Positions 1 to 64,000 of a DNA stretch of 64,000 nucleotides are shown here, in pieces. This stretch comes from Bremerella sp. TYQ1 (lineage in GTDB: Bacteria; Planctomycetota; Planctomycetia; Pirellulales; Pirellulaceae). The notes under the pieces were generated by a model. That model was not told the origin of the DNA. It did not search any database and saw only the letters and a list, made by a program, of their open reading frames with translations. The translations under genes were made by a program, and so were the position numbers. How positions within the stretch are numbered: the first letter of the stretch is position 1; every line of letters starts with the position of its first letter. The stretch lies in the NCBI RefSeq assembly GCF_020150455.1, contig NZ_CP083740.1:3968001-4032000 (forward strand), written 5' to 3'.

Positions 1-47
1 TCGACTGATTCCCACACATTACCAGCCCCTGTCTTCACACAGCCTTC

Positions 48-2666
48 ATGATTCGCAAATACAATGGTGGAATGTCTCCCACTGAATCTAGCATCGACCC
101 GTATGATCGTCTGCTTCGGATTAAGACCGAAGGTAAGCCGCTTAGCTTCTACGCGCTCTTGAAAGTCGAGGACTTCGAGAAAGACATCAATTACATTCGC
201 AACCATGGCGAGAAGGCTCGCAAGCAGTTGCATTCGAAGTTTGGCGAAATCGATCCGGCTCTCTGGCGACAGGTTTTTAATCATGTCGAGGACGCCATCG
301 CCACACTCACCGATGCCGAAAAGAAAGCGGAGTACGACAAGAAGTTAGACATCGAGCAGACCGGCAACTCGATTCAAGTCGCAGGAGGCAACAACGGATC
401 GAGCCGTCACGGAATCACCAAACCAGTCGAGGCTGGGGACCGGATTCAGTGCCGCAAGTGCTCGACGCTCAATCCACCGTCACGACGCTTCTGCTCCGCA
501 TGTGGCGACGCACTTTTCACGGCCTGCCCCGATTGCGGTGGCATGAACACGGTCCACGAAAAGTTCTGTGGACAGTGTGGCGTTAACCTACAAGCTTCGG
601 TAAATGCTCAACGAGAAGCTCTGGAGTCCAAATTCGATGAAGCGGAAGCACTGCTGAAAGATGGCCGCCATGACCGTGCGTGCGATGTGCTTCGTCAGTT
701 GACCAAAGCCCAGCACGAAGGGGAAATGGAATTCGCCAAGCGGGCCGCCACGATGATCACCCAGATCACGCTTGAGAAAGAGCGACTTATCAATCGTGCC
801 CCTGAAGTAGAAGCTGAGGCCAAGCAACTTCGCGACGGAAAGCACGCCGAAAAGGCGGTCGCCCTCATTCGTGAAATTCCGAAGATCCTATGGCCTGAGT
901 CGCTCAAAGAGCTTTACGACGAAGTCAACGAAACGAAGAAGCAGATCAAGCGGCTGGCCCAAGAGATTAAAACGGCCATCCAGGAACGTCGCACTTCGCG
1001 TCTGCTACCGAAAGTTGAACGTCTGTTGGAGCTGAAGCCACACGACATTTCCGCCCAACGCTTGGCCGAAAAGCTCCGCAAGTCGCAAGATCAAGCAGAT
1101 CGTTTGAAACGAGAAAAACTTGTCGAGAAAGCGAAGCAGTACATCAAGCAGTTCCGCTATGAACGTGCCCATCAAGTGCTGACGGAAGTTCCAGAGTCGG
1201 TTCGTACCGAGAACTTCCTGAACTTCTTCGACCAGGTTTCTGAGCTGGCGTTTCTGTCTGCGGACCTGCGACGCACGACGTATGCGGATCCAATCTTGGT
1301 GGGCATGGCAAGTCGCCTGGTCAAGCTCATGCCAAAGGACAAGCATTCGATAGATCGCTTGCATAAGATTACCCAGAAATGGGAAAACGCGAGAAAGAAT
1401 CCCGGGGCTTCGACGCCTGTCTGGAATGAGCCACCCAAGCAAACCACCCTGGGTATTCCAGTCGACTTGTATCCACGCTTTCGTAATTTTAACGTAGCCG
1501 CGGTTCGCGATAACGAACATTTCGATCACTTCTCGTCGGGATTTATCGTCGCGACAGGACTTGCTCTACAAGGGCTAGGGAAAAGCAAAGTAGAGACCAA
1601 CCTTCTTCCCAATAAGTCGGGCGGCGTATTCGGCTTGATCGGAGCCGGCAAGAAAGCTCCGACAGGCGACTTGGCTTGGGGCATCGATCTTAGCAACTCC
1701 GGCCTGAAAGCGATCCTGCTCCGCAAAGAAGTTAAAGGGGACAAAAAGGAAGCGGAAACGACCATCCATATCGAGCAAATGGTCAAAGTCGAATATAAAC
1801 GCCCGCTGTCCCGTGCCGACGATGCTGACCGCCGTGGTCTTATCCAGGACGCCGTTGAACAGTTCTTTGAAACGGTTGGCAAAGACGCATTCAACGACAA
1901 GCGTGGCAAACCCATCATTTGTTTGAGCTTGCCGGCCACTGAAGTTCTAGGACGCTTTCTGGCTCTTCCTCCGGTCGAGGACAAGAAGATTCCGAAGACC
2001 GTTCAATACGAAGTTCGGCACCAGATTCCGTTCCCTATTGAAGAACTCTCTTGGGACTACCATGTCTGGGACGACGATCTGACGCCGGACGAAATGGGTT
2101 TGGAAAGCGAAGCGAAGCGGCACTGTGTCGTCGTCGCAACGCGTCTGACCAAGCTGCAGGAACGTCTCGCGTTTCTTCGTGGCCTTGGTATCACGCCCAA
2201 CTTGGTCCAAACCGACCAATTGGCAATCTACAACTTCTTCGATTACGACCTCTTCTCTGACGAATCGTATCGAGAACAACTGGAAGATACCAATCAGGCC
2301 CTTGGAATTCTCGATGTCGGTTCCGATGCAAGCCACTTGGTAATCTGTGGCCCGAATTCCATCTGGTTCCGCAGCTTAGAAGTGGGAGGCGAAAACTTCA
2401 CACGAATCCTCGTTCGCCAGATGAGCCTGACATTTACTAAAGCCGAAGAGCTCAAGAAGAAGCCTGACACGGCTGACGAAATCTTCAAGCTTTACGACGT
2501 GCTCGAGCCGGTGCTAAAGAACATTTCCAAGGAAACGTCCTACTCCGTCAACACCTACTCCGGGCTCGATAGGCAGCGTCTTGCCGAAATCAAATTGATC
2601 GGCGGCGGGTCTTACATGCATGGACTTATGACATTCCTACAGCACGGCAAGTTTTTAGACGTCTAA
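48..2666 (+). CDS. PilM-like protein with J-like and double zinc-ribbon N-terminus
   Basis: The C-terminal third (about residues 541-870, from GDLAWGIDLSNSGLKAILLR) resembles the actin-like ATPase PilM of type IV pilus assembly, which sits on the cytoplasmic face of the inner membrane. Residues 31-100 resemble a J-domain (FYALLKVEDFE at the start, DAEKKAEYDKKL at the end) but lack the HPD tripeptide. Two zinc ribbons follow, with Cys 135/138/149/152 and 160/163/174/177. Residues 185-430 are charged, helical and probably coiled or TPR-like. At 872 residues it is more than twice the length of a usual PilM. The start may instead be the ATG at 72; neither has a clear ribosome binding site. No other pilus gene adjoins it in the window. 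PilM homology is fairly secure; the role of the fused domains is unknown. Confidence 0.85.
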   Translation: MIRKYNGGMSPTESSIDPYDRLLRIKTEGKPLSFYALLKVEDFEKDINYIRNHGEKARKQLHSKFGEIDPALWRQVFNHVEDAIATLTDAEKKAEYDKKLDIEQTGNSIQVAGGNNGSSRHGITKPVEAGDRIQCRKCSTLNPPSRRFCSACGDALFTACPDCGGMNTVHEKFCGQCGVNLQASVNAQREALESKFDEAEALLKDGRHDRACDVLRQLTKAQHEGEMEFAKRAATMITQITLEKERLINRAPEVEAEAKQLRDGKHAEKAVALIREIPKILWPESLKELYDEVNETKKQIKRLAQEIKTAIQERRTSRLLPKVERLLELKPHDISAQRLAEKLRKSQDQADRLKREKLVEKAKQYIKQFRYERAHQVLTEVPESVRTENFLNFFDQVSELAFLSADLRRTTYADPILVGMASRLVKLMPKDKHSIDRLHKITQKWENARKNPGASTPVWNEPPKQTTLGIPVDLYPRFRNFNVAAVRDNEHFDHFSSGFIVATGLALQGLGKSKVETNLLPNKSGGVFGLIGAGKKAPTGDLAWGIDLSNSGLKAILLRKEVKGDKKEAETTIHIEQMVKVEYKRPLSRADDADRRGLIQDAVEQFFETVGKDAFNDKRGKPIICLSLPATEVLGRFLALPPVEDKKIPKTVQYEVRHQIPFPIEELSWDYHVWDDDLTPDEMGLESEAKRHCVVVATRLTKLQERLAFLRGLGITPNLVQTDQLAIYNFFDYDLFSDESYREQLEDTNQALGILDVGSDASHLVICGPNSIWFRSLEVGGENFTRILVRQMSLTFTKAEELKKKPDTADEIFKLYDVLEPVLKNISKETSYSVNTYSGLDRQRLAEIKLIGGGSYMHGLMTFLQHGKFLDV

Positions 2667-2723
2667 GCTGTTGCCTACTGCTGGATGGATGATTCCTATC
2701 AGCTGGTGGCGGGACAACTAATA

Positions 2724-2760
2724 AAAAAAGCCATCACGCGAACTGCGCGATGGCTTTTAT
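2724..2760. terminator. Bidirectional rho-independent terminator
   Basis: The stem AAAAGCCATC(A)CGCG / CGCGATGGCTTTT has one bulged base and a 5-nt loop. It has A-rich and T-rich sides, so it can act in both directions. It lies between the converging ends of the PilM-like gene and the sulfatase gene. Confidence 0.75.
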
Positions 2761-2780
2761 GCTTAATTGAGAGACGAACC

Positions 2781-5147
2781 CTACTTCAGTTCAATGGCCA
2801 CCGTCTTCAATTGCCCGCTAAACTTAAAGGGCGTTTCATAGGTGTCATTGATCGGTGTTCCGGTATCAAAGCCGATGTCGGTCGTCTCATCCAACGTCAC
2901 ACGGTTTGGAATACTCTTTTCGACGCGTCCTTTGCCGATTGGCCTATCATTCGCGTAGAGCGTGACGTTCGCTCCTGCGAGAGGCTTGTCGGCATCAGTA
3001 ACGTATTCCATTTTCAACTGAACATCCCCGGTGGGAATCGTCTCCGCTGAGACAATCGTGTAACGATCGACGCCTGCAAGATTATAGTGATAAGTCAGCT
3101 TTCCATCTTTGACGTAAAGAGCATAGCCGCAGAAATCACCACCTTGCGTGAACAGCACTCCTTCGGCACCACCCTCCGGAACGACGACGTTCGCGGTGAT
3201 CGTGTGACTCTTATGCTTCAAGTCCGGGGAAGAGCCTTCGGTCAAGCGTAATAGATTGGGATACACAAACTTCGTGCGTCCCTGGGTTAAGCTCGGGCGA
3301 TTGTCGACTGCCAGTCGAGCTGTCTTGCGATCGTCGAGAGGCAGCACGTTGTAGCGAGACGCTTCGGCAAAGAACAATTTGACCAGTTCTTTAACCTTTT
3401 CAGGATGCTCTTTGGCAAGATCATTGGCCTGGCTGAAGTCTTCTTCGACGTGATAAAGCTCCCACGGCATCTCAAGCAGATCGGCCGGTGGATTTTCTGA
3501 TACCCATGGCACGCCGCGAAGAGCACTTGCCATCCAGCCGTCGTGGTAGATTCCTTGATTACCAAGCATCTCGAAATACTGCGTCGTACGGCGGTCCTCT
3601 GCTTTACTATCGTTGAACGTATAAGCCATGCTGATGCCCTCGACAGGTTTCTGGGCAATTCCATCCAACTGAGCAGGCGATTCTACCCCCACGACTTCGA
3701 GAATCGTGGGATAGATATCGATCACATGATGAAACTGATCGCGGACTTCCCCACGGGCCTGAATACCTTTGGGCCACGAGATTGCCATGCCATTGCGTGT
3801 TCCGCCGAAGTGGCTCGCAATCTGTTTGGTCCATTGAAACGGCGTATCCATTGCCCATGCCCACGCCGCGGGAAAATGGTTGTAATGCTTCGCACTACCC
3901 AACGTGTCGATTGCTTTCAGTTTTGCTTCGAGAGGCTCCTCAATACCATTGAAGAACGTCATCTCGTTGAGCAACCCGCTCATGCCCCCTTCAGCGCTCG
4001 AGCCATTGTCACCGGCAATGTAGATAACAAGTGTGTTGTCGAGCTCGCCGATCTCGTCAATTGCATCGACAACACGTCCTACTTCGTTATCGGTATGGGT
4101 CGTAAACGCAGCAAAGACTTCCATCATCCTCGCATAGACTTTGCGTTGATCTTCCGGAAGCGAGTCCCAAGCCGGCAGGGAATCTGGTCGTGGTGTTAGC
4201 TTCGTATCGGCTGGAATAATGCCCAACTTCTTTTGGCGAGCAAATGTCTCTTCACGGTACTTATCCCAACCTCCGTCAAATTGCCCGCGGAACTTATCAA
4301 TCCAATCCTCGGGCACTTGGTGTGGAGCATGTGTTGCCCCAGGAGCGAAATAAACAAAGAACGGCCGTTGTGGTGCTACCGACTTGGACGCACGAATCAT
4401 ACGAATCGCATGATCGGCCATGTCGGTCGTCAAGTGATAAGGACTGCCATCCTCGTTGGTCTCCGGAGCGACCATACGACGCTTGTTCTCTACAAGTGCC
4501 GGATGAAACTGATCGGTATCTCCCCCGACAAATCCGTAGAAGTAGTCAAATCCCAGTCCGTCTGCCCAGCGATCGAAGGGCCCCACGATGCTCGTTTCCC
4601 AATCTGGCACATTATGATTTTTGCCAAACCAGGCATTCATATATCCATTCTCGCGCAATACTTCGGCAAACGTTCCTGCCGAAGCGGGGATAATCCCGGT
4701 GTACCCTGGAAAGCCTGTTCCTGCTTCGCCGATTACTCCCGATCCGACCGAATGATGATTGCGACCAGTCAGCAGAGCGGCCCGTGTGGGCGAGCAGAGA
4801 GCCGTCGTGTGAAAGCGATTGTAGATAATGCCGTTCTTGGCAATCCGATCAAGCGTTGGCGTAGGAGCCGCACCGCCGAATGTGCTGCACTGCCCAAAGC
4901 CGCAATCATCGATCAAGACGATCAAAATATTGGGCGGATCTTCAAGGCCGTAGGTTTGCGGCACATCCAACTTCGGCTTAACCGCGACCGAGTCCTTATA
5001 GGTCAGCCCGATCTTCCCCTGAAACGGCTGCTCCGGCCGTGGCAAGACTTCTTGAGCCCAAAGCGAATTGGCAAGGATCGTAAGCGAGGCAAAAGCAGCA
5101 ATGCATAATCCAGGCATTGCGAATCGTCGACAGAACATGGTGCGCAA
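2781..5147 (-). CDS. Arylsulfatase, Cys-type, exported
   Basis: This is a sulfatase of the alkaline-phosphatase superfamily, hydrolysing sulfate esters in the periplasm or outside the cell. Residues 1-31 form a signal peptide ending at LWAQ. The metal site starts with ILIVLIDDCGFG (Asp 80/81). The formylglycine motif is CSPTRAALLTGR with Cys118, so an unlinked maturation enzyme is needed; none is in the window. At 788 residues it is long: after the catalytic domain come about 150 residues of beta-rich sequence (from roughly residue 640) as in large bacterial arylsulfatases of the AtsA type. It is a single gene that ends at a shared terminator. The natural substrate cannot be told from sequence; sulfated algal polysaccharide or arylsulfate are both possible. 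Confidence 0.93.
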   Translation of the reverse strand: MRTMFCRRFAMPGLCIAAFASLTILANSLWAQEVLPRPEQPFQGKIGLTYKDSVAVKPKLDVPQTYGLEDPPNILIVLIDDCGFGQCSTFGGAAPTPTLDRIAKNGIIYNRFHTTALCSPTRAALLTGRNHHSVGSGVIGEAGTGFPGYTGIIPASAGTFAEVLRENGYMNAWFGKNHNVPDWETSIVGPFDRWADGLGFDYFYGFVGGDTDQFHPALVENKRRMVAPETNEDGSPYHLTTDMADHAIRMIRASKSVAPQRPFFVYFAPGATHAPHQVPEDWIDKFRGQFDGGWDKYREETFARQKKLGIIPADTKLTPRPDSLPAWDSLPEDQRKVYARMMEVFAAFTTHTDNEVGRVVDAIDEIGELDNTLVIYIAGDNGSSAEGGMSGLLNEMTFFNGIEEPLEAKLKAIDTLGSAKHYNHFPAAWAWAMDTPFQWTKQIASHFGGTRNGMAISWPKGIQARGEVRDQFHHVIDIYPTILEVVGVESPAQLDGIAQKPVEGISMAYTFNDSKAEDRRTTQYFEMLGNQGIYHDGWMASALRGVPWVSENPPADLLEMPWELYHVEEDFSQANDLAKEHPEKVKELVKLFFAEASRYNVLPLDDRKTARLAVDNRPSLTQGRTKFVYPNLLRLTEGSSPDLKHKSHTITANVVVPEGGAEGVLFTQGGDFCGYALYVKDGKLTYHYNLAGVDRYTIVSAETIPTGDVQLKMEYVTDADKPLAGANVTLYANDRPIGKGRVEKSIPNRVTLDETTDIGFDTGTPINDTYETPFKFSGQLKTVAIELK

Positions 5148-5403
5148 CTCCTACTAGTCGTAGCGATGCAAGAAGCCCCCGAAACGCAGCTAATGGCGAC
5201 TGGCCTATGTGCCAAGATATCGGCGCTGGCAATCGAAAGAAAGCAATTTCGCGAGAACTTCAAGCGTTGCCGCAGTACGAAATAGCGTTTAGCAATTCGC
5301 TTTTAGTCCAGCATCGCCCAAAATAAGGCCGGACACAGAAGTCCGTAAGCCCTGAGGCAACCGACCCTGTGCAATAGGTTGCCGTAGATTGTTCAGAACC
5401 GAG

Positions 5404-5850
5404 CTATTTACTGGCAAGCTCAAAATCGTAGACCAACTTTTCAGAAGACACGTTTACTTTTAGTTCCGAGTCTTTGTTGTACCGCTTCGGCAGTTGCTCT
5501 TTCTTTTTGCTTCCCGTTTCCATCTCGCCTACTTCTTCCTCGCCACCTTCGGTGATCGGTCCGGTCGTTGTGATACTGACCGTCTTATCACCTGGAGTGA
5601 CCCCCATCATGACACTATCGAATTGCAGTTCGTAGTAGCCTTGGGCGTCGGTGTAAGCAAACGAGAAGGTAAAGTTTTCGTTGTCCTTGAACTTAACCGT
5701 GGCACCTTCCAACGGCTCTCCATCCAGGGTCACAGTTCCTGACACAGGCAGCAGCGTCACCGAGCCATAGTCGACTTGGCCTCCACCGCAACCTGAGAGC
5801 ATCAGCACGATTCCACTGAACAGCAAAGGGACGAATGTATTACGGAACAT
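5404..5850 (-). CDS. Small lipoprotein with carboxypeptidase-regulatory-like fold
   Basis: The product is 148 residues from the ATG at 5850, which places the lipobox LSGC at Cys21; the longer reading frame reaching 5907 would bury the signal. After the Cys comes a beta-sandwich segment of transthyretin/carboxypeptidase-regulatory type (VSGTVTLDGEPLEGATVKF ... DAQGYYEL), followed by a Glu/Lys-rich linker. It lies downstream of the DUF1559 pseudopilin gene on the same strand, 177 bp apart. This pairing is common in planctomycetes. The function is unknown; the protein is predicted to be a membrane-anchored surface or periplasmic protein. Confidence 0.8.
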   Translation of the reverse strand: MFRNTFVPLLFSGIVLMLSGCGGGQVDYGSVTLLPVSGTVTLDGEPLEGATVKFKDNENFTFSFAYTDAQGYYELQFDSVMMGVTPGDKTVSITTTGPITEGGEEEVGEMETGSKKKEQLPKRYNKDSELKVNVSSEKLVYDFELASK

Positions 5851-6027
5851 GGCGACAAATATCTCACACATTAGAACGCAAAGGATTGGGTAAATTCGCC
5901 TCGACAAAACAATTCGCGAAGTCAGGCATTCCGATCAGTAGAATGCCTGAAAAGTCGAAAGAGCTTTTCCTCGTCTGTCATCTCGTCCATCGGACCGGCA
6001 TCGAGGAAGGCGATCGTTCGCCACGAT

Positions 6028-6981
6028 TTAGAAGCTGCCGGTGACTTCGCCACCTCTGCGGCTTCCGAGACCACGATAAATCTGAATGTCGATCGTTTCT
6101 GGCAGGAACTGCACCGATCCATCACCGAAGCAGAACATTGCACCGCCTGGGTGGTAGCTGCCAAAAGCGATTTCAGCGATCACGCCGACCTGAGTTGGAT
6201 CGAGAACCGAGTTCATCTTTGGCCACATCGAGCCAACACCTTCGGAGTATTCCGTGCCACCTTTGTCGCCAGGAATAGGATCCCAGCCGCCAGACTGTGG
6301 GCAACCGAACTGCCAGAAGTCCATCCCTTGACCGTCTCGAACGTAAGAAGGATCGGTCCACGATTCACCCACGACTGCCGTGTTGGTAGTACCGTCACGA
6401 ATGTCAGCGAAACGAGTTGAGCTACCGCCGTAAAGCGTTCCGTCCAAGTCTTGATGTTCCAACGCGACTTGCGGGAAGCTCGAATCGGGAATCGTTGATT
6501 CATCGTCGCTACAAGCTTGTGAAGAGGCAACGCCGCGGTAGCTGATTGGCACTCGACCAGGGATGCCCTGGTTATCGACATGCTCAGCGATCGGCATGCT
6601 AGGGCAGCGATACATCGGCACAACGGTACCACAGGCCGTTTCGTTCGGGCTGCCATCGGTTTGCCAGTTGCCATCGCCACTCTCGGCCCAGATCAAAGTC
6701 TCGTAGATGTTGTTCTGTTCCAATTGAGGAAGGATTGGTGCTGTCCAAAGGGCTTCCAACTTGTTGAACCCGAAAACAAACGATCCATGCACGTCGTGGT
6801 AGTTATGCAGTGCGAGACCGACCTGCTTGAGATTGTTTCGGCAACTCGAACGTCGTGCGGCTTCTCGGGCCTGCTGCACAGCCGGCAACAACAGCGCGAT
6901 CAGCACGCCAATAATGGCAATCACAACAAGTAACTCAACCAGCGTAAAACCACGTTGTCGGAATGTTCCTGTGGTCTGCAT
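6028..6981 (-). CDS. DUF1559 pseudopilin-like protein
   Basis: The N-terminus has a type IV prepilin cleavage site (RQRG|FTLVELLVVIAIIGVLIALL; Gly11, with Glu five residues into the mature part) followed by the hydrophobic helix. The helix continues into the DUF1559 signature with NLKQVGLALHNYHD, and the family C-terminal signature HPGGAMFCFGDGSVQFL is also present. At 317 residues it has normal family length. Planctomycetes carry many copies of this family, probably processed by a prepilin peptidase and presented on the cell surface, but the role is unproven. A GGAG-type ribosome binding site lies just upstream of the ATG at 6981. The downstream lipoprotein gene is probably co-transcribed. 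Confidence 0.92.
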   Translation of the reverse strand: MQTTGTFRQRGFTLVELLVVIAIIGVLIALLLPAVQQAREAARRSSCRNNLKQVGLALHNYHDVHGSFVFGFNKLEALWTAPILPQLEQNNIYETLIWAESGDGNWQTDGSPNETACGTVVPMYRCPSMPIAEHVDNQGIPGRVPISYRGVASSQACSDDESTIPDSSFPQVALEHQDLDGTLYGGSSTRFADIRDGTTNTAVVGESWTDPSYVRDGQGMDFWQFGCPQSGGWDPIPGDKGGTEYSEGVGSMWPKMNSVLDPTQVGVIAEIAFGSYHPGGAMFCFGDGSVQFLPETIDIQIYRGLGSRRGGEVTGSF

Positions 6982-7585
6982 TGATAGTCTCCAACAAATC
7001 GAATAAATGAAAAATGACTTCGAGCGTTTAGGGGTGCCTCACGACTATTGCTCGCGATGTTCCACCCCACTGGGGAGACTTATTGCCCACTGACTTCAGC
7101 AAGCACTTTAGCCCCAGCATCCCCTTAGTTCACAAAAGTATCTTGAAGGTCACCCAGGGGTAACAGGGACTATTTGCGCCGAATTCAGAGACATCTTTTG
7201 ACGCAATTCTTAAGATATCTTCATGCTTCAATTTCGTTCGGAAGATCTCGGGAGAAACGAATCACTGTCCAGCATGGTCCAAAAACTTAACAAAGCACTC
7301 TTGTGGTAGACCGCATCAAGCCATGAAATTTCGAACGGATGGTCAACACCTCAGCAGTGGGGAGGCGAAGTCCCAAATGTGCGGGAACAGCGTTCTCATG
7401 ACGGTAACTTACCCCTCAAAAGTTGTTCAACCAGCGAAAGAAACTTGATCATCATTGGTCAAATTGGACCAGGATATGCTTGTCTTATAGCTCGACTTAG
7501 GTACTGTGCGAGGTAAGAACCTATTTGATTCTCAGTCACGGACTTTTCCTCTCTTTTTCTTGTCACTCGATTTCCCTAGTCCCCT
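6982..7585. other. 604-bp spacer between divergent DUF1559 and regulator genes
   Basis: I find no credible gene here. The region should hold the promoters of both divergent genes. The only clear structure is a short palindrome at 7456-7471, listed separately. A small CCCC/GGGG hairpin near 7062-7075 is too short to interpret. Confidence 0.6.
7456..7490 (+). promoter_or_regulatory. Candidate promoter with overlapping palindrome upstream of regulator
   Basis: TGGTC-6-GACCA forms a short palindrome (7456-7471). It overlaps a possible -35 box TTGGAC (7464-7469), and TTATAG follows at 7485-7490 with a short 15-bp spacer. Position, about 95-130 bp upstream of the XylR-type gene, would suit autoregulation. 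The match is weak. Confidence 0.3.
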
Positions 7586-8749
7586 ATGTCCGCTAATCCG
7601 GAACTTCAAATTGCCTTACTGATTCAGACCTCAACGGCATGGAGCCGCCAGGTGGTCGCCGGCATCGCTGAGCAAGGAATTGAGAAGGGTCCATTCGATT
7701 TCTGGATCGAGCCGCGAGGCTTTTATGAATCACTACGGCTCCCTCCGTACTGGAAAGGGGATGGAGTGATATGCCGGCTCTCCGATAACGAGTTGGCCGA
7801 GGAGATCCGCAAACGTCAACTTCCCGCGGTGAATATCTCTTGGCTGGGCGAGCACTCCGCGGATATTCCCAAAGTCGTTTCCGATGAAGTCGCATGCGGC
7901 CACATGGCTGCCGACTTCTTCTTATCGAATGGCTGGGCCAATTTCGGGTTGATTGGAAGCCCTCCTTCGCTCGACTATTCCGATCGAGTGGAAGGAGCAT
8001 TCAAAGAGCGAATTGAACAAGCCGGCATGCGTGTTGAGACGTTCGCTCAGCCGCCTGAGAACCGCCTGTTGGATTTAGGCGATCGATACTCTGACATGAT
8101 CGTCTGGCTGAACGAAATCCCGAAGCCAGCCGCCATTCTCGTCTGGACGACACTCATCGGTCACGAGATTATGAAGATCTGCAATCGGATGAAGCTCTCA
8201 GTTCCCGATGACGTGGCCATACTTGCCGTCGAGGTCGATCCTCTGATTTCGTCACTCGCCCCGAGTCCGATTGCGTATGTCGACCAATCTCCTCGCCGCG
8301 TCGGATCGGTGGCATTGAACCTTCTATTGGATCTAATCGCAGGGAAAGAGGCTCCCGAGAATCCACTGCTCATTCCTCCACGCAGAATCGCAGAACTTGC
8401 GTCGGTCGATACGACGTTTGCCGAAGACCCCTTGGTCCGTGATGCGGTTAAGTTTATTCGCGAGATGTCGGATAGGCCGATTCAGGTTTCAGACGTTGCA
8501 TCCGCCGTTGCTACATCGCGTCGCGTCTTAGAGCAACGATTCGAAAAGACTTTGCAGCGTTCGCCAGCCGATATGATTCGCAGCACGCGACTGGCGCGCG
8601 CTAAGCACTTGCTCTCGGAATCGTCGTTGTCGATCAACGAAATCTCGCAGATCACAGGCTTCATGCACCAGAAGACATTCCATCGTTTCTTTAAACGAGA
8701 AACCGGATTGACCCCCAGCGAATATCGCTCGCAGCCTGTCCGGTCTTAG
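7586..8749 (+). CDS. XylR-type AraC family transcriptional regulator
   Basis: Residues about 8-275 resemble the periplasmic-binding-protein/LacI-type ligand domain of XylR (QIALLIQTSTAWSRQVVAGI at the start). Residues about 285-387 are an AraC-type double helix-turn-helix, with VSDVASAVATSRRVLEQRFEK in the first and INEISQITGFMHQKTFHRFF in the second, ending in GLTPSEYR. The length (387) fits this architecture. In the family, sugar binding changes DNA looping and activates sugar-catabolic genes. Here no sugar-utilisation operon adjoins it: the neighbours are a DUF1559 gene and the DUF4159 gene. The ligand is therefore unknown. Confidence 0.9.
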   Translation: MSANPELQIALLIQTSTAWSRQVVAGIAEQGIEKGPFDFWIEPRGFYESLRLPPYWKGDGVICRLSDNELAEEIRKRQLPAVNISWLGEHSADIPKVVSDEVACGHMAADFFLSNGWANFGLIGSPPSLDYSDRVEGAFKERIEQAGMRVETFAQPPENRLLDLGDRYSDMIVWLNEIPKPAAILVWTTLIGHEIMKICNRMKLSVPDDVAILAVEVDPLISSLAPSPIAYVDQSPRRVGSVALNLLLDLIAGKEAPENPLLIPPRRIAELASVDTTFAEDPLVRDAVKFIREMSDRPIQVSDVASAVATSRRVLEQRFEKTLQRSPADMIRSTRLARAKHLLSESSLSINEISQITGFMHQKTFHRFFKRETGLTPSEYRSQPVRS

Positions 8750-8759
8750 CATTTAACGC

Positions 8760-11165
8760 CTACTGCTGCATTGCGTACAGCAAAATGTTGGTCGCGATAC
8801 GGGCCGCGTCTTCTTTGATGTACCCTTTGCATTGCAAAGATGCCCCACTCTCCATCGCGCAGCTCAAGTCGTTCGGGCTGAAAACCGCTACCAGTCGCCC
8901 ATCCAGGAACAAGCCTTCCAACTCTGGGCTTGCTTCACGGCGAACCGACTTCAGACCACCATTGCCGGCACCTCGTCTTTGCGGGTCGTTAAGCATTACG
9001 TTGGTGATATCAAAACCACCATATTCGGCCGAAAGCATCGGATGGTCGATCGGTATCGATTCCAGCTTCGCATCAGGGAAGATGACACTCATCTCGCGAC
9101 GGAATGCATCCGTAAATGGCTTGCTCGCGCAGATCGAATCGGCAAATAGAAACCCTCCCCGCTCCAGGTACTCCTTCAGGTTTTTTCGCTGAGTCGAATT
9201 GAAGCCAAAATCGCGGCGGCCATGCATGAACAGAATTGGAAAGAACTGATGGGCATCGTCCGTCAGCTTGACCATCGGCTTCTCGACATCGAACCGAAGA
9301 TCTAACTGTTCGCCAGCGACACGGACCATATTGGCCAAAGCGGCTGGGGCATCGTCCGATCCACCAAGGTGCTCGACTTTGGCAATCTTCAAAACGTTTC
9401 GTCCTAGTTCGTCTTCGACGCCACCTTCGGTCGTCAGTTCGACACGCTCTAGCTTGTCTTTCAATTGTCGCCCAGTGGCGTAGGCCAATACGTTCGCCCC
9501 CATCGCGTTGGCCGCTTCGACTTGGTCGCGCACCTTTTGCGAAATGCTCTCGTTCTTCATGAAACTGCGGCTACCGTAGAGCTCCCAATAGCAGCTCAAG
9601 TCTTTCGGCGTATAGACGATGCTTGTGCGGCAACAAGCATCCAATCCCCACAATGGCACGGCATAGTCCGCGTTGACTGGCTGCTCGGCAAACCACACGG
9701 GATGATCTGGCGGAAGCAAACGGAAGGTGCTTTCCGGTAAGATTCGCTTGAGCATCGCCCGGAAGTCCGCATCAAACTTGGCGCCACCGCAGCCTGCTTC
9801 GGCAAAGATGAAACCGCCCCCTTCGACATACTGCCGTAGCATTTCTTCCTGTTGCGGTGTGATTTGAAATCCATCTTTCCCGCTAATCCATAACACTGGC
9901 GTTTGCAGTAAGTCTTCCGGCGTTTTGACCGCACTCATGTCAATCACTTGCCAAGTCATCTTCTGCTGCCACAAGCTTTCGACGTGACGATTCAAATTAT
10001 TGAGATCGTGCCGATGAGGATTCCAATCGTTGTTGGCCGTGTATCGCAGTTTCGACATCAAAACCGGACGGCGGCCCTTTGCGAGAAACAACAGAGCGAA
10101 GCTCGTGGAAACCAACGGATTGCCCTGCTCGACAACGCCGGTTCCTTTCCAGGTTCCGTCCAAGGTGTCTTGCCATGCCACAAGCAGCTCAGCCCCTTCA
10201 CGGTACCAGTCGTGGGTCCCGATGAAGCGGCGACCACTCAAACGCCCAACACGTTCGATGCCGTATAAGTAGTAGAGCAGCGAGTTACCTCCCCCACCCC
10301 CTTCCGACGGATTCGTCCGCAGAGTCATGTTGCGAGCCAGCCAATCGAAACCTCGGTCGACGGAACTGTCCTGTTTAACTGGGATGCAACAGTTGACGTT
10401 ATCGCCATTGATTTGAGCGTCGCCACTTTCCAGCCGCTTGGTGGTGATGATCATCGATGTGATGCCAGCGCACGTCATGCTTCCCGTGCCAGGTGCATTG
10501 GGAAGATATCCCCACGAACCACTCCCGTTCTGCATCGACTCCCACCGCAGGAAAGCCCGACGCCAGGTTTGCTCGCTGATTTCTGCCCCATGTTCGGCGG
10601 CCTCATCCAAGGCAAGCAGGGCGAACTGGCTGTTACTGTTGTCGCCCCCAGCTCCAGCACCGCGCGGAGCACCATACGACCAAAGCCCTGCTCGCTCGCC
10701 GGAATCGATCTGAAAGCTTTCCAGCAGCGCGGCATTCTTTTTGATCAATCGCAAGTCTTGCTGAGGATCAACGGCACAGAAGACCATTGTCTGAAGAGAT
10801 AACGCATAGGTCTTATCGGCCTCTGTACTACGCAGCGAAGTTAGTGCCTTTTGAATGACGGGATCATCCTTCGACACGCCTGATTCCAGCAAAGCCAAGG
10901 TGACCAACGAAGTAACGCCGCCGTCAAACTCTGCGTAATCGGGCCAGCTTCCGTCAGGCTTTTGCTGCCCCTTGAGATAGCGAACCGCTTTGTCCATCGC
11001 ATCGCGGACATTTTGTGGGGTTATCCCTCCGCGCGTAGCAGCACGTTGCGCCTTTGCGGTCGGCACAATCAAAAAGATCGCTACAATCAGTGCGATGCAG
11101 CTAGTGATTCGCAGTGGGAACAAACGGGGGTTCCTCCGGGACACGTCGCGTTCGCTTCTCTTCAT
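8760..11165 (-). CDS. Exported protein with prenyltransferase-like repeats and two DUF4159 domains
   Basis: From the ATG at 11165 the product is 801 residues; an upstream ATG (11183) and a longer frame to 11225 exist, but the shorter form puts MKRSERD before a signal-anchor-like segment (ITSCIALIVAIFLIVPTAKA). The first half resembles terpene-cyclase/prenyltransferase alpha-toroid repeats (AVRYLKGQQKPDGSWPDYAE, GSGSWGY). The second half has two related copies of DUF4159: LRQYVEGGGFIFAEAGCGG with FDADFR in the first and LKEYLERGGFLFADSICAS with FTDAFR in the second. The gene is divergent from the moxR operon, an arrangement I know from planctomycetes and other bacteria with aerotolerance-like clusters. 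The function is unknown. Confidence 0.88.
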   Translation of the reverse strand: MKRSERDVSRRNPRLFPLRITSCIALIVAIFLIVPTAKAQRAATRGGITPQNVRDAMDKAVRYLKGQQKPDGSWPDYAEFDGGVTSLVTLALLESGVSKDDPVIQKALTSLRSTEADKTYALSLQTMVFCAVDPQQDLRLIKKNAALLESFQIDSGERAGLWSYGAPRGAGAGGDNSNSQFALLALDEAAEHGAEISEQTWRRAFLRWESMQNGSGSWGYLPNAPGTGSMTCAGITSMIITTKRLESGDAQINGDNVNCCIPVKQDSSVDRGFDWLARNMTLRTNPSEGGGGGNSLLYYLYGIERVGRLSGRRFIGTHDWYREGAELLVAWQDTLDGTWKGTGVVEQGNPLVSTSFALLFLAKGRRPVLMSKLRYTANNDWNPHRHDLNNLNRHVESLWQQKMTWQVIDMSAVKTPEDLLQTPVLWISGKDGFQITPQQEEMLRQYVEGGGFIFAEAGCGGAKFDADFRAMLKRILPESTFRLLPPDHPVWFAEQPVNADYAVPLWGLDACCRTSIVYTPKDLSCYWELYGSRSFMKNESISQKVRDQVEAANAMGANVLAYATGRQLKDKLERVELTTEGGVEDELGRNVLKIAKVEHLGGSDDAPAALANMVRVAGEQLDLRFDVEKPMVKLTDDAHQFFPILFMHGRRDFGFNSTQRKNLKEYLERGGFLFADSICASKPFTDAFRREMSVIFPDAKLESIPIDHPMLSAEYGGFDITNVMLNDPQRRGAGNGGLKSVRREASPELEGLFLDGRLVAVFSPNDLSCAMESGASLQCKGYIKEDAARIATNILLYAMQQ

Positions 11166-11457
11166 CTTAGGTTTGCCTTCCATGGACACAAGCGAAATGC
11201 GAGCGCGTTGTTTCCATCGGAGCACGTTTCTACAATCACTTGGCGGTGCTTTTGGTTTTCTTCGGAAGGAACCAACCCTTTTCCCTCGTGTAACTTACAA
11301 TTACCCGGCGAATGGCAATTCCGGCCAATTTCCGATGTCTCGCTCCTTTGGGGAGAGGGAACAGGAAACGTTTGCCTTCGGCCAATTATGTGCCGATACC
11401 ACATAAGCATCCCCCTACTGACCATCGACGATTCCCATCCAAGACAAGGCGTCTATT

Positions 11458-12474
11458 GTGGGCAAAACCAGAAACCTGGGCGAAGTTCTTCAAGAGTTCA
11501 AACAACAACGCATCGTCATGCAGCAAGAGCTGCAGAAGGTGATCGTCGGGCAAGACGAAGTGATCGAGCAACTGTTCGCGGCCATTTTTACGCGCGGTCA
11601 CTGCTTGCTGGAAGGGGTGCCAGGTCTCGCGAAGACGTTGATGGTCAGCACGCTGGCCAAAGTGCTCGACATGCAGTTCAAGCGAATTCAATTCACGCCT
11701 GACCTAATGCCGTCGGACATCACCGGGACAAACGTGTTGGAAGAAGACGAAGATGGCCGGCGAAACTTCCGCTTTGTCGAAGGGCCAGTCTTCACCAATA
11801 TCTTGCTCGCGGACGAAATCAATCGTACGCCTCCCAAAACCCAGGCCTCGCTGTTGCAGGCAATGCAGGAACGCGAAGTGACTGTGGGGCGCGAAACCAT
11901 GGACCTGCCAGATCCGTTCTTTACGATCGCCACGCAGAACCCGATCGAACAGGAAGGGACCTACCCACTGCCGGAAGCGCAGCTCGACCGATTCATGTTC
12001 AACATCATCATCGATTACCCTTCACTCGACGAAGAGGAAAAGATCTTGATGGCCACCACGCGACAAGAGAAAGTCGAAGTCCGTAAGGTGTTTTCCAGCC
12101 GAGCCATTCTCAACATTCAAAAGCTGGTCCAGTCGGTGGCCGTCAGCGAATATGTCATCAAGTACGTCGCTCGCCTGGTCCGTGCGACTCGCCCCCGCGA
12201 TAGCGAAGCCCCTGAGTTCATCAAAGAACTTGTCGACTGGGGAGCTGGCCCGCGTGCCGGACAAAACTTGATTAACGGCGGTAAAGCGATCGCCGCAATG
12301 GAAGGCCGTTTCTCCGTGGCAATTGAGGATGTCAAAAAGATCGCCATCCCTGTGCTGCGGCATCGTATCGGCACAAACTTCCAAGCTCAAGCGGAAGGGA
12401 TGACCAACGTCGACGTCATCGAAAAGCTGCTGCAGGAAATTCCGGAACCCAAGATCGAAAAGTTTGAACGTTGA
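11458..12474 (+). CDS. MoxR family AAA+ ATPase
   Basis: This is a AAA+ ATPase of the MoxR group, acting as a chaperone-like partner of von Willebrand A (VWA) proteins. Walker A is GVPGLAKT at residues 53-60 and Walker B is ILLADEIN with Asp119/Glu120; the sensor region reads TIATQNPIEQEGTYPLPEAQLDRF. At 338 residues it has typical length. The start is GTG at 11458. Its stop overlaps the start of the following DUF58 gene by 4 bp, so they are translationally coupled. The order MoxR-DUF58-VWA-VWA is the classical Bat-type arrangement. Confidence 0.95.
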   Translation: MGKTRNLGEVLQEFKQQRIVMQQELQKVIVGQDEVIEQLFAAIFTRGHCLLEGVPGLAKTLMVSTLAKVLDMQFKRIQFTPDLMPSDITGTNVLEEDEDGRRNFRFVEGPVFTNILLADEINRTPPKTQASLLQAMQEREVTVGRETMDLPDPFFTIATQNPIEQEGTYPLPEAQLDRFMFNIIIDYPSLDEEEKILMATTRQEKVEVRKVFSSRAILNIQKLVQSVAVSEYVIKYVARLVRATRPRDSEAPEFIKELVDWGAGPRAGQNLINGGKAIAAMEGRFSVAIEDVKKIAIPVLRHRIGTNFQAQAEGMTNVDVIEKLLQEIPEPKIEKFER

Positions 12475-13367
12475 CCACTGCCGAAAGTTATCTGAAGCCT
12501 GAGGTGATCCGCCAGATATCGCGGTTGGATCTGCGCGCTCAGTTTGTGGTCAAAGGGTTTCTCCAAGGGTTACATGCGAGCCCCTATCACGGCTTCTCCG
12601 TCGAGTTCAGCGAGCATCGTCGCTATGAACAAGGAGACGACCCGAAGGATATCGACTGGCTCGTTTACGCCAAGACCGATCGCTATTACATCAAAAAGTT
12701 TGAAGCGGAAACAAACATCACCGGCTACTTGGCGATGGATTTGAGCCGCTCGATGGCGTACACCTATCGGCAAGAGATGACCAAGTTCGACTACGCGATC
12801 AGTCTGGCCGCGGCACTCTGCTACTTGATGGTTCATCAGCAAGACCCTGTCGGTTTGGTCACGTTCGATACAAAAATCCGTGCGAGCCTGCCCCCGAAAT
12901 CAAAACGAAAGCAATTAGGTGACGTTCTTTCGCTGCTGGCCAATTTGAAGCCGACCGGCGAAACCGACATCGCCCACAGCCTTTCGCAGTTGGCCGCCAT
13001 GCTGAAACACCGTAGCGTGGTGATGATCTTCTCCGATCTCTTAGCCGATCCGGACGAAGTGATGCGGGCCATCTATCAGCTACGCCACCGCGACCATGAC
13101 GTCATCCTGTTTCATATTCTGGACGAAGCCGAAGTGACATTCCCCTTCGATGGAATGGTCGAACTGGAAGACCCCGAGTCCAACGAACGGATGAAAGTTG
13201 ATGCGAGCAACTACCGCAAAGATTACGAAAAAGAAATCAAAGCCTTTCGCGATAAGTATCGCCAAGACTGCTTTCAGGCTGGGGTCGACTACGTGGAACT
13301 CGACACGAGCATGCAGTTCGACAAAGCCCTGACCGAATACCTCATCAGCCGCCAATCAAGGTTTTAA
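12471..13367 (+). CDS. DUF58 domain protein
   Basis: The protein is 298 residues and carries the DUF58 signature YEQGDDPKDIDWLVYAKTD, followed by a VWA-like fold that starts AMDLSRSMAY (DLSRS, a possible metal-ion-dependent adhesion site). It has no signal peptide or membrane segment, so it is cytoplasmic. The start is a TTG overlapping the moxR stop by 4 bp. The next gene begins 3 bp after its stop. By family association it probably works with the MoxR ATPase. Its exact role is unknown. Confidence 0.93.
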   Translation: MTTAESYLKPEVIRQISRLDLRAQFVVKGFLQGLHASPYHGFSVEFSEHRRYEQGDDPKDIDWLVYAKTDRYYIKKFEAETNITGYLAMDLSRSMAYTYRQEMTKFDYAISLAAALCYLMVHQQDPVGLVTFDTKIRASLPPKSKRKQLGDVLSLLANLKPTGETDIAHSLSQLAAMLKHRSVVMIFSDLLADPDEVMRAIYQLRHRDHDVILFHILDEAEVTFPFDGMVELEDPESNERMKVDASNYRKDYEKEIKAFRDKYRQDCFQAGVDYVELDTSMQFDKALTEYLISRQSRF

Positions 13368-13370
13368 TCC

Positions 13371-15728
13371 ATGCAGTTTGCCAACGTCGGCCTGCTGCTG
13401 GGAGGCCTGCTTGTGGCCGTGCCGGTCATCCTGCATTTGGTGATGCGGCAGCAGCCGAAACAACTGGAGTTCCCTGCCCTGCGGTTCGTCCGGCAACGAA
13501 GCGTTCAAAACACGCGACGTTTGCAACTGAAGCATTGGGTATTGTTGGCACTACGCTGCTTGGCAGTGCTGGCATTGGTGATTGCACTAGCGCGACCTGG
13601 CGTGGCGTCAGAGTCGCTCGGCCGCTGGGTTCTCTCCGGTTCGCTCGGCGTGATCCTGCTGATCGGTGCTTTCGTTTCTGCCGCCGCATGGCTGGCCGGC
13701 AGCAGCCGCATGCTGGCCTACATCCTGACAGGGATCACGGCGTTGGTAGGCGTCGGAGCACTTGTCACCGCGCTGATGGCAATGTCCAGCAGCACCGGGC
13801 CAATAGTTGGCGAACAGGAAGCTCCTGTCGCAGCGGTAATCATCTGCGACACGTCCCCTCGCATGCTCTATCGCCACCAAAATCAAACACGACTTGAGAA
13901 AGCTCAAGAGCTTGGAATGTGGCTCACCTCGCAGTTGCCTGAGGAAAGCGAGATGGCGGTGCTTGATCAGCGAACCCAATCGACCATCTTCGCCCCTGAT
14001 CGAGGAGCCGCACGCCAGGCCCTTCAGCGCCTTGAAATTGCTGTCGGCGGAAAGTCGCTCATCGAACTGACTGAAAACGCCTTGGAGATGCTCGAGAGCA
14101 ATCCGCTCGGGAGGAAAGAGATCTACATCTTGACCGACCTCGCGGCTCCCGCATGGGATGCAGCAGATGCTCAACGACTGCGAACCAAATTGGCTGAGAT
14201 GCCAGAGATCCCGCTTTACGTAATCGACGTCGGTGCGGATGAGGTTAGCAACGTCGCCATTGGAGACTTAGTCCTTTCTTCGGAAAGCATTCCTGAGAAC
14301 CAAGATGTTACGCTTCAAGCCGAGGTGATCTCGGATGGTGGTAGCCAAACCAAGACGATCGAAATGTTTGTCGAAGAAATCGATGACAAGTTACCAATCG
14401 TTGAAAACGGCGAACTGATCGTCCCCAAGGCCACGCGGCGAAATCGTCAGACAATCGAACTGACCGACGGCGAGCCACGGAGCGTAAGTTTTCGCCTGAC
14501 CAACTTGAATGCCGGAACGCATCATGGCTGGATCGAGTTGGTTGGTGACGATGGCTTGACTGCCGACGACAAACGATGGTTCACTATCAACGCGCGGGCC
14601 CCTTGGTCGCTTCTGGTAGTGGAATCGCCTAACGCTATCAGCGAAGACTTAGTCGATGCGCTCGCTCCATTCAGTTTTCGAGAGTCAGGCCGTGCGGCTT
14701 TCAAAATTGACGTCATCAAGCAGAACGAACTTTCTCCTACGAAACTGGACGAATATCAGGCCGTCGCACTACTGGACCCTTCTCCGATGCCGGATGCAAC
14801 ATGGCAAGCGTTGTCCGACTATGTCAGTCGCGGCGGAGGTTTGATGATGGTGCTGGGACGTGCGGCCATCAAAGCAGACTTCAACACCGAAGCGGCCCAA
14901 ACGGTACTGCCTGGCAAGATCTCGAAACAATGGCGTGCCGGCGACCGCGAGTGGTATCTTCAGCCACGCGAGTACCAGCACTCGATTCTTTCTCCCTTTC
15001 GCGGAAGTGGTGCTTCGGTACCGTGGCGAGAGTTTCTCGTTGATCGTCATTGGTCATTCGATGAGATGGATGAGGATGCGAATACGATCATTCCTTTCAG
15101 CAACGGAATTCCTGCGTTGGTCGAACAGCGCATCGGCGATGGCGTTGTGCTGACACTTACCACCCCGGTTTCTGATCCTCGCGATGGAGCTTGGAATCAA
15201 CTGTTCAACGGGCTCGATGCGTGGCCGTTCTTCGTGCTTTGGAATCAGATGGCCCGTTATGTTGTGCAAGGTGGTGACCAGCACGTCAACTATACCGCCG
15301 GCGATGTGGCGACCGTAAAGACGGAGGCTGGCGACGAAACAGAAACGCACTTGCTTTTCACACCCAATGGGGTCGACCCTCAGGAAGTCGTTCCCGATGC
15401 AGGGACCATCACGATTCCCTTTACCAGCAGCCTGGGAACCTATCGCATTCGACCGTTAGGCGGCGGCCAATCGACCGGGTTCAGCGTGAACCTTCCACCG
15501 TATGCCACGCAAACGAAGAAACTAACCGAAGAACAACTCGACGAAATCCTGGGGCCTGGCCGCTATCGCTTGGCCAAGCAGCAGGAACAAATCGTCCGCG
15601 AACAAGGCAAAGCCCGTCTCGGCGTGCCGCTGTTCCCTTGGCTGATGCTGATCGTAGTGATTGTCTTTGGCCTGGAAAACGTTTTGGCGAACCGTTTTTA
15701 CCGACAATCCCCCAGCGAAACCTCGTAG
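13371..15728 (+). CDS. BatA-like membrane protein with VWA-like domain
   Basis: The N-terminus is the BatA family signature: a membrane helix, then EFPALRFVRQRSVQNTRRLQLKHW and a second helix ALRCLAVLALVIALARPGVA. Two further hydrophobic segments (about residues 88-135) are followed by a VWA-like domain starting AAVIICDTSPRMLYRH. The usual metal site DxSxS is altered here to DTSPR. The middle part is beta-rich, and the C-terminus ends with one more helix (PLFPWLMLIVVIVFGLENVLANRF). At 785 residues it is much longer than Escherichia-type VWA proteins. It is third in the MoxR operon, probably placing most of the chain in the periplasm. Confidence 0.88.
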   Translation: MQFANVGLLLGGLLVAVPVILHLVMRQQPKQLEFPALRFVRQRSVQNTRRLQLKHWVLLALRCLAVLALVIALARPGVASESLGRWVLSGSLGVILLIGAFVSAAAWLAGSSRMLAYILTGITALVGVGALVTALMAMSSSTGPIVGEQEAPVAAVIICDTSPRMLYRHQNQTRLEKAQELGMWLTSQLPEESEMAVLDQRTQSTIFAPDRGAARQALQRLEIAVGGKSLIELTENALEMLESNPLGRKEIYILTDLAAPAWDAADAQRLRTKLAEMPEIPLYVIDVGADEVSNVAIGDLVLSSESIPENQDVTLQAEVISDGGSQTKTIEMFVEEIDDKLPIVENGELIVPKATRRNRQTIELTDGEPRSVSFRLTNLNAGTHHGWIELVGDDGLTADDKRWFTINARAPWSLLVVESPNAISEDLVDALAPFSFRESGRAAFKIDVIKQNELSPTKLDEYQAVALLDPSPMPDATWQALSDYVSRGGGLMMVLGRAAIKADFNTEAAQTVLPGKISKQWRAGDREWYLQPREYQHSILSPFRGSGASVPWREFLVDRHWSFDEMDEDANTIIPFSNGIPALVEQRIGDGVVLTLTTPVSDPRDGAWNQLFNGLDAWPFFVLWNQMARYVVQGGDQHVNYTAGDVATVKTEAGDETETHLLFTPNGVDPQEVVPDAGTITIPFTSSLGTYRIRPLGGGQSTGFSVNLPPYATQTKKLTEEQLDEILGPGRYRLAKQQEQIVREQGKARLGVPLFPWLMLIVVIVFGLENVLANRFYRQSPSETS

Positions 15729-15760
15729 GGCTCATTTCGCAGTCCCCGCAATAAGTCATC

Positions 15761-18028
15761 ATGTCGTACTGGTATTTGCAACCTTTGGGCGAGAGCTATC
15801 TCCTGGTGGGGATATTGGTCTTCGCGCTCGTTGCGCTGCTAGTCATTCGCCCGCAGTTCCAAGGACTGACGACCAAACGACACTGGATTCTCACCGGGCT
15901 ACGTTTCGCCGTCATTATGCTGATCGCATTGACCCTGCTGCGGCCGACGTGGGTTCGTACCATCAAGGAAACACAGTCTTCACTGCTCGTCCTCATGTTC
16001 GACTCCAGTCGCAGCATGTCGGTCCCTGATGCGGCCGATGGGATATCTCGCTGGGATGCTCAAAAGCAAACTTTGCAACGGCTGGCTCCGGAATTGGCCA
16101 GCCTCGGAGACGACGTCGACGTGGCGCTGTATCAGTTCGACGAGAACGCCCAGCGACTGGAAACCGTCGACGGCCAAGTACAACTGCCGAGCAATCCTGA
16201 AGGGCGTTTCACCGATATCGGTTCGTCCATCGCCGAAGTGATGCAGCAGAACCTCGGCAAAAAGCTCGCTGGCGTCATCTTGCTTTCCGACGGAGCGCAG
16301 CGTGTCTACACGCCCAAAGTCGAGATGCAGCAAGCGGCAAGGGATCTCGCTCGACTGGAAACACCGCTCCATACCGTCACCTATGGCAAAGCGATCGATC
16401 CTTCGCAAGCTCGCGACGTTGCTGTGGAAACACTCGCCGATCATTACACGGTCTTTGTCAAAAACGAAGTAGCAATTAAGTCTTCGATTCATATCCAAGG
16501 AATGGCAAACCTGCCGGTGCCGGTTCAGTTGATCATCGAAGACTCACAGGGCCAAAAGACAATTGTAGAGACCCAGGAAGTCACAACGCCCAAAGTAGAA
16601 GAAACGGTCGACGTCACCTTCCGCTATACGCCACAGGCGTCTGGTCAATTTAAAGTGAGCGTGCTTGTTCCCGATCAAGAAGGCGAATTGGTCACTAAGA
16701 ATAACGTTTTGAGTGCCTACCTCAACGTTCTCGAAGGTGGCCTAAAAATCCTCTACCTCGAAGGCCGTACGGTTGATCGCCCCGAACAAAAATGGTTGCG
16801 GCAAGTGGTCGCCGAATCGGCGGACATGGAACTCGACTTCCGCTGGATCGATCGACGTCGGCGAGATCTGTGGCCGGTGAATTTGACAGACGAGATCAAG
16901 AACGGCAAATACGATGTTTTTATTATTGGAGATGTAGACTCGTCCGCGCTTAGCCCGGAGACGCTCGATCTGCTGGCCGCTCAAGTCGAAGATGGCAAAG
17001 GGCTGATCATGCTCGGCGGTTTTCATTCATTCGGAGCTGGAGGCTACCAAACCACGGTCATGCAAAACGTGCTTCCCGTGGAAATGAGCCGTTTCGATCG
17101 CCAAGACTTCGACGCTCCGATTCGCACCGACATGCACATTGCCGGGCCTATCACCATTGTTGCCAGCGAAAACCACTTCCTTTCTTCGCTGGGGACCGAT
17201 GAAGAAGGTACGCCTGCTTTCACGGCGGTGCCAAGTTTGTCAGGAGCCAACAAGATTGTCGGCCCCAAACGCCGAGGCGTGACCATCCTGGAATCGCAAA
17301 GCGGACAACCTCTTTTAGTCGCCGGCGAGTATGGTCTCGGTCGCACGCTTGCTTTCACTGCCGACAGCACGTGGCGCTGGGTGATGGCTGGTAAAGGAAG
17401 CATCCATAAACGATTCTGGCGGCAAGTCGTTCTTTGGTTGGCCAGAAAAGATGGACTTGAGTCGCGCGACGTCTGGGTCCAACTGGGACAACGCCGCTAT
17501 GTTCCTGGCGCACCGATCACATTTACCGCTGGAGCCAACACGCAAAGTGGCGATCCTGTCCAAGGGGCGACGTTTGAAACCCATTTAATCGCTCCTGACG
17601 GGACGCGTTCGCCTATTCGTACCCTTCCCGGCGACAGCGTGATCGAGGGCTCTCTTAACGCTGGTGAATCGATGGGTGACTACACGATTGAAGTCGTCGC
17701 CAAACAAAACGGCACCACCTTGGGAACCGGGCTGGGACGTTTCTTTGTGTATGATCAAGATCTGGAATTGAGCGATCCATCTGCACGCCCTTCCCAGTTG
17801 GCCGCATTGTCGGCGATCACCAAGGACGTCGGCGGACGAACATGGACGCCCGAGGAACTTCCGCAGTTGATCGAGCAAATCAAAAACCGCCCGCCTGAAA
17901 CGGAAGTCGAAGTTCAAACGAAATGGACATGGCCAGAATCAGGTCGCGACAGCTGGATTAACCTCATGCTGATCGTTGGTCTGCTGGGCTGGGAATGGTA
18001 TCTGAGAAAACGCTGGAGCATGGTTTGA
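15761..18028 (+). CDS. Membrane VWA protein with glutamine-amidotransferase-like domain
   Basis: There are two N-terminal membrane helices (residues about 13-30 and 45-66), then a VWA domain with an intact metal-site motif (LMFDSSRSMSV). An Ig-like stretch is followed by a class I glutamine-amidotransferase-like fold (LKILYLEGRTVDRPEQKWLR, GLIMLGGFHSFGAGGY); I see no catalytic Cys-His-Glu triad. A C-terminal helix (INLMLIVGLLGWEWYLRKRW) ends the 755-residue chain. It is the last gene of the MoxR operon, 32 bp after the BatA-like gene. This architecture is frequent in planctomycetes; its role is unknown, with envelope maintenance the usual suggestion. Confidence 0.88.
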   Translation: MSYWYLQPLGESYLLVGILVFALVALLVIRPQFQGLTTKRHWILTGLRFAVIMLIALTLLRPTWVRTIKETQSSLLVLMFDSSRSMSVPDAADGISRWDAQKQTLQRLAPELASLGDDVDVALYQFDENAQRLETVDGQVQLPSNPEGRFTDIGSSIAEVMQQNLGKKLAGVILLSDGAQRVYTPKVEMQQAARDLARLETPLHTVTYGKAIDPSQARDVAVETLADHYTVFVKNEVAIKSSIHIQGMANLPVPVQLIIEDSQGQKTIVETQEVTTPKVEETVDVTFRYTPQASGQFKVSVLVPDQEGELVTKNNVLSAYLNVLEGGLKILYLEGRTVDRPEQKWLRQVVAESADMELDFRWIDRRRRDLWPVNLTDEIKNGKYDVFIIGDVDSSALSPETLDLLAAQVEDGKGLIMLGGFHSFGAGGYQTTVMQNVLPVEMSRFDRQDFDAPIRTDMHIAGPITIVASENHFLSSLGTDEEGTPAFTAVPSLSGANKIVGPKRRGVTILESQSGQPLLVAGEYGLGRTLAFTADSTWRWVMAGKGSIHKRFWRQVVLWLARKDGLESRDVWVQLGQRRYVPGAPITFTAGANTQSGDPVQGATFETHLIAPDGTRSPIRTLPGDSVIEGSLNAGESMGDYTIEVVAKQNGTTLGTGLGRFFVYDQDLELSDPSARPSQLAALSAITKDVGGRTWTPEELPQLIEQIKNRPPETEVEVQTKWTWPESGRDSWINLMLIVGLLGWEWYLRKRWSMV

Positions 18029-18122
18029 TATGTGGTTGTCTGGCACATCACCAGATACCGCTGCAGACTCGGCATAATACCGATTCAGATTCCTGATGTC
18101 ACTTAACAGACAAACAACCGCG

Positions 18123-18150
18123 GCGGATCCCCCTGCGACAAGGGATCCGC
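18123..18150. terminator. Inverted repeat at the end of the MoxR operon
   Basis: A perfect 9-bp stem, GCGGATCCC / GGGATCCGC, has a 10-nt loop and lies between converging genes. No T-run follows on either strand, so it may be a transcript-end hairpin rather than a canonical intrinsic terminator. Confidence 0.45.
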
Positions 18151-18206
18151 TCACGGCATCTGCTGGAGAGAACGGTTACGGCCAATCGGCCTTCACGGCA
18201 GCTAAC

Positions 18207-18674
18207 TTAGAAGCCGCCTGATTTGAGCTGGAACAGTAGCTTGTTGGGCCCCTCGGCAGAAATGGTCGCACTGAGGGTGCCCTTCTTTTCGTATGCTTTG
18301 GGAACGAATGCCTTGGGGGCGGGAATGCCCTTACCGGTTTGAACGCCGTCGATAATCGCTCCGGCGCCTGGCTGCTGCGAGGTGAACATCACGTAATATT
18401 CGCCAGGCTTAATCCATTGAGCCCCCGAGAATTTGAATTCGCCGTTGTTAACGTCGGTCGATACTTCTTTCGCCTCAGGGTTACCCTTGGGCTTCAATTG
18501 GATGACCGCACCATCGAGGGGACGATCATCCAAGAACACACGGCCAGAGACCTCTCCGGCCGATTGGGCCCCGCATCCGGATGAAATCATCAACACCAAG
18601 GCCATCACCACGGCCAATGCGACACTCGCTTCTACTGGGTTTCGCGACATCAATTGCAATCCTCGATCGATCAT
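18207..18674 (-). CDS. Small lipoprotein, transthyretin-like
   Basis: The product is 155 residues. The chosen ATG at 18674 has an AGGAGG ribosome binding site 10 nt upstream; an internal ATG at 18650 is the alternative. The lipobox is ISSGC (Cys34 from the long start). A beta-sandwich segment follows (EVSGRVFLDDRPLDGAVIQLKP), typical of the planctomycete carboxypeptidase-regulatory-like lipoproteins and similar in plan to the one at 5404-5850. It stands alone, converging on the MoxR operon. The function is unknown. Confidence 0.82.
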   Translation of the reverse strand: MIDRGLQLMSRNPVEASVALAVVMALVLMISSGCGAQSAGEVSGRVFLDDRPLDGAVIQLKPKGNPEAKEVSTDVNNGEFKFSGAQWIKPGEYYVMFTSQQPGAGAIIDGVQTGKGIPAPKAFVPKAYEKKGTLSATISAEGPNKLLFQLKSGGF

Positions 18675-19049
18675 GGCCTACGAGCCTCCTCAGCGGCACG
18701 GCGCCGCCTTGCAGCGATCGATTCTAGAACTGCCAACGATCGACTGGGACGGAGCGAACACTGGCTTAACGCGAAGTTAAACAGCGAATGCCCCATCCGT
18801 TCTCGTTTTGCTGTCACATCCCAACTCCTATGCGAGGTCTGGCACCCCAAAAGGACCATTCACCGCTGGCTAGATGGAATAGCTGGCAGCTTTCCTGTGC
18901 TGAAAAACCTGAACTTAAGTTTTCGCGACCACAGGTTGATACCGAGTATCAATATCGCTATAAAGTACCAGAGCAGTAGCCAGTGTCAACGACATCAGCG
19001 AATTTTTCCTCGGACCATCACGCTTCGTTTGCTTCGAAATAGATCTCGT
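18675..19049. other. 375-bp spacer between divergent lipoprotein and hemP genes
   Basis: The region holds the ribosome binding site of the leftward lipoprotein gene and, toward its right end, the hemP promoter with its operator. I see no gene or repeat in the remainder. Confidence 0.6.
18936..18964 (+). promoter_or_regulatory. hemP promoter with Fur-like operator
   Basis: A sigma-70 promoter reads TTGATA (18936-18941), 17 bp, TATAAA (18959-18964). The -35 box lies inside a perfect palindrome TTGATAC-CGA-GTATCAA (18936-18952). Its core TGATACCGAGTATCA has the outer half-sites TGATA/TATCA of the 15-bp Fur consensus TGATAATnATTATCA. A bound repressor would cover the -35 box. It lies about 85-115 bp upstream of hemP, which belongs to a typically iron-controlled family. 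Confidence 0.65.
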
Positions 19050-19238
19050 ATGAATACCTCGCAACAAGATCAACAAACTCAGCCGTCGACGCCTGCTCAA
19101 GACAATTCGCCCATGATGAAACGCACGATCTCGTCCGAAGAGATCATGGCTGGCGAGAAAGAGATTTGGATTCAGCATGGCGATTCCATCTATCGCCTAT
19201 GCGAAACCAAGTCCGGCAAGCTCATTCTGCAAAAGTAG
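19050..19238 (+). CDS. hemP: Hemin uptake protein HemP
   Basis: The product is 62 residues from the ATG at 19050. The last 40 residues match the HemP family: SSEEIMAGEKEIWIQHGDSIY followed by RLCETKSGKLILQK, the conserved C-terminal YRLrxtrxGKLILtK pattern. Family members are small cytoplasmic proteins linked to heme uptake and, in some bacteria, to activation of the heme receptor gene. No heme receptor, TonB or ABC transporter gene lies nearby. The upstream promoter carries a Fur-like palindrome. Its 3' end overlaps the converging kinase gene by 17 bp. The N-terminal 20 residues are Gln/Ser-rich, so the ATG-ATG pair further in is a possible alternative start. Confidence 0.85.
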   Translation: MNTSQQDQQTQPSTPAQDNSPMMKRTISSEEIMAGEKEIWIQHGDSIYRLCETKSGKLILQK

Positions 19239-20910
19239 AGCCAGCAGCACCGGCCGGCATATCACGCCGCATCCGTAGTCTCTGGCGGTAATACTGCAGG
19301 CCTGGAATAAAGAAACTACTCGCCGATACCACACCAAACAGGATGTGGGCTGCGTCAGGGTACAGCGCCATCGGCACGCTACAAGCAAACAGCGCAAGTG
19401 CTTGGAAGTAGAACCATCCGGTAAGAATGCCTCCCTTGATGAGGAATACCATTCCGGAGATCACCGCCAAAAGTGGTGAGAGCTCCAAGGGTGCCAAACC
19501 TAGCAGCCATTCGATCGGGAACAGACACGCCACGCCGATCATCCCTGCACCCCAGACATGGGCGATCTGCCGTTCAACGAACGTGACCGGGCCCATTCTT
19601 CTTCGCAGGTACCAAAAGCAAGCAGCCCAAATCCCTGAGATCACCGTCCAAATGGCAATGTAATGCCAGCGGTGCCCGTCGTTGTTCCACTGCAAAAGCT
19701 GTGTCGTGATACAGCAGATCAGCAGCACCAAGCTATGCCACATCCATAGCAGTCCCCAGTTTTCTAAGACCTGGGCGTTGTGCGTCTCACGGAACAACCG
19801 CGAGACCACCTGAAAGAATTGCCCGCTCCGTGCCGAGATCGCTTCGTCGTTCAGGTACGCTTCAAAGTCCTGGCAAAGCAACTGCGCGTCGGGGTAACGC
19901 AGATCGATCGGTTTTTGCAAGCAGCGAAGCGTGATCATTTCCAAATCTCGATCAACGCGTGCATTCACCTGGTGCGGAAACGGCGGATCTTGTTCGAGGA
20001 CCTTCAACAGCACGTCGACTGGGGTTCGTCCCTGGAACGGCGGCTGCCCTGTGATCATCGCGAAAAGTATCGTCCCGAGCCCGTAAACATCGCTTGCAAC
20101 CCCCACCGCGCCGCGATCCCCGCTGGCTTGCTCAGGGGCCATGAACGCCGGCGTTCCGATGATTGCGCCGCTTCGGGTGATGCTGTCGACATCACTGGTA
20201 ACTTGTTTGGCGAGACCGAAGTCGGTAACGACGGGGCAATCGTTTCGATCGATCAGAATGTTGGAAGGTTTCAAATCGCGATGCAGAATGCCATGCTGAT
20301 GCGCCTCATGCACGGCACTCGAAATAATCCGCATCATCCGAGCCGCTTCTTTCGACGGCAGCGGACCCCGAGCGAGTCGCTGTGAAAGCGTTTCCCCTTC
20401 GATGTACTTCATACTGAAGTAGTAACGGCCATCACGCTGCCCCACTTCGTACACGGGGACAATCCCAGGATGACTTAGCCGCGCGGCCGATTCCGCTTCT
20501 GAGAGAAACCGTGTCAGTTCATCCTCGGAAGCAAGTTGCGCTTTGAGGATCATCTTCACCGCGACGGTTCGGTTAAGACTCACCTGACGAGCTTTGTAGA
20601 CAACGCCCATGCCGCCGCGACCGATCTCTTCCAGCAGTTCGTAGTCGCCAAAGCGAATTGGCAGTTTCAGCTGCGAGAGCTTTTCCGGAATCGGTTCTTC
20701 GGCCACGTCTGGCTGTGATATCGACACATTCAACGCCACTGCGTCGGCCAACATCACGGCGCCCCAGACTTCCTTCAAGTCGTCAGCCAAATGGGGATGC
20801 TGCGACGCAACGGTATCGAGATCGACCGCTTCCCCCTTCTGCACACGCTCGGTCAGTTCGTCCAGCAGCAGGGCCAGTTGTTCGTCGATCTGATCTCGGT
20901 CGGAGGCCAT
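19222..20910 (-). CDS. Hanks-type serine/threonine protein kinase, membrane-bound
   Basis: The kinase domain spans about residues 88-355: glycine loop IGRGGMGVVY, ATP-binding Lys119 (VAVK), catalytic HRDLKPSN (Asp212), DFG at 230-232 and a GTPAFMAPEQ activation segment. About 85 residues precede it, including a helical segment (DELTERVQKGEAVDLDTVASQHP) that is often seen in planctomycete kinases and may bind sigma factors. The C-terminus carries about four to five membrane helices (residues 395-545) with no large extracytoplasmic sensor. The gene follows the ECF sigma gene by 25 bp once the start at 20910 is used, so the two are likely an operon and probably a signalling pair. The kinase should be active, since all key residues are present. 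Confidence 0.94.
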   Translation of the reverse strand: MASDRDQIDEQLALLLDELTERVQKGEAVDLDTVASQHPHLADDLKEVWGAVMLADAVALNVSISQPDVAEEPIPEKLSQLKLPIRFGDYELLEEIGRGGMGVVYKARQVSLNRTVAVKMILKAQLASEDELTRFLSEAESAARLSHPGIVPVYEVGQRDGRYYFSMKYIEGETLSQRLARGPLPSKEAARMMRIISSAVHEAHQHGILHRDLKPSNILIDRNDCPVVTDFGLAKQVTSDVDSITRSGAIIGTPAFMAPEQASGDRGAVGVASDVYGLGTILFAMITGQPPFQGRTPVDVLLKVLEQDPPFPHQVNARVDRDLEMITLRCLQKPIDLRYPDAQLLCQDFEAYLNDEAISARSGQFFQVVSRLFRETHNAQVLENWGLLWMWHSLVLLICCITTQLLQWNNDGHRWHYIAIWTVISGIWAACFWYLRRRMGPVTFVERQIAHVWGAGMIGVACLFPIEWLLGLAPLELSPLLAVISGMVFLIKGGILTGWFYFQALALFACSVPMALYPDAAHILFGVVSASSFFIPGLQYYRQRLRMRRDMPAGAAGSTFAE

Positions 20911-20935
20911 GCGGAAGCTTGCTATGCGAGAGAGA

Positions 20936-21565
20936 TTATTCGTCGACCGCCGTGGGCCCTAACAATGCACGAAGACGACGGATCGCGCGAAGGTAACGCA
21001 TGCTGGCCGCCGCCGGAGTGAGATCAAGCGCCGCCGCAACGTCTTGATTCGAGAGCTGCTCGAAGTGTCGCATGATAACGACTTCGCGGTCTTGATCGTC
21101 CAGTTCTTCAATGGCAGCTTGGAAGCGAACATGCAGCTCTTGCATGGTCGCCGCAGCCCCTGGCGTCGTGTTTTGATCGCACAGTTGGGCAGCCAAGTCG
21201 ACCGACGACTGATCCATATTGAATCCGACGTTCATATTTTGTTCGCGGTCGACACTTCGTTTTCCACTCACTCGATGACGACGGTGAGCGTCGATAATCC
21301 GGTCTTTGGCCATGTGCCGCAGCCACAAGTGGAACGGCATTTTTGGATTCTGCAGATAATCGACCAACCGGCGATTGGCATCGACCAAGACCTCTTGGAC
21401 AATGTCACTAGCATCGACACGCTGCTGAATCCGTCGATCCAACCGCATTTCGATCATTCGACGCAATGAATCGCGGTGCCGCTGCAAGAGGGCATCGCGA
21501 GCCGCAGTGTCGCCGTCGCGAGCACTTTGGAGAAGTTCTTGTGTTTTGTCGGTTTCAGGCCACAT
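20936..21565 (-). CDS. ECF-type RNA polymerase sigma factor linked to kinase
   Basis: From the ATG at 21565 the product is 209 residues; a TTG further upstream at 21601 would add 12. Region 2 is seen in DASDIVQEVLVDANRRLVDYL with FHLWLRHMAKDRIIDAHRRH, and region 4 in QLSNQDVAAALDLTPAAASMRYLRAIRRL. It is immediately upstream of a Ser/Thr kinase gene, an arrangement that marks planctomycete ECF groups thought to be controlled by phosphorylation rather than by an anti-sigma factor. No anti-sigma gene adjoins it on this strand. Confidence 0.92.
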   Translation of the reverse strand: MWPETDKTQELLQSARDGDTAARDALLQRHRDSLRRMIEMRLDRRIQQRVDASDIVQEVLVDANRRLVDYLQNPKMPFHLWLRHMAKDRIIDAHRRHRVSGKRSVDREQNMNVGFNMDQSSVDLAAQLCDQNTTPGAAATMQELHVRFQAAIEELDDQDREVVIMRHFEQLSNQDVAAALDLTPAAASMRYLRAIRRLRALLGPTAVDE

Positions 21566-21754
21566 ATGTTTATTATTTTGAGCAAAGGGGGTGCTCAGCA
21601 AGCCACTAGGTTAGAATTCCGGGGGAACTAGACCGGCGTTAACCCATAAAACCGGCCAATCTGGTGTTAAATCGCATCCATTCTGTTAAAAAATCGGTGC
21701 CGAAGCGGAATCGTTTTGGCCGTTTGTCTCGTCTACCTAGCGTAAGGGCCCATT

Positions 21755-22321
21755 GTGGAGCATCCGCGTCGCGCAAGCTGTCCCCCCCCTTCGGAAAACC
21801 GAGGGGAGACCTTGGAGACCCATTTTTCGGGTCTTCACGGGGAACTTTTGGGCACGCTGTACCACCTTTTGGGCAATATGGAGGACGCCAACGACGCCCT
21901 CCAAGAGACCTTCATCAAGTGTTGGCGAAACCGAGAACAATTACCCGAAATAGAGAATGTCCGGGCATGGATCTTCCGCATTGCCGTGAATACGGGTCGC
22001 GACATGCGGATGACGGCTTGGCGACGAAAACGTCAGGCCCTGGGGGACGAACAAGCCGCGGTCCCCAGCAAAGAGGCTTCCCCAGCCCAACATGCCCATA
22101 GGTCCGAAGAGATGGAACGTTTACGGATTGCCGTATCAGAGCTCCGTGACGAAGAACGGGAAGTGTTCCTGCTTCGTCAGAATGGAGACCTTACGTACGA
22201 AGCAATCGCAGAAACGCTTTCAATACCTCTCGGCACCGTCAAGACTCGTATGCGAATGGCCCTGTCGCACTTGCGTGAACACCTGGCCCCCAAGACATCC
22301 CCACGAAAGAATCCTTTGTAA
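21755..22321 (+). CDS. ECF-type RNA polymerase sigma factor
   Basis: The 188-residue product starts at a GTG (21755); the first 20 residues are not conserved-looking, and a TTG at residue 20 could be the true start. Region 2 reads GNMEDANDALQETFIKCWRNREQ with VRAWIFRIAVNTGRDMRM. Region 4 reads LTYEAIAETLSIPLGTVKTRMRMALSHLREHL, a classic RpoE-like end. The following gene, 60 bp downstream, begins with an anti-sigma-like segment, so these two probably form a sigma/anti-sigma pair. The gene is divergent from the other ECF/kinase operon across a spacer of roughly 190 bp. Confidence 0.92.
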   Translation: MEHPRRASCPPPSENRGETLETHFSGLHGELLGTLYHLLGNMEDANDALQETFIKCWRNREQLPEIENVRAWIFRIAVNTGRDMRMTAWRRKRQALGDEQAAVPSKEASPAQHAHRSEEMERLRIAVSELRDEEREVFLLRQNGDLTYEAIAETLSIPLGTVKTRMRMALSHLREHLAPKTSPRKNPL

Positions 22322-22381
22322 GTTTTCCTTCACGCGTCGAATGATGCTGAATTCCGAACCGAACCCACGTTAGCCTATCCA

Positions 22382-25300
22382 ATGGACGACCGCGAACTAA
22401 TCCAGCAGCAGATGCTGGAACTGATTTACGGCTTACTCTCGGACGAAGAGTCCGCAGAGCTGGTCGATCGTATCAGTTCCGATGGGCAGCTGGCGCGGGA
22501 ATACGCGGAACTGAAAGAACGAACCGAACTGCTCGCCGAAGTTGCCAGAGCGGAAAGTCAGCCTCCTAACTTCGACCAGTGGAAAGGAGAAGCAGGCGAA
22601 GACGATCGCCCGACACCAAACGGCGGTTCGGCCATCACGTGGACATCTCGCACGCTTCAAGTGGTCGCGGCGTTAGCTGCCTGTTTACTGATTGGTGCGA
22701 TCGGCTATCCGATGTTCAGCATCGACGAGCAACAGCAAACGATCGCACTGGCCGAGAAGCAAAAAGACCTCGCGAGTGACTTCCTGTCCGTATCGGTCAG
22801 CGGGCCTTCGTTGATGGCGGCTGAAGTTCGCAACGACTTCTTCGTCTCCGTTGAAAATGCCGCCGCGGAACCTGTCGACGCGGAAGTGGAGTACACGTTC
22901 AAAAACCCGGAAGGCGCCACCGTTTACTATGGGCTCACGAAGGCAACCAACGGACAAGTCGTTTGTCAGATTCCTGCCGACGAAGTTTCTTATGCCTCGA
23001 AGCTGGAAGTGATTGCCAAGCATGGCAAAGCTAAGAGCGAATTCGGCATCGACGTCCAATCCGCTCCGCCGAAGCCAATTGCCGTTCTTCAAACCGACCG
23101 CGAAATCGCGGAGCCTGGTAAAACGATCAATTTCCGCGCGGTGGTGCTCGATCCACAAACCAATCGCGACCAGTCCGCCAATGTCGACTTTGCTTACAGC
23201 TTGCCAAATCAGCCAGGTCTCAACCAAATCGCCAGCGCCGAACGTTCCACCCTCAAAGGCGTCGCTCAAGGACAGATGCAGATTCCAGCGGACGAAGCAG
23301 TTCGCAATGTCGAACTCGCAGTCCAAAGTCCCCAGCTACAGAATCAAATTCAACAGCGTGCGTTGCCGGTAGTCGATTCCCGCAAAGCGGATGCTCAGCA
23401 ACTAGCTCAACAAAACTCGACCTATGGCCGTGCTTACGGTGGAGCATTTGTTCCGCCAGGCATTGCCGAGCCTGCCGCATCGCAACTAGCGGCCAAGCCG
23501 GAAGGAGGCAAACTGGTCGCCGGGGTTCAAAACCGCCTGCGTTACTTGGCAACGCGTGACAAGGACAACTTAAAAGCAGCTCGTACGCAAGTTCGTGGGG
23601 CTGCAGCCAAGCAAGTCGCCGGCAACGATAAGCCTGATCAAGACTACGGTTACTTCGAGTTCGTTCCGGAAGCGATGCAAGATTACACCGTGGAAGTGGT
23701 GGACGACCAAGAGACTCCGCTCGAAGAACAGATCGCCCAGGCCCAGCCACTGCCGGCTGCTCTACAGGTCAACAACGGCGTCGCGTTTTCTAATCAGCCG
23801 CTGGAAGTCGACGTGAAAGTCGCTCAGCCGAATACAACCCTCGCGCTGGTGGCCAGCGACGGCTACAACACCATCGGACACAACTTGTGGGACGTCGGTG
23901 TCAATGCACCGATTACGCAGCCGGTTCAGCTGAACCTCCCTCAAGAGGCAACGGGGGCACAGCGTGTGCGATTGTACAGTGTTCCTAAACTGGATGACGA
24001 GTCGACCGACGATACCGCGAAGCCACAGTTGTTGGCAGAACGGATCATCTACCGTATTCCCGTGCAGCGATACGACATCGCCGTGGAAGGCCTTCCCGAC
24101 ACCGCCATGCCCGGCCAACAGCTGGACGTTCAAGTCAACGTTAAGGACGAATACGATACGCCAGCTCAAGCAACGCTGGGTGTTCAAATGGAACGTCTCT
24201 CGGAAGTCCTTCCAACCACGCAGCAGCCCCTTGGCTTGGAAGGAGAATGGTTCTTTAATCGCCGCGTCCAAGTTCCTCTCACAGCCACTTCGCTGCCAGA
24301 AAGTATCCGCGAGCTGGAACAAGACACCGCCTGGTTCGATCAGGTCCTTGCCCTTTCTACCTGGAAAGAAGAACCAAGTATCCCCACGGCTGATGCCAAC
24401 GGCATGATGGCCTACGTCGCGGAAGAACAAGCAGAAACACTTGGCGATGCGTCCGCTGAAATAGGGTCAGGTGAGGCACTGCCTGTCATGCGCCGTAGCA
24501 ATAAGAAGATTGTCCAATCGGAATACCAACAAGCCATCGCAGCGCTTCATGCCGACTGGGAAACTCGCCTGGAAGATGTTCGCCAAATGTCCAGTTGGAT
24601 GCTGTCGGTTGCCGGTGGGGTTATCGTCGTCTGCCTCATTGGATTGGCCGTCGTGCAAGGAATGCCCAAGATCGGCGTCTGGGGTCCAGGCCTGCTGATT
24701 GGTGTTGGAGCACTGCTTTGGGGAATGGTGTCCTTGAACGTTAATCTGACACTTACCGACGCAATGCTAAGCAAGCCTGAAATGGTGGCGATGAACGACG
24801 GGGCGGACGCGGTCCCCAATGTCGTCGAAGAGAAAACCATAGAATTCGCTGACCGCAAAAATGCGGCGGCAAGTCAGATGGCGGCGGACGAAAACGCTCA
24901 AGCCAATGTCGTACGGCCTGCCATGGAACGACAACGAAGTGCGGCCCCGTCGCCACGCTCACAGATCGAACTGAGAAGTGGACCTGCCCGATTCTCGCAA
25001 GGGGAAGCGGAAGTTGCTCCGATGAATGGACCACCTGGCGGGATGTCATCCGGCATCGGTGGTTTCGGTGCGAACCCAATGCAGGAAGCTCCTCGTATCA
25101 TGCGAAGCGAAGCCGTTCCCGCGGAACCGATGTCTTCCGCCGGTGGCGATTTCGCGCCTGCCGCCCCCATGGCGACACCTTTCGCCGCTGCGGATATCAA
25201 CGAACAAACACTGCTTCCAGAGCCAGTGTTATGGCAGCCGCGTCTTTCGACCGACTCACAAGGGCAAGTCACCATTCCCGTTCAATTGCCCAACGAGCCT

Positions 25301-25426
25301 GGCCGCTATCGCTTGCTGATCGACGCCCATGGTTCTGGCCGCCTGGGAACAGTGGTGAAGTATGTCGATGTCGCCCCAAGCACGCCTGTGCCAGCCAACG
25401 TACCGATGAAGAAGGCCGCCAACTAA
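22382..25426 (+). CDS. Large membrane protein: anti-sigma-like N-terminus with macroglobulin-like domains
   Basis: The 1014-residue product starts with a cytoplasmic helical segment (MDDRELIQQQMLELIYGLLS ... ELKERTELLAEVARAE) like those of anti-sigma factors. A membrane helix follows at about 92-112. The exported part has beta-sandwich domains reminiscent of macroglobulin MG domains (AVLQTDREIAEPGKTINFRA). A pair of helices lies near 736-785, then a Pro/Ala/Met-rich tail. The end (LWQPRLSTDSQGQVTIPVQL, then PNEPGRYRLLIDAHGSGRLG) resembles the start of the alpha-2-macroglobulin core. No thioester motif (CGEQ) is seen. Coupling to the ECF sigma gene suggests an envelope sensor; this is inference. 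Confidence 0.75.
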   Translation: MDDRELIQQQMLELIYGLLSDEESAELVDRISSDGQLAREYAELKERTELLAEVARAESQPPNFDQWKGEAGEDDRPTPNGGSAITWTSRTLQVVAALAACLLIGAIGYPMFSIDEQQQTIALAEKQKDLASDFLSVSVSGPSLMAAEVRNDFFVSVENAAAEPVDAEVEYTFKNPEGATVYYGLTKATNGQVVCQIPADEVSYASKLEVIAKHGKAKSEFGIDVQSAPPKPIAVLQTDREIAEPGKTINFRAVVLDPQTNRDQSANVDFAYSLPNQPGLNQIASAERSTLKGVAQGQMQIPADEAVRNVELAVQSPQLQNQIQQRALPVVDSRKADAQQLAQQNSTYGRAYGGAFVPPGIAEPAASQLAAKPEGGKLVAGVQNRLRYLATRDKDNLKAARTQVRGAAAKQVAGNDKPDQDYGYFEFVPEAMQDYTVEVVDDQETPLEEQIAQAQPLPAALQVNNGVAFSNQPLEVDVKVAQPNTTLALVASDGYNTIGHNLWDVGVNAPITQPVQLNLPQEATGAQRVRLYSVPKLDDESTDDTAKPQLLAERIIYRIPVQRYDIAVEGLPDTAMPGQQLDVQVNVKDEYDTPAQATLGVQMERLSEVLPTTQQPLGLEGEWFFNRRVQVPLTATSLPESIRELEQDTAWFDQVLALSTWKEEPSIPTADANGMMAYVAEEQAETLGDASAEIGSGEALPVMRRSNKKIVQSEYQQAIAALHADWETRLEDVRQMSSWMLSVAGGVIVVCLIGLAVVQGMPKIGVWGPGLLIGVGALLWGMVSLNVNLTLTDAMLSKPEMVAMNDGADAVPNVVEEKTIEFADRKNAAASQMAADENAQANVVRPAMERQRSAAPSPRSQIELRSGPARFSQGEAEVAPMNGPPGGMSSGIGGFGANPMQEAPRIMRSEAVPAEPMSSAGGDFAPAAPMATPFAAADINEQTLLPEPVLWQPRLSTDSQGQVTIPVQLPNEPGRYRLLIDAHGSGRLGTVVKYVDVAPSTPVPANVPMKKAAN

Positions 25427-25573
25427 GCGAGCCTGGAGGTTATACCGATTCTGCCGAAGATATCAGCTGAAGTGGTTTCTCGTCTTACCATTTCTCCTTC
25501 CCCGCTACCCCGCAACGCTGTCGACATCTGAGAATAGAACAACCATTAAGCGTCGCAGCGGGAACAATCATCG

Positions 25574-26374
25574 GTGGATCTTCCAGTCTGGCAAATCATT
25601 CTTCTGGCAATCGTACAGGGCATCGCCGAATTCCTGCCGATCAGTTCGTCCGGTCACCTGGTGGTACTCGCGTCGCTGATGGGTGCCGATGCCGAAGAGT
25701 TTGACCTGGTCGAACTCAATATCGTCCTGCATGCCGGCACATTGGGATCGATCCTGGTCGTTTATCGCAAACAGCTTTTCGAAGCACTCACCAAGGATTG
25801 GCGAATTTTGTTTCTGCTGGCTGTCGCCACACTTCCGGCCGTTATCGCGGCCGTTCTGCTGAAAGCTACCGACGCGGACGATTTACTGGAGTCCCCATTC
25901 GTCGCCGGTATTTGCTTACTGTTAACAGGAGCGATCTTGTTACTTTCGCAGCGTCTAAGTCAGAAAGAGCAGCCATACGAAGCGACTTCCTGGTGGCAAG
26001 CCTGGTGGATCGGCTGTGCCCAAGCTTTGGCCATTCTGCCGGGTATTTCCCGCAGCGGCTCGACCATTTGCAGCGGTCAGGCCCTGGGACTTTCCCGCGA
26101 AGGCGCTGCAACGTTTTCGTTCCTGATGGCGGTGCCCGCGATCTTAGGTGCGATTACATTGGAAGCAGCCAAGACGCTTGCGGAAACGTCCGAGTCAGAA
26201 TCAGGCTTACCCTTGTGGTTGCTCGGATTGGGGGCGTTGGTATCGTTCATCGTAGGCTGGGCGTCATTGGTATTGCTACTTTCCATGGTTCAGCGAGGCC
26301 GCCTTCACTGGTTTGCCTGGTGGTGCTTTGCGGTCGGGTTGTTTGTCATCCTCTGGCAGACGACGATAGATTAA
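25574..26374 (+). CDS. uppP: Undecaprenyl-diphosphatase UppP (BacA family)
   Basis: This integral membrane phosphatase recycles undecaprenyl diphosphate to the monophosphate for cell-wall and glycan synthesis. Both family signatures are present: GIAEFLPISSSGHLVVL near the N-terminus and LPGISRSGSTICSGQALGLSREGA with FSFLMAVPAILGA in the middle. At 266 residues with about eight helices it has family length. The start is GTG at 25574, since no ATG lies in front of the conserved WQIILLAIVQGIAEFLP. It is 28 bp upstream of the GspE-type gene and perhaps co-transcribed with it. Confidence 0.95.
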   Translation: MDLPVWQIILLAIVQGIAEFLPISSSGHLVVLASLMGADAEEFDLVELNIVLHAGTLGSILVVYRKQLFEALTKDWRILFLLAVATLPAVIAAVLLKATDADDLLESPFVAGICLLLTGAILLLSQRLSQKEQPYEATSWWQAWWIGCAQALAILPGISRSGSTICSGQALGLSREGAATFSFLMAVPAILGAITLEAAKTLAETSESESGLPLWLLGLGALVSFIVGWASLVLLLSMVQRGRLHWFAWWCFAVGLFVILWQTTID

Positions 26375-26402
26375 AGCGATCCATTCACGCAGCAACGAAC
26401 CG

Positions 26403-27611
26403 ATGCAACTGACCGAACTTCACGAAAACCTGCTAAGCCATTCCCCCAAAAGTGACGCGTACGCCGAGAATGTCGTGGCGTCTCTTTTGGAAGGGGCGAT
26501 CGCACTGCATGCCAGCGACGTGCATCTGCAGCCAACCGCCAGCGGTACCCATGTGCAAGTTCGCATCGACGGTGTGCTTCAATCGGTCGGTGAAATCCCT
26601 CGCGGCGATAAAACAGACGCCGCCGCGCGTCTGAAGATCTTGGCAGGCCTGCTCACCTATCGAACTGACATCCCGCAAGAAGGACGCGTGAGCGATCTGC
26701 CGCTCGGTCAGGAAGTTCGGGTAAGCACGTTTCCAGCTCTGCATGGCGAACGCGTGGTCATTCGCATACTTTGGCAACAACAGACGCTCCATCAGCTCAG
26801 CGATTTAGGACTACCACCAGCCATCTCGAACGACTTGGCCGCGCTGCTGCAGGAATCGTCCGGGATGATCCTCATCGCAGGTCCCGCCGGAAGCGGCAAG
26901 TCGACGACTGCCTATGCTTGCTTGCGTCACATCCTTCATCACGAGCAAAGTGGCCGCAGTATTGTTACGTTGGAAGACCCGATCGAGAACGAAATCCCCG
27001 GTATCTCGCAAAGCCACATTCGCCCGAACGCTGGCTTCGATTTCGCGACGGGGCTACGGAGTCTCATGCGGCAAGATCCCGAAGTGATCTTCGTGGGTGA
27101 AATCCGCGATCCCGTCACCGTCGAAACCGCCATGCAGGCCAGCCTCACCGGACAACTGGTCCTCAGCACATTCCACAGCGGCAGTGCTTCCGAAGCAATC
27201 CGGCGGCTGATCGACATGGATATTCCGCCCTACATGATTCAGAGTGGCCTTCTCGGCATACTGCATCAACGACTTGTTCGTACCCTCTGCGATTGCTCAA
27301 GCAAATGCGAAGACGAGCATCGTCTCGGCTTTTCCTTCGACAACATGCGACAAGCGAAGGGCTGCGAGAAATGTCGTGGCACCGGATACCTCGGCCGAAC
27401 CCTGTTGGCGGAATGGCTCGTGCCGCACAAACATCACATCTCGCAGCTTGAACTCGATACGGCGACGACCGCCCATGTGGAAGCGACGGCGGCCGCGGCC
27501 GGGATGATCACGCGGTGGCAGCAAGCCGAAACGCTTCTCACGTCCGGGCAGACAAGCCCCGCCGAAATCCGCCGGGTGCTGGGCTTTCGCGACGAACCTT
27601 CCCGAGGCTAA
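26403..27611 (+). CDS. GspE/PilB-type secretion ATPase
   Basis: The 402-residue product has the core of a type II secretion/type IV pilus assembly ATPase: SDVHLQPTASGTHVQVRIDG, Walker A GPAGSGKST (160-168), an Asp box (VTLEDPIENEIPGISQ), Walker B-like RQDPEVIFVGEIRD and the His box LSTFHSGSASEAIRR. The usual zinc tetracysteine is partly kept (LCDCSSKCEDEH ... GCEKCRGTGYLGR). The long N-terminal domain of PilB is missing, so it is a short form. No secretin, GspF or pilin gene adjoins it. Its stop overlaps the converging symporter gene by 4 bp. It could power pseudopilin assembly for proteins such as the DUF1559 family; that is inference. Confidence 0.9.
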   Translation: MQLTELHENLLSHSPKSDAYAENVVASLLEGAIALHASDVHLQPTASGTHVQVRIDGVLQSVGEIPRGDKTDAAARLKILAGLLTYRTDIPQEGRVSDLPLGQEVRVSTFPALHGERVVIRILWQQQTLHQLSDLGLPPAISNDLAALLQESSGMILIAGPAGSGKSTTAYACLRHILHHEQSGRSIVTLEDPIENEIPGISQSHIRPNAGFDFATGLRSLMRQDPEVIFVGEIRDPVTVETAMQASLTGQLVLSTFHSGSASEAIRRLIDMDIPPYMIQSGLLGILHQRLVRTLCDCSSKCEDEHRLGFSFDNMRQAKGCEKCRGTGYLGRTLLAEWLVPHKHHISQLELDTATTAHVEATAAAAGMITRWQQAETLLTSGQTSPAEIRRVLGFRDEPSRG

Positions 27612-29182
27612 GAAGGCGCCGGAACTGGTTCGGCCGGCGGCGTTTGTTTCTGAATGACCATCGCGTCGATAATCCCTGCCCCGCACGAGTCGCCGTAAAC
27701 GTTGACCGTCGTGCGAAGTCGATCGAGGAACCAGTCGATGGCGAGAATCGTTCCGATCCCCGTCATCGGTAAGCCGACCGCCTGCAGCACAATGACCATC
27801 GTTACCAGGCCGGCTTCCGGAATGCCGGCGGCCCCCACGGCAGCCAACGAGGCAGTCAGAAACACGATCACCAAGTCGGCCATGTCGAGTTCAATTCCCA
27901 GCGTCTGGGCAATAAAGATCACCGCGACCGCTTCATACAAAGCGGTGCCATCCATGTTGATCGTCGCCCCGAGCGGCAATGCGAAGGACGCCGCTCGATT
28001 CGACACACCGTTCTTCTCTTCCACACATTCCATCGTGACAGGAAGTGTCGCCGCACTGCTTGCCGTGCTGACTGCGGTGAGCAAAGCCCGGAGCATGTTG
28101 AACGTGTAAGTGATGGGATTCCGCTTGGCGAGCAGACCGAGCGATCCCCCCAAGACCAGCGAATGAAGCAGCAGCCCAATGACCACCGTTGCTACGTACC
28201 AGCCGATCGCTTGCAACTGCTCCAGGAACCCGGCCGCACCACCGTTCTTGGCAATGTTCGATGCGACCAACCCAAAGATACCTATCGGCGCAAACAGCAT
28301 GACTAAATGCACCATCTTCATCACTGCTTCGTTGCAGACGTTGAAGAAGCGGATCACCAATGTTCCTTCTTCTCCGAGCGTGGTGAGCGCCCCCCCGAAG
28401 ACGATCGCGAACACAATCAGGGCCAACACGTTGGTGTTCGTCGCTGCGAGAAACAAGTTGGAAGGAAACATGCCGCTGCCGGGGTCATCTTTGCGGCCGC
28501 GGAACACGTCGAGGAAGACCTCCATCGTCGTCTGGCCTTCTTTCGCTTCGACCGTTTCCGTGCGGTACGCGAACGTATCGTCCGCCGAGTTGCCTGGCTG
28601 GATGATCACCACTAAGACAATCCCGATGAACACGGCAATCGCCCCAGTCGTGAAGTAGTACAAAATGGTCGCGAATCCAACGCGGCCCATCTTGCGGATG
28701 TCGCCCAGTGAGGTGATCCCGCTGATCATGCTGGTCACCACCAACGGAATGACCAACAGCTTGAGTACCTGAAGGAAGATGTCACCGCAGAACTCGCAAA
28801 AGATCCAAACCGTTTGGGCCAATCCATATTTGCCGGCCTCTTTATCGGCTTCGACCGCTGCGACGGTTTTCTCGGTCTCGTCAATTCGATTCTGGATTGT
28901 TGGCAATTGCCCTTCGAGACGCTCGGCTTCTTTTTCAAGCCGCTGCGCGTCTTGGGGGTCGTCCGCCTCTTCGGCCTGCTGTCGATACCTGTCGGCGTCC
29001 TTCTTCTTTTGCTCGATCGTTTTCTCGAGCCGCGACAATTGCGTTTCCGGGCCTTCCGATGCCAGCCACATCGTCTTTCCATAGAACAGCCCCAGCAGAA
29101 CGCCCAACACGATCCCCACAAGGATCAAGATCAGGCCTCGCATACTGTTATCTTTTGGGGGCGCAGCGGCAGTATCGGTCAT
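27608..29182 (-). CDS. Dicarboxylate/amino acid:cation symporter with coiled-coil insertion
   Basis: This is a DAACS (GltP/DctA) family secondary transporter importing acidic amino acids or C4-dicarboxylates with protons or sodium. Family motifs include AVSTASSAATLPVTMECVEE (hairpin HP1 serine-rich motif) and LPLGATINMDGTALYEAVAV with FIAQ (the TM7 NMDGT motif). The start at 29182 gives 524 residues. An unusual feature is about 70 residues of highly charged heptad-like sequence (residues 45-115) between the first and second membrane helices, and another insertion (about 190-230) before SNLFLAATNTN. Otherwise the transporter core looks intact. It converges on and overlaps the GspE-like gene by 4 bp. 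Confidence 0.93.
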   Translation of the reverse strand: MTDTAAAPPKDNSMRGLILILVGIVLGVLLGLFYGKTMWLASEGPETQLSRLEKTIEQKKKDADRYRQQAEEADDPQDAQRLEKEAERLEGQLPTIQNRIDETEKTVAAVEADKEAGKYGLAQTVWIFCEFCGDIFLQVLKLLVIPLVVTSMISGITSLGDIRKMGRVGFATILYYFTTGAIAVFIGIVLVVIIQPGNSADDTFAYRTETVEAKEGQTTMEVFLDVFRGRKDDPGSGMFPSNLFLAATNTNVLALIVFAIVFGGALTTLGEEGTLVIRFFNVCNEAVMKMVHLVMLFAPIGIFGLVASNIAKNGGAAGFLEQLQAIGWYVATVVIGLLLHSLVLGGSLGLLAKRNPITYTFNMLRALLTAVSTASSAATLPVTMECVEEKNGVSNRAASFALPLGATINMDGTALYEAVAVIFIAQTLGIELDMADLVIVFLTASLAAVGAAGIPEAGLVTMVIVLQAVGLPMTGIGTILAIDWFLDRLRTTVNVYGDSCGAGIIDAMVIQKQTPPAEPVPAPS

Positions 29183-29392
29183 CGGGTTCCTCCCTCTTGG
29201 TGCTAAGTGTCCGCCTAGGATAACCGACCTCAGATAGGAAAACCCAGCCATTCTGGCAACAAAATTGCCTCCCCCCTTGGATTAGAGTGGCCGATGGCAG
29301 AGTTGGACCCCGATTTGCAGTAGAAGTTTATCTAGTCCTGATTCACATTTTGCGAGTATACTTACCATAGAAAGCGAATAACGCAGGCCTAT

Positions 29393-29411
29393 CTCACGCT
29401 AGCAGCGTGAG
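29393..29411 (+). other. Short hairpin in leader of small membrane protein gene
   Basis: A perfect 8-bp stem CTCACGCT / AGCGTGAG with a 3-nt loop lies about 50 nt upstream of the start codon. It could stabilise or regulate the leader, but nothing more can be said. Confidence 0.35.
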
Positions 29412-29463
29412 CAACATTCCGAGGAGTGGAATGGTCACAAATTGACCAAGGAGCTGAATCGCC

Positions 29464-29715
29464 ATGAAATTGGTATCTCTTTTAGCAACGATCGGTGCCG
29501 TGTGGTGCGTGCTGGGGGCGATTGTCCTTGGACCGGGCGTGCTGATTTATCCGCTGGCCTGGGCAGCCGTGTTTGCCGTGCTGTTTGGCGTTCATAAGGT
29601 TGTCCAAAACCGGGAAAACCAGGGGCAAAAGCGTTCCGGAGCAACGACTAAATCTGCCAACTCCGTCTCGTCTGGCGGAATCTCTGGCGATCAGCGAACC
29701 GCCATGGTTCGATAG
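29464..29715 (+). CDS. Small membrane protein of unknown function
   Basis: The 83-residue product is preceded by a good AAGGAG ribosome binding site (29448-29453), 10 nt before the ATG. It has two hydrophobic helices (LVSLLATIGAVWCVLGAIVL and GVLIYPLAWAAVFAVLFGVH) and a polar, Ser/Gly-rich C-terminal tail, probably cytoplasmic. It stands alone between the symporter and gap genes and is followed by a hairpin. I do not recognise a family. Confidence 0.65.
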   Translation: MKLVSLLATIGAVWCVLGAIVLGPGVLIYPLAWAAVFAVLFGVHKVVQNRENQGQKRSGATTKSANSVSSGGISGDQRTAMVR

Positions 29716-29732
29716 TTTTTTGCTCTCTCGAA

Positions 29733-29755
29733 GATCTCGCCACAGGGGCGAGATC
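29733..29755 (+). terminator. Hairpin after small membrane protein gene
   Basis: A perfect 9-bp stem GATCTCGCC / GGCGAGATC with a 5-nt loop begins 18 bp after the stop codon. There is no T-run after it, so it may be a transcript-end hairpin or a weak terminator. Confidence 0.45.
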
Positions 29756-29913
29756 ATGCGGCCATCGCGATTTTCTGAAGATGAATTTTTCGCGTGTATC
29801 GCCATTCTGCCTACTTCTGAGGCATCTTCATGCACACTAACGCCGCCTTACCGGGCATTTGCAGCCCTTAGGGATTTACCGACTCCTGCGTGGCCGGTAA
29901 CCCCTTATGCCGC

Positions 29914-29942
29914 TTGTGCATCAAATTAAGGGGCCGTATAAT
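29914..29942 (+). promoter_or_regulatory. Distal gap promoter candidate
   Basis: TTGTGC (29914-29919), a 17-bp spacer and a perfect TATAAT (29937-29942) form a good sigma-70-type promoter about 280 bp upstream of gap. Confidence 0.55.
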
Positions 29943-30028
29943 CGCCTTCTCTGGCAACGAGCCCGGCTTATTGGTGAATTTCACTTGGCGCTTCGCTAGA
30001 AAACTCTGGGCACGGATGTCTTGCCCGC

Positions 30029-30057
30029 TTGGGCACGCACAGGATGCGTGCTATAAC
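30029..30057 (+). promoter_or_regulatory. Proximal gap promoter candidate
   Basis: TTGGGC (30029-30034), a 17-bp spacer and TATAAC (30052-30057) form a second promoter about 165 bp upstream of gap, still leaving a long leader. Confidence 0.5.
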
Positions 30058-30160
30058 GCCGAGAACGCACCCCGCTCGGCATAGTCCCTTGGGACAACTG
30101 ACGATTGGCTCGGTGCCGTCGATAAAACAGACACTGGGCCATCGACAAAAGACACAGTAA

Positions 30161-31243
<1,083 letters not shown>

Positions 31244-31301
31244 TCAAAAACCGGGCGATCTCGGCCAAAACTTGGCCATCGCCACGGAAACAAAACGAAT
31301 C

Positions 31302-31337
31302 AAAACCCTCGGATGCTTTTGTGTCCGAGGGTTTTTT
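31302..31337 (+). terminator. Rho-independent terminator of gap
   Basis: The stem AAAACCCTCGGA / TCCGAGGGTTTT is followed by further T residues, giving a 12-bp hairpin with a T-run about 60 bp after the gap stop codon. Confidence 0.9.
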
Positions 31338-31539
31338 CGTGCGCCCAATTTGTATCGTAGACTTCATTAGAGCACCTATAAGTGGATTACCGCGGCGGCA
31401 AATGACAATTTGCCGTGCCGATTCGCTTTGACACAGATGGCCGAATGTCGGAACATTGGGAACAGCATCTTTGGATGCCCTCCCCTACCCCCATTCGCTG
31501 ACCGAGCCTCCCAGCTCACGACGACTGCATAGCGCTGCC

Positions 31540-32676
31540 ATGAAATCGATCACCTCCATGGTCGGATTGTTTAGCCTGTTGGTCGGACTTCTCGCATGTC
31601 CTGCCTTCGGCCAAGCTGCCGACACACAATCTGCCAAACTTCCCAAAGTGGCCGGGCAAGAGACGCCTGCGTTTGTCACCTCGGAATTTATCTTCCCACT
31701 GGAAAACCGCCCGACCAAAAACAGCCATGCTTCGACCATTGTCGAAACTCCGGAAGGTCTTGTCGCGGCGTGGTTTGGTGGCACACACGAAAAGCACCCT
31801 GACGTAGGCATCTGGATCTCGCGCAACACCGGCAACGGCTGGACCACACCAATCGAAGTTGCCAATGGGTACGAATCGGAAGAAGTTCGGCATCCAACTT
31901 GGAACCCTGTTTTGTTCCAAGTTGCCGAAGGCCCGCTGATGCTGTTTTACAAAGTTGGCCCAAGCCCAAGCCGCTGGTGGGGCATGTTGACCACCTCGAC
32001 CGACAACGGCATTACATGGAGCGAACCGAAACGTCTCGGTGAAAATGAAGCAATCGGCAACTTGCTCGGTCCGGTGAAGAACAAGCCGGTTCAGCTGGCT
32101 GACGGCTCGATCGTCTGCCCTTCCAGCACCGAGCACAAAGGATGGCGCGTTCACTTCGAGGTGACCAAAGACTTGGGCGAAACGTGGGAAGTAATCGGTC
32201 CGATCAACGATGCCAAGCTGTTTAACGCCATTCAGCCAAGCATTCTCACTTATGGCGAAGGGAAACTTCAGATCCTGTGCCGCACGCGAGAAAACGTCGT
32301 GGCCTCAGCCTGGTCGGAAGACAACGGCCAGACGTGGAGCGCCCTCAGCGCAACCGATCTGCCGAACCCGAATTCCGGAACCGATGCGGTCTCGCTCGCC
32401 GACGGCATGCAGCTTCTGGTTTATAACCACACCATTCGCGAGTCGGACTTCCCGGCCGGGCGGAACATGCTGAACGTGGCGATCTCCGACGACGGCCACA
32501 CCTGGCATCCCGTCTTAACACTAGAGCGTCAGCCAGGGGAATACTCCTATCCGGCGGTCGTCCAATCCTCCGACGGAAAGGTACACGTCGTCTACACTTA
32601 CCGCCGCGAGGGGATCAAGCATGTGGTGCTGGATCCCGCAAAATTGAAGATTCCGGCCCCGAAAGCGGCAAAATAG
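31540..32676 (+). CDS. Exported sialidase-like (BNR repeat) glycoside hydrolase
   Basis: The ATG at 31540 is chosen because it opens a signal peptide (MKSITSMVGLFSLLVGLLAC, cleaved after AFGQA); the reading frame extends upstream to 31456 without signal features. The 378-residue product has sialidase/neuraminidase-fold Asp boxes: STDNGITWSEPKRL, SEDNGQTWSALS and SDDGHTWHPVL. Early conserved parts are KNSHASTIVETPEG and VAAWFGGTHEKHPDVGIW. Many planctomycete members of this family are annotated as exo-alpha-sialidase without proof of substrate. It is a single gene. Confidence 0.88.
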   Translation: MKSITSMVGLFSLLVGLLACPAFGQAADTQSAKLPKVAGQETPAFVTSEFIFPLENRPTKNSHASTIVETPEGLVAAWFGGTHEKHPDVGIWISRNTGNGWTTPIEVANGYESEEVRHPTWNPVLFQVAEGPLMLFYKVGPSPSRWWGMLTTSTDNGITWSEPKRLGENEAIGNLLGPVKNKPVQLADGSIVCPSSTEHKGWRVHFEVTKDLGETWEVIGPINDAKLFNAIQPSILTYGEGKLQILCRTRENVVASAWSEDNGQTWSALSATDLPNPNSGTDAVSLADGMQLLVYNHTIRESDFPAGRNMLNVAISDDGHTWHPVLTLERQPGEYSYPAVVQSSDGKVHVVYTYRREGIKHVVLDPAKLKIPAPKAAK

Positions 32677-32748
32677 TGGCAACCGAACTACGTAACAGAC
32701 GTTAATCGGAATTGCCACAAAGTTTCGCTCGGACTATCATTCCAACGT

Positions 32749-33153
32749 ATGTTCGCACTTCGATCAATTCGATCCCGCGCTTGGACGGTTGCTTTGGCAA
32801 TCCTCAGCTTGGTTTATTCCTACGGCGTTTGCCCGGGGGGATGCCTGGAGGAAAACCAATGGTATGCGGCCGTTCACGACTTGGTAGAGCACTGCCAAGC
32901 GTTGCCTGAGTGCGCGCACGAACATGCTCCTGACGAACATTGCGATTGCGACCAAAAAGCCGACACGCCGCTGCTCGTTTCGGCTCGCACGGTGGATAAT
33001 GACGCACCTCAGGCGATCGCCTGGGTTCCGAATATCGACGTGCAAGAGCTTCTCACTGCTTCGACATTCTCGACCGAAGCAATTCACATGATTCAACGCG
33101 CCGGGCCTCCTTCAAGGACGCTGCGCGCTCAGTCACAACTCTTTCGCTGCTAG
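32749..33153 (+). CDS. Small exported Cys/His-rich protein of the RND efflux cluster
   Basis: The 134-residue product has an N-terminal signal or anchor (AWTVALAILSLVYSYGV). The mature start is rich in potential metal ligands: Cys28, 32, 49, 55, 65 and 67 and His43, 48, 57, 59 and 64, including CAHEHAPDEHCDCD. The C-terminal part is plain and ends in a Cys. It lies about 110 bp upstream of the RND adaptor gene on the same strand. A role in metal binding in the periplasm is inferred from composition and position; I do not recognise a named family. Confidence 0.7.
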   Translation: MFALRSIRSRAWTVALAILSLVYSYGVCPGGCLEENQWYAAVHDLVEHCQALPECAHEHAPDEHCDCDQKADTPLLVSARTVDNDAPQAIAWVPNIDVQELLTASTFSTEAIHMIQRAGPPSRTLRAQSQLFRC

Positions 33154-33260
33154 TTAAGCAGACGTAACGCCGTGTGTGCCCAGTCGTCGCCGCTCGATGC
33201 CTGGCTTACTTGTTACCTCTGAAATGCATTGCCCCAATGCGCTAGTACGAAAGTTCTCTC

Positions 33261-34655
33261 ATGCCTCGCACGATACTGCTGCGAATCGCGATATTCTTGA
33301 GTATCGCGGTCGCGATCGGTTTCACCGGATACTACTTCGGCAATCAGTCCGCGCCCCCTTCCCCGGCCGCCAATACGAATGAGGAAGAAGATGCCCACGA
33401 AGACGATCATGGTCACGACCATGGCGGCGAAGTGGTCGAGCTGACCGATACGGCGTTCAACAACTTGAAGATCGCCACGAAGATCATGCGTCCTGAAACG
33501 TACGTTTCGCCGCTGACTATTCCAGGCGAAGTCGTCGAGATCCCTGGCCGCAGCAGCTTTGCGGTGGCGGCCCCTGTCGGTGGAAATGTTCGCAAAGTGC
33601 ATGTCGATGTCGGTCAGCTAGTGAAGTTGAACGACACGCTATTCACGCTCGACATCGTGGACGAACCGGTCCTTTCCGCCCAAGTCGACTTGCTTGACGT
33701 GATGGGACAGCTGGACGTCACCGACGCCGAAATCCAACGTCTCGCTCCGCTGGCTGAAACCGGAGCCATCGCTCGCAAGTCGGCCCTCGAGTACCAATAC
33801 CAGAAAGAGAAATTGCAAAATCGCAAAGATGCTCGCGTGCAGGAACTGATGGCGCGCGGACTCACCGCCAAGCAAGTCTCTTCCATCGTCGAGCAGCGAA
33901 CGTTAGTAAAGACGATCGAAGTTGCCGTGAGCGATGTCCCCCGCGACGTAAAATCTGCCGAGCAAGACCCGGCCGCGTTCGTGGTCGAATCGCTCGACAT
34001 CCATCCTGGCATGACCGTGTCGCGCGGTACGTCTCTGGCTCGCCTGGCCGACCACCGCTATTTGTACATCCGCGGCGAAGCGTTCGAGCAGGACGTGCCA
34101 AACCTATACCGACTCGAGGCGAACAACATTCCGATTGAAGTCCAGTTTGGGCACTCGCATGAAGATGAAGAAGAACGGGACCATGCGACTCGCACAGCTG
34201 AAATCGCCTACATCGACAACCATGCGGACGAATCGGCAGGCACGTTTTACTTCTACCTTCGCTTTCAAAACGAAGTCGCCGCCGACTCGCTGCTGCTCGA
34301 TCAATCGATCACGCGGCAATGGCGATTCAAGCCTGGCCAACGTGTCCACCTGCGTCTGCCGATGGAGGAATATAAAGACCAGTTCGTCCTGCCACGCGAG
34401 GCACTCGTCGAAGAAGGCGTCGAGACGTTTGTCTTCCAACAACAGTTTGGCCATGTCGAGCCTGGCATGCTGGAATTCCAAAAGGTTCCCGTCGACGTCG
34501 TGCATCGCGATACCAACACGGCCGTCATCAGCCGCGACGGCGACATCCGTCTCGGCGACACGATCGTTGTTTCGCACGCTTACCAGCTGTACTTGGAGAT
34601 GCTTTCCAAGGCCGGCTCGGATAGCGGCGGCGGACACCATGGACACTCCCACTAA
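33261..34655 (+). CDS. RND efflux periplasmic adaptor (CusB/CzcB type)
   Basis: This membrane-fusion protein would join an inner-membrane RND pump to an outer-membrane channel. There is an N-terminal anchor (ILLRIAIFLSIAVAIGFTGYYF), a His/Asp/Glu-rich stretch (EEDAHEDDHGHDHGG, residues 43-56), and lipoyl/barrel-sandwich halves (GRSSFAVAAPVGGNVRKVHV ... LDIHPGMTVSRGTSLARLAD) around an alpha-hairpin. The C-terminus is again His-rich (GGGHHGHSH). At 464 residues it has normal length. The His-rich ends suggest a heavy-metal cation substrate. The pump gene starts 18 bp downstream. Confidence 0.92.
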   Translation: MPRTILLRIAIFLSIAVAIGFTGYYFGNQSAPPSPAANTNEEEDAHEDDHGHDHGGEVVELTDTAFNNLKIATKIMRPETYVSPLTIPGEVVEIPGRSSFAVAAPVGGNVRKVHVDVGQLVKLNDTLFTLDIVDEPVLSAQVDLLDVMGQLDVTDAEIQRLAPLAETGAIARKSALEYQYQKEKLQNRKDARVQELMARGLTAKQVSSIVEQRTLVKTIEVAVSDVPRDVKSAEQDPAAFVVESLDIHPGMTVSRGTSLARLADHRYLYIRGEAFEQDVPNLYRLEANNIPIEVQFGHSHEDEEERDHATRTAEIAYIDNHADESAGTFYFYLRFQNEVAADSLLLDQSITRQWRFKPGQRVHLRLPMEEYKDQFVLPREALVEEGVETFVFQQQFGHVEPGMLEFQKVPVDVVHRDTNTAVISRDGDIRLGDTIVVSHAYQLYLEMLSKAGSDSGGGHHGHSH

Positions 34656-34673
34656 ATACGAAGGCGCGACATC

Positions 34674-37600
34674 ATGTTGAACAACATTATTCTGTTCGCC
34701 CTTCGCAATCGCCTCGTCATCGTCATGGCGGCGTTGGCAGTGATGGTGGTGGGCAGTGTTATTACCGTACAGCTTCCGATCGATGTGCTACCGAATCTTA
34801 CTCGGCCGCGCGTGGTCGTGATCGCCGAATCGCACGGGCTTTCTCCAGAAGAAGTCGAGCAGCGAATCACCTACGTGCTTGAGCGAAGCCTTATCGGGGC
34901 TTCCGGCGTGCAGGCCGTTCGTAGCTCGTCCGACATTGGATTCTCGGTCATCTATGTCGAGTTCGACTGGGGAACCGATATCTACACGGCTCGGCAAATC
35001 GTGCAGGAGCGTTTGGCGCTGGAGCAAGAGAATCTTCCGCCGGAGACCGATGTGCAGATGGCACCGATGTCTTCGCTGCTGGGACAAATCATGATCGTCG
35101 GCATGTGGAGCGACGACGGCACCACCTCGCCGATCGAGATCCGCACAATGGCCGACTGGACGGTGCGGCAACGGCTGCTCACCATTCCCGGAGTGGCTCA
35201 GGTCATTCCCATGGGTGGCGGTCGCAAGCAGTACCAGGTCCTCGTCGATCTGCACAAGATGCATCAGTACGACTTGCAACTGAAAGACATCGAAGACGCC
35301 CTCCGCGACAGCAACTTGAATGTGACCGGCGGCTATGTCGATCGCAGCTCGCAAGAGTTCCTCGTCCGCGGTCTTGGACTGCTGAAAACGATCGATGACA
35401 TTCGCGACGTGCCGTTGACATCGGACCGAACACGTCCGGTGCTGATGCGACACGTGGCCGAAATCGTCGAAGGAGCCCAAATCAAACGAGGCGACTCCAG
35501 TGTCAATGGACGCGACGCCGTCGTGCTGACCATCCAGAAGCAACCAGAGGTCGATACCCGCGAGATCACCGAACAAATCAACGCGGCGATTGCCGACTTG
35601 AAGCTTTCGATGCCGCAAGACGTGCAAATCGAAACGACCTACGAGCAGCGCGAGTTCATCGACCACAGTGTCGAGAACGTGATCGAAGCGTTACGGGACG
35701 GGGCCATCCTAGTGGTGATCATACTGTTCCTGTTCCTCTTCAACTTCCGCACCACGTTCATCACCGTGACGGCGATTCCACTTTCGATTCTCGTCACGTC
35801 GCTGATCTTCTATTTTCTCGGCATGTCGATCAACGTGATGACACTCGGCGGCATTGCGGTGGCGATGGGAGAACTGGTCGACGACGCGATCGTCGACGTC
35901 GAGAACATCTTCCGGCGTCTAAAAGCGAACGCAAAACTGGATGATCCGCGGCCGGTATTGAAAGTGATCTTCGATGCAAGTGTCGAAGTCCGAAACGCGA
36001 TTATCATCAGCACCGTGCTGGTCATTGTCGTCTTCGCTCCTTTGTTCGCATTAAGCGGAATGGAAGGCCGACTCTTCACGCCGCTGGGGGTCGCTTACAT
36101 TATTTCGATTCTTGCTTCGACGCTGGTTTCACTGACCGTGACGCCGGTTCTGTCGTACTATCTGTTGCCCAACGCCAAGGCAACGCAAAGTGGCGACGGA
36201 GCATTCCTTCGCTTCCTGAAGTGGATGGTTCAACCGATCATTCGGAGCGGCCTGACGCAAAATGGGATCGCCATTATCCTCTCTGGGGTGTTAATCGCTG
36301 TTGTGGCCAGCGGCTTTCTGGTCACGCGACTGGGAACCGACTTCCTGCCCCCGTTTGACGAAGGAGCGGTTCAAGTCAATTTGTTCGCGCCGCCGGGGAC
36401 TTCGCTCGAAACGAGCCGCGAGATTGCCAAGCTGGTCGACGACGAACTGGGCAAGCTGACCAAGTCGGACGAGAACCCTGACGGTCCGCTGCTTTGGTTC
36501 ACCACCAAAACGGGACGAGCGGAGCAGGACGAGCATGCCATGGGTGTGAACGTGACCGAATTGGTGGTCTCGCTAAATCCTGAGGTCGACTATGGCCGCG
36601 AAGAGATGATCGAAATCTTGCACGATGCCACCAAGGATGTTCCTGGCGTCGAGATTGAAATCGAGCAGCCAATCGCTCACTTGATCAGCCATATGCTTTC
36701 TGGCGTCACCGCTCAGATTGCGATCAAGATCTACGGAGACGATCTGACCGAGCTTCGTCGCACAGCGAACAACGTCAAAAACGCGATCTCCGATATCGAA
36801 GGAATTGCTCCGCCGGTCGTCGAACAACAAGCGATCATTCCACAGTTTCGAGTTGAACTGAAGCGGGACTCGCTCGCCTATTACGGCGTACCAGCTTCGT
36901 ACGTCAACGAAACGATCGAGACGGCACTCAACGGCCGTGTCGTGACGCAGATGTACCAAGGGCAACGGACGTTCGATGTGCTTGTGCGTTTGGACGAACG
37001 TTACCGGACCGACCTGGAAAACCTCAATCGCTTTCCATTGGAACTCGAAAACGGACAGCATGTGCCTCTTTCGGTGCTTGCCAACGTCTACGAGGCAGGC
37101 GGCCCTAACACGATCAAGCGAGAAGATGGCCGACGCCGAATCGTTGTCCGCGTTAATACGCTGGGAAAAGATCTTGGAACGGCCGTTGCCGAAATCGAAG
37201 ATCGTATCCGTAGCGATGTCGAATTTCCCGAGGGTTACTTCTTCACCATGGGGGGGCAGTTCGAGGCTCAGCAAAGCGCGAGCACGCGAATCTTTGGCCT
37301 ATCGATCGTGGCGCTGGTGGTAACGTTTGTGGTGCTCTACTCCGCCTATCCGTCGACCAGTGTAGTCCTGCAAATTTTGTTCAGCCTTCCCGCCGCGTTC
37401 GTCGGCGGGGTGCTGGCACTAATGCTCACCGGGCAAACGCTTTCGATCGCCGCGTTGGTTGGGTTCATTTCGCTCGGCGGGATCGCTGCGCGAAACGGGC
37501 TACTGCTCATTTCGACCTATTTAGAGCAGTACCGCGAAGAAGGCTTCACCCAGCAGATGATCATCAATGGCAGTCTCGAGCGGCTCGCTCCGGTGCTGAT

Positions 37601-37811
37601 GACGGCCCTGACGACAGGGATTGGTCTCGTTCCGCTGGTCATCGGCGGGAGTCAGCCAGGGAAAGAGATGCTGTTCCCTGTCGCGACTGTCATCCTTGGT
37701 GGTTTAGTCACGTCGACTTTCTGCGAATTCCTGGTCCGGCCCGGTATGTTCTGGTTCTTCGGAAAAGGAGCAGCCGAGCGGTTGGCCATTGCCGAGGACT
37801 CGCCGGAATAA
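34674..37811 (+). CDS. RND efflux pump, heavy-metal (CzcA/CusA) family
   Basis: The 1045-residue product has the two six-helix RND halves and two porter loops. The family start is seen in NRLVIVMAALAVMVVGSVITVQLPIDVLPNLTRPRV. The fourth helix carries GGIAVAMGELVDDAIVDVENIFRRL, with acidic residues for proton relay as in heavy-metal efflux (HME) members. The second half has LVGFISLGGIAARNGLLLISTYLEQY. It works with the adjacent adaptor and would need an outer-membrane TolC-like channel, which is not encoded in this window. The metal cannot be named from sequence alone. Confidence 0.93.
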   Translation: MLNNIILFALRNRLVIVMAALAVMVVGSVITVQLPIDVLPNLTRPRVVVIAESHGLSPEEVEQRITYVLERSLIGASGVQAVRSSSDIGFSVIYVEFDWGTDIYTARQIVQERLALEQENLPPETDVQMAPMSSLLGQIMIVGMWSDDGTTSPIEIRTMADWTVRQRLLTIPGVAQVIPMGGGRKQYQVLVDLHKMHQYDLQLKDIEDALRDSNLNVTGGYVDRSSQEFLVRGLGLLKTIDDIRDVPLTSDRTRPVLMRHVAEIVEGAQIKRGDSSVNGRDAVVLTIQKQPEVDTREITEQINAAIADLKLSMPQDVQIETTYEQREFIDHSVENVIEALRDGAILVVIILFLFLFNFRTTFITVTAIPLSILVTSLIFYFLGMSINVMTLGGIAVAMGELVDDAIVDVENIFRRLKANAKLDDPRPVLKVIFDASVEVRNAIIISTVLVIVVFAPLFALSGMEGRLFTPLGVAYIISILASTLVSLTVTPVLSYYLLPNAKATQSGDGAFLRFLKWMVQPIIRSGLTQNGIAIILSGVLIAVVASGFLVTRLGTDFLPPFDEGAVQVNLFAPPGTSLETSREIAKLVDDELGKLTKSDENPDGPLLWFTTKTGRAEQDEHAMGVNVTELVVSLNPEVDYGREEMIEILHDATKDVPGVEIEIEQPIAHLISHMLSGVTAQIAIKIYGDDLTELRRTANNVKNAISDIEGIAPPVVEQQAIIPQFRVELKRDSLAYYGVPASYVNETIETALNGRVVTQMYQGQRTFDVLVRLDERYRTDLENLNRFPLELENGQHVPLSVLANVYEAGGPNTIKREDGRRRIVVRVNTLGKDLGTAVAEIEDRIRSDVEFPEGYFFTMGGQFEAQQSASTRIFGLSIVALVVTFVVLYSAYPSTSVVLQILFSLPAAFVGGVLALMLTGQTLSIAALVGFISLGGIAARNGLLLISTYLEQYREEGFTQQMIINGSLERLAPVLMTALTTGIGLVPLVIGGSQPGKEMLFPVATVILGGLVTSTFCEFLVRPGMFWFFGKGAAERLAIAEDSPE

Positions 37812-37897
37812 ATGCCAAATTGTTGATCCCTTTGGACTTTCCGGCCACAATCGGGGGTGAGTACTCATCCATCCCTCTATTCCGGAAAGTTCTCGCC

Positions 37898-38329
37898 ATG
37901 TCTGAATCATCCGACGCGGCGGCGCGCAATTCCTGGCAAGACACTGCCTGGGTGGTCGCGCTGATCGTCACGCTGTTGGTGTTGTTTGCCATCTTCCGCA
38001 CCGAAGTCGTTCTCGCATCGCTACCGTACCTCGAGTACATTCCTGGTTCGCTCGCAGCAATTGTCGCCATTGGCATCTTGAAGCCGCGGCAGTCGGTGCT
38101 GCTCTCGATTGGGCTCGCCTACTTCGCCGGACTGTTGGTTACGCCGGTGATCTATGCAAACCCTCCGTTGCAATGGTATTTGCACATGGAGACGTTCACG
38201 GCCGTTAAAGTGAGCAACAGCTTGCCCCTGCTCGGCTGCGTCATGGTGGGGATAGGAATCGCCGCGACATGGCTGGCGTTTCAAGCGCAGGCGAAACGCC
38301 GGGTTACTTCCCGAGACCCGGCAAACTGA
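37898..38329 (+). CDS. Small membrane protein downstream of RND pump
   Basis: From the ATG at 37898 the product is 143 residues (the frame is open back to 37820 with no better start). Three to four hydrophobic segments are visible: TAWVVALIVTLLVLFAIF, SLAAIVAIGIL, IGLAYFAGLLVTPVIY and LPLLGCVMVGIGIAATWLAF. It lies 86 bp after the pump gene and could belong to the same transcript. Its 3' end overlaps the converging methyltransferase gene by 26 bp. I do not recognise a family. Confidence 0.68.
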   Translation: MSESSDAAARNSWQDTAWVVALIVTLLVLFAIFRTEVVLASLPYLEYIPGSLAAIVAIGILKPRQSVLLSIGLAYFAGLLVTPVIYANPPLQWYLHMETFTAVKVSNSLPLLGCVMVGIGIAATWLAFQAQAKRRVTSRDPAN

Positions 38330-39221
38330 GTTGGCCGCAGTCGGCATCGGCCAGGCGGGCTTGCGCCATCTCGACATACTTGGCCGATTGATCGACACCG
38401 ACGTAGCTACGGCCTAAACGTTTGGCGACAAGCGCCGTTGTGCCGCTGCCCAAAAACGGATCGAGCACAACGCCGTCGTCCGGGCAGGTTGCGTTGATGC
38501 ACGTTTCGACCAACGTCTCGGGGAAGACGGCGAAGTGAGCGTCGCGAAACTTGGAAAGCGGAATCGACCAGACGGTACGCTTGTTGCGTCCCTTCGGATG
38601 AAAGGCCTGATCCCAGCGGGCATCGTGAAGATTGCTGCTGCCACCATTCTTGCCCGCCTCAGGCGTGCTGCCTCGGCGGTGAAAATGATTGCGGCCCCCC
38701 TTCATCTTGCTCTTCTCGCTGAACGTCACGTGCGGCTCGCGAATGGCGTCGGCGTCGTAGAAGTACTGGTTGTTCTTCACCAGCAGAAAGATGTACTCGT
38801 GATCGGTCGTCGGCCGCGTCTTCACGCTGCTGGGCATCGCGTTCGGCTTGTGCCAGATGACATCGCTACGAAGCTTCCAGCCATCGGCTCGCAGTGCTAA
38901 GGCGACCTGCCATGGCAGTCCCAGCAGTTCGCCGTCCAGGTACTTGTCGCCCAGGACCAGCCACAATGCCCCAGTTTCTTTGAGCGTGCGGCGGACTTCA
39001 CGAAAGACGGCTACCAGGCTTTCGACGTACTCTTCCGGTGAAGTCTCTTGCCCGATCTGATCGTCGCCGTCGTAGTTGCGCTGCTGGAAATAGGGAGGGC
39101 TGCTCACCACGCAGTCGATCACTTCGTCCGGAAAGGCTGCCAGAACATCGCGGGCATGCCCATGATGAACGCTATTCGGCTCAAACGCCGGCGAAGCCGC
39201 TTTAGAACCCTTCCGTGGCAT
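38304..39221 (-). CDS. Orphan DNA methyltransferase (amino-MTase, SPPY type)
   Basis: The 305-residue product is a beta-class-type DNA methyltransferase: the target-side motif IV comes first (VVSSPPYFQQRNYDG, SPPY at 41-44) and the S-adenosylmethionine motif I comes last (VLDPFLGSGTTALVAKRLGR ... YVGVDQS). SPPY suggests N4-cytosine methylation, but N6-adenine cannot be excluded. No restriction enzyme or specificity gene lies nearby, so it looks solitary. It lies 15 bp downstream of argS on the same strand, and its 3' end overlaps the converging membrane protein gene. Confidence 0.92.
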   Translation of the reverse strand: MPRKGSKAASPAFEPNSVHHGHARDVLAAFPDEVIDCVVSSPPYFQQRNYDGDDQIGQETSPEEYVESLVAVFREVRRTLKETGALWLVLGDKYLDGELLGLPWQVALALRADGWKLRSDVIWHKPNAMPSSVKTRPTTDHEYIFLLVKNNQYFYDADAIREPHVTFSEKSKMKGGRNHFHRRGSTPEAGKNGGSSNLHDARWDQAFHPKGRNKRTVWSIPLSKFRDAHFAVFPETLVETCINATCPDDGVVLDPFLGSGTTALVAKRLGRSYVGVDQSAKYVEMAQARLADADCGQLSLPGLGK

Positions 39222-39236
39222 GATGATCTCCGGCGA

Positions 39237-41213
39237 CTACATCTTTTCGACGGTTTGAATACCCAACAAATCCAAGCCTTGTTGTATCACCCGAGCCGTC
39301 AAATCGCAAAGCAAGAGCCGGCTATTCTTTTGCTCTTCCGAGCCTGCTTCCAATACTTTGCACTGATCATAGAAGCTGCTGTACGACTTCGCCAACTGAT
39401 CGAACAAATAGCTCGTCAGGTAATTCGGCCGATAATCGATCAACACGTCGTCCAATGCTTCTGAGAACCGCAGTACGGCGACCGCCAACTGACGTTCGGC
39501 AGGATGCTCGAGCACGATCGGAGCGCCGCTGGTTCGCAGGGCATCGATGTTCACGCCCCCTTTGCGGAAGATACTTTGCACGCGAGCGTAAGCGTACTGC
39601 ATGTACGTCGAGGTATTCCCGTTAAGGGCCAGCATTTTGTCGTAGCTGAACTTGTAGTCCGACTCGCGGTTCTGCGACAGATCGCCATACTTCAGCGAGG
39701 CAATCCCGACGATCTCGGAGATCTCCTTCTGATCGTCGGCACTCAACGACTCCCCTTCCGGCGACTTGGCCGCTTGCTCGGCAACAATCTTATTGGCCCG
39801 CGAAACGGCTTCGTCCAGCAAACCTTCCAGCCCAACGGTATCACCACTGCGAGTCTTGAACGGCTTGCCATCGTCCCCCATTACCGTGCCGAAGCTGACA
39901 TGCTTCAGCTCGATATCGGTATAACCCCACAGCCGCGTAGCAGCGAACAACTTGTCGAAGTGGTCCCCTTGGCGGAAGTCGACCACGTAGAGAATCGCAT
40001 CGGGTTTCCACGTTTCCATGCGATACGCGATCGTCGCCAGGTCGGTCGTTGAGTAAAGGAACGCCCCGTCCCGCTTGCGAATGATCATCGGAGCTTTGAA
40101 GCCGTCCAGGAATACACACGTTGCTCCTTCCGACTCTTTGGCCAGGCCTCGTTTCTCGAAGTCTTCCACCACCGCTGCCAGGCGATCGTGATAAAAGCTT
40201 TCGCCCAGTTGATGATCGAAGGTCACATTCAGCCGCTCGTAGACCCGCTTGATCTCGTCTTCGCAGAACGGCAGAAACTCTTTCCACAGCGCGATGTTCT
40301 CGGCGTCTCCCTCATGCAGCTTGGCCGTTTCCTGCAGGACGGCCGTGCTGATGTTGGCATGTTCGTCCGCCATCTTTTTCAGCTGAGGGTCTTCTTCCGT
40401 TTTAGCGATCTTCGCTTGGGTCGACTCGATCTCTTCGTTCAAGTCTTTGATCTGCGACTGGAATCGGCCGACTTCCTTCTTTTGCTTTTTCGCTTCCGCT
40501 TTGTCGGTTGGCTCTGGGGCTTTCTTGGCCGTTTCGTATTCGGTGGTCCGCTCGGCCAGTTTATCGATCAACTGCGGCAGCGCTTTCTTGGCGTCGAAGT
40601 AATCCATCAACCCCCGCACGACGCGATAGATCCGCGACAGCTCCGGAACCGGCGCCTTCTGGTAAGCATCCTTTTCGGCGAAGTGCTTATAGCCGTAGAT
40701 GATCATCCCGAACTGCGTGCCCCAGTCTCCCAGGTGATTGTCGCTAATCGCGTTGTGACCCAGGAATTTGAGCGTGCGGCAGAGCGAGTCGCCGATCACC
40801 GTGCTACGGATGTGCCCGACATGCATCGGCTTGGCGACGTTCGGGGAAGAATAGTCGACGATGTACGTCTTTGGCTCGGCGACTTTTTCAATGCCGATCC
40901 GCGGATCGGTCTTCGCGGCGGCTAACTGCTGCTGGATCCACTCGTCACGCAGCTTCAAGTTGATGAAGCCTGGTCCCGCGACTTCCGGCGTCTCGCAGAT
41001 ATCCTCGACGTTTACCGCTTCCACCACTTCCGCGGCCAAATCGCGCGGGTTCTTGCCGACCTTCTTCGCCAAGCCCATCGCGAAGTTGGCCTGATAGTCG
41101 CCGAACTTCGGATCGCCGGCCGGACGAATCATATCCAGCAGCGGACCGACATCATCGGTCATCGGCTGTAACACAGGCTTAAACCGGGCACGCAGCAGAG
41201 CAAGGATGTTCAT
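39237..41213 (-). CDS. argS: Arginine--tRNA ligase
   Basis: This class I aminoacyl-tRNA synthetase charges tRNA-Arg. The N-terminal additional domain comes first, then the HIGH-type motif HVGHIRS (131-137) in YSSPNVAKPMHVGHIRSTVI; the C-terminal anticodon domain includes YARVQSIFRKGG. As in many ArgS proteins the KMSK motif is replaced, here by KTRSGDTVGL. At 658 residues it is roughly 80-100 residues longer than the usual enzyme, because a Lys/Glu-rich coiled-coil-like insertion occupies about 205-290 within the catalytic part. It is upstream of the methyltransferase gene and 204 bp from rsfS, with hairpin repeats in between. Confidence 0.96.
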   Translation of the reverse strand: MNILALLRARFKPVLQPMTDDVGPLLDMIRPAGDPKFGDYQANFAMGLAKKVGKNPRDLAAEVVEAVNVEDICETPEVAGPGFINLKLRDEWIQQQLAAAKTDPRIGIEKVAEPKTYIVDYSSPNVAKPMHVGHIRSTVIGDSLCRTLKFLGHNAISDNHLGDWGTQFGMIIYGYKHFAEKDAYQKAPVPELSRIYRVVRGLMDYFDAKKALPQLIDKLAERTTEYETAKKAPEPTDKAEAKKQKKEVGRFQSQIKDLNEEIESTQAKIAKTEEDPQLKKMADEHANISTAVLQETAKLHEGDAENIALWKEFLPFCEDEIKRVYERLNVTFDHQLGESFYHDRLAAVVEDFEKRGLAKESEGATCVFLDGFKAPMIIRKRDGAFLYSTTDLATIAYRMETWKPDAILYVVDFRQGDHFDKLFAATRLWGYTDIELKHVSFGTVMGDDGKPFKTRSGDTVGLEGLLDEAVSRANKIVAEQAAKSPEGESLSADDQKEISEIVGIASLKYGDLSQNRESDYKFSYDKMLALNGNTSTYMQYAYARVQSIFRKGGVNIDALRTSGAPIVLEHPAERQLAVAVLRFSEALDDVLIDYRPNYLTSYLFDQLAKSYSSFYDQCKVLEAGSEEQKNSRLLLCDLTARVIQQGLDLLGIQTVEKM

Positions 41214-41245
41214 GGATTATCTTCAGGAGGAAGCAATAACAAAAA

Positions 41246-41277
41246 CATGCCCACGAAGACGTGAGCATGGCACCCGA
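41246..41277 (+). repeat. Dispersed hairpin repeat A, copy 1
   Basis: This is a 32-nt unit with stem CATGCCCACG / CGTGAGCATG (one mismatch) and loop AAGA, followed by GCACCCGA. It differs from copy 3 (48119-48150) at two positions. It lies in the argS-rsfS spacer. Confidence 0.75.
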
Positions 41278-41323
41278 TCGATGATTAGATTATCGCGAAA
41301 ATACATGCGACGTGTACCGTAGG

Positions 41324-41338
41324 GTCCGCTGTGCGGAC
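41324..41338 (+). repeat. Dispersed hairpin repeat B, copy 1
   Basis: GTCCGC-TGT-GCGGAC is a perfect 6-bp hairpin preceded by GTAGG. A related hairpin with the same GTAGGG lead and TGT loop lies after uvrA (47537-47557). Confidence 0.5.
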
Positions 41339-41417
41339 GCGACAATACGCCTGGCAGATCTCATTGCTTGGGTGACTGGGGTCAGATTACCCAGAACGAT
41401 CGCTCTGAATCCTGGTG

Positions 41418-41828
41418 TTATTCACCCGGTTCGCGCAGGATGTCGGACATGTCCAGCTTTTTGGCGTCGGCCCACAGTTGTTCCAGCTGGAAATATTCGC
41501 GGGTCTCTTCGTCGAACAGATGGCACACGACGGTACCGTAGTCCAATAAGATCCAACGGCTTTCGTCGTAGCCTTCGCGACCCATACGGCGATCGCCCAG
41601 CTCTTTTTCAAGCTTGTCGTCGATCTCTTCGCTCATCGCGTGCAACTGACGACGGCTACCGCCGGTGCCGATGACGAAGTAATCGAAGATTGGCGTTAGA
41701 TGCCGCATGTCGAGGATGCAGATATCTTTGCCCTTGTTGTCTTCGATGACCTGAGCCGCGGCGATGGCCAGTTTCAGGCTGCGTTCTTGGCTTTCACTCG
41801 AAGCTTCGGATTTGTCAGAATCAGTCAC
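41418..41828 (-). CDS. rsfS: Ribosome silencing factor RsfS
   Basis: The 136-residue product matches the RsfS/Iojap family, which binds ribosomal protein uL14 and prevents subunit joining in stationary phase. The signature includes AAAQVIEDNKGKDICILDMRH, FDYFVIGTGGSRRQLHAMSEEI, then RWILLDYGTVVCHLFDEETREYFQLEQLW. The length is typical. An N-terminal Ser/Glu-rich extension of about 15 residues precedes the core. It is downstream of the PIN-TRAM gene and upstream of argS, all leftward. Confidence 0.94.
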   Translation of the reverse strand: MTDSDKSEASSESQERSLKLAIAAAQVIEDNKGKDICILDMRHLTPIFDYFVIGTGGSRRQLHAMSEEIDDKLEKELGDRRMGREGYDESRWILLDYGTVVCHLFDEETREYFQLEQLWADAKKLDMSDILREPGE

Positions 41829-41919
41829 GCGAATACTTGGGGACTAGAGTCGATGTTGATGAATTATTCGTCAGATGGCGACCAACGCTGCGGCGGACAA
41901 CCGTCTGAATAACGCAAGC

Positions 41920-41950
41920 GATGGCTATCGGCTCAAGAGCCGTAGCCATC
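41920..41950 (+). repeat. Long imperfect hairpin between rsfS and PIN-TRAM gene
   Basis: Arms GATGGCTATCGGCTC and GAGCCGTAGCCATC pair with a single bulged base around a 2-nt loop. It sits downstream of the PIN-TRAM gene and may act as a transcript end; no T-run is seen. Its style resembles the other hairpin units nearby. Confidence 0.5.
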
Positions 41951-41983
41951 CTACGCTGGAATCTCGAATGGAATAACGTTTAT

Positions 41984-43057
41984 CTAAGCGGAAGTATTGG
42001 CGTGGGCTTGTTTGCCGCCCGGTCCGCTGCCTTCGCTTCCTTCGTAGCGACCGAAAATCATGCGGCCGGCACTGGTTTGCAGCACGCTGGTCACCAGGAT
42101 GCGAACTTGCGTATTGATATGATCGCGGCCCCCTTCGACGACAATCATCGTGCCGTCGTCCAGGTAACCGACGCCTTGGCTTTCTTCCTCACCCTTTTTG
42201 ACAATCCGGACCGAAAGATGTTCGCCCGGCAGGAATACAGGCTTCAATGCGTTGGCGATCTCGTTGAGGTTGATCACCTCGACGTTATGCAGCTTGGCCA
42301 CTTTGTTCAAGTTGTAATCGCCGGTAACGATCTTTCCTTCCAGAAGCTTCGCCAGCAGGACCAGCTTCATATCGACCGGTTGGCCTTCCATGTCAGGCGT
42401 TTCGCGGTCGTGGATCTTCAGATCAACTTTCTCGTTGTTACGCAGGCGATTGAGGATATCGAGCCCGCGGCGACCGCGACTTCGTTTCAGCTTATCGCTG
42501 CTGTCGGCGATGCCTTGCAGTTCGGCAAGCACAAACCGCGGCATAATCAGCACGTTGTCGAAGAACCCTGTCTCGACGACGTCAGCGATGCGGCCGTCAA
42601 TCACGATACTGGTATCCAGCACGTACGGCTTGGGGCCCTTCACTTCCTTGGCGAATTCGACGTAAGGAATGATGAACCGGAAGTCGTCCTTCGTCTGCAG
42701 AACGAGACTGATACAGCTGTAACACAGTACCATCCCGATCACCAGCTGCAATGCACGGTGCGCTGTGACGGCCCCTGGGTTATCGGCGGGGAACCAAACC
42801 TGGGTAATGAGCCCCAAGATATACGTCAGCGATAACCCCACCAGCAGCCCGAAATAGACGCCGGAAATGGTGTCGTACCGCTTATTCTTGACGAAGATAT
42901 CGATCCCGATCACGGCCAACGCCAAGATCAGGACACCGACGAACGCCCAGAATGGCTGATCTTGCAGCGCACTACGGAACGCATCGACTTGAATCACGGT
43001 GATGCCGACGCCGGCGGCCACCAAGATAAACACAATTCTGAGAACTATCAGCGCCAC
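41984..43057 (-). CDS. Membrane PIN-TRAM domain protein (YacL-like)
   Basis: The 357-residue product has four N-terminal membrane helices, starting with IVLRIVFILVAAGVGITVI. A PIN ribonuclease-like domain follows (YVLDTSIVIDGRIADVVETG ... MPRFVLAELQGIADSSDKLK ... GRRGLDILNRL), with acidic residues placed as in active PIN nucleases. The C-terminus is a TRAM RNA-binding domain (LPGEHLSVRIVKKGEEESQG, VGYLDDGTMIVVEGG). This architecture is widespread in Gram-positives and planctomycetes; the target RNA is unknown. It is upstream of rsfS on the same strand. Confidence 0.93.
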   Translation of the reverse strand: MALIVLRIVFILVAAGVGITVIQVDAFRSALQDQPFWAFVGVLILALAVIGIDIFVKNKRYDTISGVYFGLLVGLSLTYILGLITQVWFPADNPGAVTAHRALQLVIGMVLCYSCISLVLQTKDDFRFIIPYVEFAKEVKGPKPYVLDTSIVIDGRIADVVETGFFDNVLIMPRFVLAELQGIADSSDKLKRSRGRRGLDILNRLRNNEKVDLKIHDRETPDMEGQPVDMKLVLLAKLLEGKIVTGDYNLNKVAKLHNVEVINLNEIANALKPVFLPGEHLSVRIVKKGEEESQGVGYLDDGTMIVVEGGRDHINTQVRILVTSVLQTSAGRMIFGRYEGSEGSGPGGKQAHANTSA

Positions 43058-43203
43058 GAGAGACCCTGCAGGACTGGACCCAATTCAAATAAGAGAGCGT
43101 TCACCACCCCCTCAGGCTGGTCCCATCCCCTTTAAAGTAAACCTGTTCACTATTCCAAGTGAGGTATTTTACCTTGCAACTCGGTTGAAAGCATCCCCAT
43201 AGA

Positions 43204-44313
43204 CTAGCGAAAATGGGCCTCAAACTCCCGTTGGCAATACGAGTCGGTCATGGTGGCTATATAATAGCCAACGGTCCTCGGCAGCCCCCAAACCTCGAAC
43301 CAATCGGCACATTTCCCACGTACGAGCTCAGGACGACGAATATAGCCATCGTACATCTGCCTCAATTGGTCCTGTCCCCGTTTGCGGAACTCCACAATGT
43401 CAGGGTGGCGGTAAACGCGGTGGAAGAGGAACTGCTCGAGCTGCGTTTTCCGTGCTCGCAGATCGTCGCTAACGGTCACAATTGGCTCACACATCTCCGC
43501 TTCTTCGGGGGTCGTCGGCTTCCATTTGCCGATCCGCTCCATGGCGGTTTCCATGACATCGGTCACCTGAACATCGATCAGCTGCCGAATGACCATCTTC
43601 CGGAGCCGTCGCCCAGTTAACTCGCCGTAGCGTTGATAGGCCCGTTCGGCACTTTGGGCAAATAACGGAACCTGCATAAGCTCTTCAAACTTCACGAGCC
43701 CCAACTTCAATGCGTCGTCGGCATCGTGGGCGTCGTAGGTAATGCTGTCGCACGTCTCGACCGTCTGGGCTTCCAACAACGGCCGCAGGAAGGTCATTTG
43801 CCGCTTATCGACCCGCGTAATCTGTCCCTCCAGCACCTCGTGCGTCAGGTTCAATCCATCGTAGTACGGACTACGAATTTCGAGGTTCTTCACCAACACC
43901 AAGCCAAACGCGTTGTGCGAGAACCCACCGCAGTCGACCATGCATTCCTTCAGAACGTCTTCCCCGGTGTGGCCGAACGGTGGATGTCCTAGATCGTGCA
44001 GATATCCCAAAGCCTCGATCAGCTCTTCATTCAGTCCCAAGCTGCGCCCGATCGTGCGGGCAATGGTAACCACTTCGATGGTGTGCGTCAGCCGCGTGCG
44101 GTGATAGTCGCTGATGTTCATGAACACCTGCGTTTTGTCGGCTAGTCGGCGAAACGCACTGCTATGGATAATCCGATCTCGATCGCGCTGAAACGGCGAC
44201 CGATACGGGTGGTCCGCCTCGTCATGCTCGCGCCCCCGCGACTGCTTACTCCGGAGGGCATAAGGTGCGAGAAGCCGCTCTTCTCGTTCGCTGTAACTCA
44301 AGAAACTATGCAT
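43204..44313 (-). CDS. dgt: Deoxyguanosinetriphosphate triphosphohydrolase-like protein
   Basis: This HD-domain dNTPase releases tripolyphosphate from dNTPs. Metal ligands are visible as RTRLTHTIEV (His77) and LHDLGHPPFGH (His106, Asp107), following FRRLADKTQVF. At 369 residues it belongs to the shorter, dGTPase-like class rather than the 505-residue enterobacterial Dgt. The substrate preference is therefore uncertain. It is divergent from uvrA; the spacer between them contains the 188-bp inverted-repeat element. Confidence 0.93.
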   Translation of the reverse strand: MHSFLSYSEREERLLAPYALRSKQSRGREHDEADHPYRSPFQRDRDRIIHSSAFRRLADKTQVFMNISDYHRTRLTHTIEVVTIARTIGRSLGLNEELIEALGYLHDLGHPPFGHTGEDVLKECMVDCGGFSHNAFGLVLVKNLEIRSPYYDGLNLTHEVLEGQITRVDKRQMTFLRPLLEAQTVETCDSITYDAHDADDALKLGLVKFEELMQVPLFAQSAERAYQRYGELTGRRLRKMVIRQLIDVQVTDVMETAMERIGKWKPTTPEEAEMCEPIVTVSDDLRARKTQLEQFLFHRVYRHPDIVEFRKRGQDQLRQMYDGYIRRPELVRGKCADWFEVWGLPRTVGYYIATMTDSYCQREFEAHFR

Positions 44314-44327
44314 TGCGCTTCGCTTTG

Positions 44328-44515
44328 GTTTTCAGTTTTCAGTGTTCGGTTTTCAGTCAGAGAGAATCGATGACCGCCACAGCAGGTATGCCCTAAGTCC
44401 TGTCCCCTCGCCCCTTTGGGAAGAGGGTTAGGGTGACGGGCGCACCCGGCAAATCGCTCTTTTGAGCGATAAAGTTCACTCTCTTGCTGAAAACGGAACG
44501 CCGAAAACTGAAAAC
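44328..44515. repeat. 188-bp MITE-like element with 29-bp inverted ends
   Basis: The left arm (44328-44356) and right arm (44487-44515) are inverted copies matching at 26 of 29 positions, built of GTTTTCAG-type units. Inside are a CCCCTCGCCC/AGAGGG hairpin region near 44405-44440 and a perfect 7-bp hairpin ATCGCTC-TTTT-GAGCGAT near 44453-44470. It encodes nothing. I see no clear target-site duplication and no transposase. It makes up most of the 337-bp dgt-uvrA spacer (44314-44650). Confidence 0.7.
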
Positions 44516-44650
44516 GATCCTCTAGTTGCCACCTCTAGCAGGCCCTGTTAGCCTGAACTGAATTGTCGCTCATCATTTATACCTTTAAGGTCGGGTTTGC
44601 CCCATGGCAGGGGCGAGGCGCGAAGTCCCGGTCTTATCAGTCCAGCGTGA

Positions 44651-47527
44651 TTGTCTGCTACCGTGGATTTTCATCGAGATAAGCTGTCTGACATCGACCC
44701 GACGCAGGATTCTTCTTCCATTAGCGTTCGCGGGGCCCGCGTTCATAATCTGAAGAATGTCGATATCGATCTTCCGCGCGATCAATTGATCGTCATCACC
44801 GGTCCTAGCGGCAGCGGCAAAAGTTCGCTCGCCCTCGACACGCTTTACGCCGAAGGGCAACGGCAATATGTCGAAAGCCTTTCGGTGTACGCGCGGCAGT
44901 TTCTCGATCAGATGGAACGTCCCGACGTCGACTTGATCGTCGGTTTGCAGCCCACCATCTGTATCGACCAGCGCACCGGCAGTCAAAACCCACGCAGCAC
45001 CGTCGCCACGATCACCGAGATCTACGACTACCTCCGTCTGCTGATGGCTCGCCTGGGGCAACCGCATTGCTGGAAGTGCGATCGTCCGATCACGCAGCAA
45101 ACGGCCGAACAAATCCAAGATCGCCTGCTCGCGCTGCCGGAAGAAACCAAGCTGATGATCATGGCCCCGATGGTTCAGGGACGCAAAGGGGCCCACAAGG
45201 AAGTCCTCGATAAGATCCGCCGCGAAGGCCTGCTCCGCGTTCGCGTTGACGACGAGGTCTATCAGATCGATGAAGTCCCCGAACTGAACCCCAAGAAGAA
45301 TCACACCATCGAAGCGATCGTCGACCGCATCATCATTCGCGAAGGGCTTCGTGCTCGCATGAGCGATTCGGTCGGCATGGCCCTGAAGCTTGGCGATGGG
45401 CGGCTTCTTTCGTGCCACTTGGACACCGAAAAAGTCGACGACAAGCATCCCAAGGGAACGTGGATCGACCAGATCTTCAACACCGAGCTGGCGTGCACCG
45501 AGTGCAATCTCAGCTTCATCGATATCGAGCCCCGCACGTTCAGCTTCAACAGCCCTTACGGCACTTGTCCGAAGTGCGAAGGGCTTGGCATCTGCGAAGA
45601 GTTCGACCCCGACTTGGTGCTCCCTGATCGCGAACAGTCGCTCGACGACGGCGCGATCGCTCCTTGGCGCGGTCTCACTGCCGCGGCACTTACCAAAGTC
45701 AGCAAAGGCCTCGACACGTGGCTCGAAAAGCATAAGCTCGACCGCACGACGAAGCTCAGCGATTGGTCCGAAGACCTCCGCACGAAACTCCTTTCCGGCG
45801 AAGGCAAAGCGTGGCAAGGGATTCTGATCGCGCTAGAAAAAGAATTCGTCACCACCACGCGGAAGAAGCGGCTCGAACAACTCGGCAAGTTCCGCGGCAA
45901 GCTCCCCTGCCCTGCGTGCCATGGGGCTCGTCTGCGACCTGAGGCGCTCGCCGTGCGTGTGGCCGATCACAACATTCATCAGATCGTCCGGCTCAGCATC
46001 AACGACGCGCGGACCTTCTTCGATCAGCTCGAGTTCGACGAACATGAAAGCCTGATCGCAACGCCCATCGTCCGCGAGATTTCCAAACGGCTAGAGTTCC
46101 TCGAGAAAGTTGGGGCTGATTACCTCACCCTCGATCGCGCCGCCGATACGCTCAGCGGTGGCGAACTGCAGCGCGTTCGCCTGGCCACTGGTATCGGCAG
46201 CGGCTTAGTCGGCATCTGCTATATCCTCGACGAACCTTCGATCGGGCTACATTCGCGCGACAACCATCGCTTGATCGAAGCTCTCGTCGAATTGCGTGAC
46301 CATGGCAACACGGTCATCGTCGTGGAACATGACGAAGCGATCATGCGTGTCGCCGATCGCCTGGTCGACGTCGGCCCCGGCGCAGGGCACCGTGGAGGGC
46401 AGATCATTGCCGAAGGAACTCCCGCGGTCGTCTCCGACGTCGAAGCTTCGATCACTGGGCAATACCTTTCCGGCCGCACGAAGATCGACGTTCCGACGTC
46501 ACGGCGTAAAGTTGCCAAAACACGCATGATCTCCATCGAAGGCGCGACGACCAACAACTTGAAAGATGTCGCCGTGCAAGTTCCGCTCGGGGCATTCGTC
46601 TGCGTGACCGGCGTTAGCGGCAGTGGCAAAAGTTCGCTCGTTAACGAGACGATTACCCCCGCACTGCTGCGTCGCTTGGGGCAACCATCGCAGCGACCTG
46701 GCGCGTTTACCAGTCTTCGCGGAACAAGCCAGATCGACAAAGTCATTCCGATCGATCAGTCTCCGATCGGCCGCACGCCGCGCAGTAATCCGGCCACCTA
46801 CACCGGCGTCTTCGACGAAATCCGCAAAGTGTTCGCCGACACCCGGCAAGCGAAGCAATATGGCTACAAGGCGTCGCGGTTCAGCTTCAATGTGAAGGGT
46901 GGTCGCTGTGAAGAATGCCAAGGGCAAGGACTGCGGAAGATCGAAATGAACTTCCTGCCAGACCTGTTCGTCGAGTGCCCTCAGTGCCACGGCAAGCGGT
47001 TCAATCGGCAAACGCTGCGAGTCAAATACAAAGACCTGTCGATTGCCGACGTGTTGAACTTGCCGATCGAAGAAGCGGCCGAATTCTTTGAAGCGGTTCC
47101 AACGATTCATCGCGTCTTGGCGAGCCTGTGCGATGTCGGTCTTGGCTATCTCTCCCTCGGCCAACCGAGCACGACCCTATCTGGCGGCGAAGCACAGCGA
47201 ATCAAGCTGGCCACCGAATTAGCTCGCACCGAAACCGGCAGCACGCTGTACGTCCTTGATGAACCGACGACAGGGCTTCACTTCGAGGACATCCGTCGCT
47301 TGCTCTCGGTCCTCAGTCGACTGGTCGACAAGGGGAACACGGTTCTCGTCATCGAGCACAATTTGGACGTGATCAAAAGCGCCGACTGGCTCATCGACCT
47401 CGGTCCCGAAGGGGGCTCCGGCGGCGGGCACATCATCGCCACCGGTACCCCGGAACAAGTCGCCGAAGTGGAAGCAAGCTACACCGGCCAATACCTGAAA
47501 CCCCTGCTCAACGGCCACCCTGACTAA
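44651..47527 (+). CDS. uvrA: Excinuclease ABC subunit UvrA
   Basis: This is the damage-recognition ATPase of nucleotide excision repair. It is an ABC ATPase with two nucleotide sites: Walker [10 protein letters not shown] (51-59) and GVSGSGKSS in the second half, with signature sequences [12 protein letters not shown] and [12 protein letters not shown]. Zinc-finger cysteines occur as [21 protein letters not shown] and [16 protein letters not shown], plus CWKCDRPI. At 958 residues it has family length. The start is a TTG at 44651; a GTG four codons later is equally possible. The downstream spacer holds hairpin repeats. Confidence 0.97.
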
Positions 47528-47536
47528 AGCCAAGTA

Positions 47537-47557
47537 GGGCCCGCGTGTCGCGGGTCC
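47537..47557 (+). repeat. Dispersed hairpin repeat B, copy 2
   Basis: GGCCCGCG-TGT-CGCGGGTC, preceded by GTAG, is an 8-bp hairpin with one G-U pair lying 10 bp after the uvrA stop. It may double as the uvrA transcript end. Confidence 0.5.
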
Positions 47558-47576
47558 GATACCAGATTCCGGCTGC

Positions 47577-47608
47577 CATGCTCATGCGGACGTGAGCAGG
47601 GTACCCGA
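47577..47608 (+). repeat. Dispersed hairpin repeat A, copy 2
   Basis: A 32-nt unit starting CATGCTCATGCGGACGTGAG and ending GTACCCGA is the same length and plan as copies at 41246-41277 and 48119-48150, with several substitutions. Confidence 0.65.
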
Positions 47609-47631
47609 GCTTGTTAGTTGTCAAAAAGACC

Positions 47632-48024
47632 ATGACCTTTTATATCATCTTGTTCGGATGGGCAGTCTGCTTTCTAACAGCCATAGTCGCAGGCATTTTT
47701 CAAGTTGTTCACTCTGTTTTCTCTGGCTGGTATTTGTTCGTTTCCTTTCTGGCCCTCGTGGTGATTTTATATCAGGCCTACTACGCCAGACGAACTAATT
47801 GCCCGAGCGAATTCACTCGCTCTCTCGACTGGTCATGGCTTTTGGTCATCTTCTTTTTTTATTTCCAAATGTGTTTCATGTATTGGACCGAATTCGAATC
47901 GCCGATGGAACTTTTTACTCGACTAGCTCCACGCGATAGCTGGCCAGATCTTTTAACACGTGTCACTCTCTGCGTTACTACGATGACACTAATACTGCTC
48001 ACTCGAAAAGCCGCAAAGCCATAA
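47632..48024 (+). CDS. Small A/T-rich membrane protein of unknown function
   Basis: From the ATG at 47632 the product is 130 residues; a TTG at 47611 would add seven. Hydrophobic segments are FYIILFGWAVCFLTAIVAGIF, YLFVSFLALVVILYQAYYA, WLLVIFFFYFQMCFMYW and a C-terminal LTRVTLCVTTMTLILLT. Its codon choice and base composition are clearly more A/T-rich than uvrA and msrA on either side. It is bracketed by copies of hairpin repeat A. I recognise no family; acquired DNA is possible. Confidence 0.55.
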   Translation: MTFYIILFGWAVCFLTAIVAGIFQVVHSVFSGWYLFVSFLALVVILYQAYYARRTNCPSEFTRSLDWSWLLVIFFFYFQMCFMYWTEFESPMELFTRLAPRDSWPDLLTRVTLCVTTMTLILLTRKAAKP

Positions 48025-48071
48025 TGTCGCCTGAACCCTTGACGACTTGATAAAATTAAGGACCGGAGTGC

Positions 48072-48095
48072 CATGCTTACTTCCAAGTAAGCATG
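48072..48095 (+). repeat. Hairpin next to repeat A copy 3
   Basis: A perfect 9-bp stem CATGCTTAC / GTAAGCATG with loop TTCCAA shares the CATGC...GCATG plan of repeat A, suggesting a diverged partner unit. Confidence 0.5.
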
Positions 48096-48118
48096 CAATG
48101 CGGCATTCACTTCCAAGA

Positions 48119-48150
48119 CATGCCCACGCGGACGTGAGCATGGCACCCGA
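48119..48150 (+). repeat. Dispersed hairpin repeat A, copy 3
   Basis: The unit CATGCCCACG-CGGA-CGTGAGCATGG followed by CACCCGA is identical to copy 1 except at two loop positions. It lies in the spacer upstream of msrA. Confidence 0.75.
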
Positions 48151-48189
48151 GACTGGGCTGACTTTGTGATAACAAGGACTAAAAACCTC

Positions 48190-48726
48190 ATGGCAGATCT
48201 TCAAACGGCAACTTTCGGCGGTGGGTGTTTCTGGTGTACCGAGGCGGTCTTCCTGGAACTGCGCGGGGTGAACCATGTCGAGTCAGGCTACGCCGGCGGG
48301 CACGTCGCCAATCCGACCTACGAACAAGTTTGCACCAAGACGACGGGGCATGCCGAGGTGATTCAAATTTCGTTCGACCCTGCTCAAATCAGCTACGAAG
48401 ACCTGCTGGAGATCTTCTTTCAGACGCACGATCCGACCACAAAGGACCAGCAAGGCAACGATGTCGGTCCGCAGTATCGCAGCGCCGTTTTCTACCACGA
48501 CGACCAACAGAAAGCGGCCGCCGAAAGCTTCATCGCCAAGCTGAACGAAAGTGGCGCGTTCCCTGCCCCGATCGTTACCGAAGTGACCGAGATCAATAAC
48601 TATTACCCGGCCGAAAACTACCATCAGGATTACCTGGCCAATAACCCCGGCAACCCATACTGCGCGATGGTCGTCCGCCCGAAAGTCGACAAGTTCCGCA
48701 AGCAGTTCGGCGACAAACTGAAGTAA
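48190..48726 (+). CDS. msrA: Peptide-methionine (S)-S-oxide reductase MsrA
   Basis: This enzyme repairs methionine-S-sulfoxide in proteins. The catalytic motif GGGCFWCTEAVF (Cys13 from the ATG at 48190) and the family pattern VESGYAGGHVANPTYEQVC are present, with ITEIxxYYPAENYHQDYL-type sequence (VTEINNYYPAENYHQDYL) near the end. The ATG at 48190 is preferred over 48166 because the family starts just before the catalytic motif. At 178 residues it is typical. It has no export signal, so it is cytoplasmic. Confidence 0.96.
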   Translation: MADLQTATFGGGCFWCTEAVFLELRGVNHVESGYAGGHVANPTYEQVCTKTTGHAEVIQISFDPAQISYEDLLEIFFQTHDPTTKDQQGNDVGPQYRSAVFYHDDQQKAAAESFIAKLNESGAFPAPIVTEVTEINNYYPAENYHQDYLANNPGNPYCAMVVRPKVDKFRKQFGDKLK

Positions 48727-48917
48727 GCCGCGCGTGACCCGCTAGCGTCTTCTTCGGCTGATCTCCAAGGAATTTCGCGAAATACTCTCTCGCTCGACGG
48801 TCTCGAAACCGAACCAACGATTAAGACGATCCCACTTGTTGGGTGGGATTCGTTGCTAGCGGTTCTTTCCTCGCCTGCTTGGTGCGGCTGGGCTATTCCT
48901 TACTTCGAGATCGCCAC

Positions 48918-49955
48918 ATGTTGGAACGCATTCTGATTGCCGTTCTTGCGATGCATGTCCTGACGGGACATCTGCTGGCGAACGACGACGTGAACCATCC
49001 GCCTGCGTCGGCGGGAATCGCAAGCGATAGCACTTGGCTGGTCAGTACCCAAGATCCGGACATGGGGTACTCGCTGTATGCCGAAGAGGAAGCGACGTTC
49101 TATCGCACCAATCAACAGGACGAAGAGTGCCCTTTCTGCTTGTTCGGTCGAATGCAGGAAGCGATTGGAAACGCCATCGACTATACGCTGCCCGAAGCGC
49201 CTGGCCCCTTTCCATTGATGGCCAGCCTGGCGGAAGATCGCGACATTGAACTGCTTCCGCCGATCGGCACCGGCGTTGTCTTCACGGAGTTAAACCGCAC
49301 AGTCGCTGTGTCGGACGTCCGCCTGGCGTTCGGATCGAACACACCGATGTCGGTCGATCGTGTGGAAGTACCGACTTCCAAGTTTCATGCTTCGACGCAA
49401 ATTGCCCGAATCGACTTGTGGATGTTTCCGTTCCTGAATGTCTACGGCATCGTGGGGCATACCCGCAGCACCGGCAGCGTGAACGTGACCGTCGATCGAT
49501 TTCCGTTCAGCTTTTCTCCGCCGATCACCATCGACGTTCCTGTCGACTTGAAGGGAACGACCTACGGCTGGGGCTTCACGACTGGTTTCGGTGGCAAGCG
49601 ATGGTTTGCAATGCTGGACTACAACAAAACGTGGACCGACTTTTCTAACTTGAATTCCGAGCTGACCGCCGTAGTCATCACACCCCGCGTTGGCGTACCG
49701 ATTGTTTCCCCTTGCTTCAATGGCGAAGTGCATATCGGTGCGATGTGGCAAGACACCGATCAAACGGTTGATCTGACCATTCACCATCCGGTGCTTGGGC
49801 CAGGACTACACGTGCAAGTCGATCAATTCGAGCCGCGTCCGTGGAACTTTTTGATCGGCGGCATGTGGGCCATCGACGAGCGTCTGCAAGTTCTACTTGA
49901 AGTCGGATCTGGCGGGCGGAACTATGTCGTCACCGGAATGACGCTCCGCTTCTAA
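48918..49955 (+). CDS. Exported, probably outer-membrane beta-barrel protein
   Basis: From the ATG at 48918 the product is 345 residues with a signal peptide (MLERILIAVLAMHVLTGHLLA). After a polar N-terminal part with two cysteines (EECPFCLFG) come alternating beta-strand stretches, including ARIDLWMFPFLNVYGIVGHT, KGTTYGWGFTTGFGGKRWFA and PWNFLIGGMWAIDERLQVLL, and the chain ends with an aromatic residue (MTLRF), as outer-membrane proteins do. It is likely a porin-like or transport-type barrel. No specific family is recognised, and it stands alone. Confidence 0.72.
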   Translation: MLERILIAVLAMHVLTGHLLANDDVNHPPASAGIASDSTWLVSTQDPDMGYSLYAEEEATFYRTNQQDEECPFCLFGRMQEAIGNAIDYTLPEAPGPFPLMASLAEDRDIELLPPIGTGVVFTELNRTVAVSDVRLAFGSNTPMSVDRVEVPTSKFHASTQIARIDLWMFPFLNVYGIVGHTRSTGSVNVTVDRFPFSFSPPITIDVPVDLKGTTYGWGFTTGFGGKRWFAMLDYNKTWTDFSNLNSELTAVVITPRVGVPIVSPCFNGEVHIGAMWQDTDQTVDLTIHHPVLGPGLHVQVDQFEPRPWNFLIGGMWAIDERLQVLLEVGSGGRNYVVTGMTLRF

Positions 49956-50244
49956 TGCCCGGCGGCCAATTAAGAAAGAATGCACGCCGCTATTTTCGTC
50001 GCGATCCCAATTATAAACTTTTCTGCGCACACTCTACAACATTTTTGCGCGACTTTATCGACAACAATGCATCATATCTGCTTCTAAAGATGCCCTTTTC
50101 TCACGCTAAAAAGGGCCGAAAATAAGGGCACACCGGTCATAAGGGAACGATTCGTGGCCCCCTGAACAACTTTGTGGGATACTAACTTTAGAACTATTTG
50201 CCTTGAAAAACCCGCCCGGTCTATCCGCTATGGATCAAACTACT

Positions 50245-50775
50245 TTAGACACTCATAAATACCCAAAGCAGTGCGAGTGTGGTTAGCAAGGCTACATTGG
50301 AAAACAAGGCCAAGCCGAACGTCCACAAGTTCGCTGTCGTGATAGAATTCCCAGTTACTAGGCGATGAAAAATCCACCCTGGAAGAAAGAGCAACAACCC
50401 TGTAACCACCGTTCCTCCAACAGCAATCATTTGATCCGCGGTCATTACCCATGGCAGTACGAAGCATGCCAGCATGATTACGAGATTGGTCACTAGAAAT
50501 AATCTAGGCGCTGTCTCTTCAGAACGAAAGGCAACGAACAGCAAAAACACTGTCGATGTCAGGCTGAACCAATAGCCCCAAAAACCGACCGCAACGAAAA
50601 CAGTAGAAGTTCGGGCAATTAGTTCAACAAAATTCGTACCGTAATCGGTAGTCCGTCCTAACGTTATTAAGCCGCAAACATACGCGACCGAGAGAATCTG
50701 TAACATCAAGTCCAGCACACCGAATTGTGTTTTTGAACTCGGAGTGCTGGAGGCTATTTCCTTTTTTTCAGGCAA
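50245..50775 (-). CDS. Membrane protein of unknown function after sulfatase
   Basis: The 176-residue product has about five hydrophobic helices (FGVLDLMLQILSVAYVCGLI, TVFVAVGFWGYWF, STVFLLFVAF, LFLVTNLVIMLACFVLPWVM, GGTVVTGLLLFLPGWIF, NVALLTTLALLWVFM). It begins 3 bp after the sulfatase stop, so it is probably the last gene of that operon, though its more A/T-rich composition is unlike the sulfatase. I recognise no family. Confidence 0.6.
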   Translation of the reverse strand: MPEKKEIASSTPSSKTQFGVLDLMLQILSVAYVCGLITLGRTTDYGTNFVELIARTSTVFVAVGFWGYWFSLTSTVFLLFVAFRSEETAPRLFLVTNLVIMLACFVLPWVMTADQMIAVGGTVVTGLLLFLPGWIFHRLVTGNSITTANLWTFGLALFSNVALLTTLALLWVFMSV

Positions 50776-50778
50776 TCA

Positions 50779-52167
50779 TTACTTCCGTTCAAACTTGAAC
50801 TTGAAACGATCGTTTTCGGTGTGGGCTTCGTTGAAGATCTCCTTCACTTTGGCAATCACCAGCGGATGCTGCTCCGAAACGTCGACGTTTTCCGCGACAT
50901 CTTTTTCGATGTTGTACAGCTCGATATGGGCGTCGGGGTCGGCAGACATTTGGTTTTGCACGGCCTTCCACTGTCCCATACGAACGGCCCGTTTGCCGCC
51001 TCGTTCGAGGAACTCCCAGTAAAGGTAATCGTGCTGCGGCTGGGCATCTTCGCCGGACAGTGTCGGCACCATGCTGATCCCGTCGAGGTTGGCTGGAATC
51101 TCGGCGTCCGCAAGCTGACAAAGGGTCGGCAGTACGTCCCAGTGGGCGCTGATTAAATCGCTTTCGCTGCCAGCTTCCACATGGCCAGGCCAGCGAACGA
51201 GAAACGGAGCGCGGATCCCGCCATCGGTCAAGTCACGCTTGTGACCGCGGTAAGGTCCGTTGCTGTTGAAAAAGACCGGATCGTGGCCCCCTTCCTGATG
51301 GGCGCCGTTGTCGCTGGTGAACATGATGATCGTGTTGTCGTCCAAGCCAAGTTCATTGACCAGGTGCATCACGCGGCCGACATCTTCGTCCATCTTGGTG
51401 CACATTCCGGCAAACGCAGCGATCGGATTTTTGACCGCCGGTCCCGCGTACTTGCCAACTTTGTTTTCATACTCGGAGAACTTTTCACGGAAAGGAGCGA
51501 CGTACTCTTCCGGCACATGCATCGCGGCATGCGGAATGGTGATCGGCAGGTAACAGAAGAACGGTTTGTCCTTGTTGTCGCGGATGAACTTCAACGCTTC
51601 GTCCATGATCAAATCGTGCGAGTAGGTCTTGCCGTCCAGCTCGACCTTCTTTTCGTTGTCGAACAACCAGGTCGGATAATAGGTGTGGGCGTTTCGCTGG
51701 CAGTTATAGCCGTAGAAAACGTCGAAGCCCTGTTTCATCGGATCCCCTTCCGATCCAGGATATCCGAGGCCCCACTTGCCGAATGCTCCCGTCGTGTAGC
51801 CTGCTTCCTTCAGCAGTTCCGGCAGCGTCACCGTGTCGGCCGGCATTGGCTCTTGCCCGATCGGTCGCACTTCGGCATTGCCACGAACTGGCGTGTGTCC
51901 GGTGTGCAGTCCCGTCATCAGCACGCTTCGCGTCGGAGCACAAACGGTGCTGCCGCTATAGTGCTGAGTGAACTTCATCCCCTCGGCCGCCATGCGATCG
52001 ATGTTGGGTGTCTCGAATTTGACTTGGCCGTAACAGCCAAGATCGCCGATACCGAGGTCGTCGGCGAGGATGTAGATGATGTTGGGCTTCTTGGTTTCCG
52101 CTTGCGTGGTGCCGCACAATGCGAAACCGATTACAGCGAAGAACAAAGTGGCGAGGGTTCTGATCAT
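50779..52167 (-). CDS. Sulfatase, Cys-type, exported
   Basis: The 462-residue sulfatase has a signal peptide (TLATLFFAVIGFALCGTTQA), the metal-binding start IIYILADDLGIGDLGCYG, and the formylglycine motif CAPTRSVLMTG with Cys76. The metal-site segment IIMFTSDNGAHQEGGHDP is present. The overall plan is that of N-sulfatase/arylsulfatase A-like enzymes acting on sulfated glycans. It lies between the Tat-exported pyruvyltransferase-like gene and a membrane protein gene. The substrate is unknown; the operon context points to a sulfated polysaccharide. Confidence 0.93.
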   Translation of the reverse strand: MIRTLATLFFAVIGFALCGTTQAETKKPNIIYILADDLGIGDLGCYGQVKFETPNIDRMAAEGMKFTQHYSGSTVCAPTRSVLMTGLHTGHTPVRGNAEVRPIGQEPMPADTVTLPELLKEAGYTTGAFGKWGLGYPGSEGDPMKQGFDVFYGYNCQRNAHTYYPTWLFDNEKKVELDGKTYSHDLIMDEALKFIRDNKDKPFFCYLPITIPHAAMHVPEEYVAPFREKFSEYENKVGKYAGPAVKNPIAAFAGMCTKMDEDVGRVMHLVNELGLDDNTIIMFTSDNGAHQEGGHDPVFFNSNGPYRGHKRDLTDGGIRAPFLVRWPGHVEAGSESDLISAHWDVLPTLCQLADAEIPANLDGISMVPTLSGEDAQPQHDYLYWEFLERGGKRAVRMGQWKAVQNQMSADPDAHIELYNIEKDVAENVDVSEQHPLVIAKVKEIFNEAHTENDRFKFKFERK

Positions 52168-52211
52168 GATGAGCGATTCGTACTAAAGGATTCGTTTCCG
52201 GGGGATGCGAT

Positions 52212-53465
52212 TTAGATACCAAGCGATCGGCGGACTGCTTCCATGGTCTCTTGCTGTCGTTTTTCGACAACGGCTTGGGCCTGGGCCACCATCTGCTGGG
52301 CATGCTCTGGCCGCTTGACCAAGTTTACCACAGTCTCGGGATAATTGGCGACCTGATCCGGCTCGTCGACGTCGAACAGCCACTCGCCTAAACCGATGTC
52401 CTGCCACATGAATCCCTTGGACGTTTGTTCCTCGAAGCGACCGACGATCGCCGGAATGCCGTTGCCGATGCACATGATCGGCGAATGCATTTCCAATCCG
52501 AAGAAACCTGCCGAACGGACATACGTGCTGAGGGCCTGGTCGGTGAGCCAGAACTTGTCGCGCCAAACAACGCGATGCTTCACGTCGTCCGAAAGCTGAT
52601 CGTAAATATTGAGCTTGGTGACTTTCATCTGCGTCATGTCTTCGGGACACAGCAGAACTTTTTTATCGGTCTCGGTCACCAGACGAGCAATCGCTTCGCG
52701 AATCGGTTGATGATCGTGATCGCGCATCGCTTCGTTTCGAGTGTTCCGTTTTTCGTCGAACTTGCGTCCTTTTTTCACTTCCCAATACGGCGTGTATCGC
52801 AGCCGGGTAATGCAGCAAAGGAACTCGCCATGTTTCAGTCCGACTTCCTTCAAATAGGCTTCCGCTTTTTCGTCGTCACGAAGATCACACGCAAATGCTC
52901 CATCAGGACCGAACTCCATGATCGGGCTTTGCACGCCATCCTGTTTCGCTTTGCCAAGCGAGATGGAATCGCGGAAGAAGACAAAATCGGCCGAACTCAT
53001 CAAGTCGATCGTATCTTGGTCGGAACCTCCGTAGGTGATGCCATAGATGCCGAACGGCTTCTTGTAGTGTTCAACGAACTGACCGACATCCTTCCGCGCC
53101 ACAAACGAAGGTCCAGATCCATGCAAAAGGAAATCGCACGATTCGACCGCCTCTTGCAAATCTGCGTTAGACGCCTTCCCAGAACGAGAGATGGAACCTT
53201 TCACGACTTTCATATCGGGAAAGCGTTTCTTTTCCATTGCGTGGACTGCTTCAGAGAAGTCGCCCGACGCCCACAGCGTGACATCCGCTTCGGGAACATA
53301 TTTCTCCAACAGCGCCATCACTCCTGGCGTGTGGGCGATGTCGCCGATGTTGACGACTTGCCAGGAAGATCGAAGGATAAGCTTCGGTCGCTTGGCAGGT
53401 GCCGCGTAAGCACGAGAGGCCAACGCAGCCGCGACCGAAGCTTGTAGGAAAGTACGTCGTTTCAT
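52212..53465 (-). CDS. Tat-exported polysaccharide pyruvyltransferase-like protein
   Basis: The 417-residue chain begins with a twin-arginine signal (MKRRTFLQASVAAALASRAY, then AAPAKR). The rest resembles the polysaccharide pyruvyltransferase (PS_pyruv_trans) domain: WQVVNIGDIAHTPGVMALLE, CDFLLHGSGPSF, DLMSSADFVFFRDSISL and HSPIMCIGNGIPAIVGRFEE. True pyruvyltransferases use cytosolic phosphoenolpyruvate, so export by Tat is odd and suggests another activity on an exported glycan. It is the second gene of the LamG-sulfatase cluster, 47 bp and 44 bp from its neighbours. Confidence 0.83.
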   Translation of the reverse strand: MKRRTFLQASVAAALASRAYAAPAKRPKLILRSSWQVVNIGDIAHTPGVMALLEKYVPEADVTLWASGDFSEAVHAMEKKRFPDMKVVKGSISRSGKASNADLQEAVESCDFLLHGSGPSFVARKDVGQFVEHYKKPFGIYGITYGGSDQDTIDLMSSADFVFFRDSISLGKAKQDGVQSPIMEFGPDGAFACDLRDDEKAEAYLKEVGLKHGEFLCCITRLRYTPYWEVKKGRKFDEKRNTRNEAMRDHDHQPIREAIARLVTETDKKVLLCPEDMTQMKVTKLNIYDQLSDDVKHRVVWRDKFWLTDQALSTYVRSAGFFGLEMHSPIMCIGNGIPAIVGRFEEQTSKGFMWQDIGLGEWLFDVDEPDQVANYPETVVNLVKRPEHAQQMVAQAQAVVEKRQQETMEAVRRSLGI

Positions 53466-53512
53466 GGGAAGTGCCTGGAACAGAAGATCGATGGAAGCGT
53501 TAACGAGGGCTG

Positions 53513-54508
53513 TTATTTTTTCGCCGCGCCGTTGAGCTTTTCGATATTGGCCGACTTGTGCAAAGCCAAGACTTCATCATCGGTCAGTGCCCGATCGAAG
53601 ACCGCAAGACCGCCGAACTTGCCGATGGTTGCTTCCCGCAAAAACGACCCGACTGCGTAGCGTGCTCCGACAGTGAAGTCAGCACCCCCATCCGGCTTCG
53701 ACTCGGCATGCTTTTCGGGATCGTAGGTGAAGATACCGCGGCCGTGATAATAAGGGTTCATGCCGCGGTCTTTGCCGTCGGGGCCTTCCTGGGTGAAGTA
53801 ACGATCGTCGCGGCGATCTTTCTTCGGGTCGAGCTCCCGCTTTTCGTACGTACCGTTGATATACGCGGTGATGTATTTGCCATCGTAAGTGAACGCCAGC
53901 GTGCACCATTGTTCTTCCGGCACTTTGCGCTTCGTTGCAGCATAGTCGGCACACCATGGGAAGGCCGAACCATCGGCGCGACGCGTGACGCCTCCTTCGC
54001 TGCTGATGTGAGGGACCAACTGGTTCGGCCCGCCGTAGGTTGGCATGTTCATCAGCATGGCATACTGCCGGGTACCGCTGTCGTCGTTGCGGCCTTTTCC
54101 TTCGCTCCACATTCCAGCGATGGTACGGCTTTGACGCAGATCCACAATTCGGACCACGGCAAACATGCTGACTTGAGCTTCCGGGCCACTGATGTTCAGC
54201 TTACCGGTTTTTTCGTAGGGCAACTCCAGATACTGCTTGCCGTTAAGATTCATGCTGAAGCCAGAGTATGGTCCTTCGTCGGCTCGGGGGATCGGACCGT
54301 TGACTTCGGCCAGAGGGTAGTCCCCTTCCTGAGTGATCGACGTACGAGGCTGACCTGCTTCTTCCGAGAATGTCCAAAACGCGACCAGCCCTGGAGTTTC
54401 CAAAACGGCATCAGCATTCCCGGTAGGTTTACCGGCCGATGCGATCGAAACAGCAACAAGGCAAAACGGAGCCAGCAGAGCAGCTGACAGAAGATTCAAG
54501 CGAGACAT
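53513..54508 (-). CDS. Exported LamG/concanavalin-like protein
   Basis: The ATG at 54508 opens a signal peptide ([20 protein letters not shown], cleaved after ASAGK), giving 331 residues; the frame extends upstream to 54607 without meaning. The LamG-type jelly roll shows [14 protein letters not shown] near the start, [20 protein letters not shown] in the middle and [20 protein letters not shown] at the end. Such domains usually bind carbohydrate in planctomycetes. It is the first gene of the leftward cluster with the pyruvyltransferase-like protein and sulfatase, and could be the glycan-binding component. Confidence 0.85.
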
Positions 54509-54636
54509 GGGGCAGGTTCTCAATGGTGGATGGCATGGAAGGGGTATCGGTGTGCCGGACTCTATTAATTGGGTTCGTCCGACACACTCGATATTAATCC
54601 ATCTCAATCCAACATGAAACCTTTTCGGGCCTGGGA

Positions 54637-55074
54637 CTACTCGGCCAGGTTCACGCCCTGCAGCATGTCGTCCAGCGATAGCACGGGCAAGTTGGCCACC
54701 AGCATGTCGTCCATTTCTTCAGGACTGCCTGCCGGAGCACCACACGAAGAGCCAGCCCCACAGCTACCTCCCTGGGATGGACAGCAGCCACCAAAGCTTG
54801 CCACAGGGGTTCCTGCCGAACAAGTCTTGGGATTCGCACCCATCGCGGCAAAAAGCGTTTCCTGGTATTGCTGCGGCAAGTATTCCGAAACTGCCACCGC
54901 CGCATCCGGCGAAACAACCGTAATGACGAGCGCCAACATGACGAGACCAGCGAATCCATAGACCGTGTTCATCGCCCAGCGTCCGGATGGATTTCGCGGG
55001 GAAGCCGCTGGTGAATTCCCATTGCCGGCATCGGTTACATCACCAGGAGTTACTGGGTTATTTGCGTTTTCCAT
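54637..55074 (-). CDS. Small membrane-anchored Cys-rich protein
   Basis: The 145-residue product has a polar Pro/Asn-rich N-terminus, one membrane helix (residues about 35-58, [18 protein letters not shown]) and then a Gly/Ser/Cys-rich segment with Cys85, 97, 98, 105 and 111, including [18 protein letters not shown]. The end is acidic with a repeated LxxDDML-like pattern (EEMDDML, SLDDML). It is 128 bp upstream of the LamG gene on the same strand. A redox or metal role is possible from composition only. I recognise no family. Confidence 0.65.
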
Positions 55075-55331
55075 TTTTCATGTCCTGACAAAACTGGATT
55101 AGGTGGTCACAAAACGTACGGGTAACCGACATTCTGGCGGGAACGTTCACTCGATTTCCGTAAGAACTCGTACGCTGGAGCAATCTTCGCAGACATTTCA
55201 TAAGGTGTCTGTTTTTTGATCACCTTGCAACACTGAAAGAGCATTTCCGATCCGCTTCAGTTTTGTTAGCTTCATAAGCTGCATGTCCCTGCTTTCCGGG
55301 ACCGCCCAACCCCACTGCCCAAAAGATACCC

Positions 55332-56120
55332 ATGATTGTCATGCCACCCGAGGCGCAAGAGCGTCTTGACCGAATTGAAGAGGTCTTAAAGCCGCAGCGG
55401 CAGGAACTGCTCGATCATCCTGTTTACGGACGTATCGGCAATGCGGCCGCGCTGAAGGTTTTCATGCAGTACCATGTCTTTGCGGTGTGGGACTTTATGT
55501 CGCTGCTCAAAGCACTGCAGCTGAAACTGACCTGCACGACAGTTCCCTGGGTGCCGACAGAAAACAATCTCGGCCGGCGTTTGGTCAACGAAATCGTTCT
55601 GGGCGAAGAGAGCGATGAAGATGGCGAAGGGGGATTCTTAAGTCACTTCGAGCTATACCAAGCCTCGATGCAGCAAATGGGAGCCGATGGCTACCTGATC
55701 GACCGCTTCCTGCAAAAGATCGAGCAAGGCCGCGACGTTACTGCCGCATTGCACGAAGCCCAACTGCCCCGTTCCATCGTGCAATTCGTGACTAACACGT
55801 TCGACCTGATCGCCAGCGACAATTTGTGCGCGATCGCCTCAGGCTTTACTTACGGCCGCGAAGACTTGCTGCCAGGCGTGTTCCAGAAAATCGTCGACCA
55901 AGTGAATCAAGAACTTTCTGGCTCGGCGTCGAAGTTTGTCTTCTACTTAGATCGCCACATCGAGCTCGATGGCGATACGCACGGACCGATGGCCCACAGA
56001 CTGCTTTCTCACTTGTGCGGCGACGACGACGAAAAGTGGCAAGCCGCCGAAGATGCTGCCGTGCGAAGCTTGGAAGCCCGGCAACTGCTGTGGAACGGCA
56101 TGCTTGATGCGCTCGCGTAA
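55332..56120 (+). CDS. DUF3050 family protein
   Basis: The 262-residue product matches the DUF3050 pattern: HPVYGRIGNAAALKVFMQYH, VFAVWDFMSLLKALQ, then TDNxGRRLVNEIVLGEESDE-type sequence (TENNLGRRLVNEIVLGEESD), FTYGREDLLPGVFQKIVDQV, and YLDRHIELDGDTHGPMA. Conserved His and Glu residues and an all-helical composition suggest a heme-oxygenase-like fold, perhaps binding metal. The function is unknown. It converges with the structured RNA described just downstream. Confidence 0.9.
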   Translation: MIVMPPEAQERLDRIEEVLKPQRQELLDHPVYGRIGNAAALKVFMQYHVFAVWDFMSLLKALQLKLTCTTVPWVPTENNLGRRLVNEIVLGEESDEDGEGGFLSHFELYQASMQQMGADGYLIDRFLQKIEQGRDVTAALHEAQLPRSIVQFVTNTFDLIASDNLCAIASGFTYGREDLLPGVFQKIVDQVNQELSGSASKFVFYLDRHIELDGDTHGPMAHRLLSHLCGDDDEKWQAAEDAAVRSLEARQLLWNGMLDALA

Positions 56121-56140
56121 CTACGCCGCGAACAAGAAAT

Positions 56141-56280
56141 AAAAAAACCCGGCGTACGTCTGTTAAGCGTCAACGTACGTCGGGCTCACACCGCGGAAAG
56201 TTGCTTAACGCTCCGTGCGGTGTCCTCGTCCTGCCGCAGATGGTTGGAGCAACCATCCAAAGGGCCCATTCGGCTGGACA
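56141..56280 (-). ncRNA. Candidate structured small RNA, about 140 nt, with intrinsic terminator
   Basis: Read leftward from about 56279, the RNA folds into three stem-loops. SL1 pairs GUCCAGCCG with CGGCAGGAC (56279-56271 with 56236-56228, one A-A mismatch) and encloses a perfect 7-bp hairpin GAUGGUU-GCUCC-AACCAUC. SL2 pairs ACACCGC with GCGGUGU (56223-56217 with 56194-56188). SL3 pairs CCCGACGUACGU with ACGUACGCCGGG (56184-56173 with 56159-56148), followed by seven T residues, a canonical terminator. The SL2 loop contains GUUAAGC and the SL3 loop GCUUAAC, which can pair in a kissing interaction. A promoter sits at the right distance upstream. It does not match 6S, SRP or other families I know by eye. 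Confidence 0.6.
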
Positions 56281-56285
56281 ATTGA

Positions 56286-56314
56286 AACCTAGCATGGTTT
56301 CCCAGGCGAGGCAA
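56286..56314 (-). promoter_or_regulatory. Promoter candidate of the structured small RNA
   Basis: On the minus strand TTGCCT (56314-56309), a 17-bp spacer and TAGGTT (56291-56286), with TG one base before the -10 box (extended -10). The predicted start, about 7 nt further, falls at the first base of the SL1 helix. Confidence 0.5.
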
Positions 56315-56429
56315 GAAACTTTTTACCGACTTATGCGTCCTGCTCGATTCTTATCGTAACGCTGGCCGCCGCCAGGGCATCTCAAACAGTGCCATCGGTT
56401 ACCCTTACGCCTCGAAAAGGATCCTCATC

Positions 56430-57269
56430 ATGAGTTCGCCCACGATCGCCATTAACGGAGCCAGCGGCGGAATGGGAGGCCGAATTGCTCAGCGCCTCGC
56501 CCAGCAAAACATCCCTCTGCGTTTGATCGTCCGAGATGCCAGTCGTGCGCCTGATTTACCCCACACCGAAGTCGCTGTTGCTTCGTACGAAGACCGTGCC
56601 GCAATGCTGGAAGCGCTGCGTGGAATCGATACCGTTTTCATGGTTTCTGGTTTTGAAAGTGCCGAGCGCATGCAGATGCATCGCGCGGCGGTCGATGCTT
56701 TCGATGAAGCTGGTATCGGTCGCGTGGTCTACACGTCGTTCCTCAATACGTCGCCAAATGCCACGTTTTCGTTGGCGTGGGATCACTACGAAACGGAACA
56801 ATACCTAGCCGCAAAAGGGCTGCCGTTCGTCGCCCTTCGCAACAGCTTTTATCTCGATCTGCTTCCCCACTTCGTCACCGACGGAGTCATTCGTGGTCCA
56901 GGCGGAGAGGGCCGTTTTGCCCCAGTGGCTCGAGACGACATCGCCGACGTGGCCGCTGCCGTGTTGGTAGATGCCAACCTGGCATCCGGTCCGATCGACG
57001 TAACCGGTCCGGAACTTCTTACTCTGCACGACGTCGCGAAAATCTTGAGCGATGCAACGCAGCAGCCAATTTCCTATCAGCCGGAAACGATCGAGGAGGC
57101 CTACGCGAGTCGAGCCGATCTTGAAGGAAGCGACTTCGAAAAACGTGGCTGGGTGACCAGCTATCAAGCGATCGCGGAAGGCGAACTGGAAGTCGTTTCC
57201 GATACGGTCGAACGCCTGACAGGCCATCCCCCAATGAGCTTGCGTGAGTTCCTGGCCGGTTCTCGGTAA
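56430..57269 (+). CDS. NmrA-like NAD(P)-binding SDR family protein
   Basis: The 279-residue product starts with a Rossmann motif INGASGGMGGRIAQRLA (glycine-rich GASGGMGG) and continues as NmrA/quinone-reductase-2-type (LRLIVRDASRAPDLP, GIDTVFMVSGFESAERMQMH, VVYTSFLNTSPNATF, FVALRNSFYLDLLP). The classical Tyr-x3-Lys catalytic pair is not evident, as usual in atypical SDRs of this group. It could reduce quinones or sense NADP. It stands alone, upstream of rarA on the same strand by 85 bp. Confidence 0.9.
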   Translation: MSSPTIAINGASGGMGGRIAQRLAQQNIPLRLIVRDASRAPDLPHTEVAVASYEDRAAMLEALRGIDTVFMVSGFESAERMQMHRAAVDAFDEAGIGRVVYTSFLNTSPNATFSLAWDHYETEQYLAAKGLPFVALRNSFYLDLLPHFVTDGVIRGPGGEGRFAPVARDDIADVAAAVLVDANLASGPIDVTGPELLTLHDVAKILSDATQQPISYQPETIEEAYASRADLEGSDFEKRGWVTSYQAIAEGELEVVSDTVERLTGHPPMSLREFLAGSR

Positions 57270-57354
57270 AATGGATCGGTCGTCCCCGTCCAAGCCTGCT
57301 TGCGTTAGACTGAAGGGAAAGACCATCTTCTGAAACTTTTTTCCGTCGTGAACG

Positions 57355-58674
57355 ATGTCCCTGTTTGAACAAGCGGAAGCCAAAAATTTCGATCGAGCCA
57401 AGCCGCTGGCTGCGCGGATGCGACCTCGCAACTTGGACGAGTTCGTCGGGCAGAAACACTTTCTTGCCGAAGGCAAACTGCTTTGGCGATTGATCAAGTC
57501 GAACCGGCTGACATCGGTGCTGTTTTACGGTCCGCCTGGCTGTGGCAAAACGACCCTCGCGCAACTGCTGGCATCCGAAACGAAATGCCGCTTCCGTCAA
57601 CTCAACGCCGTAACCTCTGGAGTAAAGGAACTTCGCGAAGTCCTTACCGAAGCACAAAGCGAAGTCGCGACCGGCGGACGCAAGACGCTTTTGTTCGTGG
57701 ACGAAATCCATCGCTTCAACAAGTCGCAGCAAGATGCGCTTTTGCCTGATGTCGAAAACGGGATCGTCATTCTTGTCGGAGCAACGACCAGCAATCCATT
57801 CTTTGCGGTCAACAGTGCTCTGGTCAGTCGTAGCCAGATCTTTCAGTTTGAACCCCTTAGCGTGGAAGAAATCCACGAGGTGCTCACCACTGCGCTGAAC
57901 GATCCGCATCGGGGCCTCGGTAAATTCGAGGTGAAACTGGACGACGACGCTGCGCACTTTCTGGGGGAAGTTTGCGACGGGGACGCCCGCCGGGCATTGA
58001 ACGCTTTGGAAATCGGCGTCCTTTCTACCGATCAAAAGCCAATCCACTTCACCAAACAGTTGGCCGAAGAATCGATTCAAAAAAAGGCCGTTCAGTACGA
58101 TCGCGATGGCGACACCCACTACGACACGGCCAGTGCGTTGATCAAAAGTATTCGTGGCAGCGATGTCGACGCGGCCATCTATTGGCTCGCGAAAATGCTC
58201 GAAGGGGGCGAAGACATCCGCTTTATCACGCGGCGGCTGATCATCTCGGCCAGCGAAGACATCGGCAACGCCGACCCTCACGCATTGTCACTGGCCGTTT
58301 CCTGTATGCAGGCCTGTGAAATGATCGGCCTGCCGGAATGCCAACTCACACTTTCGCAAACAGTCGCTTACCTGGCTTGTGCTCCGAAGAGCAACGCGGC
58401 GACTGTCGCGATCGGTGAAGCCAGGGCCGACATCCGCGAAGGGCGCGTCGAACCGGTTCCGACCCACCTTCGCGATTCCCACTACGGCGGGGCGAAGGAC
58501 CTCGGTCACGGCGAAGGCTATCAATATGCCCACAACGCGCCTGATGGCATCGCCGCTCAAAGCTATTTAGCCATCGACCGCGAATACTACCGTCCGGTAC
58601 CACGAGGCTTCGAGGCAACGCTGCAGAAACGGGTCGAAGTCTATCGCAAACGGCTTCGCGGTGAAGAGGAGTAA
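57355..58674 (+). CDS. rarA: Replication-associated recombination protein RarA (MgsA)
   Basis: This AAA+ ATPase acts at stalled replication forks. It has the clamp-loader-like fold: ARMRPRNLDEFVGQKHFLAE, Walker A GPPGCGKT (59-66), Walker B LLFVDEIHRFNKSQQD, sensor GATTSNPFFAVNSALVSR, and the RarA-specific C-terminal tetramerisation domain (RGSDVDAAIYWLAKMLEGGE, HLRDSHYGGAKDLGHGEGYQ). At 439 residues it has normal length. Confidence 0.96.
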   Translation: MSLFEQAEAKNFDRAKPLAARMRPRNLDEFVGQKHFLAEGKLLWRLIKSNRLTSVLFYGPPGCGKTTLAQLLASETKCRFRQLNAVTSGVKELREVLTEAQSEVATGGRKTLLFVDEIHRFNKSQQDALLPDVENGIVILVGATTSNPFFAVNSALVSRSQIFQFEPLSVEEIHEVLTTALNDPHRGLGKFEVKLDDDAAHFLGEVCDGDARRALNALEIGVLSTDQKPIHFTKQLAEESIQKKAVQYDRDGDTHYDTASALIKSIRGSDVDAAIYWLAKMLEGGEDIRFITRRLIISASEDIGNADPHALSLAVSCMQACEMIGLPECQLTLSQTVAYLACAPKSNAATVAIGEARADIREGRVEPVPTHLRDSHYGGAKDLGHGEGYQYAHNAPDGIAAQSYLAIDREYYRPVPRGFEATLQKRVEVYRKRLRGEEE

Positions 58675-58723
58675 GCCCCCCTCTGCATCTGCATGGCGTA
58701 ACCTGCCCAGCTAGCAGCCAGGG

Positions 58724-58753
58724 AAAACCGGCCTTTGTCCGTTTTGGCCGTTT
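58724..58753 (-). terminator. Possible terminator of the zinc-ribbon protein gene
   Basis: On the minus strand AAACGGCC and GGCCGGTTTT can pair with one bulged base, ending in a short T-run. It lies about 40 bp past the stop codon of the gene at 58790-59038. It is weak. Confidence 0.35.
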
Positions 58754-58789
58754 CGTTACTATCTGGGAACGCTTGCTGGAATTGGCAAG

Positions 58790-59038
58790 CTATGGAAACA
58801 GCATGATCAGTGCGACGATTGTCGCGATGATGCCCAGAAAGCCGAAAAACACCCACGCATACGACTTCCCTGCCCACGGACTGGTGTCGGGAATGATCGC
58901 GTGAAGGCAAACCGGGCAAACATCCACATCGTCGAAGATTTCCGCACCACACTCGGGGCATAGCATCGTGTCGTCCTGATCTTCTTCAGGCTCGTCGTCG
59001 ATCCAATCTTCGTCGTAATATTCGTCGCTGTCGTGCAT
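58790..59038 (-). CDS. Small zinc-ribbon membrane protein
   Basis: The 82-residue product has a very acidic N-terminus (HDSDEYYDEDWIDDEPEEDQ), a zinc ribbon (CPECGAEIFDDVDVCPVCLH) and a C-terminal membrane helix (YAWVFFGFLGIIATIVALIM). It is a plausible cytoplasmic metal-binding tail-anchored protein; planctomycetes have many of this plan. Its start lies about 100 bp from the divergent LysM gene. The function is unknown. Confidence 0.75.
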   Translation of the reverse strand: MHDSDEYYDEDWIDDEPEEDQDDTMLCPECGAEIFDDVDVCPVCLHAIIPDTSPWAGKSYAWVFFGFLGIIATIVALIMLFP

Positions 59039-59128
59039 GACCTTAGGATGGGTTAAGAAACGTCAGAGCACACCTCGGCATCATCATTCTTCGGCAGAAG
59101 GACTCGCCGCGGATGAGCCGAATTCGTC

Positions 59129-59144
59129 AAGGAGGACGAAGGTG
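59129..59144 (+). promoter_or_regulatory. Ribosome binding site that sets a GTG start
   Basis: AAGGAGGA (59129-59136) stands 5 nt before a GTG at 59142. This is much better than the context of the in-frame ATG at 59037, and it places the membrane anchor at the protein's N-terminus. Confidence 0.75.
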
Positions 59145-60374
59145 GAAACCATTAAAACCGCTTGCATGGTCATTGTACTCATGGCCATCGGCTACGGCGT
59201 CTACACCGTCTTGAATCAGCCGGAAGAAGTTCCGCCTGAAGTGGCCGGCGCCTCGGACAACATGGAACTGACGCTGCCAGACTTCTCCGACATGGCCATG
59301 CCTGGCGGTTCCCCTGCGACATCTCCTTCGCAAACATTAGGAACGCCAGCTTCGTCAAGCGATACCGAAGCCCCTGGCTTTGCGAGCGGCCGTTTGACCG
59401 CCCCGCAGCTAGGCGAATCTGGCGACTCGGCCCCTTCGTTCAATCCCCAACCGACCGATCTCGCGGACGAATCGGACGAACCCAGCAACGTTCCTCAGTT
59501 CGATGGTGGCGGCAGCCTCCCACCGTTGGCTAGTTCTATGCCGTCGAATCCAGCCGAGCAGCAACCGACCGCCGAAGCAGCCATTCCGACTTCGGCAGAC
59601 GCTTCAAGGAATCAACTTGCGTCGGTCTATAGCGGCGGCAACATGGGCGGCATGACCAATCCCATGTCCTCCGGCACCCCGCAGTCGACCGCTCAATTCG
59701 ATGCCGATTGGGACGAAGCCCAAGTTTACCTTCGCCAGAACGATCTCGTCGAAGCGACGCGTCGCCTCAGCCCTTGGCGAAATCGTCCTGAACTGAATCC
59801 TTCCCAGAAAGAAAAGCTGAACCTGCTGCTCAGCCAACTCGCTGGCACCGTTGTTTATTCCACCCAACATTCGCTGGAAGAACCGTACACCGTCGGCAGC
59901 GGCGAAACACTTGCCAGCATCGCCCAGCAGTTTCAAGTCCCATCCATTTTGCTGCAGCGGATCAATGGCATCGAAGACCCTAGCAGCCTCACGCCTGGCC
60001 AGAAGCTGAAAGTCTTGCGAGGTCCATTCACCGCCAAAGTCGATCTGACGCATAACGAACTGACGCTCGAAATCGACGGCTGCTACGCCGGACGGTTCCC
60101 GATCACCATCGAAAACGGTGCCATCATTCCTGCCGGCGAACATGAAGTCTTGCGGAAGGAAGCCAGCCCGCAGTTCTACGACGACGCGACGCAGAAGATC
60201 CTCACCGCTGACGATCCCGCCAACCCCTACGGCGGCCACGCGGTCCACTTGGATGGCGGCATCGTCCTGCATGGCAGTGGCGGCCCTGGCGGTTCGATCA
60301 GCATGAGTGCTCGCGACTCGGAAGACATCTACGGCATCTTATCGATCGGCTCGAAGGTAACGGTCCGCCGATAA
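59142..60374 (+). CDS. LysM protein with degenerate L,D-transpeptidase (YkuD) domain
   Basis: From the GTG at 59142 the product is 410 residues. It has an N-terminal anchor (TACMVIVLMAIGYGVYTVL), a long Pro/Ser/Gln-rich linker, a helical segment, and a LysM domain (about 247-290, YTVGSGETLASIAQQFQVPS). A C-terminal YkuD-like domain follows (about 296-410) with FPITIENGAIIPAGEHEV and GGHAVHLDGGIVLHGSGGPG. In active L,D-transpeptidases the end reads SHGCIRM; here the aligned segment is GGSISM, so the catalytic Cys is replaced by Ser385 and the preceding His by Gly. Peptidoglycan cross-linking by this protein is therefore doubtful; a binding or altered catalytic role is possible. Confidence 0.85.
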   Translation: METIKTACMVIVLMAIGYGVYTVLNQPEEVPPEVAGASDNMELTLPDFSDMAMPGGSPATSPSQTLGTPASSSDTEAPGFASGRLTAPQLGESGDSAPSFNPQPTDLADESDEPSNVPQFDGGGSLPPLASSMPSNPAEQQPTAEAAIPTSADASRNQLASVYSGGNMGGMTNPMSSGTPQSTAQFDADWDEAQVYLRQNDLVEATRRLSPWRNRPELNPSQKEKLNLLLSQLAGTVVYSTQHSLEEPYTVGSGETLASIAQQFQVPSILLQRINGIEDPSSLTPGQKLKVLRGPFTAKVDLTHNELTLEIDGCYAGRFPITIENGAIIPAGEHEVLRKEASPQFYDDATQKILTADDPANPYGGHAVHLDGGIVLHGSGGPGGSISMSARDSEDIYGILSIGSKVTVRR

Positions 60375-60454
60375 TTTGACGCCGGACTCCATCGCGGATA
60401 GCCTACCGCTTAAGAGGTGCCGCCGCGGCATCGATTCAGGGGATGGAGGCTATC

Positions 60455-61249
60455 ATGACCGACTCGACGGCTAAGGAAAGCAACACAACCGCCAGGCGTC
60501 CCTCGGGGGCGCTACGCTGGTCTCTCCGGGCCTTCTTCCTTCTGATCGCCATCGCCGCCGTCGGCTTCGGCTGGATCAGCTATCAGATGCGCGTCGGCCA
60601 GATGCACGAAGACGCATCGCAGCGAATCGCTCAACTCGGCGGCCATGTCAGCTGGCAGTTGGAACAGAAGGCGCCCCTCCAACCTGCTTCGCCACAAATG
60701 GCAATTGGCTCCTATAGCATGCGAAAAGGGGGCCCAGACTGGATGAAAGCACTTGGGGCGGAACCAGTCTTTCAGCGAATCAAGTTCGTTCACTTGAACT
60801 ATCGCATATCGCCAGAACAGTTCGAGCAATTTCTGCAGGAAGTGAAGCAGCTCGTTGAAGTCGAAGGGGTATACATCGGTGGAAACCCAATCACCGCAGC
60901 TCAGCTGGAAGATCTGCTGACGACCGTCGAAATCGAAAAACTGGGCATCCGTGAAACGACGATCGGACGCAAGCCGCTACCGTTTCTGCGCGATACCAAG
61001 TTGACCGATCTGATCCTCGTTCGGACGCACGCATCGGACGTGCTGCTCGACGATCTCCCCGAAACGCTGAAGTACCTCAACCTGACTCGCACGCGAATTA
61101 CCGACGAAGGATTGCCCAAACTGGCTCGCCTGAAGAACCTAAATACCCTGCAACTCAAGCGTACGCCGACATCCAAAGAAGCGATGGACGCTCTGGAAAA
61201 ACAATTGCCGCGGTGCTTTACCAGTTGGTCGCCACTGGAAAAGAAATAG
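60455..61249 (+). CDS. Membrane-anchored leucine-rich protein, tandem paralogue 1
   Basis: The ATG at 60455 has a GGAGG site just upstream (60445-60449); an ATG at 60443 is in frame but has none. The 264-residue product has a basic N-terminus, one membrane helix (RWSLRAFFLLIAIAAVGFGW) and the shared family parts VGQMHEDASQRIAQLG, GGPDWMKALGAEPVFQRIKF and a C-terminal leucine-rich-like segment (LPETLKYLNLTRTRITDEGL with PKLARLKNLNTLQLKRTPTS). It is the first of four related genes in a row. The function is unknown; the leucine-rich part probably faces the periplasm. Confidence 0.78.
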   Translation: MTDSTAKESNTTARRPSGALRWSLRAFFLLIAIAAVGFGWISYQMRVGQMHEDASQRIAQLGGHVSWQLEQKAPLQPASPQMAIGSYSMRKGGPDWMKALGAEPVFQRIKFVHLNYRISPEQFEQFLQEVKQLVEVEGVYIGGNPITAAQLEDLLTTVEIEKLGIRETTIGRKPLPFLRDTKLTDLILVRTHASDVLLDDLPETLKYLNLTRTRITDEGLPKLARLKNLNTLQLKRTPTSKEAMDALEKQLPRCFTSWSPLEKK

Positions 61250-61641
61250 CTACAAACAGAGTTGTCAAAGAGCCGAGATCTCGGACCGCAGGGCAGCGAC
61301 TTTTCGTGACTTTGCCGCTTCGTGAGAAGAGCCCTACGGGACTCGTTGCCTATTAGATGGGAAATGTGTACTCGTTACCAAAACTATTTTTCACCGTGCA
61401 AAACCCTCGGGAAAAATGGCCTGTTTACTTGCTGACAATGCGCAAGAATGTCTCACCAACCAATCACCATGGCGATTTGGGATAGCACATGTCGGGCATA
61501 TCTCGCGATGTTTTCGTAGACACTTGAACAATACTTTCCTAATATTAGGCGCAAACTTGTCGCATACTTTTGAAATGCTATCTTGCTCCCCAATCCGCCT
61601 TGGCCATTCCGGCCATTTCCCCTCTCTGAAGGTGGGTAACC
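61250..61641. other. 392-bp spacer between paralogues 1 and 2
   Basis: The spacer is A/T-rich in its right half and has a promoter candidate near the second paralogue. I see no gene in it. Confidence 0.55.
61557..61584 (+). promoter_or_regulatory. Promoter candidate of tandem paralogue 2
   Basis: TTGTCG (61557-61562), a 16-bp spacer and TATCTT (61579-61584) lie about 58 bp upstream of the start codon. Confidence 0.35.
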
Positions 61642-62517
61642 ATGCAAGCTGAACAGACTGGCGAGTCTGGCAAACCGAAACGGACGTGGCGAGTCCGCTG
61701 GTCGTTGCGGGTCCTGATTGGAATGGTCACACTGGCCTGCGTCCTGCTGGGCTGGGGGGCGTATCGCATTCGCGTGGGGCAGCTGCATGAAGAGGTCGGG
61801 CGCGAACTCGTTATGTTAGGGCGTTCCTCCCCGGTACTTTATTCTAAGCATCACCCAAGCCTTTTTATCGTATGGCAATACGAAGTCACCGAACCGCAGA
61901 AGTTACCGATCTCCTTTAGGAACGGACTCACCTATGCCACTCCCAGCATCATTTACGTCAAGGTGAAGGGAACGCCATCGTGGATGGAGTGGACTGGCAC
62001 TAGCTTGATGTTTCAGCGGATCAAAAGTATTAGCCATCGCGATGCGTTACCCGGTGATGAGTTCCAAGAAATCATCGATCAAATCACGCGGCTTGATCAG
62101 GTCGAATCGATCGAATTCGGCAGTAGCATCAACTTACAGCAGTTGACCCAAGACGATCTAGCAGCGATCCTTTCCCACGTTCGCGTTCAACAACTTTGGG
62201 CACCGCGCTGCAAGCTGAAACCAGGGCCGATTCCGCAGCTGCGAGGTTCTGGCTTACGTTCGCTCGATCTTTCGCACACTTGGTTCTCGGACGAAGCAGC
62301 CGCCGATTTACCAACAACACTCACCGATTTAAATTTGACGCGAACGGCGATCACCGACGACGGACTGACAGAGCTACGCCGTCTGAAGAATCTGAAATTC
62401 CTCCGACTCGATCGCACACCCACCAGCGAAAGAGCGATCGACCAGCTACGGCAAGATCTGCCAAACTGCGAAGTCGCCTGGGAGCCACTCGTGCAAAGTG
62501 ACAAGGACAATCACTGA
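61642..62517 (+). CDS. Membrane-anchored leucine-rich protein, tandem paralogue 2
   Basis: The 291-residue product shares the family plan: basic Lys/Arg N-terminus, helix (RWSLRVLIGMVTLACVLLGW), RVGQLHEEVGRELVMLG, a PSWMEWTGTSLMFQRIKSI block and the C-terminal leucine-rich-like segment (LPTTLTDLNLTRTAITDDGL, TELRRLKNLKFLRLDRTPTS). Compared with paralogue 1 it has about 25 extra residues between the helix and the WM block. The function is unknown. Confidence 0.78.
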   Translation: MQAEQTGESGKPKRTWRVRWSLRVLIGMVTLACVLLGWGAYRIRVGQLHEEVGRELVMLGRSSPVLYSKHHPSLFIVWQYEVTEPQKLPISFRNGLTYATPSIIYVKVKGTPSWMEWTGTSLMFQRIKSISHRDALPGDEFQEIIDQITRLDQVESIEFGSSINLQQLTQDDLAAILSHVRVQQLWAPRCKLKPGPIPQLRGSGLRSLDLSHTWFSDEAAADLPTTLTDLNLTRTAITDDGLTELRRLKNLKFLRLDRTPTSERAIDQLRQDLPNCEVAWEPLVQSDKDNH

Positions 62518-62572
62518 TGCTACGATGGCGTTGCTGACGGCGATCTATATCTTTTCCACTTAGAGCGTAACA

Positions 62573-63307
62573 TTGAAGCCTCGATTTTCCTTGCGGACGT
62601 TGAGCATTGGACTTGCGATGTTATGCGCCGCCATATTGGGCCCGCTGGCGTTGGAGGCTCGGACGGGTCGACTTCACCAATCGATCGTCGATCGCCTGAA
62701 CACGGCGGAACTATCTGGCGAGATTCACGTCGAGATCAACCAGCACAATTCATGGTTGGCATTCGCAGGCCTGAAATCCGTGTTCACAAGGATCGAATGC
62801 GTAACCATTCGGAAGGCGAACCAGGAAGATATCGATCTCGTCCTCGATGAGATCACGCAATTGGGTCAGCTAGACCAAGTAACTTTCGAGCGCTGTATCG
62901 TTTCGACCGAACAACTGGAACGGCTTCTTAAGAACACTTCGATTTCCTATCTGTATGTTGGTGGTCTAGACATGCAAACCGATCGAATGCCGTTCCTTCG
63001 CGATACCAACTTGCTATTCTTGACGATACAAGACTCTCAGTTTGGCAATGCGGCCATTGATGACCTGCCGGACTCGCTTCTGCACTTCTCCGTTTCGCGT
63101 TGCCAGATCAACGATCGTGGCCTGCCAAAGCTGACACGTTTGAAGCAATTGCGAAGGTTTCATATCTGGATCGCCCCAGCCACACCGGACGGGTGTCGCA
63201 AACTTGCCGAAGAAATGCCGAACACCTTCATCGAGTTCTGCCTTGCCGAAGACTGCGCGTCGCCCAGAATTCTTCCCGCTGCGGATAGCCTCAAACCTTG
63301 GGAATAG
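62573..63307 (+). CDS. Leucine-rich protein, tandem paralogue 3 (diverged)
   Basis: The 244-residue product starts at a TTG (62573), 55 bp after paralogue 2. The N-terminal helix is LRTLSIGLAMLCAAILGPLA and the GRLHQSIVDRL block matches GQLHE of the others. It lacks the GGPxWM block but keeps FTRIECVTI and the leucine-rich-like end (MPFLRDTNLLFLTIQDSQFG, LPDSLLHFSVSRCQINDRGL). It is the most diverged and shortest copy, with a different C-terminus (LAEDCASPRILPAADSLKPW). The function is unknown. Confidence 0.72.
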   Translation: MKPRFSLRTLSIGLAMLCAAILGPLALEARTGRLHQSIVDRLNTAELSGEIHVEINQHNSWLAFAGLKSVFTRIECVTIRKANQEDIDLVLDEITQLGQLDQVTFERCIVSTEQLERLLKNTSISYLYVGGLDMQTDRMPFLRDTNLLFLTIQDSQFGNAAIDDLPDSLLHFSVSRCQINDRGLPKLTRLKQLRRFHIWIAPATPDGCRKLAEEMPNTFIEFCLAEDCASPRILPAADSLKPWE

Positions 63308-63314
63308 ACGGAAC

Positions 63315-64000
63315 GATGTCCTTGCACCAGACCGAAGCGGACCAGCCTGACACCTCGAAGCGACACTCGTGGCGACTGCGTTGGTCGTTGCGGGTATTGA
63401 TTGGGATAGTGACACTGACTTGCGTACTGCTGGGCTGGGGCGCGTATTACTTTCATCAGGGACAAGTTCACGAGGATGCCGCGAAGCAGTTGCAGCAGCT
63501 TGGGGCGGACATTCAGTGGAAGCTGGTCCAGATTCGCCGAACCACTTATGCTCCCTTTCCATTCCTTACTCATAAGGTGAAAGGAGGTCCGGCTTGGATG
63601 CAGGCATTGGGAGTCGAGCCGGCGTTTCAGCGAATCGACCGCGTCATCCTCAAGTCTTCCATGTCGCCGCACGATGTCGATGCGGCACTGCAGCAGATCC
63701 ATCGCCTAGGTGCGGTGAAGACCGTCAGCTGCTTTCAAGTCGAGATCGATGAGTCGCAGTTCATCACGCTGCTGGAGAACGTCGAGATCGAAACGCTTTA
63801 CATGGATGCCGCCCAGCTCGGCCCAGGCAATCTTCCCTATTTGCGAACGACCAACTTACGAGAACTAACCGTCGCCGGTAGTGCATTTTCAGACGCGGCG
63901 ATCGACGATCTACCGCAGACGTTGGAATACTTTGATGCCACGCGGACGCGCATCACGGATCAACACCTGGCCAAGTTCGCCGAACGAAAAAATCTGCAAA
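63315..64000 (+). CDS. Leucine-rich protein, tandem paralogue 4 (cut by window end)
   Basis: The reading frame starts at ATG 63315, 7 bp after paralogue 3, and stays open to the end of the window (228 codons). It has RHSWRLRWSLRVLIGIVTLT, CVLLGWGAYYFHQGQVHEDA, GGPAWMQALGVEPAFQRIDR and LPQTLEYFDATRTRITDQHL, all matching paralogues 1 and 2 closely. Its N-terminal half is more like paralogue 2 in the helix and more like paralogue 1 in the WM block. The 3' end lies outside the window. Confidence 0.78.

Follow-up and report, generated by a model that had tools for sequence, protein, structure and literature searches.

An RNA gene in the spacer after a DUF3050 gene

We asked whether the spacer that follows the DUF3050 gene in the window (the whole 64-kb stretch of DNA analysed here) contains a stand-alone RNA gene and, if so, what kind of RNA it would make. 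A preliminary description had placed here, on the minus strand, a promoter (TTGCCT-17-TAGGTT), a start at the first pair of a 9-bp helix, three consecutive stem-loops and a terminator with seven T residues. Both promoter boxes, separated by 17 nt, and the T run can be read from the sequence (Table 1). The expected start, G56279, is indeed the first base of helix P1, but in the window this helix has only 8/9 pairs, with one A.A mismatch; seven relatives from the genus pair at 9/9. A simple consensus scan for promoters and terminators listed neither site of the window RNA, because the scan demands 9/12 matches while the window promoter scores 7, and because it permits loops of 3-8 nt while the window terminator has a loop of 11 nt. 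Across the family of homologues described below, the best promoter score is at least 8/12 in 25 of the 38 upstream regions long enough for scoring (4.2% in base-shuffled upstream regions), L133 being the only member whose upstream region has no promoter by the scoring rule used, and 40 of the 41 members end in a T run of at least five residues. As judged from these motifs, the RNA has its own promoter and its own terminator, as expected of a stand-alone non-coding RNA gene, and it is presumably transcribed from a sigma70-like promoter.

The RNA is ∼127-154 nt long across the family. The predicted fold of the window RNA is more stable than those of 200/200 dinucleotide shuffles (z -4.46), and a covariance model matches it from model position 1 to 140 with 162.7 bits, the window sequence being one of the eight from which the model was built. 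A coding reading was rejected: in the 14 rows listed, neither frames nor starts nor letters are kept, and the short frames shift even inside the genus, with 1-nt indels. We are close to certain that the minus-strand RNA gene and its fold in the window are real.

Table 1. Features of the RNA locus and of its neighbours in the window, in window coordinates.
Feature	Position	Strand	Remarks
-35 box TTGCCT	56309..56314	minus	read from sequence
-10 box TAGGTT	56286..56291	minus	read from sequence; 6 nt before first RNA base
Whole RNA	56141..56279	minus	139 nt; start inferred from promoter
Helix P1, 5' strand	56271..56279	minus	both-side changes at 9/9 pairs
Palindrome GGGCCC	56262..56267	minus	unpaired in consensus fold, between P1 and P1b
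Hairpin P1b (stem and loop)	56239..56257	minus	both-side changes at 8/9 modelled pairs
Loop 1 GCUCC	56246..56250	minus	partner of loop 2 GGAGC (K1)
Helix P1, 3' strand	56228..56236	minus	partner of P1 5' strand
Hairpin P2	56188..56223	minus	7-bp stem ACACCGC/GCGGUGU, large loop 2; 6/7 pairs change on both sides
Loop 2, 5' half GGAGC	56210..56214	minus	partner of loop 1 (K1)
Loop 2, 3' half GUUAAGC	56203..56209	minus	partner of loop 3 (K2)
Hairpin P3, also terminator stem	56145..56187	minus	both-side changes at 10/15 pairs
Loop 3 GCUUAAC	56162..56168	minus	partner of loop 2 (K2)
Terminator T run, T7 (RNA sense U)	56141..56147	minus	read from sequence
DUF3050 (PF11251) gene	55332..56120	plus	convergent neighbour; context only
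NmrA/NAD-binding gene	56430..57269	plus	context only
rarA/mgsA-type AAA gene	57355..58674	plus	divergent from RNA; context only

Homologues in six families of one order

How widely is this RNA distributed? Of 40 genomes searched at the DNA level, eight contain it, all of them from the window's genus, which corresponds to 8/9 of the genus genomes; the ninth, without the RNA, is 68% complete. In the seven other genus members the BLAST match starts 1-11 nt upstream of the -10 box and stops 8-12 nt past the T run, and these limits are as expected of a transcription unit. Three covariance models (R1, R2 and R3) were built in turn. R1 matched 15 of 199 family genomes and gave six good matches beyond the genus, in three genera. 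With R2, 16 of 241 genomes of the window's own family matched at E ≤0.1, 14 of them credibly, and in the order 42 of 396 genomes matched, of which 40 were kept (G366 and G494 were dropped). R3 matched 23 of 119 f17 genomes, 22 once G366 was removed, and both of the f12 genomes (2/2). The 41-member set used below consists of the 40 members kept from the order search and G043 from the family search, from 41 genomes (f1, 14 members; f17, 22; f12, 2; f15, f5 and f7, one each). The window RNA is 56-91% identical to the other 40 members (median 66%). No genome gave more than one good copy: G102, G128 and G393 each had a further, weaker match that was discarded (the f17 count of 22/119 leaves out both G366 and the second G393 hit), and the two matches in G035 belong to a single copy interrupted by a contig end, L165 being its 5' part.

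Several candidates were rejected. L103 (E 0.07) lies inside a long coding frame with many pairs broken, L118-L121 mostly keep just the outer helix and the terminator hairpin, G494 was dropped at E 0.027, and the match in L209, the sole viral contig hit by the exact pattern, overlaps open reading frames in a poor surrounding match (14.8 bits). L149, the match in G366, looks on inspection like part of an ABC-transporter gene; as it had entered alignment A8 and thus model R3, our conclusions rest on alignment A7 instead.

Searches of the class (397 genomes) and of the phylum (294 genomes), both sampled from larger groups, gave no match outside the order that we judged to be a member. Weak matches were obtained from six genomes beyond the order (E 0.0016 to 0.007), and L160-L164, L166 and L167 were judged to be chance, most of them being without P1b, loop 2 or P3. 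L166, which comes from a different family of the phylum, has a P1/P2-like stretch at 1501-1608 with CACGAGGCG and no P3 (E 0.004, one genome of the 294 searched), a resemblance that is probably due to chance. Whenever more than 40 genomes were searched, scoring was limited to the best 8 to 27 candidates per genome, which makes the absence of divergent copies less certain. A second search of 40 copy-less genomes, with as many as 81 candidates scored in each, gave weak matches in ten of them, the best at E 0.02; these were judged by score. The RNA family is spread over six families of one order in a patchy manner, as if it had often been lost, and this patchiness (14/241 in the window's own family, 22/119 in f17) fits poorly with a core housekeeping role.

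Four helices supported by covariation

Compensatory changes, which the preliminary description had proposed to look for in homologues, are present both in the stems and in the loop-loop pairing. In the eight genus sequences, whose alignment was not fitted to a model, RNAalifold gave 46 pairs, five of them with both-side changes, and two non-pairing cells. Alignment A7 holds 31 of the 41 members and was fitted to the model's structure, which biases it in favour of that structure. It has both-side changes at 33/42 pairs, compared to 18.6 in shuffles, and 94.1% of its cells are paired, compared to 34.8-42.5% when the partner strand is slid by 1-3 columns; 0/500 shuffles were as high on any of the five measures. 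The rows of the alignment are related, so the covariation counts represent non-independent events. The four predicted main helices, P1, P1b, P2 and P3, are supported by covariation, and such a covarying structure is what a stand-alone non-coding RNA gene should have. Of the three stem-loops described initially, the helices themselves thus covary in these 31 members, but the 5' domain consists of P1 enclosing P1b. A GG/CC helix that the folding program placed inside loop 2 was rejected, as only 66-68% of its cells pair and it competes with the loop-loop helix K1 (see below); on A7 the two-pair helix inside loop 2 has 68.3% of cells paired and zero pairs with both-side changes.

Two loop-loop helices share loop 2

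The loops of the second and third stems had been proposed to lock the RNA into a compact fold through a 7-nt complement. This complement, GUUAAGC/GCUUAAC, is exact in the window, and six of its seven pairs covary, but loop 2 is engaged by two loops: a second, 5-bp helix (K1) would join loop 1 to loop 2 beside the 7-bp helix (K2) between loops 2 and 3. In the window, loop 2 reads GGAGC-GUUAAGC, with the K1 and K2 words following each other without a gap. Among 40 members, 200/200 cells are paired in K1 and 275/280 in K2. When the members were reduced to 20 distinct composites, both-side changes were found at 3/5 pairs of K1 and at 6/7 pairs of K2, i.e. at 9/12 pairs together compared to 4.4 in shuffles. 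In these composites 99.2% of the cells are paired while slid partners reach at most 45%, and 0/500 shuffles were as high on four of the five measures; the fifth measure, further pair types, was not above shuffles, as 181/500 of them reach it. The words themselves differ between members: K1 occurs as GCUCC/GGAGC, GCCUC/GAGGC, GCUUC/GAAGC and ACUUC/GAAGU, and in a wobble form GCUCC/GGAGU, and K2 occurs as 18 word pairs, for example GUUAAGC/GCUUAAC, GUUAGGU/ACCUAAC, GUCAGAC/GUCUGAC and GUUGGAC/GUCCAAC.

For the 40-member count of K1, loop 1 was picked by a permissive pattern (in L127 it was set by hand, its letters lying upstream of the match). Therefore we repeated the K1 test without any loop 1 pattern: an exact complement of the first five letters of loop 2 is found inside P1 in 32/33 distinct members, compared to 1.87 expected. 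L148, whose 5' end is cut off, was left out of the K1, K2 and palindrome counts; L127 was left out of the pattern-free test, and L165 stands in its place for the palindrome counts. For K1 to form, the top pair of P1b has to open, and the few pairs that the folding program places inside loop 2 have to give way to K1 and K2.

The large loop 2 is thus complementary to the loops of both neighbouring hairpins, one of which is the predicted terminator hairpin. We infer that both K1 and K2 are intramolecular; the covariation as such fits pairing within and between molecules alike.

A shape recognised in trans or an antisense RNA?

What could an RNA of this architecture do? The gene, with its own sigma70-type promoter and its own terminator, would give a compact non-coding RNA in which loop 2 pairs with loop 1 (K1) and with loop 3 (K2), producing a rigid knot. 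The terminator hairpin would be a structural part of this knot, which means that the RNA would fold fully only once its 3' end has been made. We propose that the RNA may then act in trans as a shape recognised by a protein (or a ligand), as a scaffold or a decoy, and in some members a palindrome may allow two copies to dimerise (see below). Taken as a whole, a stand-alone RNA that forms a rigid knot and acts in trans by binding a protein or ligand, not by pairing as an antisense RNA, is the reading that we favour, with somewhat better than even confidence.

Small trans-acting RNAs typically have a size, a promoter and a terminator of this kind, which also suits a different explanation: an antisense RNA whose loops are seeds for mRNAs, the loop-loop pairs being a resting state that targets displace. 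The palindromic GGGCCC and the linkers, unpaired in the consensus, could be counted in its favour. However, the loops change in concert, which targets scattered over mRNAs would not easily permit, and the stretch left unpaired between P1 and P1b is not the same in a long type of the RNA (f1, f7 and f12; 17 members) as in a short type (f5, f15 and f17; 23 members examined). Moreover, because the loops engage their conserved letters with one another, recognition of a shape by a protein or ligand is more likely than an antisense seed. We regard the antisense explanation as a serious but clearly less probable one.

A palindrome in the long-type RNAs

The segment between P1 and P1b of long-type RNAs contains GGGCCC in 13/17 members, and GGATCC, GGACGTCC, TGGATATCCA and the imperfect GGGTCC in one each. 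A palindrome of at least six letters is found in 11/12 distinct long-type interiors, compared to 2.53 expected from shuffles, and is absent from the 23 short-type members examined. This raises the question of whether the RNA could assemble with itself. The long-type palindrome, that of the window included, is a possible homodimer site, and this is the weakest of the inferences that we draw from the sequences.

A homodimer, or a larger RNA-only assembly of the OLE type, held together by the palindrome and/or by K1 and K2 formed between molecules, would agree with the recurrence of the palindrome in those 11 interiors in four sequence forms. Adjacent self-complementary letters cannot pair inside one chain, the argument used for the large RNAs OLE and GOLLD (PMC12286853). 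On the other hand, the 23 short-type members examined do without a palindrome, the 13 long-type copies with the same GGGCCC come from related genomes, GGGTCC is imperfect, and the 8- and 10-letter forms could make a weak hairpin. We therefore consider assembly through RNA alone unlikely as the explanation of the family, and dimerisation would be compatible with either partner binding or antisense action. Equally doubtful is the most elaborate form of the idea, an undescribed RNA family with a double loop-loop knot on one loop, closed by the terminator hairpin, in which one branch would dimerise via the palindrome to give an RNA-only complex.

Variable genomic neighbourhood

Do the neighbouring genes point to a target in cis instead? 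In the window, the DUF3050 gene faces the RNA and ends 20 nt past the RNA terminator, while both the NmrA-type and the rarA/mgsA-type genes point away from the RNA. A further match of the DUF3050 protein, to Haem_oxygenas_2 (PF14518), hints at a haem-oxygenase-like iron enzyme. Within the genus rarA is divergent from the RNA in 8/8 RNA-bearing members, at 116-138 nt in seven of them and at 1.08 kb in the window, and DUF3050 is convergent after the RNA in 4/8. Among the eight genus members compared, the NmrA/NAD-binding gene lies between the RNA and rarA in the window genome only and is perhaps a recent insertion at this locus. Beyond the genus, rarA is missing from 1.5 kb on either side of the RNA copies of g34, g36 and g46; we therefore treat the association as local synteny and rejected a functional link between the RNA and rarA. 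Five planctomycete loci out of 80 obtained from a rarA protein search were searched with R1 and contained no member of the RNA family.

As the neighbouring genes vary between genera, there is no constant cis target and the RNA probably acts in trans. The absence of a constant downstream gene among homologues bears out the earlier claim that this is an independent leftward RNA gene and not a riboswitch of its neighbours. The one gene that could have suggested otherwise encodes a helix-turn-helix (HTH) protein, which in 12 genomes lies on the same strand, ∼90-550 nt beyond the RNA, so that the RNA might be a cis-acting leader or attenuator of a downstream gene, e.g. of an XRE-type regulator in f17 and f15. 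However, this protein (E up to 1e-12) is present in 18/33 RNA-bearing genomes and in 23/47 others, i.e. about equally often with and without the RNA; all f1 and f12 RNA-bearing genomes tested lack it, the window genome included; in six RNA-bearing genomes its gene is on a different contig; and at 19 further HTH loci elsewhere there is no RNA beside it. With the downstream neighbour being convergent in half of the genus members (4/8) and no gene family constantly present downstream on the same strand, a leader function is very improbable, and we rejected it for the HTH gene.

The XRE/Cro-C1 regulator itself is a protein of ∼165 aa (PF13560, PF01381; L129 1723-2217, with relatives in f17 and f15) with one match per genome in 41/80 of the order genomes examined. 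Nine f17 genomes have a PolB-type 3'-5' exonuclease gene (assigned to PF10108 in L129) on the upstream side of the RNA (L129 542-1351, L136, L138 and L140-L145), and in the small 2.9-Mb genome G053 an SNF2-type helicase gene adjoins the RNA (L109 7149-9235).

Relation to known RNAs

Finally, we asked whether the RNA belongs to a described family. None of the 4227 families of Rfam 15 reached its gathering score anywhere in the 64-kb window; at the RNA region the only match up to E 10 was to a microRNA model (E 3.2, far below the cut-off), and in ten relatives seven weak matches up to E 1 were found, none over the cut-off and none at the RNA. A literature search whose coverage stopped short of supplements and most subscription papers returned no description of this RNA, and a word search of the available text of PMC8632094 found no mention of these organisms. 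The suggestion that the RNA is undescribed thus holds for Rfam 15 and for the papers searched, with the reservation that the RNA might be the Rhodopirellula-1 motif. Rhodopirellula-1, a candidate RNA from Planctomycetes and Proteobacteria, has no Rfam accession and so lies beyond the reach of the Rfam searches; its table entry gives its status as an RNA as ambiguous and its role as probably cis-regulatory (Weinberg 2010, PMC2864571). Compared to that table entry (PMC2864571), the window RNA covaries strongly and has no constant downstream gene.

The closest RNAs in idea, with no detected kinship, are OLE, ROOL and GOLLD, structured bacterial RNAs with kissing loops; covarying loop palindromes of OLE and GOLLD are taken as a sign of intermolecular pairing (PMC12286853). 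The window RNA would share the kissing loops with them, and the reasoning from palindromes may apply to it, whereas those RNAs, as described there, are large and ornate and the window RNA has ∼140 nt and matches no Rfam family. The RNA can also be compared to purine riboswitches and other kissing-loop aptamers, in which a loop-loop helix locks hairpins together. The window RNA would share this principle but differs in three respects: no downstream gene is kept, a single loop takes part in both loop-loop helices, and the terminator hairpin supplies one of its partners.

6S RNA (RF00013), like the window RNA a stand-alone small RNA of similar length, forms a long rod with a central bubble. The preliminary description did not recognise the window RNA as 6S, and we reached the same conclusion. 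That it might be a divergent 6S RNA missed by Rfam's model could be argued from the window genome, which has no RF00013 match up to E 10, and from the other f1 and f12 RNA-bearing genomes tested, which have none at E ≤0.1, but G272 and G325 each hold this RNA together with a separate 6S RNA over the Rfam cut-off, weaker 6S matches occur in another three RNA-bearing genomes, and the fold of the window RNA has no 6S-like rod, so that this identity is barely credible and was rejected. Independently of this, the Rfam 6S model gave 6S-sized matches (E ≤0.1) in 13/40 order genomes (L210-L213 and nine further genomes), three of them, including G272 and G325, over the cut-off and 10 under it; with 10/13 under the cut-off, the 6S RNAs specific to this order may be under-annotated.

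To the preliminary description we add the second loop-loop helix (K1), the palindrome, the synteny with rarA inside the genus and the wider distribution of the RNA. To our knowledge, regulatory RNA has been little explored in planctomycetes. The RNA family described here is statistically firm and, at ∼140 nt, small enough for experiment, its loop-loop contacts can be predicted base by base, and its terminator hairpin would double as an element of tertiary structure. The family is thus well suited to structure determination and to the question of what such compact RNAs do.
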